34,630 bases of DNA from Gloeobacterales cyanobacterium ES-bin-313 (GTDB taxonomy: Bacteria; Cyanobacteriota; Cyanobacteriia; Gloeobacterales; Gloeobacteraceae), in the NCBI GenBank assembly GCA_014379585.1, contig JACMLN010000047.1, forward strand, positions 1 through 34,630. The letters are read 5' to 3'. Positions 1 through 34,630 of this stretch are shown in pieces. The translations under genes and the position numbers were made by a program. The notes below the pieces were generated by a model. It saw nothing but the letters and a program-made list of their open reading frames with translations, was not told the DNA's origin and searched no databases. Numbering within the stretch: the first letter of the stretch is position 1; each line of letters opens with the position of its first letter.

Positions 1-135
1 GTGACGCACCATCACTCCAGATTTCTTGGCAATCCAGCCAGTTTCTAGGCCAAGACGCTCCTCCAAGTCCGCTGCTGTTACCCGGTTTTTGGGAAGATAC
101 TTACCTGTAGCAAGAATTTTGATGCGCATTGGCAT
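1..135 (-). CDS. 3-oxoacyl-ACP synthase III-like protein, N-terminal part (runs off left edge)
   Basis: The reverse strand encodes 45 residues beginning MPMRIKILATGKYLPKNRV and continuing with a segment containing LEERLGLETGWIAKKSGV. This is the typical opening of FabH-like ketoacyl-ACP synthase III enzymes: a first strand, then GxYLPxxxVT, then a helix ending GWIxxxxGV. Such enzymes condense an acyl-CoA with malonyl-ACP. The start at 135 is supported by an AGGA motif five bases upstream; a second ATG lies two codons further in. The catalytic Cys-His-Asn triad lies beyond the window, so activity cannot be judged. It could be true fabH or one of the FabH-like paralogues of secondary lipid pathways. 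The family assignment is fairly secure and the exact role is not. Confidence 0.7.
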   Translation of the reverse strand, partial: MPMRIKILATGKYLPKNRVTAADLEERLGLETGWIAKKSGVMVRH

Positions 136-254
136 GGGAATCCTGGAGATTTTGCCTTCATTGAAATGAACTAACACACAGCATCACCCAAGATCCGCAA
201 AAAATCTTCTTTCTGGCGGCATTGGGGTAATTTGATCGGACAACTCCCTTATAG

Positions 255-470
255 ATTTATCGGTCTAATTCGATACTGCTGAGAAATTCTCACCGCGATG
301 CCCAGGCTGAAGCTTTTACTTCTTTGCTTTCCGAAGGAGCCTACGACTATAGCTATACAGCACGCGCCACAACACCGGGTGTTTTCGTTGTTCCACCCCT
401 GAAGGCTGAAGAGATGTATCAACCAGAAGTCTTCGGCAGAGGCGGAACGGATCGGGTGGTTGTGAAGTGA
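255..470 (+). pseudogene. Remnant of alpha-2-macroglobulin family (YfaS-like) C-terminus
   Basis: An open frame ending in TGA at 468-470 encodes about 71 residues, including the blocks YDYSYTARATTPGVFVVPP and KAEEMYQPEVFGRGGTDRV. These match the last segment of bacterial alpha-2-macroglobulin family proteins (YfaS type), very large periplasmic protease traps in which the bait-region and thioester domains come earlier. Here the frame is closed upstream by a stop at 252-254 and there is no plausible start codon or ribosome binding site. Only about the last 5% of a normal gene of some 1,500-1,900 codons is present. It is followed within about 20 bases by a partial copy of the dispersed repeat, suggesting that rearrangement removed the rest of the gene. 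Confidence 0.72.
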
Positions 471-490
471 ATTTTGGCTTCCATAGCGGC

Positions 491-570
491 TTGGCACTCG
501 GAATTACATTGGGCGCTACGCGTGGTGATGCGGAATTGGAGGGGGATCGGGAGAGGTTTGGGTGCCAATG
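491..570 (+). repeat. Dispersed repeat, copy 1 (3' domain only)
   Basis: These 80 bases align with the last 80 bases of the repeats at 21799-21988 and 30288-30476, sharing the core TTGGGCGCTACGCGTGGTG and the closing GCCAATG. The 5' part with two GC-rich hairpins is absent. As in the other copies, the domain is bounded by the inverted pair CATTGG (507-512) and CCAATG (565-570). Homology fades upstream of 491, although GAA-TTTT at 472-477 may be a relic of the GAACTTTT that precedes this domain elsewhere. Confidence 0.75.
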
Positions 571-819
571 AGTGTATCTAAGCTATTTGGGTTTGCCGTA
601 GTGCTAGGCGGCCAGTTTGAGCGTCTCGATCACGTCCGTCGCCTGTAGAAGTGACTTAAAGTCTAAAAATCATCGCAGATCTCCTAAAGAATCCTCCGCA
701 AACGGTACATATATCGACAGACACACGAGACACACGAGACGCTCAGAACGGTTCAGATGCCGTGCCTGTGCCAAGAAGTTCTGGTGTCTTTCATTCCCGT
801 TACAAAGGAGATTGTGATT
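571..819. other. Intergenic stretch with a 9-bp tandem duplication
   Basis: No convincing gene is seen. ACACGAGAC occurs twice head to tail at 723-740. The purine-rich AAAGGAG at 804-810 is the ribosome binding site of the following gene. The rest shows no recognisable structure. Confidence 0.5.
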
Positions 820-1353
820 ATGAAATATGCAAAATTCTGTTGCCTTTCGGCTCTTGCTGCCGCTGTGTTTGTCGGTTCCATAGCTCTGCCTAGTTCAGCC
901 TTCAGTACCATCACGACCAAGCAGAGTTACTTCACACACAGCACCCGCGAATCGGCGGCCTTTACCACCAGCAGTGTTCCATGGGTGGATCTATACACTA
1001 CCAGTATCACAGTTCCGGCAACCGCTGGCCCTTCCTACCTGCGGGCGCGCTTTACCGCCGAGTCAATCTGTGATGGCCTCGGCGTTCTAGGCATCTGTCG
1101 AGTGCGCGTAGTCTATATCAACGGCGCCCCCATTGAACTAGAGCCGTCGAGTGGCACCGACTACGGCTTCGACAGCACATCCAACGGGTCGCAGGGCAGC
1201 AACTCCCAGGAAGGCCATGCCCTCGAACGCACCAGCCCAACGCTCCTGCCCCCCGGAACTTATCGAGTCATCGTGCAGGTGTCAGTGGACGATCCGCTGG
1301 TCTACTTCACGGTGGACGACTGGCACCTCACTCTCGAGTTGCACGCGCCTTAG
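820..1353 (+). CDS. Secreted protein of unknown function
   Basis: The protein has 177 residues. The ATG at 820 is chosen because AAAGGAG lies nine bases upstream and because it places a clean signal peptide at the N-terminus: MKYAK, a hydrophobic stretch to about residue 22, then PSSA with cleavage probably near residue 28. The mature part is rich in Thr, Ser and beta-forming residues. It contains a Cys pair in ICDGLGVLGICRV and ends in alternating hydrophobic strands, suggesting a small beta-sandwich exported to the periplasm or cell surface. No family is recognised. It stands alone, with the A2M remnant and repeat copy 1 upstream and a convergent gene downstream. Confidence 0.75.
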   Translation: MKYAKFCCLSALAAAVFVGSIALPSSAFSTITTKQSYFTHSTRESAAFTTSSVPWVDLYTTSITVPATAGPSYLRARFTAESICDGLGVLGICRVRVVYINGAPIELEPSSGTDYGFDSTSNGSQGSNSQEGHALERTSPTLLPPGTYRVIVQVSVDDPLVYFTVDDWHLTLELHAP

Positions 1354-1464
1354 ACTGTTAGACTCCACTCCCTACTTTGGTAGACTCGCAATGCGTCACC
1401 CATGTTTGTAGCCGAAGGACAAACAGGACAAGGGTTTCAGACCTCTATTGCGAAGAGCGTACGC

Positions 1465-1806
1465 CTACATCAATCGGCAGAGCCTCGTCGGCAGAGCCTC
1501 GATAGTTACTGTTCCAGCCTGGCTAGATCCAGGCTCATCCATAGTTACTGTTTCATCGACAGACCCAAGGAAGGTGTATACCTCTAAGTAGTAAATAGCA
1601 CCAAATGTCGTTTCATAGGCAGGTTCAAGTTGCAGTGGGCCTTTTTGATTCGCTAACAGGAATTTAAGGATGCTCCGGTCTGATTCTAAAGAAATAAGTG
1701 CCATCTGAGTTCCGGATGGATCACTGTGCCAGCTCGAGCCAGTAATTGTCGCCGGATACTGCTGCCCTTGAGTGTCTGTAAGCATGTAGCCAGGAAGATT
1801 AACCAT
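1465..1806 (-). CDS. Hypothetical protein, 113 residues
   Basis: The ATG at 1806 is preceded by CAGGAGTAAG, so it is preferred over an upstream ATG at 1941 that overlaps the DUF1501 gene and lacks a good ribosome binding site. The product starts MVNLPGYMLTDTQGQQYPAT and looks like a small, mostly beta cytoplasmic protein: no signal peptide, no membrane segment, two Cys-poor halves and a Thr/Glu-rich tail. It is not recognised. It lies downstream of the DUF1800-DUF1501 pair on the same strand with about 130 bases between, so it may be a separate unit. Confidence 0.55.
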   Translation of the reverse strand: MVNLPGYMLTDTQGQQYPATITGSSWHSDPSGTQMALISLESDRSILKFLLANQKGPLQLEPAYETTFGAIYYLEVYTFLGSVDETVTMDEPGSSQAGTVTIEALPTRLCRLM

Positions 1807-1937
1807 GGGCTTACTCCTGAGAGAGGCTATTGTGCTGTTCGGCAGTACTTGCACACAATAGCATCCTAGCGTTTCATGCGCAGTTTGATGGGTATCCGCA
1901 GCATGGTTTGCCCCTACATACTTCGTGATTGAATCGC

Positions 1938-3173
1938 TCAATTTAAAGGCGAAACGGTGCTGATCAATGGCAATCCCTGAGTAGCTGTAAACCCTGGCAA
2001 GACTTTACGGATTCGGGCATTATCGAGTTGAAGGTGTTGGTCTAGGACAGTTGAAATCACATCGCGGAAGTCAGTAGTGACCATGAGATCGCGGCCTTCG
2101 TAGAGTTGGCCACTGCTCAGACCAGGCCATTGCCCGTAAACTTTGCCGCCTTTCACACTGCCACCCGCTAACCAGATGACGTTGCCGTGGCCATGATCGG
2201 TACCACCGTTACCGTTTTCGCGGACAGTGCGCCCAAATTCGGAGAGCACGACGATAGCCGTGTCGTTATAGATCGGGCCGAGGGTTTGGGCGAGGGTGGC
2301 GATGCCTTGGCCGAGTTGGCGCAGACGATTGTTCAGTTGTCCTGCTTCATTGACGTGGGTATCCCAGCCACCGACGGCGATGAAACCAAGTTGAACATTG
2401 GTATCGCGCACCATCAATTTCGCAAGGCGTTGGGCATCCCCAGCAAATCCGTTCACCGAAAGGGCACCATTGTTGGCTGCTTTCATCTCGGCATCGGGGG
2501 ATTTGAGATCATCCATGATCGTCTTGCGGGCACTGCGTCCTTCTTGATAGGTCTTGGAAAGGGCATCGTTACCACCGTAAAGACTGTCAAAAGCAGAAGC
2601 GACTTGGGGTCGATCTAGGGCAGAGAAATTCACGGAACCACGACCTGTGGCGAGGCTGGCCACAGAGCGAGGACCAGACAGAATACGCGGCATCGTCGCG
2701 CCGACGTTGATTGCCTGCACCGGATTGGCTCCGCCCAAATTGCCAAGCAAGCGGTTCATCCAACCATCGGGGGTCGATTTGATGCCGGGAGTGCCGCTTT
2801 CCATAAAGTCTTGGGCATCGAAGTGGGAACGGGTGACATCGGGAGAACCAGCGCCGTGAACGAAGGCGAGACTGCCTTGTTTCCATAATGGAAGAATCGC
2901 TGCGAGGCCAGGGTTCAGACCAAAGTGACCGTCGAGGTCTAGAGCACCGTTGGCTTGATCGGGGCGGGGTACGGCGATGCGTGGGCGACTTTGGTAGTAG
3001 GCGGATTCGCCGTAGGGAACAACAATATTCAGACCATCGACGGCTCCCCGCAAAAAGATCACGATCAGACGCTTACGGTTGGTGGTGGTTGAAGCAGCTT
3101 GCACTTGTCCTGCCCAAGCATTGGAGCCGAGGGCGAGAATGGCGCTAAACGCCAAAAATTCACGTCTGTCCAT
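1938..3173 (-). CDS. DUF1501 domain protein, exported
   Basis: The protein has 411 residues. The N-terminus MDRREFLAFSAILALGSNAWA has a Tat-like twin-arginine signal. Typical DUF1501 blocks follow: KRLIVIFLRGAVDGLNIVVP, a DFMESGTPG segment, GGWDTHVNE and VVLSEFGRTVRENGNGGTDHGHG. This family belongs to the alkaline phosphatase/sulfatase-like superfamily, and the Asp/His-rich TDHGHG near the C-terminus is a probable metal-binding segment. It almost always sits next to DUF1800, as here, with only 12 bases between the genes. The biochemical role of the pair is not established; export to the periplasm is inferred from the leader. Confidence 0.9.
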   Translation of the reverse strand: MDRREFLAFSAILALGSNAWAGQVQAASTTTNRKRLIVIFLRGAVDGLNIVVPYGESAYYQSRPRIAVPRPDQANGALDLDGHFGLNPGLAAILPLWKQGSLAFVHGAGSPDVTRSHFDAQDFMESGTPGIKSTPDGWMNRLLGNLGGANPVQAINVGATMPRILSGPRSVASLATGRGSVNFSALDRPQVASAFDSLYGGNDALSKTYQEGRSARKTIMDDLKSPDAEMKAANNGALSVNGFAGDAQRLAKLMVRDTNVQLGFIAVGGWDTHVNEAGQLNNRLRQLGQGIATLAQTLGPIYNDTAIVVLSEFGRTVRENGNGGTDHGHGNVIWLAGGSVKGGKVYGQWPGLSSGQLYEGRDLMVTTDFRDVISTVLDQHLQLDNARIRKVLPGFTATQGLPLISTVSPLN

Positions 3174-3185
3174 AGGGAAGTTTTC

Positions 3186-4814
3186 CTAGTAATGCATCAT
3201 TTCAGGACTGGCCAGGATCAAGGCACCACGCAGATCTGGGGTGGCTTTGGCCAGGGCTGCACTGGTCTTTGGTGAAAAGCGATTGCCGAGGGTGTTGGCC
3301 AACTGCGTTGGATCTAAGGGCTGGGCGAAGGAGCTGAAAACTGGTTTAGGAGGGGGTTCTGGGGGCAACATCACCCCGTCCTCCGGTTGAGGAGAAATCA
3401 AAGGCGACTTGGGCAGACGCGCAAGCTTGCCACTGGCCAAAGCGGTGGCGAAACTAATGCGGCGGGTTAGGGCATCGGGACTGAGCCACGCGGCTTCGGT
3501 ATTTTGGTAACCGTTGGGAGTCTGGCAACCGTAAAGAGGCATACCAAACTGATTCAACTGGGCAGCCACAAGGAGAGGATTTTGAACGGGTTGACCACTG
3601 ACCCGCAGGCTTGAAACCACGTACTGGTAGGGAGATTTGAATTTGGCTCCGTAGTACTTGGGATCTTGGAATTCGCTGCTATGAAAAAGCGTATTGAGCA
3701 TTTCTCGAATATCACCGTCGGTTTCTAAGTAGCGCTTGGTGAGTTTGTCCACCAGGGATTGGGGGGGATTGTCTGCTACAAAGTACTGGGCTAACTCGTA
3801 GCTGATATGTCGGGCTGTGACAGGGCTATGTACTAGGAGCGCGATGGCCTTGGCACCTTCTTCGGGGCCACCTGCTTTGATCGTCTGGCCTAGGAAAAGC
3901 TTTTCACCAGAATCATGGCGGCTGGCATCGAAACAGAAGGCATAACTGAGGCCACGGCGACCATTGCGACAGAAGCCCCAGCCAGTGAGCACTCTCGCCA
4001 GTTCAGTAACATCTTTTTGGGTGTAGCCACCGTCTACGCCGAGGGTATGCAACTCCATCAGTTCGCGGGCAAAGTTTTCATTTAAACCCTTGAAGCGTCC
4101 CCGCGCGCCGGGAGTATTCGCGCCCGTATTTTGCCAGTTATCCAGATAAAACAGCATGGCTGGGTGACTGGCAGTAAACATCACCAAGTCTCCGAAATGG
4201 CCAAGGGCGTAGGGTCGAATTGCCTGCTGTTCGTAGGCACCGACCCAGAGGCGATCCAAACCTTTGCCACTATAGACATTGAAGTGGTTGTACCAAAAAT
4301 CGGTCATCACTTCTTGAAGTTGGCTTGGGCTTTCGACTGCCCGGACTAAGCGCGCTGTTGTTGCTTCTTCAAGAATGATTCGGGCGCGGCGGCGCTGGGC
4401 TTTGATTGCAGCTTTTTGTTCGTCAGTGAGTTGCGGTGTTTGGGGCGTTGCCGAAGGATTTTGCAAATTCTGCTGTTTTCTGAATTGACCCAGGAGCATC
4501 TGTTTGAGTTCTTTGGTCGGCCCGTACTCCTCAAACAGTTGGCTTGGCATCATATTTAGGGTTTGGAAACTAGCCAACTGTTGGCTGAGCGCAGGTGGTT
4601 GGGGGATCGACTCTGGTGAAAGTTGCTCTTGGATATAGCGCTCGATGCCTATACTCTGAACCCGTTGCACCTCGCCAGGAGTCGGGCCAAAACTAAGACG
4701 ATTAATAAAATGAAGAACCTTCGGATCGGCTGTGGTGTTCGCTCCAAAGGCAGGAGCAATGAGGCCAAGGGCAAGCAGACCATTTAGAACGCAGCGCTGA
4801 AGTCGGGTGGACAC
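3186..4814 (-). CDS. DUF1800 domain protein, exported
   Basis: The protein has 542 residues and starts at a GTG codon, with a signal peptide ending near PAFGA. It shows the family's landmarks: an N-terminal HFINRLSFGPTPGEV block, FWYNHFNVYSGKG, NENFARELMELHTLGVDGGYTQ, DVTELARVLTGWGF and a C-terminal AWLSPDALTRRISFA. It precedes DUF1501 with a 12-base gap, and the two surely form one transcript. The function of DUF1800 is unknown; the pair recurs across many bacteria and is exported. The C-terminal third carries a Pro-rich stretch (QPEDGVMLPPEPPPKPV) that may be a linker. The gene is divergent from the glycoside-hydrolase-like gene at 4920, sharing a 105-base promoter region. Confidence 0.9.
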   Translation of the reverse strand: MSTRLQRCVLNGLLALGLIAPAFGANTTADPKVLHFINRLSFGPTPGEVQRVQSIGIERYIQEQLSPESIPQPPALSQQLASFQTLNMMPSQLFEEYGPTKELKQMLLGQFRKQQNLQNPSATPQTPQLTDEQKAAIKAQRRRARIILEEATTARLVRAVESPSQLQEVMTDFWYNHFNVYSGKGLDRLWVGAYEQQAIRPYALGHFGDLVMFTASHPAMLFYLDNWQNTGANTPGARGRFKGLNENFARELMELHTLGVDGGYTQKDVTELARVLTGWGFCRNGRRGLSYAFCFDASRHDSGEKLFLGQTIKAGGPEEGAKAIALLVHSPVTARHISYELAQYFVADNPPQSLVDKLTKRYLETDGDIREMLNTLFHSSEFQDPKYYGAKFKSPYQYVVSSLRVSGQPVQNPLLVAAQLNQFGMPLYGCQTPNGYQNTEAAWLSPDALTRRISFATALASGKLARLPKSPLISPQPEDGVMLPPEPPPKPVFSSFAQPLDPTQLANTLGNRFSPKTSAALAKATPDLRGALILASPEMMHY

Positions 4815-4919
4815 GACAAATCTCGATGGCGGGTTGCTGCCTTAGACGTAGGGCAAGGTGGATTCGGTTCAAATTTTGGCTGGCTTACTATAGGTACGGC
4901 ATTGCGAGGGAAGAACCGC

Positions 4920-6866
4920 ATGAAAAGAACCCAGTGGCTTTCAGCAGCTATCAGCCTCAGTCTTTGGGGCAACAGTGCTTGCGCAGCCCCTCTATCTAGC
5001 CCTTACACGGATCCCCAGTACTTAACCAAAATGCCTTTTGGCACCCATTCCCACTGGCTGCAACCTTGGCGTGCGTATTTAGAGACGATTCCCGCTAGTC
5101 GCTATCTCGACGGTGTCGGCATCAACCTCAATGTCCAAACAGCCAATCCCGAGCCTTTACTGCGCCTGCTCTCTCGCCAAGGTGTGCGCCACCTGCGCAT
5201 CGAAATCGGTTGGGGAAATATCAACTACGACGATGAAACCCAACTCGATAATGCCGCAAACCTGAGATTGATTTTGCTGGCCTGCAAAAAATACGGGATT
5301 CGGCCTCTGATTTTGCTCAATGCGAATCATGGCATTCCCTGTCCCGTCAAGAATAGTGCACTTACATTGGCTGCCCCAGTCAAGCCAGGGGACACGACGA
5401 TCTTAGTGAAAGAAAGTTCGGGTATCCGATCGGGTTTCAGTGGTCTTTCCAATGTCACAGACTATATGGCTGCCCAATATCTGATCACCGAAGTCTCTGG
5501 CAACCGTTTGACCCTTGCCATTCCTCTCTCATCGGCATTTCCATCGGGTCATACTTTTGCAGTAGGAACCTGGAAATACCGCCCCTTCGGCCCTGCAGGT
5601 TCTGAAGACTATCGCAATACGATTGCTGGCTGGCAACACTATGTTGGCATCGTCGCACTTTTTGTCGGGGATTTGATCGGTACTCCCCAAGATCGTGGCT
5701 TCGACCTAGAGATTTGGAATGAATTAACTTTTGGTTCTGAATTTCTCTATATCAACCATCACTATGCCAAAAAACTCTATGACTACGACGAAACCCAGGT
5801 TTTTGGCAATATTGTCAACGACACGGCTAGCTTTGTTGAGGCCAATTCAGTTCTATTTAAAGGCGTTGGGATCAGCAATGGTTTTGCGAATACGATTCCT
5901 TGGCCTGGAGCTGGAGAACAGCCAGATCGGATTACGGCAATCTCCAAACATCCCTATCAGGGCAGGCTCACTTACCCCAAAAACGAATATCCTGGAGCGC
6001 AGCTAGACGCCCTATTTCAGACACCGAATCCCGCTTTTGTCCCAAGCTATTCGGAATTCTTGCCAGAGTATTTTGGCTTGGGTTTGCAGACAGAAACAGC
6101 GATTCGGGACATGGCTCCGATCTCCACGAGCATCTATGGTGGCAAGGCCCATGGTCGCTTTGCAGGCAAGATCGAGCGTCCAGTTTGGATCACAGAAGTC
6201 AACCTTGGGCCTAGCGATGAGAATCCTAATATTTCTGTTGAACGTGCTTGGCAGATCAAGGCGAAGTCAATTTCCCGCTATCTGACTTTCTATTTGAATA
6301 AAGGAGCAAGCCGCGTTTCATTATTTGCTATTTCGGGGGGCGATAAAAACATTGGCATTGTCCCCCAAGCCTTTCTAGATCGTCTGCCAAATATGCTCAC
6401 AACTGCCGATCCTCAGCCGTTTATTTCTGCTCCGCTCCGGGTAATGGGTCGCATTTCTAAGACATTTTCGGTTGGCCTAGATCGTGGTCTGAAGACAACC
6501 CGTCCGTTACAGGTACTTTCGATCAGCGATACCCACGACCACTTTCAATTTGCAGGCAATGGCAAGCCTGGAACACCCAATCTTTACGACCGCGATGTCT
6601 TGGCGATCTTGCCTTTTCAAATCAACAAGAAGCGCTTCGTGATTCCCTACTACGTGATGACAAGGGATATTGCCAAAGACCTGACCCCCGAAAATTTCAC
6701 TGTCGAAATTGGTGGGTTTAACACAGCGGGAGCCACACTCTCCGTCTACGACCCAATCAACGATCGGCCTGTGCCATTCGCGATCCAATCTCAAACCAAG
6801 AATACGTTCAAACTCCAACTCACCGCCGCCGATTACCCCTACTTACTGACTGTGCAAGAAAAGTAA
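4920..6866 (+). CDS. Secreted glycoside-hydrolase-like protein (clan GH-A type barrel)
   Basis: The protein has 648 residues. The ATG at 4920 follows GAGGGAAG at a normal distance; a TTG six codons upstream is less likely. A signal peptide ends near NSACA. The sequence then reads as a TIM-barrel glycosidase: VRHLRIEIGWGNINYDDE early on, LEIWNELTFGSE with the Asn-Glu pair at residues 267-268 (the usual acid/base position in clan GH-A) and VWITEVNLGPS with Glu426 where the nucleophile would be. The last 150 residues look like an all-beta accessory domain. The substrate is unknown, and family placement (GH39-like or an unclassified relative) needs a profile search. It is divergent from the DUF1800-DUF1501 pair. 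Confidence 0.7.
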   Translation: MKRTQWLSAAISLSLWGNSACAAPLSSPYTDPQYLTKMPFGTHSHWLQPWRAYLETIPASRYLDGVGINLNVQTANPEPLLRLLSRQGVRHLRIEIGWGNINYDDETQLDNAANLRLILLACKKYGIRPLILLNANHGIPCPVKNSALTLAAPVKPGDTTILVKESSGIRSGFSGLSNVTDYMAAQYLITEVSGNRLTLAIPLSSAFPSGHTFAVGTWKYRPFGPAGSEDYRNTIAGWQHYVGIVALFVGDLIGTPQDRGFDLEIWNELTFGSEFLYINHHYAKKLYDYDETQVFGNIVNDTASFVEANSVLFKGVGISNGFANTIPWPGAGEQPDRITAISKHPYQGRLTYPKNEYPGAQLDALFQTPNPAFVPSYSEFLPEYFGLGLQTETAIRDMAPISTSIYGGKAHGRFAGKIERPVWITEVNLGPSDENPNISVERAWQIKAKSISRYLTFYLNKGASRVSLFAISGGDKNIGIVPQAFLDRLPNMLTTADPQPFISAPLRVMGRISKTFSVGLDRGLKTTRPLQVLSISDTHDHFQFAGNGKPGTPNLYDRDVLAILPFQINKKRFVIPYYVMTRDIAKDLTPENFTVEIGGFNTAGATLSVYDPINDRPVPFAIQSQTKNTFKLQLTAADYPYLLTVQEK

Positions 6867-6950
6867 TCACTTCGGGACTTTCCGCATCCTTCCCTGGCTG
6901 AAGCCAAGACTCTGTGGGCACTCTAGGAAGGTAACAGACAAGATTTTTGG

Positions 6951-7475
6951 ATGCACACCGAACACGTCGAATTTTATGAACATGCCCTCTGTTGGCTAGG
7001 CAGATCGCGCGAAGCCTACCGCCTGCTCAGTGAAGCGGTTATTCCAAAACTCTCGACTTGGCTAAGGGGGCAGAGCGACACGAAGAGTGTTCGGGACTGG
7101 CAACCCAGCGAAGTGCGCCCCATTCTGTATCCGGTCGTCACCTGCGGGGAGATCAGCAATCCACTCACCTGTGAATCCCTGTTGATCTGCGGCTCAGGCA
7201 GCTATTACAACCCCTGCGATCTCGCCGCATTGGTCTTTGTTCAGCGCCCAGGGGAGCCAATGAGTCAACTCATCCAACGACTGCGCAGTACCGAAGCCCT
7301 GATCCGGCGCGGCCCCGATGTCACCATCGAAAATATCAGTCTCGCCAAAAATAAACGCGACTACATCAATCACCGTTTTCTCGTCTGGCCCTATCAAGTC
7401 ACCACAGCCCAAGAAGAAACTCTCACCGAACAAGGCTTCGCCCTCATTCGCCTTGCGCCTTCTTTAGTGTCATGA
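6951..7475 (+). CDS. Hypothetical protein, 174 residues
   Basis: The ORF reads from MHTEHVEFYEHALCWLGRSR to the stop at 7475. It has no signal peptide or membrane segment. The first 40 residues look helical; the centre contains PVVTCGEISN and LLICGSGSYYNPCDLAALVFVQ with several Cys residues; the end is a mixed alpha/beta segment. No family is recognised. It lies 84 bases after the glycosidase-like gene on the same strand and could be cotranscribed, though nothing links the functions. Codon use resembles neighbouring genes, so it is probably real. Confidence 0.6.
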   Translation: MHTEHVEFYEHALCWLGRSREAYRLLSEAVIPKLSTWLRGQSDTKSVRDWQPSEVRPILYPVVTCGEISNPLTCESLLICGSGSYYNPCDLAALVFVQRPGEPMSQLIQRLRSTEALIRRGPDVTIENISLAKNKRDYINHRFLVWPYQVTTAQEETLTEQGFALIRLAPSLVS

Positions 7476-7671
7476 GTAGGCATTGCAAAAATGATGCAGA
7501 ATTTGTGATGACAGTATTGGAAGCCTTAACGCTACCATGCCCGAAATTGTAACTCCATTCTCTTTTTCGCTTTGAAAGCAGAGCTCCTAGTTACCAATTT
7601 TGTAGTTTTTAAGCTACATTAGAAATTCAGACCCAAATCTAAAAGGCACTGCATTTCGGAGGAACGCGAGA

Positions 7672-7764
7672 ATGCAAATAAGTGAAAAACCATGGAGAAA
7701 GAGATCCGAACTTATCAAACAGCCGACGGTCAGGCTCCTTTTAACACCTGGCTTGACAAGCTAA
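7672..7764 (+). CDS. Possible leader peptide overlapping the toxin start
   Basis: A 30-codon frame begins at ATG 7672, seven bases after a strong GGAGGAA (7658-7664), and ends with TAA at 7762-7764. It overlaps the toxin's first 24 codons in a different frame. The toxin's own ATG at 7692 has no comparable ribosome binding site, and its frame is closed by TGA at 7683. The best initiation signal therefore belongs to this short frame, which could couple or limit toxin translation. The peptide itself is unremarkable. Confidence 0.35.
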   Translation: MQISEKPWRKRSELIKQPTVRLLLTPGLTS

Positions 7765-8021
7765 AAGATACTCAAGCTCGGGCAAGAATCCGCACCCGCA
7801 TTGACCGTGTGAGCCTTGGGAATCTTGGAGATTGTAAATCGGTAGGTGAAGGAGTGATCGAACTGCGTATCGATTATGGACCTGGCTACAGGGTCTACAT
7901 GGGTCAGGATGGCAACCACCTCATCATTCTTCTGTGCGGTGGTGATAAATCAACGCAAGACAAAGATATCAACACTGCCCATACCTACTGGGCAGACTAT
8001 AAGAGCCAAGACAATGCCTAA
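7692..8021 (+). CDS. Toxin of a type II toxin-antitoxin system, RelE/HigB superfamily
   Basis: The protein has 109 residues and matches the family of short addiction-module killer proteins: PFNTWLDKLKDTQARARIRTRIDRV, then LGDCKSVGEGVIELRIDYGPGYRVYMG, then LLCGGDKSTQDKDINTAH. The conserved Arg and Lys residues in ELRIDYGPGYRVY and GGDKSTQ sit where the RNase-like active surface lies in RelE/HigB relatives. Members usually cleave mRNA on the ribosome or block gyrase; which applies here is unknown. The toxin gene comes first and overlaps the antitoxin by eight bases, as in higBA-type operons. Its ribosome binding site is weak. Confidence 0.88.
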   Translation: MEKEIRTYQTADGQAPFNTWLDKLKDTQARARIRTRIDRVSLGNLGDCKSVGEGVIELRIDYGPGYRVYMGQDGNHLIILLCGGDKSTQDKDINTAHTYWADYKSQDNA

Positions 8022-8334
8022 AAGCAGAAGCTACAAAGAAGACTTACTCAAAGCGTTGCAGGATGATGATGAAGCGGCTGCTTATCTTGATGCTGCCCTA
8101 GAAGCAGATGACTATGCTGCTTTCCTCGTCGCCCTACGAAATGTTACTGAGGCACAAGAGGGTGTAGCAGCACTGTCGCAAAAGACAGGGCTTAACCGCG
8201 AGAGTTTGTATCGGACGCTTTCGGAAAAAGGAAATCCTGTTCTCAGCAGTTTAACGAAAGTCTTGCAAGCACTTGGCTACCGATTGTCTGTAACGCGGAT
8301 GGTCGAGGCAGCACAGGATATATCGACCATTTAA
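8014..8334 (+). CDS. Antitoxin with HTH domain (HigA-like addiction module antidote)
   Basis: The protein has 106 residues from the ATG at 8014, which overlaps the end of the toxin gene. The N-terminal half, YKEDLLKALQDDDEAAAYLDAALE, is the helical part typical of this antidote family. The C-terminal half is an XRE-type helix-turn-helix with GVAALSQKTGLNRESLYRTL and NPVLSSLTKVLQALGYRL. It should bind and neutralise the toxin at 7692-8021 and repress the operon through sites in the 200-base region upstream, where no clear operator was identified. The identification rests on overall pattern and arrangement. Confidence 0.9.
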   Translation: MPKSRSYKEDLLKALQDDDEAAAYLDAALEADDYAAFLVALRNVTEAQEGVAALSQKTGLNRESLYRTLSEKGNPVLSSLTKVLQALGYRLSVTRMVEAAQDISTI

Positions 8335-8353
8335 CGAACACCAGCCAATTACC

Positions 8354-9514
8354 CTATAGGGAATCGAGTTCAGCGCGACGTACAGCAAACAGTCGATCAC
8401 TCACAGTCTGCCATCCGAAGACAGTCAGCGTGCCGTCTTGGCTAGCAACGAAAGCGAGGGCGCGTTTGTGAACACAACAGAATTCTGCTGCTGATCGGTG
8501 TCTCGCTCCACCTAGTTTGGAGAGCGGAACGGAACGGATTTCAAGTTTGTCACCAGCATTCTCTGTGTAACGACCAAGCTCTAGCACTGCAGCGCTGCGC
8601 TGGGTGAGGCGATCCTCAGACTTGAGCATCACACCGAAGGCCAACACTTCGAGTCCTTCGGAGAGCACCATCGCCCCATCCACCGCAGTCAACTGGGCAA
8701 TCCCATCCAGCGTGGGCTTGATCTCCTGCATGTAGAGATTCAATTGTTCGTAAAGAGGGCTATTGCGGTGGTCTTCGCGGCCAAAACTGGTTTCGGTAAG
8801 CGGCTCGGTGGTGAGTTTGTCGATGTACTCGGCCAATTCTCGGTAGGGAGGCTTGCATAGGTAGCGAATGCTCTTGACACTTGATTGCCAATCCACACCC
8901 TCCGGTATCCAGAGCAGGGTTCCACCGTGAGCCTGTTGCACCATCGTGTCGATGATCTTCTTCAATGCCTCCGCCAGAAGTGCCAGGCTCATGGTCACCT
9001 CCCATTCCTGTTCAGACAGCGTAATCAAGATGAGGATTAAGTTGTCGGAATGGTCGTTGCGAAGAATCGTCGTCTCCCCAGAGCGCAGCACCATCCGGTT
9101 TCGGCCTAAGAATCGCACAGCAATGTGTCCTGGCCCAACCGCCTCCACCGTTAAGCCAGGGTTCGGCAAAGGCAACATTCCCCAGATCTCTAGCTCTTCA
9201 CGGGCATCCGCTTGTACGCCGATGGCACGTCGTCCCGGCAAGAGGGCAGGGAAGAGCTTGACAATATTCGGCACATTGAGATCTTGGAGTTCCTCGAAGA
9301 TGAGGGGCTGAGACATTTTGCTGGCATTCGGTGGCGAGAAGCACAGTGCAAAAATGCTCGGTCGCCCTTCTTCCTTCTCCAGACTGGCCCAGAAAGCCCG
9401 ACTGACAAGTTCTTGGAGTTGGGTTTCGCTAGGTAGCAACACATCCTCTTCCGCAATCAGTATGCGCAGACTGGAGTGGAGTTTGCGGGCATCCGCCTTG
9501 CTAAGAACTTGCAC
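8354..9514 (-). CDS. DAC (diadenylate cyclase) domain protein
   Basis: The protein has 386 residues. The C-terminal third carries the two hallmark motifs of the DAC nucleotidyltransferase fold: VDGAMV with Asp279-Gly-Ala and GGARHRSAA with Arg338-His-Arg340, around 60 residues apart as in DisA and CdaA. These residues hold ATP and metal when two DAC domains face each other to make cyclic di-AMP. The N-terminal 270 residues have no membrane segment and are not DisA's DNA-binding part; the layout resembles DAC proteins with predicted sensor modules (DACNV-type). Activity is inferred. It is convergent with the antitoxin gene and stands alone. Confidence 0.72.
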   Translation of the reverse strand: MQVLSKADARKLHSSLRILIAEEDVLLPSETQLQELVSRAFWASLEKEEGRPSIFALCFSPPNASKMSQPLIFEELQDLNVPNIVKLFPALLPGRRAIGVQADAREELEIWGMLPLPNPGLTVEAVGPGHIAVRFLGRNRMVLRSGETTILRNDHSDNLILILITLSEQEWEVTMSLALLAEALKKIIDTMVQQAHGGTLLWIPEGVDWQSSVKSIRYLCKPPYRELAEYIDKLTTEPLTETSFGREDHRNSPLYEQLNLYMQEIKPTLDGIAQLTAVDGAMVLSEGLEVLAFGVMLKSEDRLTQRSAAVLELGRYTENAGDKLEIRSVPLSKLGGARHRSAAEFCCVHKRALAFVASQDGTLTVFGWQTVSDRLFAVRRAELDSL

Positions 9515-9791
9515 TGAGCGATCTCTTGACTACGATAAGACAATCCTATCTATAACTTCACCTGCCATAGCCATACTACGGGCGTTGTCGAGTTTCCTCC
9601 TCAAGCTTCGGGGCAAGAACGAGACATTTAGACGTGGAGGGTGTCAAATTGGAGATCCAAATCCCTGAAACTGCTGTGCTCACCGTTCTTTAAACCCTGC
9701 CCCTAGTGTCTGAAGCAAAAATTTAAGCTAGATGTGGAGAGAGCGTGATAGAGTACGGCAAGTTCAGACCTGTTGCTCCGACGAGGAACCG

Positions 9792-10925
9792 ATGGCAGAA
9801 ATTGGTATTGTCACCGCCCAAGTGATCCCAGATCGCAAGCTTGGCCAAGTGCATGTTTACGATGGGCAAGGCAAAGGCAAATCCCAGGCCGCTCTGGGGG
9901 TTGTTTTGCGCTCCATTGGCCTTGGCATCGCAGAGAAGCGCGAGAATCGCGTCTTGCTGCTCCGGTTTTTGAAGGGACAGGGACGGGAATATTCTGAAGA
10001 TGCGGCCATTGAAGCCCTACGGCGCGGCTTTCCTCACTTGATCGATCAGGTGCGGACGGGACGGGCAGAATTTTTCGGCGCAGAGCAAGTGATCGCCTTC
10101 GACAAAAAAGAAGCGCGGCGCGGCTGGGACATTGCGAAAGGCGCGATTGCCTCAGGATTTTACTCAGTGCTGGTGCTCGACGAATTGAACCCAGTGTTGG
10201 ACTTGGGGCTGTTGCCTGTGGCAGAAGTGGTGAGCACTTTGCGTCAAAAAGCCCAAGACCTCGAAATCATCATCACCGGACGGGGAGCACCCCCGGAGAT
10301 TTTAGAAATCTCTAACTTGCACTCGGAGATGCGTGCGCACCGCCGATTGGAGACTACCACCAACGGCAAGCAAGATTCAGGCATCGAGATCTACACAGGG
10401 GCGGGCAAAGGCAAATCGACCTCAGCCCTCGGTCGTGCGCTTCAGGCGATTGGCCAGGGGATCTCGCGTGATCTTTCTCACCGGGTCTTGATTATGCAGT
10501 GGTTGAAGGGAGGAGCGGGCTACACCGAAGATGCGGCGATTCAAGCCCTGCGCCAGATTTATCCCCACTTGATCGATCACCATCGCTGTGGGCGCGATGC
10601 GATTGTCTGGCGGGGCAAACAACAGGAACTCGATTACGTCGAAGCCGAACGGGGCTGGGAGATTGCCCAAGCAGCGATTGCTTCAGGACTGTACAAGACG
10701 ATCATCCTCGATGAACTTAACCCAACCGTTGATCTTGAATTGCTACCCGAAGAACCAATCGTAAAGGCACTCCTGCGCAAACCCCGCGATACCGAAGTGA
10801 TTATTACCGGACGCTGCTACAAGCCCCCGGCTTACTTTGAATTGGCAACGGTTCACTCCGAAATGATCTGTCATAAGCACTATGCCGAACAAGGCGTGGA
10901 TCTCAAGCGTGGCGTCGATTTCTAA
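9792..10925 (+). CDS. Tandem-duplicated CobO/BtuR-like P-loop protein
   Basis: The protein has 377 residues; the ATG at 9792 is chosen for the GAGGAA just upstream. It contains two homologous halves. Half 1 has the Walker A motif GQGKGKS at 25-31 and LDELN around 130; half 2 has GAGKGKS at 203-209 and LDELN around 307. Each half repeats EDAAIEALRR-type, HLIDQ-type and IITGR-type blocks. This is the fold of ATP:corrinoid adenosyltransferase CobO/BtuR, which adenosylates cobalamin precursors and is normally a single domain of about 200 residues. The fused form may be an intramolecular dimer or a protein with another role. The downstream DUF362 gene overlaps its end. Confidence 0.75.
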   Translation: MAEIGIVTAQVIPDRKLGQVHVYDGQGKGKSQAALGVVLRSIGLGIAEKRENRVLLLRFLKGQGREYSEDAAIEALRRGFPHLIDQVRTGRAEFFGAEQVIAFDKKEARRGWDIAKGAIASGFYSVLVLDELNPVLDLGLLPVAEVVSTLRQKAQDLEIIITGRGAPPEILEISNLHSEMRAHRRLETTTNGKQDSGIEIYTGAGKGKSTSALGRALQAIGQGISRDLSHRVLIMQWLKGGAGYTEDAAIQALRQIYPHLIDHHRCGRDAIVWRGKQQELDYVEAERGWEIAQAAIASGLYKTIILDELNPTVDLELLPEEPIVKALLRKPRDTEVIITGRCYKPPAYFELATVHSEMICHKHYAEQGVDLKRGVDF

Positions 10926-11691
10926 GCACGCAGTCCAGATTGTGGCAGCGCCAGACTTCGTCTACGAGCCACCCGCGAAAGCCCATCGAGCACGGCGGAT
11001 CTTGATCAAGCCCAATCTCGGGTATCCCTCCCCGCCACCGATTACGGTGGGGATGCCCGTTTTGTCGGCTGTGATTGCTGGGATTCGCCGTGTCAATCCA
11101 GAAGCAGAGATAGTCATCGTCGAAGGGGTGTGTCATTCCCAAAGCGCTCAGGTGATTGCTCGAAAACTGGGTGTCTTCAATCTTTTAGATGAAGGGATTC
11201 AGTTTCTTGATGCCGATACATTGCCTCTGAAGACGTATCGAAATGCTGCATCGATTCACCAACGCTTTTCTGAAATGTGGGCACCAGCGATCCTCGAAGA
11301 AGTTGATTGCCGAATCAGCGTCAGTGCCCTCAAAAAAACAGTGCTCAAAGAACAAGTTTTGATGAGCTGTGCCATTAAAAATCTCTACGGACTCTTCCCC
11401 CGTTCGAAATATAAAGCCCGCAGCCCAAACTCCCGTGGTCAACTCCATCGCCCTGATGTCCACCGGATTATTTGTGATGTTTATTACACCCTTGGTATCC
11501 TTTTCGACGGTGCTGTCGTCGATGGCACCCAAGTCTTTATCAGTAAAGATTGGCAACCCGATGTTGGACAAGCAAAACCTTTCGGAAAAGTAATCTGGGG
11601 AGAGAGTTTGCTCGCCGTAGATGAGGCAGCCTGCACAGAAGCTGGTGAGGGAATGCCCGCCTATTTAGACTGGATCGCCCAATCACTGTGA
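10882..11691 (+). CDS. DUF362 domain protein
   Basis: The protein has up to 269 residues. It shows the DUF362 pattern: RRILIKPNLGYPSPPPITVGMPVLSAVI, then VIVEGVCHSQSAQVIARKLG, a middle ISVSALKKTVL segment and DGAVVDGTQVF near the end. Many DUF362 proteins carry ferredoxin clusters, but no CxxCxxC set is present here. The ATG at 10882 overlaps the upstream gene by 44 bases; a GTG at 10909 would shorten the overlap to 17. Neither has an obvious ribosome binding site, so translation is probably coupled to the CobO-like gene. The function is unknown, and the pairing suggests a shared corrinoid or redox role. Confidence 0.8.
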   Translation: MPNKAWISSVASISKHAVQIVAAPDFVYEPPAKAHRARRILIKPNLGYPSPPPITVGMPVLSAVIAGIRRVNPEAEIVIVEGVCHSQSAQVIARKLGVFNLLDEGIQFLDADTLPLKTYRNAASIHQRFSEMWAPAILEEVDCRISVSALKKTVLKEQVLMSCAIKNLYGLFPRSKYKARSPNSRGQLHRPDVHRIICDVYYTLGILFDGAVVDGTQVFISKDWQPDVGQAKPFGKVIWGESLLAVDEAACTEAGEGMPAYLDWIAQSL

Positions 11692-13029
11692 GGTAGATTT
11701 AATCGTAATCACGATCGACTGAGTAATCGTCTGCTGGGTATCGATCGTTTTGCCTGAGAAAACGACAGGAACCGATTGACCAACCTTGGTAGAACTCGGA
11801 ATCGGCACAGCCAGCTTGGTGCGTCCTGTGTAGAGCAGATCATTCGAAACTTGCGTCGTCACCAAACTCGTCGAACTCGTTCCAATTGTTGCTTTCAGCG
11901 AGCTAGGATCGATGCCACTCATAGCTACAGACACATTGAGGGGCTGTCCCAAAGTGATAGTGGTTTGATCGGGAGTGACTGATAAAAGAGGCGGTTTTGG
12001 ATAGGCGATTAGATAACCGCTGATCCCAGTTAAGCTTTTCATGCTTGCCGCCGAAAGATTGATCGGATTGCCAGACACGCCGCAGGCAGTGCAGGTTGTG
12101 CCATCAACTTTTGCACCCTGTAGAGCCAATTTCTGTGTTTTATCCGTTGCTGTGTACTGGTAGAGCAAATTGCTCTGCAAGACACTATTCTCTGGTAGAT
12201 AAAAAGAAAGCAACTGCACTTTCGTCGGCAATCCTGATGTGCTACCAATGCCAATATTCGGGTCGGCAATTGCAAAGTAGTAACGGACATGGTCAATATC
12301 TGCGTAGTAGCCTTTGAAAAGTTGGGAGATCAAGGGATCCGCAACCAATCCCCCAAATGCGCTGCTGGAGAGGCTGGCCGCGCTGATCCCTGAAACTTGC
12401 GGTGGTGTGGATGCGTAGAAGTTAAGGCGCAATTGGCGCACAGTTGCATTACTTGCAGTCGTGTTTCCTGACGTTGACAGTTGCAAACTCAGGGGAATAG
12501 AGGTTTGGGTGGGGTCAATTGCTGCGGTAGTTGAAGCAGTTGTATAGGTTCTATTGTCTTTCGGGTTTCCTGAATCTTCGGTGCAATCACCGGCATCTTG
12601 GGCACTAGAGCCGGTGAAACTTCCTTGGACACCATTTAAGGTGACAGACACCGCCGTACAACCGTTAGAAACGCCAATCTGAGCCTCTGCGATGGCTGTG
12701 ACATAGTCGGCTTTGCTCGGCAGTCGAGAAATATCAATATTTAGTGTTGTGCTGTCGAGTGGGATTGCGGCTCCGCTGCGAATAATGTCGTAAGTGGCAA
12801 TTAAATAGCCCTGGGAGATGAGATAGGTTGCGGAAGCTGGCTCACCTGTTCCGGTATAGTCACAGGGAACGAGATTTCCCTCTGGATCAATATAGGCAGG
12901 CCCACCAGCACCACCGATATGGAGATAGCCATCGCTCGCACAGACGTAGGGGCCAGCTTGAGCTGCAGTCGGTCTGAAGACCAATAAAACAATCAGAAAA
13001 AATCCTAAATAGATCAGTAAGTGCTTCAT
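11683..13029 (-). CDS. Large secreted protein cotranscribed with a pseudopilin
   Basis: The protein has 448 residues with an N-terminal signal peptide (MKHLLIYLGFFLIVLLVF, cleavage near AQAG). The mature chain is Ser/Thr/Gly-rich and predicted all-beta. It has Cys pairs in the middle (CTACG) and near the N-terminus, and a C-terminal Ig-like segment beginning PPLLSVTPDQTTITLGQPLNV. No known family is recognised. Its start overlaps the stop of the upstream pseudopilin gene by four bases (ATGA-type overlap), so the two are translationally coupled; it may be displayed with or exported by a type IV pilus or type II-like machine. It converges with the DUF362 gene, overlapping nine bases at the 3' ends. 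Confidence 0.75.
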   Translation of the reverse strand: MKHLLIYLGFFLIVLLVFRPTAAQAGPYVCASDGYLHIGGAGGPAYIDPEGNLVPCDYTGTGEPASATYLISQGYLIATYDIIRSGAAIPLDSTTLNIDISRLPSKADYVTAIAEAQIGVSNGCTAVSVTLNGVQGSFTGSSAQDAGDCTEDSGNPKDNRTYTTASTTAAIDPTQTSIPLSLQLSTSGNTTASNATVRQLRLNFYASTPPQVSGISAASLSSSAFGGLVADPLISQLFKGYYADIDHVRYYFAIADPNIGIGSTSGLPTKVQLLSFYLPENSVLQSNLLYQYTATDKTQKLALQGAKVDGTTCTACGVSGNPINLSAASMKSLTGISGYLIAYPKPPLLSVTPDQTTITLGQPLNVSVAMSGIDPSSLKATIGTSSTSLVTTQVSNDLLYTGRTKLAVPIPSSTKVGQSVPVVFSGKTIDTQQTITQSIVITIKSTSQ

Positions 13030-13481
13030 GGTGTCAGGCTCAACGTACAGGAAGTTGCTGGGTCAATGGGGCTGCATCCTGTGCCCGCAAGTCGGACTTC
13101 GCCAGGAACTTGCCCTTTAGATAGGGTTGAAGGAACATACTGGCGTTGAAGGCTGTAAGTGATGCCTTGAGGCATCGGTTGCCCACTAGCGGAGGGATAA
13201 ATACGCAACCACTGGGCAATCTCTTCGCTTTCTTCGCCCTCGTTCAGTTGAGCGCCTTCAGATGCGCTCAGGTTCGGTAGGTTGCCGTAGGTACGCAGAT
13301 ACTGCCGAAGTGCACTTTCGATCAAGGGTATCTGGGCACCGTTGACCGACTTGCTCTTCGTCTGATTCCAGTAAGTGATGGCACTCACCATGGCACCTGT
13401 GAGGGTCGCGGCAATGACGGTACTGACCAGTAATTCTGGCAAGGTGAATCCGGTTGGACTGCGCCTAAAATCCCACGCCAA
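13026..13481 (-). CDS. Pseudopilin (type IV pilin-like prepilin)
   Basis: The protein has 151 residues. The N-terminus MAWDFRRSPTGFTLPELLVS carries the prepilin peptidase site: a short basic leader, Gly before Phe, Glu at mature position +5, then a hydrophobic helix through VIAATLTGAMVSAITYW. The remainder is a short globular domain with a Cys pair near the C-terminus (GTGCSPIDPATSCTL). It begins at a TTG codon: a stop precedes it in frame, and GGAGAAA lies at a proper distance. The leader indicates processing by PilD and assembly or display through a type IV pilus or type II secretion apparatus, but no other component of either is in the window. Confidence 0.82.
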   Translation of the reverse strand: MAWDFRRSPTGFTLPELLVSTVIAATLTGAMVSAITYWNQTKSKSVNGAQIPLIESALRQYLRTYGNLPNLSASEGAQLNEGEESEEIAQWLRIYPSASGQPMPQGITYSLQRQYVPSTLSKGQVPGEVRLAGTGCSPIDPATSCTLSLTP

Positions 13482-13649
13482 CTACTTTCTCCAAGAACAG
13501 AGATTAAAATATAGCAATAAAAATGGGATTTCGGCAATTGTCAGGTCTTAGGTTTGTTCTGCCAGACAGCAGTGACAATAGATGCTTCGTTGGCAGAGAC
13601 ATCCCACGTTCGCTAAAAAATATCGATAGGCTAAAAGCCAATGGCTGGC

Positions 13650-14549
13650 TTACGAGGCGAGATCTTCGAGGGTGACTCCACCCAAAACAGTATGGCAAAG
13701 ATGGATTTCGATCTGCCCATCACCCTGCATCCGCTCAAACAGGTTTTCTGCTTCGAAGCGATTTAGGGCAAGGCCGAAGACTGCCGAACCGGAACCGGAC
13801 ATCATTGCGCCGATGGCACCATTATCCATAAATCTTTCACGGAGGGCGGCAACCTCTGGATGCGCAGGTAAGATGGGCGCTTCAAGGTCGTTGTGAAGAG
13901 CTGCAGCGATCCGGTGGACATCGCCTGCACTCAGAGCTGCGAGCATTTCCTTGGCATTGGCCCGATCTGCAAGGCGATGAGGAAGATATTTTTCGCGGTA
14001 GGTTCCATACGCCCAAGCTGTCGAGACTTGGACTTCTTTGGGCTTGGCAACGACAAGATGCAGGGGTTTGGGTAAAGCAAGGGCGGTCAATTCATCTCCG
14101 CGCCCAAGACCAAGAGCCGTTCCCCCGACGACACAAAAAGGGATATCGGAGCCCAACTGGCCTGCTAGCTCTTGGAGCTGAATCTGGGTGAGGCCAAGAT
14201 CCCAAAGCTGATTGAGGCCGACGAGTACGGCTGCAGCGTCGGCAGAACCACCAGCAAGACCACTCGCCACAGGAATGTGTTTGTCGATCCAAATTTCGAT
14301 GCCCTGGGTGATCCCATATACTTTTTGGATCAGTTCGGCTGCTTTCCAGGCAAGGTTCCGAGAATCGTTGGGCACCAGAGGGTGGGTGCAGTGAATCGAA
14401 AGGCTGTTAGCGGGCTTGAGCGTGACAAAATCGGCTAAGTCGATGCTCTGAAGCACCATGTAAAGGTCGTGGTAGCCATCAGGACGCACCCCAAGGATTT
14501 CCAAAAAAAGATTGATCTTGCCAGCAGCGCGGAGACGCAGGCTATTCAT
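13650..14549 (-). CDS. ispE: 4-diphosphocytidyl-2-C-methyl-D-erythritol kinase
   Basis: The protein has 299 residues, the usual size. IspE phosphorylates CDP-methylerythritol in the plastid-type (MEP) isoprenoid pathway, which supplies carotenoids, the phytyl chain of chlorophyll and quinone tails. Visible GHMP-kinase motifs are an N-terminal [22 protein letters not shown], the ATP-binding [18 protein letters not shown] and the C-terminal [12 protein letters not shown]. The start overlaps the end of pdxJ by four bases, so the two are translationally coupled on the reverse strand. Downstream is an intergenic region of about 170 bases before the pseudopilin gene. Confidence 0.95.
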
Positions 14550-15262
14550 AACCTGATCACCTGCTTCATCTCCCGTACTGCCCGTTCTAGACCAACGAGG
14601 ACAGCGCGGGCGATGATCGAGTGACCAATATTCAACTCCTCGATCCCAGCCAGGCGTGCGACGGGGCTAACATTCCAATAGGTCAGTCCATGTCCGGCAT
14701 TGACCCGCAGACCCAGGGCAAGTGCTTGTTCGGTGGCACCAGCAAGATAAGCCAGTTCTTTTGCCCGCTCGACTTCGTTGGGAGCATCAGCGTAGCGCCC
14801 CGTATGCAGTTCAATAAATTTTGCCTCCGCTTGGGCGGCAGCCTTGAGTTGTTCTGGGTTGGGATCGATAAAGAGACTGACGGGAATGCCAGCAGCTTGC
14901 AAACGCTCGACGGCTTGTCCGATAGAGCTAAGGCCGACGACCACATCGAGTCCACCCTCTGTGGTCACTTCAGTGCGCTTTTCGGGCACCAGGGTGACGT
15001 AATCGGGCTTGACTTGCAGCGCAATGGCGACCATCTCTGCTGTCGCTGCCATTTCGAGATTTAAGTGGGTGCGGACGGTCTCCCGCAGGACATGCACATC
15101 GCGATCCTGGATATGGCGCCGGTCTTCCCGCAGGTGAACCGTGATGCCATCTGCGCCGCCCAGCTCGGCGAGGACTGCGGCAGCGACGGGATCAGGCTCA
15201 ACAGCGCGGCGAGCCTGACGCACCGTGGCGACGTGATCAATGTTCACACCCAAACTGACCAT
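14546..15262 (-). CDS. pdxJ: Pyridoxine 5'-phosphate synthase
   Basis: The protein has 238 residues, matching the family. PdxJ joins 3-amino-2-oxopropyl phosphate and deoxyxylulose phosphate to form pyridoxine 5'-phosphate. The family blocks are clear: [17 protein letters not shown] at the N-terminus, [49 protein letters not shown] and [13 protein letters not shown]. Catalytic Glu and His residues appear in these blocks. It overlaps ispE; both enzymes draw on deoxyxylulose phosphate chemistry, a sensible if coincidental operon. The small gene at 15312-15521 lies 49 bases upstream on the same strand and may share the transcript. Confidence 0.96.
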
Positions 15263-15311
15263 GGCAACCCTTTCAAAAGCACGAAGTCCATCCTAGCTGA
15301 GTCCTTTAGAC

Positions 15312-15521
15312 TTAGTTCTGACTGAGGATCTCGGTGTGGAGTGGAAAGGCATGCCAGTTCTGCAGGCGTTCTACCGTCAAGCCCTGCTCATCAAAACGCT
15401 CGGCCAGTGCATCTGCTTCAGCAACGGTGGTGGTGCGCGTCGCCACAAGAAGCCCATCCCGGTAGATGCGAGTGCTCACTTGGGCGGGATCAAAAGGTTG
15501 GTAGCGAATCTCAAGACGCAT
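15312..15521 (-). CDS. Small hypothetical protein, 69 residues
   Basis: The product starts MRLEIRYQPFDPAQVSTRIY and continues as a strand-strand-helix-strand layout without signal peptide, membrane segment or Cys motif. It lies 49 bases upstream of pdxJ on the same strand and is likely the first gene of that transcript. It is not recognised. The compact alpha/beta composition and neighbour-like codon use make it more plausible as a gene than its antisense frames. Confidence 0.55.
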   Translation of the reverse strand: MRLEIRYQPFDPAQVSTRIYRDGLLVATRTTTVAEADALAERFDEQGLTVERLQNWHAFPLHTEILSQN

Positions 15522-15690
15522 AGTCAGACTCCAGTTTTCCTGCGAATGGCCGCAAGTGTAAAGTTATGTCTAGTTACGTTGAGGAGCATTCCATTTCATT
15601 GTGCTTCTTTTCGGAATCAATGGGCGTAACTTTATTTGACTCTTCTGTGTGAAGAAATATGCAGACGGCGACAAGAAATCCCAGAAGTCC

Positions 15691-15718
15691 TTGCGAAGTG
15701 CACCGATTTGACGATAAT
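15691..15718 (+). promoter_or_regulatory. Candidate sigma-70-type promoter of the linker gene
   Basis: TTGCGA (15691-15696) and GATAAT (15713-15718) are 16 bases apart. They lie about 34 bases before the ATG of the rod linker at 15752, whose ribosome binding site GAGGAG is at 15741-15746. The spacing is near the optimum; the assignment is by inspection only. Confidence 0.4.
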
Positions 15719-15751
15719 GCGAAGAGAGTTAAGCAATAAAGAGGAGAGCCG

Positions 15752-16576
15752 ATGTCTACCACCGCCTACGATTGGCGCAAGGTCATCGACAACATTCAGA
15801 TCGCTGATCTGATCAAACCTGGGAATGAAGCAAACTTCATGGAGATGGCCCGTAGCCTCTCTCCTGGCAGTGCTTGGGGTCTTGACTACGCGAGTCTAAA
15901 AACCCTAGGACCGCCGACAGGTGGGCAAAAGCGTACCTTTGGCCCTGGCTGGCTTGGCCCCGCATACAACGGCACCATCGATGCCCAAGCCCAGAAGAAG
16001 CTTGGCATTACCACCGTTGCCCCTTCACCAGTCATCGAACTACGCCCTAGCGCCAGCGAAAGTGATTTCCAAGGGGTGCTCAACACCGTCTATCGGCAAC
16101 TGTTCGGCAATACCTACGTGATGGAAAGCGAACGACCGATCAATGCCGAATCGCTCCTGCGCAATGGTGCTATTTCGGTACGAGAGTTCGTGCGTAAAAT
16201 TGCCAAAACAGAAGCCTACAAAGATCGCTTCTTCTATACAACCTCGAACAATCGCTTCATCGAATTGAATTATAAGCACTTGTTAGGTCGTGCCCCCTAC
16301 GATCATGGCGAAATTCAGGCGCATTTTGCTTGCTATCATGACCTCGGTTACGAAGCAGAGATCGACTCCTACATTGATAGCGAAGAGTACTGCAACTTGT
16401 TTGGTGAATCTGTTGTGCCCTACTTCAGAGGATTCAAATATCAGACATTCCAAAGTGCAGCAGCCTTTCCAAGATTGCTAAAACTCTATGGAGGTCATGC
16501 AGGGAGCGACACAGATCGCAAAAACTCTGGCCAACAAACGCTCGTTAAAACCGCAGACCTGCTGACCTCTGGGTAG
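15752..16576 (+). CDS. Phycobilisome rod linker polypeptide
   Basis: The protein has 274 residues with one PBS linker (Pfam PBS_linker_poly) domain at roughly 45-190. Typical blocks are VYRQLFGNTYVMESERPINAES, VREFVRKIAKTEAYKDRFF, FIELNYKHLLGRAPYD and YIDSEEYCNLFGESVVPYFRGF. The segment FQSAAAFPRLLKLYGGHAGSD, which follows the domain in rod linkers of the CpcC/CpeC type, is also present. There is no second linker domain and no CpcD-like domain is obvious. It should sit inside a phycobilisome rod, joining phycocyanin or phycoerythrin hexamers. It is not next to phycobiliprotein genes, so the exact type (CpcC, CpeC or similar) cannot be named. Confidence 0.9.
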   Translation: MSTTAYDWRKVIDNIQIADLIKPGNEANFMEMARSLSPGSAWGLDYASLKTLGPPTGGQKRTFGPGWLGPAYNGTIDAQAQKKLGITTVAPSPVIELRPSASESDFQGVLNTVYRQLFGNTYVMESERPINAESLLRNGAISVREFVRKIAKTEAYKDRFFYTTSNNRFIELNYKHLLGRAPYDHGEIQAHFACYHDLGYEAEIDSYIDSEEYCNLFGESVVPYFRGFKYQTFQSAAAFPRLLKLYGGHAGSDTDRKNSGQQTLVKTADLLTSG

Positions 16577-16637
16577 TTCAGTAAATCGGCTTCATTGACG
16601 TCATGACCTGATATTTGGTAGTTAAAATTACAGGTTT

Positions 16638-16680
16638 TCATCTATTTGCCTGAGCCAGGATTGCAATGGCAAATAGATGA
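16638..16680. promoter_or_regulatory. Perfect 13-bp inverted repeat between the linker and cyAbrB genes
   Basis: TCATCTATTTGCC (16638-16650) and GGCAAATAGATGA (16668-16680) are perfect inverted copies separated by 17 bases. They lie 62 bases after the linker stop and 38 bases before the cyAbrB start. The stem is AT-rich and no T-tract follows on either strand, so this looks less like a standard terminator and more like an operator or an mRNA processing structure. Confidence 0.55.
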
Positions 16681-16718
16681 TAAACTTCATAACTAGGTTG
16701 TGAATCTGTTGGAGCACT

Positions 16719-17099
16719 ATGACACTATTGACGGGTGAAGAACTTTTACAAGTAATCAAACAGAATGCAGGGATGAGTGCGAAGGAACTCGCTGCACTTG
16801 CTGGCTACACAATAACGACAAAGACGGGTCAGAAGCGCGTCAAAATGCTGGCCTTTCAAGGAGCGGTTTTAAACGCCAATCGCATTAGTTTTGGTGGCAA
16901 TGACGACTCGCCTAAAAGTGGCGTTCGCGGTGGGCGCAAAGCAAGTTATCAAATTCAGGTTCAACAAAATGGCAACTTGCTGATCGGTGCTGCCTACACC
17001 CGTAAGATGGGGCTCGTTCCAGGCACCGATTTTGAAATTCAGATTGGCCGCAAGCAAATTAAGTTGATTCAGGTGAGTGCTTCTGAGGATAGCGAATAA
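16719..17099 (+). CDS. cyAbrB-type transcription regulator
   Basis: The protein has 126 residues. The layout is that of the cyanobacterial AbrB family (cyAbrB1/cyAbrB2, CalA/CalB): an N-terminal LTGEELLQVIKQNAGMSAKELAALAGY and a central block ending GGRKASYQIQVQQNGN. The C-terminal AbrB-like DNA-binding part follows, with LIGAAYTRKMGLVPGTDFEIQIG. These regulators bind many promoters and influence carbon/nitrogen balance, hydrogenase and photosynthesis genes. GGAG precedes the ATG. The 13-bp inverted repeat at 16638-16680 is in its upstream region and might be a self-binding site. psbK follows 68 bases downstream in the same direction. Confidence 0.9.
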   Translation: MTLLTGEELLQVIKQNAGMSAKELAALAGYTITTKTGQKRVKMLAFQGAVLNANRISFGGNDDSPKSGVRGGRKASYQIQVQQNGNLLIGAAYTRKMGLVPGTDFEIQIGRKQIKLIQVSASEDSE

Positions 17100-17167
17100 C
17101 TTCGTGATCCCGTTTGAGCAAGCCATGTTAACATTGACGAACTTTGGCCGACAGCGAGGCTTGGTTC

Positions 17168-17305
17168 ATGGCAGTACTAACGGTATTAGCAGGTTTACCT
17201 GCAGGTTGGGAGTGGGCTTCACCTTTGGTAGATCTTCTACCGATCATTCCAATTTTGTTTTTCGCTCTTGCTTTTGTCTGGCAAGCGGCGGTTGGATTCA
17301 AGTAA
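17168..17305 (+). CDS. psbK: Photosystem II reaction centre protein K
   Basis: This 45-residue protein starts [19 protein letters not shown] and ends [14 protein letters not shown]. The motif [26 protein letters not shown] is nearly the textbook PsbK signature: a lumen-facing PLVD-LP-IP segment followed by one membrane helix ending WQAAVGF. PsbK is an integral subunit at the edge of photosystem II near CP43, helping to hold the dimer and a plastoquinone/carotenoid site. In most cyanobacteria the first few residues are removed, and the same is likely here. The start is supported by CGAGG eight bases upstream. Confidence 0.95.
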
Positions 17306-17352
17306 GCTAGCGCTTCTGGCCAACGACTTTGAATCCACAAAAGCTTCTGCGA

Positions 17353-17931
17353 TTAGGCTCTCAAGCGTTTAGTTTCGGGAGTCTTTTTGTTGAGCCAGCG
17401 CTTTTCATCCACAGAATTTTTAAGAACGACCAAGTACTCTTGCTCGCTCACCAGACTGATGCAGCGGACTTTGTCTCCCCTTTGGGGACGTTCGACAATC
17501 CATCCAGGACAAACTGCGCTGTAGGCACCATCGAACAGTTGAATTCTGCCCGATAGCCCTGAGCCAGCGATGGGAATAAAGGCAGAGGTCACCACTGCCA
17601 CCTGGCTTGTTTCGAGATGTTCGAGCAGGATTAAAAGCAGGGTTCCGAGGGAGAGGCTACCACCGACGCTGGCCAAGAGCACGCTTAGATGGGCAGTCAA
17701 AATAACGGGTGGATGCCCAAACCAGCGCCCGTAGGCAATCTGTAGAGAGAGGGCAAGGAGGCCCCAAAAGCTCAGATAGGTGCCCCAGAGCAAGCCATTT
17801 TGCCGAAAGAGGGCAGCACGATTTTGCTTCTTACTGGCAAGCATCGTTTGTCCGAGCAGCGCGACCCCAACCAAAAATAGAAGTAAGTAAAAAGCACTGG
17901 TTGTGACTGCAGACATCAAAATGTTGACCAA
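17353..17931 (-). CDS. Membrane protein with a possible NfeD-like C-terminal domain
   Basis: The protein has 192 residues. Three hydrophobic stretches (about residues 11-30, 45-66 and 77-105) are followed by a soluble tail. The tail segment SGLSGRIQLFDGAYSAVCPGWIVERPQRGDKVRCISLVSEQEYLVVL resembles the small OB-fold of NfeD-type proteins, which accompany membrane proteases or flotillins; the match is by pattern only. It is the last gene of a probable three-gene unit with the secreted protein and the LivF-like ATPase, 39 bases after the former. The start at 17931 is the first ATG. It converges with psbK. Confidence 0.65.
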   Translation of the reverse strand: MVNILMSAVTTSAFYLLLFLVGVALLGQTMLASKKQNRAALFRQNGLLWGTYLSFWGLLALSLQIAYGRWFGHPPVILTAHLSVLLASVGGSLSLGTLLLILLEHLETSQVAVVTSAFIPIAGSGLSGRIQLFDGAYSAVCPGWIVERPQRGDKVRCISLVSEQEYLVVLKNSVDEKRWLNKKTPETKRLRA

Positions 17932-17970
17932 CGCTCTCTATATGCAGGATTCCCTAGGGATCGCCAATCC

Positions 17971-18864
17971 CTACTTGGCCGTGGCAGTTTCAGCAGTGGT
18001 GATCCGCTCGTCGAGGCTGCGCAGTGCCTTATCCACCAATCCGCTTGGGTCAAGGAGGGTTCCATCCACTGGGATCGGCAAGTGGTGTCCATTGGAGATA
18101 TCGATCGCTCGACTGAGCATTTGATCGACCAAGATCTCGGCACCCTCGACGGTGTTTGGAATCGGAACACCTTGATCCTTCAGCAAGCTCTGCATGGCGA
18201 CCAATCGCTCCTCTTCGGCAAGGGGATTTTTAACCCCTTCACCAAGCGCCTGCTGTAGGGCATCGATCTGGCCTTGAATCTGTACATTGCCCTGGGGATC
18301 CCAGGTTCCGCGACGGGATAAGTAGGATTGCATCGCGACGAGGCGGCCACGGGTAGCAAGTTCTGGATCGATCAGGGCAAATAGGGCAACACCACTCGGC
18401 TCTGTAAAAAGTCCACCGAGAGTGCGGGTTAATTTTGTCGCACTCATATGCACAGCGTTGAGCACATCCGGGTCTTGAAAGTTGGTCTCTGGGTAGCGCT
18501 TGCGCAGAAAATTGATAAATTTGTCCAGATCCGGGGTGCGCTGGGCGTATTGTCCGACGCCTTGTCTCACCAAGCCTGTGATCCAGCCGATGCGTTGCTG
18601 TTGGCCAACAGCGAGACTAACAACCCCAACAAGCTTGCGTTGACGGTTGGGTTCAGACTGCCACCAGGCGACGAAGCTTTTGAGCAATTCTTGCTCGGAA
18701 AATTGTTTGCTGCCTTGCCCTCCACTTTTGGTACTCAAGTCGAATACGCGGGCGGGTTTAGAACTTGGTGCGGTGGGTGGATCTGTAGAAGGCGTTTGCT
18801 GGGCTTGCACTGCAGTGGTGGTCAGCAAACATAGAACGAGAAGTAGAGAGAGAGAACGGGACAC
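17971..18864 (-). CDS. Secreted hypothetical protein
   Basis: The protein has 297 residues from a GTG at 18864, preferred because GGAG lies eight bases upstream and it gives a compact signal peptide (MSRSLSLLLVLCLLTTTAVQAQ). An ATG at 18912 would add 16 residues and overlap the LivF-like gene. The mature part begins with a Pro/Ser-rich linker. It continues as an almost entirely alpha-helical domain with blocks such as LLKSFVAWWQSEPNRQRKLVGVVSLAVGQQ and LLTRTLGGLFTEPSGVALFALIDPELATRGRLVAMQ-type text. No family is recognised. It lies between an ABC ATPase and a membrane protein and is presumably cotranscribed with them. Confidence 0.65.
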   Translation of the reverse strand: MSRSLSLLLVLCLLTTTAVQAQQTPSTDPPTAPSSKPARVFDLSTKSGGQGSKQFSEQELLKSFVAWWQSEPNRQRKLVGVVSLAVGQQQRIGWITGLVRQGVGQYAQRTPDLDKFINFLRKRYPETNFQDPDVLNAVHMSATKLTRTLGGLFTEPSGVALFALIDPELATRGRLVAMQSYLSRRGTWDPQGNVQIQGQIDALQQALGEGVKNPLAEEERLVAMQSLLKDQGVPIPNTVEGAEILVDQMLSRAIDISNGHHLPIPVDGTLLDPSGLVDKALRSLDERITTAETATAK

Positions 18865-18892
18865 GATGGGCGCTCCACAACTTTTTACTATC

Positions 18893-19612
18893 TTAGTGGA
18901 CGAGAGATTCACCTAAATAGCTACGGCGCACGGCTTCGGAGGCTAAAAGGTCTTTTGCTGGGCCTTCAAGCACAATCCGACCATTCTCCAGTACATAGCC
19001 ACGATCCGCCAGACCCAAGGCTTGGAGGGCATTTTGTTCGACAAGTAATACCATCACGCCCTGGGAGCGGATCTTCTGGATAATTTCAAAAATACTGCGC
19101 ACGATCAGCGGCGCTAGCCCCATACTCGGTTCATCAAGGACGAGTAATTTCGGCTTTGAGAGCAACGCCCGACCGATGGCGAGCATCTGCTGTTCTCCCC
19201 CAGAAAGGGTTCCAGCTTTTTGAATGCGGCGCTCTGCAAGCCGTGGAAACAACCCAAAGACATCGTCGAGATCTTTAGCAATGGCATCGCGGCGGGTGTA
19301 AGCCCCCATTTCTAGATTTTCGAGGACAGAAAGCTTAGAAAAGATGCGCCGTCCTTCAGGAACATGAATCAAACCCTGACGGACGATTTGGTCAGCAGGC
19401 ATCTTTTCAAGCTGCTTGCCATCAAAAGTAATGGATCCGGTGGTTGGCCGAATCAGCCCCGAAATGGTGCGCAAAAGGGTCGATTTGCCCGCACCGTTGG
19501 GGCCGATCACAGAAATAAGTTCTCCTGGTTCGACCCGAAGGTGCAAACCCTGAAGAACTTGGATGGGGCCGTAGCCCGCTGATAAATTTTTAATCTCTAA
19601 GCGCACGGGCAA
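18893..19612 (-). CDS. LivF-like ABC transporter ATP-binding protein
   Basis: The protein has 239 residues. It shows Walker A GPNGAGKST at about 37-45, signature LSGGEQQMLAIGRAL, Walker B LLVLDEPSMGLAPL and the switch His replaced by the LVEQN block typical of LivF. LivF-type ATPases energise branched-chain or neutral amino acid and urea uptake with LivG, LivH, LivM and a binding protein. None of those partners lies beside it here, so partners may be elsewhere. The annotated start is TTG at 19612; a GTG two codons in is an alternative. It is 59 bases after groEL, behind a hairpin that probably ends the groESL transcript. Confidence 0.88.
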   Translation of the reverse strand: MPVRLEIKNLSAGYGPIQVLQGLHLRVEPGELISVIGPNGAGKSTLLRTISGLIRPTTGSITFDGKQLEKMPADQIVRQGLIHVPEGRRIFSKLSVLENLEMGAYTRRDAIAKDLDDVFGLFPRLAERRIQKAGTLSGGEQQMLAIGRALLSKPKLLVLDEPSMGLAPLIVRSIFEIIQKIRSQGVMVLLVEQNALQALGLADRGYVLENGRIVLEGPAKDLLASEAVRRSYLGESLVH

Positions 19613-19614
19613 AA

Positions 19615-19659
19615 GGGCGAAGTATCGTCGGTTTATTGTACCCCGGAAACACTTCGCCC
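19615..19659 (-). terminator. Candidate groESL terminator hairpin
   Basis: On the reverse strand GGGCGAAGT (19659-19651) pairs perfectly with ACTTCGCCC (19623-19615) across a 27-base loop and is followed by TTTT. It lies just after groEL and immediately before the LivF-like gene. The large loop makes it a weaker example than usual; it could also influence translation of the next gene, whose start is three bases away. Confidence 0.45.
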
Positions 19660-19671
19660 CAATTTGGGCAA

Positions 19672-21668
<1,997 letters not shown>

Positions 21669-21701
21669 AGAACATACTCCACAAACTCTCCACGATCCAA
21701 A

Positions 21702-21728
21702 TTAGCACTCTCTGGGGGTAAGTGCTAG
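21702..21728 (-). promoter_or_regulatory. CIRCE operator (HrcA binding site) of groESL
   Basis: TTAGCACTC (21702-21710), a nine-base spacer, then AAGTGCTAG (21720-21728). The first arm is the consensus; the second matches GAGTGCTAA at seven of nine positions, and the spacer is the canonical nine. It sits between the promoter and groES. HrcA is not in the window. Confidence 0.9.
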
Positions 21729-21729
21729 C

Positions 21730-21758
21730 AGTCTAGGGGGTAGAGTTCACACTGTCGA
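21730..21758 (-). promoter_or_regulatory. Promoter of groESL
   Basis: Reading the reverse strand, TCGACA (21758-21753) and TAGACT (21735-21730) are 17 bases apart, a fair -35/-10 pair. The CIRCE operator begins directly downstream, so HrcA bound there would cover the transcription start. Confidence 0.55.
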
Positions 21759-21798
21759 GGTTGGGATAAAAAGAGTGAGATTTACTACTTTTTGAAGA

Positions 21799-21988
21799 GA
21801 TGGCGAACGGCATTAGGGGGCAGGGGCAAGCCCCGCCCCCTAAAACCCCCGCCCCGTGGTGGACGGACGCACCCGTCCCCCACACCCCCTCGGCGAACTT
21901 TTACGGATTGATACTTGGAATTGCATTGGGCGCTACGCGTGGTGGTGCGGAGTTGGAGACAGATTGGGAGAGGTTTGGGTGCCAATGG
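21799..21988 (+). repeat. Dispersed structured repeat, copy 2 (full length)
   Basis: This copy is about 190 bases long. It begins with ATGGCGAACGG and ends with GCCAATGG. Hairpin 1 (21813-21843) has arms TTAGGGGGC-A-GGGGC and GCCCC-GCCCCCTAA with one bulged A and an AA apex. Hairpin 2 (21856-21883) has arms GTGGTGGACGG and CCGTCCCCCAC, ten of eleven paired. GGCGAAC recurs at 21802-21808 and 21892-21898, bracketing both hairpins. The 3' domain is bounded by CATTGG and CCAATG. It lies upstream of chrA, in the same orientation as the other copies. Confidence 0.85.
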
Positions 21989-22036
21989 TAAGTCATCTAT
22001 GTCTGGCCAATGGGTGGTATTTCGTGTTTTGTGTAG

Positions 22037-22056
22037 GGGCGCGGCACGCTGCGCCC
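22037..22056. repeat. GC-rich hairpin upstream of chrA
   Basis: GGGCGC (22037-22042) and GCGCCC (22051-22056) are inverted copies around GGCACGCT. Outside them, CAATGG (22008-22013) and CCATTG (22059-22064) are also inverted. The arrangement resembles the short palindromic repeats common in cyanobacterial intergenic DNA. No second copy was noticed in this window. Confidence 0.5.
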
Positions 22057-22130
22057 ATCCATTGCAAAAACAGAGATAGTCTAAGTAGTAATTTCCGTGG
22101 CAGATATTCTTGTAAGTACGGTGAAAACCT

Positions 22131-23273
22131 GTGAGTACCTCACTGCCAGATGACCAGCGGGATCTTTGGGATTTGGCGCGGCTATTTTTGAAATTGGGAT
22201 TCACGGCTTTCGGTGGCCCAGCAGCGCATATCGCCATGATGCGCAAAGAAGTGGTTGAGAAGCGCCAGTGGTTCGATGAAGAGAGTTTTTTGGACTTGAT
22301 CGGAGCCAGTAACCTGATTCCTGGGCCAACTTCGACTGAAATCGCTTTTTATATCGGTCTGCGGCGTGCTGGTTGGCTTGGACTGCTGATCACAAGCACC
22401 TGTTTTATCTTGCCAGCGGCAGGGATGGTACTCGCATTTGCCTGGGCTTACGTCCAGTTTGGCGCGACTCCCCAGGCGGCTGGATTGCTCTACGGGATCA
22501 AGGCCGCAGTGGTTGCCATCATTGTCGAAGCCCTGTGGAAGCTAGGTCGTAAAGCGCTGAAGGGTCGCCTGCTGATCTGTGTTGGTCTCGTTGTTTTGGG
22601 TCTGTACCTGGCAGGGATAAATGTTTTGGTACTGCTCTTGGGTGGCGGGCTTTTTGTCGTTGCTGTTCGCTGGCGAACGCTTCCCAAAAGGTTGAATGGC
22701 ATTCCACTGCTAGCGATTCTGCCTGCTGTTGCTGTCGCTGAACCGTTTAGTTTGTTGGGACTATTCCTGACTTTTTTGAAAATTGGTGGGGTGCTCTACG
22801 GCGGTGGCTACGTCCTGCTCGCTTTTTTGCGGGCTGACTTTGTGGATCGATTGGGCTGGCTGACTGATAAGCAGTTGCTCGATGCAGTTGCAGTTGGCCA
22901 GTTTACGCCTGGGCCTGTGTTTACCACCGCAACTTTTGTCGGCTATCTGACGGGGGGATGGGCGGGTGCCATTGTCGCAACGATTGGTATTTTTTTGCCT
23001 TCGCTGATTTATGTCAGTGTTCTTTCGCCCTACCTCGATCAGTTGCGAAAACGACAGTGGACTTCGGATCTACTCGATGGCGTGAATGTTGCGGCTCTGG
23101 CCTTGATGGCTGGAGTTGGCTGGGAATTGGCTCGTTCAGCCGTTTTTGACTTGTTTACGGGAGTGGTCAGTTTTGTTTGTGCTGTTCTACTGCTGCGCTT
23201 TCAAGTCAACTCTGCCTGGCTGCTTGCTGGTGCTGGGGTGGCTGGGATCCTCGTTGGCGTTGGGCTAAATTGA
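22131..23273 (+). CDS. chrA: ChrA-family chromate transporter
   Basis: The protein has 380 residues and starts at GTG 22131. It is a long-chain ChrA (CHR family) made of two homologous halves. The first half contains FLKLGFTAFGGPAAHIAMMRKEVV and IGASNLIPGPTSTEIAFYIG; the second has FLKIGGVLYGGGYVLLAFLRADFV and AVAVGQFTPGPVFTTATFVGYLTGG. The paired GGP/GGG and PGP motifs are family markers, and around ten membrane helices are predicted. ChrA expels chromate, probably using the proton gradient, though the natural substrate of many homologues is untested. Repeat copy 2 lies in its upstream region. The ALDH7 gene follows 24 bases later and may be cotranscribed, with no evident functional link. 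Confidence 0.92.
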   Translation: MSTSLPDDQRDLWDLARLFLKLGFTAFGGPAAHIAMMRKEVVEKRQWFDEESFLDLIGASNLIPGPTSTEIAFYIGLRRAGWLGLLITSTCFILPAAGMVLAFAWAYVQFGATPQAAGLLYGIKAAVVAIIVEALWKLGRKALKGRLLICVGLVVLGLYLAGINVLVLLLGGGLFVVAVRWRTLPKRLNGIPLLAILPAVAVAEPFSLLGLFLTFLKIGGVLYGGGYVLLAFLRADFVDRLGWLTDKQLLDAVAVGQFTPGPVFTTATFVGYLTGGWAGAIVATIGIFLPSLIYVSVLSPYLDQLRKRQWTSDLLDGVNVAALALMAGVGWELARSAVFDLFTGVVSFVCAVLLLRFQVNSAWLLAGAGVAGILVGVGLN

Positions 23274-23297
23274 TACTTTGTGTGTGAGGTTTCTTGT

Positions 23298-24836
23298 ATG
23301 TCCACGACTGCCCCGATCCGTTCCCTGGCGACCGAAGTTTCTGCCCTCTTCGGTGAGTTGGGCATCGATCCAGAGCGGCTGCGCGGTGGCAGTTTAGCGG
23401 TGTATTCTCCCATCGACGGCAGCGAAATTGCCCGCATCAAAGAACACAGTGCTGAAGATGTGACAGAGGTAATTGGTCGCGCCCAGGCCGCTTTTTTGGC
23501 GTGGCGTGTGGTGCCAGCGCCACGTCGAGGCGAACTGATCCGGCTATTTGGCGAGGAACTGCGCACCTACAAAGCGCTTTTGGGGCGTCTAGTTTCGATT
23601 GAAGCTGGAAAAATCCTTCAAGAAGGTTTAGGGGAAGTCCAGGAGATGATCGATATCTGCGACTTCGCTGTGGGACTGTCTCGCCAACTCTACGGATTGA
23701 CGATTGCCACTGAGCGACCGGGGCACACGATGCGCGAAACTTGGCATCCTTTGGGTGTCGTCGGTATCATCAGTGCTTTTAATTTCCCGGTGGCAGTCTG
23801 GGCATGGAATGCAGCCTTGGCCATCGTTTGCGGCGATAGCACCGTTTGGAAACCTTCGGAGAAAACTCCTCTAACAGCCATTGCCACCCAAGCACTTTTT
23901 GAGAAAGCCTGTGCCCGCTTTGGCGAAGTTCCCGATGGTCTTTCGGCGTTGATCCTTGGCAATCGAGACATTGGCGAAGTCTTAGTCAACGATCCTCGTG
24001 TGCCCCTGGTTTCCGCCACTGGCTCAACCCGCATGGGTGGCGAAGTCGGTCAGAACCTTGCCAAACGCTTCGCCCGTGCCCTGCTCGAACTTGGGGGCAA
24101 CAATGCCATGATCGTTTGTCCCTCGGCGGATCTTGACCTCGCGGTTCGTGGGATTCTCTTTGCGGCAGTGGGGACTGCTGGGCAGCGCTGTACGACGCTG
24201 CGTCGTCTCTTGATTCACGAAAGCCTTTACGATACGCTCCTAGCACGCCTCAAGCGTGCCTACCTCTCGATTCCAATTGGCAACCCACTCGAACCGAGCA
24301 CCCTCGTTGGTCCATTGATCGACAAAGCCGCTTTTGATCAAATGCAGCGCACTTTGAGCACAGCCCAGGCCACAGGGGGAAACATTCTTGGGGGTGAAAG
24401 AGTGCTCAGTGACATCTACCCAGAGGCTTTCTATGTGCAACCAGCGCTGGTCGAGATGACGACTCAGACCGATATGGTGCGCCGCGAAACCTTTGCTCCA
24501 ATTCTCTACGTGTTGCGCTACAAGGACTTTTCCGAGGCGCTACAACTCCACAATGACGTTCCCCAAGGACTCTCATCCTCGATCTTCACCACCGACCTGC
24601 GCGAAGCTGAGACTTTTCTCTCGGTAATCGGGAGTGACTGTGGAATTGCCAATGTCAACATTGGTCCTAGTGGAGCGGAGATCGGGGGGGCCTTCGGGGG
24701 CGAAAAAGAGACTGGTGGTGGTCGAGAATCCGGCAGCGATTCCTGGAAAGCCTACATGCGTCGCGCCACGAATACCGTCAACTATTCGCGCTCCCTTCCT
24801 CTCGCCCAAGGCATCAAGTTCGAGATCGAAGGTTGA
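23298..24836 (+). CDS. ALDH7-family aldehyde dehydrogenase (aminoadipate semialdehyde type)
   Basis: The protein has 512 residues from the ATG at 23298 (GAGG upstream; the in-frame GTG at 23280 lacks one). It is an NAD(P)-dependent aldehyde dehydrogenase with general base Glu264 in LELGGNN and catalytic Cys298 in GTAGQRCTTLRR. The NAD-binding FNFPVAVWAWN and KPSEKTPLTAIA are visible. The C-terminal EIGGAFGGEKETGGGRESGSD is characteristic of ALDH7/antiquitin, which oxidises alpha-aminoadipic semialdehyde (piperideine-6-carboxylate) in lysine breakdown and can help in osmotic or oxidative stress. The true substrate here is inferred from family only. Confidence 0.92.
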   Translation: MSTTAPIRSLATEVSALFGELGIDPERLRGGSLAVYSPIDGSEIARIKEHSAEDVTEVIGRAQAAFLAWRVVPAPRRGELIRLFGEELRTYKALLGRLVSIEAGKILQEGLGEVQEMIDICDFAVGLSRQLYGLTIATERPGHTMRETWHPLGVVGIISAFNFPVAVWAWNAALAIVCGDSTVWKPSEKTPLTAIATQALFEKACARFGEVPDGLSALILGNRDIGEVLVNDPRVPLVSATGSTRMGGEVGQNLAKRFARALLELGGNNAMIVCPSADLDLAVRGILFAAVGTAGQRCTTLRRLLIHESLYDTLLARLKRAYLSIPIGNPLEPSTLVGPLIDKAAFDQMQRTLSTAQATGGNILGGERVLSDIYPEAFYVQPALVEMTTQTDMVRRETFAPILYVLRYKDFSEALQLHNDVPQGLSSSIFTTDLREAETFLSVIGSDCGIANVNIGPSGAEIGGAFGGEKETGGGRESGSDSWKAYMRRATNTVNYSRSLPLAQGIKFEIEG

Positions 24837-24885
24837 TAACTACACGGTGGGAATGTCTTATGGCTGACGATGACGTGAACTTTGA

Positions 24886-26163
24886 CTAGAGGGCGAGAGG
24901 CGCACCCACCGCTCTTTCTAAGTCTGCCCAGGCACTCTGATAAGCAACGACGGCATCAAGGTAGCCAGAACGGATTTGTTGGTCAGCCTGCTGGGCGAAA
25001 ATGGCGCTCGTCAAGCCTGTCTTGCCGACTTGATAACTCTCTTGGGCCAAGCTCAGAACATCCCGCGAATTGGGAATCAGTTGGGTTTGATACTTACGAA
25101 TATTTTCGCGAGCCGTGGCTAAGGCTTGATACGAGGTTCGCACGTTAGTACTAATCAAAGCCCGCAGTGCAGTACTTTGTAGGGCCGATTGCTCGATGGT
25201 CGCTTGGGCCTTCGCCACTTCGCCATTCTGGTTGTAAAAAATCGGCACTGTGATTCCGGCACCAATAAAAATACCGTCAGCGCGGGCAATGCCATTGGTG
25301 TAGGTGGTGAACTGATATCCAGCACTGACTTGCAGATCGGGCGTTCTGAGTGCTTGGGCGAGGTTGAGCTGTTGGCGGGCAACTTCTTGTTGCTGTTGCG
25401 TGGCTTGCAAGTCGAGGCGCTGGTTGTAGGCTTGGCTCAAAAGTGCATCGAGGGTCGGAATCGGCACATCGGGCTTTGGCACCAGTTCGGTCTTGTCGAT
25501 GGAGAGGTCAAAAAGTCCTTTGTCTTTGACGGCAATTTCCTGTTGATAGCTGCTGCCCAGGAGAGCTGTTAACTGGGTACGTGCCTGTTGGATGCGGCCA
25601 AGCGCCTGGGTGCGCTGAATATCGATCTGGTTGCGGCTCAGTTGGGCTTGGAGCAGCTCCGCTTCAGGAGAAGCCCCCGCTTCAAAACGTTTGCGGGCAA
25701 TGTCAACAAGGCGTTGGACGAGCGAAATTTGTAGATCGACTGACCGCGATTGGGCTTCAGCAGCGGCAAGTTCAGCGTAAGCACGCCTGACTTGGGCGCG
25801 AATATCCCAGCGCAAAGTACTCAGTTGCAGTTGGGTCAGCCGATAGTTGGAATTGGCCAGCCCTAGGCGTGCTGGTAACTTGCCACCAAGTTCCAAGGTT
25901 TGCGAAACTCCCACCTGTTGAGAACTACCCTGCTCGGTAAAAATAGAACCAAAACCGTACTGGGCAGCAATCTGAGGATTCGGAATCGCACCTGCAATCG
26001 TAATATCTGCTTGGCTAAGATCCAAGGTGCGACGTGCCGCAATCAACTGTGGATTTTGAGCATCTGCCTCAGTAAATGCCTCCGTCAAGCTGATGGGCGG
26101 CGTATCCTGGGCAAAGGCTGGTGTTGCAGAGAGACACAACAATAAAAGGACAAGTTTTCGCAT
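24886..26163 (-). CDS. TolC-family outer membrane efflux protein
   Basis: The protein has 425 residues from the ATG at 26163, which leaves a clean signal peptide MRKLVLLLLCLSATPAFAQ; an upstream ATG at 26208 would bury it. The body is long amphipathic helices with two internal repeats, as in TolC/CzcC channels: SLTEAFTEADAQNPQLIAARR near the start, a Gln-rich coiled segment ATQQQQEVARQQLNLAQALR, and the repeat's second half ALISTNVRTSYQALATARENIRKYQ. It should form a trimeric outer-membrane duct for a tripartite exporter. No inner-membrane pump or adaptor gene is adjacent. It converges with the ALDH7 gene. Confidence 0.92.
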   Translation of the reverse strand: MRKLVLLLLCLSATPAFAQDTPPISLTEAFTEADAQNPQLIAARRTLDLSQADITIAGAIPNPQIAAQYGFGSIFTEQGSSQQVGVSQTLELGGKLPARLGLANSNYRLTQLQLSTLRWDIRAQVRRAYAELAAAEAQSRSVDLQISLVQRLVDIARKRFEAGASPEAELLQAQLSRNQIDIQRTQALGRIQQARTQLTALLGSSYQQEIAVKDKGLFDLSIDKTELVPKPDVPIPTLDALLSQAYNQRLDLQATQQQQEVARQQLNLAQALRTPDLQVSAGYQFTTYTNGIARADGIFIGAGITVPIFYNQNGEVAKAQATIEQSALQSTALRALISTNVRTSYQALATARENIRKYQTQLIPNSRDVLSLAQESYQVGKTGLTSAIFAQQADQQIRSGYLDAVVAYQSAWADLERAVGAPLAL

Positions 26164-26222
26164 CGTAGACCCTACTTTTTGGCACTCACTATCACTTTCA
26201 AACTGCATTATGAACTGGCTAT

Positions 26223-26332
26223 GAGTTCAATGCCCAAAAAGAACCCCGACGGGGAGGCCGGGGTCGAACACTCAGTGTGTCGACACTCCCCGCTCTAAAG
26301 AGACGGGGATTCTTAAGCAGCCCACAAAGGGA
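26223..26332 (+). mobile_element. Solo right end of an IS200/IS605-like element
   Basis: The 110 bases hold two hairpins: ACCCCG...CGGGGT near 26243-26264, and CCCCGCTCT-AAAG-AGACGGGG near 26287-26308. The second, with its CTCTAAAGAG core followed by GATTCTTAAG, looks like the 3'-end hairpin of IS200/IS605 elements, where the stop of tnpB often lies in the loop. A short frame reading [14 protein letters not shown] then TAA runs into it, consistent with a tnpB tail. No transposase body is present. The remnant abuts the truncated histidine kinase at about 26333. Confidence 0.5.
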
Positions 26333-26518
26333 CTCGTGTTTGAGCGATTTTGGCGAGCAGATCGTTCTCGTTCTCGCGCTTTTGGGGGCAGTGGTATCGG
26401 TCTAGCCATTGTCAAAAGTCTGGTTGACCGCCATGGTGGCCAGATCTTTGTACAGAGTGAACTAGGCCGAGGCAGCACATTTACTTTTACTATGCCCTAT
26501 GCAGAAGAGCGCCTGTGA
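26333..26518 (+). pseudogene. Truncated histidine kinase, C-terminal catalytic end only
   Basis: About 61 residues remain, with [36 protein letters not shown] and [12 protein letters not shown]. These are the F-box, G2-box and last strand of a HATPase_c domain from a histidine kinase. The phosphoacceptor His, N-box and all sensor parts are missing, so it cannot signal. The break coincides with the end of the IS200/IS605-like remnant, suggesting insertion or recombination there removed the 5' part. The GTG at 26336 is probably not a real start. No partner regulator is adjacent. Confidence 0.75.
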
Positions 26519-26594
26519 CACAAAATACATTACAGAGTCATCTTATTGTCGTCTTGCTGATTTTAAAATAAAAAGAATTTTCCAGAGGACGACT

Positions 26595-26690
26595 ATGGTT
26601 CTTCAGCTTAACTGGTTGATCTTCTGTGGCATGGCACTCTTTGCTGCTTCTGCACTTTGGGTGGTGAATAGCCTTTTCCCAAAACAATGA
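26595..26690 (+). CDS. 31-residue single-span membrane protein
   Basis: The sequence opens MVLQLNWLIFCGMALFAASA and ends VVNSLFPKQ. GAGG lies six bases before the ATG. It is one hydrophobic helix with a short polar C-terminus, the size and shape of the tiny subunits of photosystems, cytochrome b6f or NDH-1. It does not match the remembered patterns of PsbI, J, K, L, M, N, T, X, Psb30, PsaI, PsaM, PetG, PetL, PetM or PetN. It lies between the kinase remnant and another small gene, about 1.2 kb from psaF. Confidence 0.6.
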   Translation: MVLQLNWLIFCGMALFAASALWVVNSLFPKQ

Positions 26691-26820
26691 TCTGACCGTG
26701 TTAATGTTTTTGTCGTTACACCTTGTTTTTAAAAACCGTCTAATCTTAACAAGATATTTGTCAAAATTTCATGACATTGCGCTATTATCTTTGCAGATGG
26801 GGCCGCTAGAGAGGAAGTCC

Positions 26821-27042
26821 ATGAGTTACGAATTAGTGCTTAGAGATAGGATCGCTGATTACTGCCAGGGTTTGACCCAACCCGACAGTGCGATCAACGT
26901 CAAGCAAGCCATGATCCAGTTCTTGATCGCTCATGCAATCAAGATTTCAGATGGCGACCGCTTTCGAGCACTAGAGTATCAAGTCCGTGCTGAATTACAG
27001 CAGCGCGTTCTCCAATCTCGCTTAAATCGGCCACGTTTCTAG
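26821..27042 (+). CDS. Hypothetical protein, 73 residues
   Basis: The ATG at 26821 is preferred because AGAGGAAG lies just upstream; a start at 26698 would add 41 residues of weak, hydrophobic text. The product begins MSYELVLRDRIADYCQGLTQ and is all alpha, with VKQAMIQFLIAHAIKISDGDRFRALEYQVRAELQQRVLQSRL. It looks like a small soluble helical bundle. No family is recognised. Its end overlaps the end of the convergent response regulator by four bases. Confidence 0.65.
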   Translation: MSYELVLRDRIADYCQGLTQPDSAINVKQAMIQFLIAHAIKISDGDRFRALEYQVRAELQQRVLQSRLNRPRF

Positions 27043-27704
27043 CGGGCTACCAAGTTGTGTTCAAACGCGAAGCGGATAATCTCGCTACGACGCTCAAGAC
27101 TGAGTTTGCGCAAGATGCTGGCGACGTGGGACTGAACGGTGCGAATACTCAGGTAGTGCTTTTCTGCGATCTGGCGGTTGGTCATGCCAGCGACGATCTC
27201 ATCGAAGACCCGGCGTTCAGCGGGCGAAAGAGGTAGATTGTGGACTTCTGGTACTCGTGTCATAGTCTGGCGGGGCTGAACAGTATTGAGTGTTGAAGGT
27301 TCTTGTAAAAGCCTCAACATTTCTGCTTGGGTGCGACGCGCACGTTCTAGCATTGCTTCAATGCGAGCAACCAGTTCTCTCGGTTCAAAAGGTTTGGGCA
27401 AATAGTCATCTGCCCCCACCCGCAATCCAGCGAGGCGGTCGTCAATTGCGCCACAACCTGACAAGAAAATAAACGGCAATAACTCACCACGGCGGCGGCG
27501 GCGAACTTGCTTACAAAACTCCAGGCCGTTCACTTCTGGCAGATTTACGTCCGAGACAATTAAGTCCGGCGGCTCCAATTCGAACAGTCTCAGTGCTTCT
27601 TGGACGCTGGATGCCGCTTGCACGACATAACCTTGCTTCGTCAGATAGCGGTTGAGAACCCGTAGCAAATTGGCATCATCATCGACAAGCAAAATGCGTT
27701 TCAC
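27039..27704 (-). CDS. Response regulator with LuxR-type HTH (NarL/Ycf29-like)
   Basis: The protein has 221 residues. The receiver domain (1-120) has acidic pocket Asp8-Asp10, phosphoacceptor Asp52 in IVSDVNLPEVNG and Lys104 in YLPKPF. A linker to about residue 155 leads to a LuxR-type helix-turn-helix, LSPAERRVFDEIVAGMTNRQIAEKHYLSIRTVQSHVASILRKL. This NarL-like layout occurs in the cyanobacterial and red-algal plastid Ycf29 group, to which it may belong. No kinase is adjacent; the HK remnant at 26333-26518 is too decayed. It lies downstream of the psaF unit, behind a strong terminator, so it is transcribed separately. Confidence 0.9.
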   Translation of the reverse strand: MKRILLVDDDANLLRVLNRYLTKQGYVVQAASSVQEALRLFELEPPDLIVSDVNLPEVNGLEFCKQVRRRRRGELLPFIFLSGCGAIDDRLAGLRVGADDYLPKPFEPRELVARIEAMLERARRTQAEMLRLLQEPSTLNTVQPRQTMTRVPEVHNLPLSPAERRVFDEIVAGMTNRQIAEKHYLSIRTVQSHVASILRKLSLERRSEIIRFAFEHNLVAR

Positions 27705-27801
27705 AAAGTCTCACCATGTCATGCGCTCACAAACTAGAGTGTGCCCAAAACATACGCAGAGATTAGCGTTCAGGCGAAGAGGTTTCACAATTCATCCACA
27801 A

Positions 27802-27835
27802 AAAAGGCGTAGACAGTCTCTTGTCTACGCCTTTT
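27802..27835 (-). terminator. Strong terminator of the psaF transcript
   Basis: AAAAGGCGTAGACA (27802-27815) and TGTCTACGCCTTTT (27822-27835) form a perfect 14-bp stem with a six-base loop. On the reverse strand the right side continues as TTTTTTG, an intrinsic terminator 18 bases after the small gene at 27854-27964. It could also act weakly on the other strand. Confidence 0.88.
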
Positions 27836-27853
27836 CGGAGAATTTGGCTGAAA

Positions 27854-27964
27854 TTAGTTGGTCGGGAAAAACAGCGGATACTTCAGAACAACATTAGCGA
27901 GGACGAGGACGACGAGGCTACCGGTGATAAACAAGACTCCAGCGATGGGAGACCAAAGTTTCAT
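27854..27964 (-). CDS. Small photosystem I subunit candidate in the psaJ position
   Basis: This 36-residue protein starts MKLWSPIAGVLFITGSLVVL and ends VVLKYPLFFPTN. It has one membrane helix and a C-terminal KYPLFFP resembling the YPDLLFFP end of PsaJ. The N-terminus, however, lacks the usual YLSTAPVL segment. The gene starts ten bases after psaF with AGGAG overlapping the psaF stop, the usual psaFJ arrangement, and a terminator follows. PsaJ sits beside PsaF at the edge of photosystem I. Gloeobacter is reported to lack ordinary PsaJ and to have a distinct small subunit, PsaZ, so this may be a divergent PsaJ or a PsaZ-like protein; the sequence alone does not decide. Confidence 0.72.
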   Translation of the reverse strand: MKLWSPIAGVLFITGSLVVLVLANVVLKYPLFFPTN

Positions 27965-27974
27965 AGGGGAACTC

Positions 27975-28538
27975 CTAGCGGGGTGAAATGGTAATGCGGT
28001 CATCGGCTTCAAACATCTTGCCCGTCAGTTGCGGAAGAGCTGTGACTGGCCAGAGGAAGCTGAGGAGCAGGCACTTGATGGCACGAGGCAGATCGATCAA
28101 GATTTCATCTTCAGGGCCAGAGGATTCCATCAAGTAAGAACGCCCTGCCCAACCGAGGGCACCGGCAATGTACAAAAAGAGCAAACCAGGTATCACAAAG
28201 TCGCCAAGGTGATCGAGGCGGCCATCGACGACGAGGTGGGGCAGTCCTGTTTCTTTGTCACAGGATGCTTTGTCGTAGCGGGCAAACTTCGTATCGAGAC
28301 CGTCTTTATCGAAAGTCAACGAGATCCCTTTTTTGGTGGCCTCATCCAGCTTTGTATAAGCGGCAGCCTTCGCATCCTTATACGCTTGAACCTGAGCACA
28401 GGGAGCCAAAGGTTCATTGACTTGCTTAGGATTGATGGCGGTTTCTTGTGCTGTGGCACCGCCAGCGAGAGATAGACCCAGCATCAGTGCAGCAAACACC
28501 GAAGCCTTGAGTGTAGAGGTTAGTTTTTGGCCATGCAT
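27975..28538 (-). CDS. psaF: Photosystem I subunit III, plastocyanin/cytochrome c6 docking protein
   Basis: The protein has 187 residues from the ATG at 28538 (AAAGGA upstream); an ATG 12 codons earlier would overlap promoter elements. A signal peptide runs to about ATAQ, and the mature protein starts with the lumenal helix-loop domain CAQVQAYKDAKAAAYTKL. The landmarks are LPHLVVDGRLDHLGDFVIPGLLFLYIAGALGWAGRSYL and the C-terminal ALPQLTGKMFEADDRITISPR. PsaF binds the donor and contacts PsaJ and antenna. The Lys-rich donor-binding patch of eukaryotes is not evident, as usual in cyanobacteria. The small psaJ-position gene follows at once. Confidence 0.96.
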   Translation of the reverse strand: MHGQKLTSTLKASVFAALMLGLSLAGGATAQETAINPKQVNEPLAPCAQVQAYKDAKAAAYTKLDEATKKGISLTFDKDGLDTKFARYDKASCDKETGLPHLVVDGRLDHLGDFVIPGLLFLYIAGALGWAGRSYLMESSGPEDEILIDLPRAIKCLLLSFLWPVTALPQLTGKMFEADDRITISPR

Positions 28539-28593
28539 GGCGGATAGTCCTTTCGCGATTGTGGAATCGGACACTGAATTGGCCTCATTTTAG

Positions 28594-28609
28594 CTGTGAA
28601 CTTTCACAG
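28594..28609. promoter_or_regulatory. 16-bp palindrome at the psaF promoter
   Basis: CTGTGAA-CT-TTCACAG is a perfect palindrome apart from the two central bases. It lies one base upstream of TAAAAT (reverse strand 28592-28587), a good -10 for psaF, so it fills the spacer where a repressor or activator would act. It is in the 140-base region between psaF and the divergent ACT-domain gene. It is similar to, but has shorter spacing than, the CRP site TGTGA-N6-TCACA. Confidence 0.55.
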
Positions 28610-28678
28610 GTATCTTTTAACATTTGTTACGGAGAAGGGTGCGATAGACTCAGGGCGACGGTTTTCGACCCAAAAAGC

Positions 28679-29089
28679 ATGGATTACAGCATTGAACGCC
28701 AATTGACCGTAGCGCTCGCCAATCAACCAGGAGTTTTGGCGGCCATCGGGGCAGCTCTGGCCAGTCAGCAGGTGAGCATCGAAGCCCTGTCTGTCCTCGA
28801 TACCATCGAGCAAGGCGTGGTGCGGATCGTCACCAATAATCCGGCGCTCTGCAAGGAAGTCTTGGTCAAACAGGGATTTTATGTGATTGAGGCAGATGTG
28901 CTGGCTGTCAGCCTCACGGATAAACCCGGAAAATTGGCGGTTTTCTGTCAAGCCCTCGCCGATGCCGGGATCAATATTTCCTATGCCTACGGCAGCGTCC
29001 CTTCGGCTGGGCAACTGACCCGCTTGATGATGCGTGTTTCCAATCTGCAGAAAGCCTGTACTGTCATTGCCGCCCTTCAAGAGGATTGA
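28679..29089 (+). CDS. Double ACT-domain protein
   Basis: The protein has 136 residues from the ATG at 28679. Two ACT domains (about 8-65 and 77-132) are visible. The first starts LTVALANQPGVLAAIGAALASQQVSIEAL; the second has VSLTDKPGKLAVFCQALADAGINISYAYGS. ACT domains bind amino acids and similar ligands to regulate enzymes. Stand-alone double-ACT proteins like this are of unknown role, though some sense branched-chain or aromatic amino acids. The next gene starts five bases after its stop, in the same direction, so the two are probably one operon. Confidence 0.88.
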   Translation: MDYSIERQLTVALANQPGVLAAIGAALASQQVSIEALSVLDTIEQGVVRIVTNNPALCKEVLVKQGFYVIEADVLAVSLTDKPGKLAVFCQALADAGINISYAYGSVPSAGQLTRLMMRVSNLQKACTVIAALQED

Positions 29090-29093
29090 ATCT

Positions 29094-30239
29094 ATGTCGC
29101 GCGTCGGTATTCTGCCGCCCGGTGCCCTTGGGGTCAGCTTCTTTTATCACCTTAGCGATCTGGGCAGATCGATCGATGGTCAGGTCACGATGCTAGAGCG
29201 CCGAGGTTCTGCTAGCAGCAGCACGCTCCGTAGCCAGGAGAGTTTTCAGATCGCGAAGGGTTCTGAGATCTTGGCTTTACCAACGGCCACAATTTTGCAG
29301 GGAGATCTGCTCAGTTGTCAGGCACAGGGTACGCTTCCCGAAGTCTTGCTCGTCTGTCCCAATCCCGATCAGCTTTTGGAAGTGGTCACGGATCTCGTCG
29401 AACTGATTGTTCGTGGTGGGGTAGAAGACTTGCCAATCGTCGTCTTCAGCGCCAACGGCATCTATTTTCAACGTTTACGTCAAGCATTTATTGAAAAACT
29501 CGAAGAAGCGACGCTCTTCGGACGACTCAGCGACCTCTGGCCAGAACCGATGGGGAAAATCGTCGGTCGGCTGTTGCGAGGAGTGACGATGCAGACTGGG
29601 CTGCGGGAAGGCAGTGGGGCTTCGACGCTCTATCGTCCTGGCCCTCGTGGTTTAACGCGGATCGCTGGCGGGGATCTTGAAAGTCGCCAACGTGCCTTGG
29701 CGATCTTGACGGGTCGGGGTGGGTGGTACGAACTCGCGGAAGACTGCTCCCCAACCCGCATCGAATTCGACAAAGCCCTTGTCAACCTCAGTAGCAACTT
29801 GATGGGCCTGCTTTTGGCCATCGATGACCAAGGCCACTTTCAACGGCTTTCCCTTGCATCCATTTTTCAGCCCCAGCATTTGCCGCGTGTTCGCGAATTG
29901 GCTTTTCACCTCAACGCAGTTGGCAAAGCGGTACGGGCTTACAGCGAGGATGACGATGTTGAACTCCTCATCTCCCAGTTGGTTGAAAGTTCTCGTCTAC
30001 ACCAAACCCATATTCCTTCGAGTTTGCAGTGGGTTGGCATGATGTTGGACCTTGGTAAACTTGAAGCAAAAATGCCACCTACCGAAACTTGGCTGGTGGA
30101 TCCGCTGCTGTTTTATGCGGAAGCAGCGCAGTTAGATGATGCAGTGCAATACTTTAGAACGCTACGGGATACTTTGATCCAAAAATTGCAATTGGCGATT
30201 CAAGCGAAAGAGATGGCGAATGATCGAGGGGCTAAGTAA
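29094..30239 (+). CDS. Conserved hypothetical protein, possibly ketopantoate-reductase-like
   Basis: The protein has 381 residues from the ATG at 29094 (GAGGA eight bases upstream). The opening MSRVGILPPGALGVSFFYHL resembles a dinucleotide-binding start (GxxxxGALG), and the next block, VTMLERRGSASSSTLRSQESFQI, resembles the second half of a ketopantoate reductase (ApbA/PanE) Rossmann domain. LVELIVRGGVEDLPIVVFSANGIYFQ follows where VQNG would be. The C-terminal half is helical. The match is partial, so the enzyme activity is a guess. It is cotranscribed with the double-ACT gene, which might feed back on it. Confidence 0.6.
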   Translation: MSRVGILPPGALGVSFFYHLSDLGRSIDGQVTMLERRGSASSSTLRSQESFQIAKGSEILALPTATILQGDLLSCQAQGTLPEVLLVCPNPDQLLEVVTDLVELIVRGGVEDLPIVVFSANGIYFQRLRQAFIEKLEEATLFGRLSDLWPEPMGKIVGRLLRGVTMQTGLREGSGASTLYRPGPRGLTRIAGGDLESRQRALAILTGRGGWYELAEDCSPTRIEFDKALVNLSSNLMGLLLAIDDQGHFQRLSLASIFQPQHLPRVRELAFHLNAVGKAVRAYSEDDDVELLISQLVESSRLHQTHIPSSLQWVGMMLDLGKLEAKMPPTETWLVDPLLFYAEAAQLDDAVQYFRTLRDTLIQKLQLAIQAKEMANDRGAK

Positions 30240-30287
30240 ATGCAAGAAGTGTCACGAGTTTTAATGCTACTTGGCTACGGAAAGAAA

Positions 30288-30476
30288 TATGGCGAACGGC
30301 ACCAAAGGGAAGGGGCAAGCCCCTCCCTCTGGACTCCCACCCCGTGGGGGACGGACGCGCCCGTCCCCCACACCCCCTTGGCGAACTTTTACGCTTGATA
30401 CTTGGATTTACATTGGGCGCTACGCGTGGTGGAGCGGAATTGGAGACGGATCGGGAGAGGTTTGCGTTACCAATGG
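30288..30476 (+). repeat. Dispersed structured repeat, copy 3 (full length)
   Basis: This copy is about 189 bases, same orientation as copy 2. Hairpin 1 (30302-30332) has arms CCAAAGGGA-A-GGGGC and GCCCC-TCCCTCTGG with one A/C mismatch, the same bulged A and the same AA apex. Hairpin 2 (30344-30371) has perfect 11-bp arms GTGGGGGACGG and CCGTCCCCCAC. TGGCGAAC occurs at the 5' end and again around 30379-30386, bracketing the hairpins. The 3' domain is bounded by CATTGG and CCAATG. It lies between the ACT operon and convergent lptB. Confidence 0.85.
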
Positions 30477-30523
30477 GTGAAAAATGAGCAAATCATAAAA
30501 AGGAATATGTGGGGACACTGCCG

Positions 30524-31252
30524 CTACATGACGAAATCTCGACCCAAATAGTATTCACGAACTGTTTCGTTACTAGCGAGTTCTTTCGGGCTGCCTGCCG
30601 CTAGCAATTTGCCCTCATTCATGATGTAGGCTCGATCTGTGGTATTTAAAGTGGCGCGGACATTGTGGTCGGTGATTAAGATGCCGATTCCCCGATCCCG
30701 TAATCGCGTCACCATCTTTTGAATTTCAGCGACGGCGATAGGGTCGATGCCTGCAAAAGGTTCATCTAATAGAAGGAAGCTGGGACCTTCGACACCTGTA
30801 GCCAAAGAGCGAGCAATCTCGACGCGGCGGGCTTCTCCCCCAGAGACTTGCGCGCCAAGACTGTGGCGAATGCGGCCAATGCCGAATTCATCGAGGAGTT
30901 CTTCGAGGCGTTTGCGCCAGTAGCGACGAGGAACACCACTTTGTTCGAGAACAAGCAAGATATTGTCTTCGACACTGAGACGGCGGAAGATACTTTTTTC
31001 CTGCGGCAAATAGCCGATGCCAAGACGTGCCCGTTTGTACATCGGCAGGCTAGTAATGTCTTGACCATCGAGACAAACACGGCCTTTATCCGGTTTTTCT
31101 AAACCAGTAATCACATAGAATGTCGTTGTTTTTCCTGCTCCGTTTGGCCCCAACAACCCAACTACTTCGCCTCGGGAAACATCCAGGCTGACTTTATCGA
31201 CAACCAATCGTTTGCTGTACTGCTTGGAAACGCGATCAAGGGTGATCTTCAC
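30524..31252 (-). CDS. lptB: LPS export ABC transporter ATP-binding protein
   Basis: The protein has 242 residues and starts at GTG 31252. Landmarks are Walker A GPNGAGKTT at 35-43, the Q-loop region IGYLPQEKSIFRRLSVEDNI, signature VSGGEARRVEIARSL and Walker B with D-loop LLLDEPFAGIDPIAV. ILITDHNVRATL carries the switch His, and the tail is YYLGRDF. The IFRRLSV and DHNVRATL blocks are typical of LptB rather than other ABC ATPases. It powers extraction of lipopolysaccharide by LptFG and transfer along LptC/LptA to the outer membrane. lptA lies ten bases upstream in the same operon; lptFG is not in the window. Confidence 0.95.
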   Translation of the reverse strand: MKITLDRVSKQYSKRLVVDKVSLDVSRGEVVGLLGPNGAGKTTTFYVITGLEKPDKGRVCLDGQDITSLPMYKRARLGIGYLPQEKSIFRRLSVEDNILLVLEQSGVPRRYWRKRLEELLDEFGIGRIRHSLGAQVSGGEARRVEIARSLATGVEGPSFLLLDEPFAGIDPIAVAEIQKMVTRLRDRGIGILITDHNVRATLNTTDRAYIMNEGKLLAAGSPKELASNETVREYYLGRDFVM

Positions 31253-31262
31253 CGTGGTCTGC

Positions 31263-31676
31263 CTACTTTGGGGTACTGGAACTGGAGGTTGCTTCTGGTG
31301 GAATCGTAATGAAAGATTCTACCTGTTTGTTTTTGTCTTTTGGTTCTGCTTTAAAAACACCTGCCACAATAAAATAAGTCAATGTTTCAGAATTGATCCG
31401 ATTTTTGTCCTGAACCGCGCGGACATTACCTGTCAGAATAATCTTTTTCTCTTTGGTCAGGTAAACCGCGCGATCCGCTGTTGCAGTTACTTTTTTGATC
31501 GGATAGTCGATACGCACATTGCCGATGGCCACAATCTCACCGGTTTTTGTATTTGCTTCCTGGGCATCGGAAGTAATGCTCAGTTGGCCACTAGCATTGG
31601 TCGCCGGTTGTGCCCCAACCAGTGGTGCTGCCAGCATTGTGGACAGCGCAATGAGCGAAATGACCTTTGGATCCAT
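31263..31676 (-). CDS. lptA: LptA/OstA-like periplasmic LPS transport protein
   Basis: The protein has 137 residues with a signal peptide ending near VGAQ. The OstA-N domain is clear: LSITSDAQEANTKTGEIVAIGNVRIDYP, then VTATADRAVYLTKEKKIILTGNVRAVQDKNRI. LptA polymers form the periplasmic bridge that carries lipopolysaccharide. The Ser/Thr-rich tail PPEATSSSSTPK is unusual but short. It is cotranscribed with lptB. Both together indicate LPS assembly in this organism's outer membrane. Confidence 0.9.
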   Translation of the reverse strand: MDPKVISLIALSTMLAAPLVGAQPATNASGQLSITSDAQEANTKTGEIVAIGNVRIDYPIKKVTATADRAVYLTKEKKIILTGNVRAVQDKNRINSETLTYFIVAGVFKAEPKDKNKQVESFITIPPEATSSSSTPK

Positions 31677-31732
31677 GACTGGGTGCGTAAACTCTTCCTA
31701 TCATGCCACTGCTGGAGGACAAAGCCTAGGAT

Positions 31733-32308
31733 GTGAGAGCAATTTTGCCCCTCGCCGCAAAACCAATGACTATCGAACGCAAAGCAAGAACTCTGATACA
31801 TCAAGGTAACCGACTACGACTTTTCCTAGATCGCGTCCTAATTACCGAAAAATCTTTGGAGCGCGATTGGGAGGTACTTGAACAGCCACCTGTGGTGGTG
31901 GTGCTCCCCTTCGAGCGCACTGCCACGGGGGTACGCCTCCTCTTCGTTGAACAGTTTCGTTATGCCATCGGACACACCCTGCTTGAATTCCCAGCCGGTA
32001 CGGTCGAGGTAGGGGAAGATCTTGCCCTGGCTGCGCGCCGAGAACTCGCCGAGGAAACGGGCTTTTTTGCCAAAACCTGGATCACGCTGCCGAGTGTCTA
32101 TCGTATGCCCGGAACGAGCAATGAACGCACCCACTTCTACGCTGCTACAGACCTCTATCCGGCAACGGGCCACGACCCTGACCCCGAAGAAGCAATTACT
32201 TTGCATTGGCTTGAGGCAACCGACTTTGAAGCGCGCCTCTTTGCTGGTGAGATTTTAGATGGCAAAAGCATTTGCCTATGGTTTTTGGCCAAACTCCAGA
32301 TTGCCTAG
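31733..32308 (+). CDS. Nudix hydrolase (ADP-ribose pyrophosphatase type)
   Basis: The protein has 191 residues from ATG 31733; an ATG at 31766 is also possible and neither has a strong ribosome binding site. The Nudix box GTVEVGEDLALAARRELAEETGF (GX5EX7REUXEEXGU) is complete, so metal-dependent hydrolysis of a nucleoside diphosphate linked to another group is expected. The preceding RLLFVEQFRYAIGHTLLEFPAG is the form seen in ADP-ribose pyrophosphatases, which cleave ADP-ribose to AMP and ribose 5-phosphate. It is divergent from lptA and precedes the two-component genes. Confidence 0.92.
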   Translation: MRAILPLAAKPMTIERKARTLIHQGNRLRLFLDRVLITEKSLERDWEVLEQPPVVVVLPFERTATGVRLLFVEQFRYAIGHTLLEFPAGTVEVGEDLALAARRELAEETGFFAKTWITLPSVYRMPGTSNERTHFYAATDLYPATGHDPDPEEAITLHWLEATDFEARLFAGEILDGKSICLWFLAKLQIA

Positions 32309-32346
32309 AAAAGTATAGCGCTTCGCGGCATTGTAAAATAGGGAAG

Positions 32347-33021
32347 ATGAAAATTCTTTTGGTCGAAGACGAGTGCGAACTGGCACTGCCCCTCAAGGCG
32401 ATCCTGGCGGGGGAGGGCCACTCTGTCGATTGGGTCGATGATGGCAAGTTCGCTTGGGAAATGTTGTTGAGTGTTAACTATGACCTCTGCATCTTCGATT
32501 GGCTCCTGCCAGGGATGACCGGAATCGAACTCACCAAAAAATTGCGTCAGCGCTCCTGCACCACTCCAGTTTTGCTCTTGACTGCCCGAGACGCTCCACA
32601 GGACAAAGTCGTCGGTCTTGATAGTGGTGCCGATGACTATCTGGTCAAGCCCTTCGATATGGCCGAGCTTCTCGCACGGGTGCGTGCCCTGAGTCGGCGG
32701 ATTCCACAATTTACTGCTGCCCGCCTCACCTACGCAGATCTTGAACTGGATACCGCAACGATGATGGCTTATCGGGGGAACCAAGAAATTCCCCTCAACC
32801 GCAAAGAGTTTCAACTGCTCGAACTTTTCTTGCGGCATCCTGGCCAAGTGTTGAGTCGCGATCAAATTCTTACGTACCTTTGGGAAGTCGGAGAGGAACC
32901 GGAGAGCAATGTCATTGCCGCCCAGATCCGACTGCTGCGGCGCAAGATCGATGAAGGTTTTCCTGTTCCCTTGGTACATACGGTCTACGGGGTTGGCTAT
33001 CGGATGTCGAACAATGCTTAA
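32347..33021 (+). CDS. OmpR-family response regulator (RppA/NrsR-like)
   Basis: The protein has 224 residues from the ATG at 32347; AGGGAAG lies directly upstream. The receiver has Asp8/Glu7, phosphoacceptor Asp51 in LCIFDWLLPGMTG and Lys in YLVKPF. The winged-helix DNA-binding part is at about 125-222, with NRKEFQLLELFLRHPGQVLSRDQILTYLW and NVIAAQIRLLRRKIDEG. The closest pattern is the cyanobacterial RppA/NrsR group, which responds to redox or nickel. The kinase gene overlaps its stop by eight bases, so the two are translationally coupled and almost certainly partners. Confidence 0.93.
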   Translation: MKILLVEDECELALPLKAILAGEGHSVDWVDDGKFAWEMLLSVNYDLCIFDWLLPGMTGIELTKKLRQRSCTTPVLLLTARDAPQDKVVGLDSGADDYLVKPFDMAELLARVRALSRRIPQFTAARLTYADLELDTATMMAYRGNQEIPLNRKEFQLLELFLRHPGQVLSRDQILTYLWEVGEEPESNVIAAQIRLLRRKIDEGFPVPLVHTVYGVGYRMSNNA

Positions 33022-34321
33022 ACCGCTTTTCCAAAAGACGCGCCTTCAACTTGCCCTCGCGATTACGGGGGCAATGGGGGCGATTGTCTTGGGAGCAAGT
33101 TTGGGCTTTTACGGATTTATGGTGCAGCAGCAGTACGGCGAGGTGGATCGCGACCTCGAAAATCTCAGCCAAACTTTGCTAGGTGGCATTGAATCCCACG
33201 ATGGAGATAGGGACGACAATCAGCCAATCCAAATCGACCTTGAACATGTGCCATTTTTGGGCAGTGAAACCCGCGCCAGTAACTTCCCACGGGGCTATCT
33301 GCGTTGGTATGCCACCACAGGGCATCTGCGCAAATCGGTCGGCAGTGCCAACGGCCTCACCCCCCACTTCCCCCGGCCAGGGATCTATACGATCGCGGGT
33401 CAACCGACCTACCGGGTGCGCACTGTCACTGTGGAAGGTGGCTTTTTGGAACTCGGTTTATCTCTAGCACCAGTCGAAGAGGAGTTAGCTCGCATCGGTC
33501 TTGTCCTGGTCTGCGGTGTTCCTCTGGTACTTGGAGCCGTAGGCTTAACGGGCTGGTGGTTGGCGGGTCAGGCGATGGTTCCCATCGAGCGTTCTTACAC
33601 CCAGTTGCAGCAGTTTACTGCCGATGCCAGCCACGAACTGCGCACACCTCTTGCTGTTGTGCGTGCCAATGCCCAAGCAGCGCTTAGACAGCCGCTCCTC
33701 GACGAAACCCAGACCCGCGAAAAACTTGCAGCCATCGACCGCACCAGTGTCCGCATGGGTGAACTGGTGTCTGATCTCCTCTTTCTCGCCCGTTCGGACA
33801 ATGCGACACTTCCGAAAACCGATCAGCCCTGCCTCTTGAATGAGATGTTGATGGATCTCCACGAAGAACTTGCTCCGATGGCATTGGAAGCCCATGTCCA
33901 ACTTGAAGTGCTTCAAGAATCGCGCGCGGATGTGATCTTGCTGGGCGAGCGCGAGCAACTGTATCGCCTTTTCATCAACTTGATCGCCAATGCCATCAAG
34001 TACACCCCTGCAGGTGGCTCGGTCAAAGTAATCTTGCAGGTTGTTGGCCGTCAGGCTGTCGTCAGCGTTCAGGATACGGGAATTGGTATTCCTGTGGCGC
34101 ATCAACTCCACATCTTTGAGCGCTTCTATCAAGTCGATCAAGCCCGCAATCGCAAAGTCGGTGGCTACGGGCTTGGTCTCGCTATTTGTCAGGCAATCGT
34201 ACAGAGCCACCGAGGTACCATCGAACTCACCCGCAGTTCTGACACAGGTTCAGTGTTCACCGTCCGGCTGCCGTTAACAACTTCTCCGCAATCTACCTCT
34301 GGAGCGATGCAGACCGCCTGA
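33014..34321 (+). CDS. Sensor histidine kinase (RppB/NrsS-like)
   Basis: The protein has 435 residues from the ATG at 33014. Membrane segments lie at about 12-38 and 165-188 around a periplasmic domain of roughly 130 residues. The dimerisation region has phosphoacceptor His207 in ASHELRTPLAVVRANAQ. The catalytic part shows N-box LFINLIANAIKYTPAGG, G1 DTGIGIP, F-box FERFYQVDQARNRKVGGYGLGLA and a final GSVFTVRLPL. The receiver-kinase overlap identifies its partner as the preceding OmpR-type regulator. The periplasmic domain contains no recognised ligand motif; the signal is unknown. Confidence 0.93.
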   Translation: MLKPLFQKTRLQLALAITGAMGAIVLGASLGFYGFMVQQQYGEVDRDLENLSQTLLGGIESHDGDRDDNQPIQIDLEHVPFLGSETRASNFPRGYLRWYATTGHLRKSVGSANGLTPHFPRPGIYTIAGQPTYRVRTVTVEGGFLELGLSLAPVEEELARIGLVLVCGVPLVLGAVGLTGWWLAGQAMVPIERSYTQLQQFTADASHELRTPLAVVRANAQAALRQPLLDETQTREKLAAIDRTSVRMGELVSDLLFLARSDNATLPKTDQPCLLNEMLMDLHEELAPMALEAHVQLEVLQESRADVILLGEREQLYRLFINLIANAIKYTPAGGSVKVILQVVGRQAVVSVQDTGIGIPVAHQLHIFERFYQVDQARNRKVGGYGLGLAICQAIVQSHRGTIELTRSSDTGSVFTVRLPLTTSPQSTSGAMQTA

Positions 34322-34368
34322 GATTTTGCTACACAGAGTTACTTATACTTGCTGCTAGGAGAAAATCT

Positions 34369-34536
34369 ATGACCCGCTACTGGATGATTTTGGTTAGCGC
34401 TCTTTGGATATTTATTGGCATCTATCTCGTATCTACAGGTCGATCGCTGCGCCCGGTGCTGCCCTTTGTCAGCGTTGCTACTTTGGTCTGCGCGGTAGGG
34501 CTTGTCATTTCTACGCTTTCACGCCCCAATCGCTAA
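34369..34536 (+). CDS. Small two-span membrane protein, 55 residues
   Basis: The sequence begins MTRYWMILVSALWIFIGIYL and ends VGLVISTLSRPNR. The ATG at 34369 follows AGGAGAAAA. Two hydrophobic stretches (about 5-21 and 31-49) are separated by a short basic turn (GRSLRP), suggesting a hairpin in the membrane. No family is recognised. It lies 47 bases after the histidine kinase gene in the same direction and may be cotranscribed with it. Confidence 0.65.
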   Translation: MTRYWMILVSALWIFIGIYLVSTGRSLRPVLPFVSVATLVCAVGLVISTLSRPNR

Positions 34537-34562
34537 ATAATTCGAAATCATGGTCTGTTTGG

Positions 34563-34630
34563 CTATTTGCCTTCTCGCACGTCCGCAGAAAACTGTTCGA
34601 CCGCTTGGGCAATGGCAGAGCGCAAGTCGA
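34563..34630 (-). CDS. C-terminal end of an unidentified gene (runs off right edge)
   Basis: The reverse strand ends with a frame coding DLRSAIAQAVEQFSADVREGK then TAG at 34565-34563. The helical text ending in ADVREGK resembles the last helix of ketopantoate hydroxymethyltransferase (PanB), but the fragment is too short for a firm call. Confidence 0.45.
   Translation of the reverse strand, partial: DLRSAIAQAVEQFSADVREGK

Follow-up and report, generated by a model that had tools for sequence, protein, structure and literature searches.

A dispersed MITE-like repeat of a Gloeobacterales cyanobacterium with tandem hairpins and covarying mirror strands that may fold as a DNA triplex

The window, i.e. 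the whole 34,630-nucleotide stretch of DNA analysed here, is one contig (JACMLN010000047.1) of the 4.26 Mb, 198-contig genome of Gloeobacterales cyanobacterium ES-bin-313. It contains two A-B copies, one B module and one left-end (TL) fragment of the same dispersed element. The original prediction, made from the letters of the window, had described two "full" copies and a third. All three are real, and copies 2 (21799-21988) and 3 (30288-30476) were located in the sequence at exactly these positions; however, both are truncated pieces of a larger element, and 487-570 represents only the 3' part of such a copy. The TL fragment had escaped notice. The features are:

487..570, plus strand: copy 1, B module only
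1874..1959, minus strand: left-end (TL) fragment of the same element, without core
21798..21918, plus strand: core A of copy 2 (evidence includes the covariance-model search)
21813..21843, plus strand: hairpin 1 of copy 2 (C arm 21831-21840, CCCCGCCCCC)
21846..21855, plus strand: mirror third strand of hairpin 1, copy 2 (CCCCCGCCCC)
21856..21883, plus strand: hairpin 2 of copy 2, with one mismatch
21885..21890, plus strand: mirror third strand of hairpin 2, copy 2 (CCCCCT)
21904..21988, plus strand: B module of copy 2
30287..30405, plus strand: core A of copy 3, two hairpins with a mirror C-run after each (covariance-model match, E 1.6e-30)
30302..30332, plus strand: hairpin 1 of copy 3 (C arm 30320-30329, CCCCTCCCTC)
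30334..30343, plus strand: mirror third strand of hairpin 1, copy 3 (CTCCCACCCC)
30344..30371, plus strand: hairpin 2 of copy 3 (from sequence and pair counts)
30373..30378, plus strand: mirror third strand of hairpin 2, copy 3 (CCCCCT)
30391..30476, plus strand: B module of copy 3

Elsewhere in the window, positions 8354-9514 of the minus strand are predicted to encode a protein that has a DACNV sensor domain and gives a weak nucleotide-binding match of the DisA type.

A comparison of hairpin 1 between copies 2 and 3 reproduced, letter for letter, all four paired changes that had been proposed. It also revealed one broken pair in copy 3 (A30305.C30329, against G21816-C21840 in copy 2) that had been overlooked. 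Hairpin 2 is paired in both copies, as claimed, but copy 2 carries one mismatch (T21860 against C).

The three copies in the window had been taken to suggest a large genomic family, and this is borne out: a BLAST search of the full genome returned at least 46 matches (40 of 137 candidates scored), while a covariance model built on 59 copies found 106 matches in the 4.26 Mb. Several contigs stop inside the repeat. BLAST against 38 relatives gave no match in any of them, no part of the window matched Rfam at gathering score, one long-form copy gave only chance-level Rfam matches, and a literature search for the exact CCCCCAAACCCCC-type sequence found none. A phage origin was considered and discarded, the 17 viral-contig matches to a 16-mer being at chance level with no element found by profile. 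A plasmid origin was likewise set aside, the four weak plasmid matches being confined to the GC-rich core.

The full element spans 362-478 nt in the 10 complete copies, each of which carries imperfect terminal inverted repeats of the form TAATACCGNTTCGTC at both ends, with up to 3 differences. The module order is TL - A - (a 110-nt insert in some) - B - TR, with 94 instances in the ~1.0 Mb examined, and some copies have an alternative right end with a GTAGGGGC...GCGCCC palindrome. No clear target-site duplication was seen in the flanks of complete copies, and a search with 15-nt end matches found no transposase with matching ends beside terminal repeat matches outside the full copies. The repeat is probably non-autonomous and mobile. 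The 110-nt insert between A and B, present in about one third of instances (e.g. L036:15334-15808 and L063:18781-19119), is GC-rich and looks structured (GGTGCGCAACCACC...GGTGG); contigs often stop beside it, hence insert copies may be near-identical. Palindromes of the type GTAGGGGCGC...GCGCCC, resembling GTAG-tagged REPs, adjoin the repeats at 22029-22059 of the window and in the TL module of many copies. The genome also encodes two Y1 transposase genes, Y1 being the class of the RAYT enzymes by which REPs are mobilised.

Covariation was assessed by counting pairs, with slid and shuffled controls, and by mapping changes on trees, in place of R-scape. Loss of hairpin pairing among the genome copies would have counted against the original prediction, and it was not seen. 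Standard pairs occupy 95.1% of pair cells in 59 distinct copies, compared to 41-66% with partners slid by 1-3 columns, and two-sided changes from the same copies number 90 cells, compared to 0-27 for slid and 31 ± 7 for shuffled partners. For 7 of the 24 pairs tested, both sides vary at population level with pairing retained: alignment columns 24-38, 23-39, 20-42, 17-45 and 16-46 in hairpin 1, and 62-90 and 71-80 in hairpin 2. Two of these occur in three Watson-Crick types (24-38 as C-G, A-T and T-A; 62-90 as G-C, T-A and C-G). Double changes on the trees amount to roughly 20 (conservative tree, all columns) or 56 (tree without stem columns), counts that are approximate given block recombination among copies.

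Paired changes do keep the pairing, as the original prediction had it, but its step from there to an RNA or single-stranded DNA function needs more: hairpin covariation by itself is weak proof, since it can also arise when copies recombine with one another or when templates are switched at a palindrome. Its claim that the repeat encodes no protein agrees with the B module, where substitutions are spread evenly over codon positions (179/211/188). Although 31 of 40 copies have one B frame open, a coding B module was rejected on that even spread.

Stronger evidence than hairpin covariation comes from the sequence after each hairpin. A unit has three strands, of which its hairpin supplies no more than two, and the "spacer" is a mirror image of the C arm that covaries with the hairpin, a feature missing from the earlier description. 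In both window copies, the C-run after each hairpin mirrors that hairpin's own C arm. For hairpin 1, CCCCGCCCCC is followed by CCCCCGCCCC in copy 2, and CCCCTCCCTC by CTCCCACCCC in copy 3; for hairpin 2, the CCCCCT run mirrors TCCCCC, its final T being invariant in 59 copies. Mirror columns 42/50 read TT in 31 copies and CC in 27, columns 39/53 read CC or AT, and columns 38/54 show five combinations, among them GG, TA, TT and AG. The match is not perfect throughout: the central triad of hairpin 1 is non-canonical (C opposite C-G) in 26 of 59 copies, and one class of 7 copies carries CCCCTACCCC in both places, so that its centre is a direct repeat and not a mirror. A hairpin scan of an own-genome sample found 20 asymmetric purine-arm hairpins with a perfect 6-nt mirror and none with a direct copy. 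Mirror runs followed none of 24 hairpins outside the family and none of 16 in shuffled sequence.

The same design (hairpin, C-run, hairpin, C-run) was found by weak covariance-model matches in 8 other genomes of a 291-genome class sample, and also in the same-order genomes G004 and G008. A stricter pattern matched 10 genomes besides the own, with 0 matches for the reversed control pattern. We selected A-T-containing hairpins without any third-strand condition and then read the sequence that follows. The GGAGG hairpins of G137 precede CCTCC or TCTCC, with T at the mirror position in all ten cases (nine plus L301); its GGGGA hairpins precede CCCCT at all six loci examined, and its GGGGG hairpins precede CCCCC. 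Within single elements of G014, a GGAGG unit has CCTCC (5/5) next to a GGGGG unit with CCCCC, and G032 has CCTCC at a site where the related G046 and G059 have CCCCC. GGGGA is accompanied by CCCCA in G074, G084 and G095 (4/4). Not all lineages conform: mixed genomes have CCCCT after GGGGA in 3 of 7 (G296) or 1 of 2 (G265) cases, and G199 follows neither pattern. The palindromes L433-L438, unrelated to the family, have no following C-run. As GGAGG is symmetric, it leaves mirror and direct order indistinguishable; the informative cases are the copy 3 class and the GGGGA hairpins, which show mirror and not direct order, the latter being the weaker evidence in that matched run length may account for part of them. 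Mirror covariation is thus seen in several genera. The lineages behind these counts are few (approximately six to nine), copies within one genome are related, and unbiased hairpin scans of other genomes yielded few informative hairpins outside the family. Further downstream, several relatives share a block resembling CGCTTCGCAT(CGG), which can be compared with GCGCTACGCG of the B module and suggests common descent of those that have it. In other genera, a block like GCGCTTCGCATCGGTGGG lies ~40 nt past the second hairpin (L292, L312, L298, L321, L414) and is possibly homologous to B.

Copies lie mostly downstream of genes. Gene calls were crude and ORF-based, and the contigs sampled were already known to carry a copy. 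Among 32 copies, the flanking genes are convergent for 16, co-directional for 15 and divergent for 1, compared to 22/47/31% of intergenic bases, respectively. Among the co-directional copies, 11 of 15 have the element minus strand on the gene-sense side, as read from the individual rows. REPs and many MITEs show the same gene-3'-side pattern. We propose that the repeat could act at gene ends or as a mobilisation structure.

We favour, at a probability of about 0.55, a MITE-like mobile repeat whose core consists of two tandem triplex-type hairpins, with selection keeping the base triads and the G-rich minus strand as the putative DNA fold. Each unit comprises a G/C hairpin and then a C-run mirroring its own C arm. 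When the strand becomes single-stranded, for example as lagging-strand template, the mirror run could fold back on the hairpin as third strand, giving on the minus strand a purine-motif (reverse-Hoogsteen) intrastrand triplex in the order G2-G1-C1. Selection on the triads would then make pair and third strand change together, and the fold might serve mobilisation of the repeat, or mark gene ends by polymerase block or 3'-end protection. We lean towards DNA rather than RNA as the folded molecule, because the third base opposite A-T pairs is A or T on the minus strand, both of which are canonical in the DNA purine motif. On the plus strand, by contrast, a triplex of RNA or of the pyrimidine motif would tolerate just one of these two bases. 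We infer triplex formation in the cell, DNA as the folded molecule and the role of the fold from sequence. Two points that speak against the triplex reading are the bulge in the stem of hairpin 1 and the little information that a stem of just five G-C pairs can carry.

Plain RNA or REP-like hairpins in 3' untranslated regions, acting as RNA stabilisers or processing sites with the C-runs as unpaired linkers, would fit the covarying stems, the avoidance of divergent promoters in favour of gene 3' ends, and the minus strand of two full elements folding better than shuffles (z -3.5 and -4.0). We nevertheless regard such hairpins as fairly unlikely: they leave unexplained both the mirror third strand and the CCCCC to CCTCC change that accompanies the hairpin, and the asymmetry between G-U and A-C (0 versus 36 in hairpin 1, 14 versus 6 in hairpin 2) indicates no single strand. 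Alternatively, a functionless MITE might have its palindromes kept complementary by template switching or recombination between copies. The very few one-sided intermediates on the tree at covarying pairs fit such one-step events, and the few main haplotypes of hairpin 1 fit block exchange. Palindrome correction should, however, remove the bulged base of the hairpin 1 stem, which is retained. Furthermore, template switching gives inverted repeats and gene conversion direct repeats, and neither produces the mirror order of copy 3 (CCCCTCCCTC / CTCCCACCCC) or of G137 (TCCCC / CCCCT), which makes this account improbable. To our knowledge, no DNA copying process makes mirror repeats, hence selection on base triads would be the likeliest and simplest cause.

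A G-quadruplex (or i-motif) element, suggested by the minus-strand runs GGGG-N-GGGGG-TTTTA-GGGGG-N-GGGG, is in keeping with the strong conservation of G-runs among own-genome copies. It needs neither a complementary arm nor a matching change, and in G137, G014 and G032 the third strand still follows although an A interrupts the G-runs (GGAGG); we therefore consider it very improbable.

The cellular relevance of triple-helical DNA has long been debated, for the most part on the basis of how abundant such sequences are and of in vitro experiments, and a third strand that changes with its hairpin offers an evolutionary test of triplex DNA in cells. A bolder claim would be that triad covariation shows an intrastrand DNA triple helix to be selected in living bacteria, as one two-unit module that dispersed repeats have spread through several families of the class and re-tuned on the way. 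We hold this claim tentatively and at less than even confidence. The GGGGG, GGAGG and GGGGA classes, with matching or mismatching third strands, constitute ready-made natural constructs. The family further offers a possible role for a class of gene-end repeats; cyanobacteria are without Rho, and for many of their transcripts the mode of termination has yet to be settled (PMC13289151).

Intrastrand triplex motifs, including TM-ECO, were described by Holder et al. 2015 (PMC4666352), who reported Microcystis, Anabaena and Nostoc to be rich in G/C triplex motifs and TM-ECO to have no link with mobile elements; neither covariation nor compensatory change turned up as an argument in a word search of their text. 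The repeat resembles these motifs in having three consecutive blocks, a G/C hairpin plus mirror third strand, and in being intergenic and multicopy, and its block order is that of their type-1 intrastrand triplex on the minus strand. It differs from TM-ECO in order (G1-C1-C2, or G2-G1-C1 on the minus strand, versus C-G-G), in its two tandem units, in the bulge of hairpin 1 and in lying within a larger repeat with inverted ends. A TM-ECO-like C-G-G triplex motif, CCCTCTCC...GGGAGAGGGCTAGGGAGAGGG, does occur in G014 (L449-L458), outside the repeat family. The three blocks sought by ITxF (third strand, purine stem, pyrimidine stem) are present on the minus strand of both window copies and of the 59 copies. 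ITxF also asks for an antiparallel third strand with GG, AA or TA triads and at most one mismatch, which is what is seen here: hairpin 2 has 6/6 canonical triads in most copies, while the third-strand/purine-arm positions of hairpin 1 are canonical at 10/10 in copy 3 and include one C.C in copy 2. Against the ITxF requirement for loops of 1-6 nt and ungapped stems, hairpin 1 has fitting loops but a bulged Watson-Crick stem, and in hairpin 2 the stem blocks lie ~12 nt apart, separated by the loop and three more pairs.

Like MITEs, the repeat is short, multicopy and geneless, with imperfect terminal inverted repeats and truncated copies; unlike them, it has no partner transposase or clear target-site duplication that we could find, and its hairpin core is unusually elaborate. 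With REP/GTAG-tagged palindromes (Di Nocera et al. 2013, PMC3733652) it shares a palindromic, extragenic nature and a gene-3'-side preference, as well as the REP-like block GTAGGGGC...GCGCCC, which is found within the TL module and also forms part of the right end in some copies. Its core A of 120 nt is nevertheless larger than the 20-40 bp of a REP, no GTAG/CGTC tag lies beside the hairpins, and a mirror third strand is not part of any description of REPs known to us. Strict membership is incomplete for the triplex motif, because of the bulge and loop length, and for MITEs, because neither transposase nor target duplication was found. By its sequence, the motif would be an intrastrand triplex motif, doubled and set in a MITE-like repeat, in which both pairs and triads covary.
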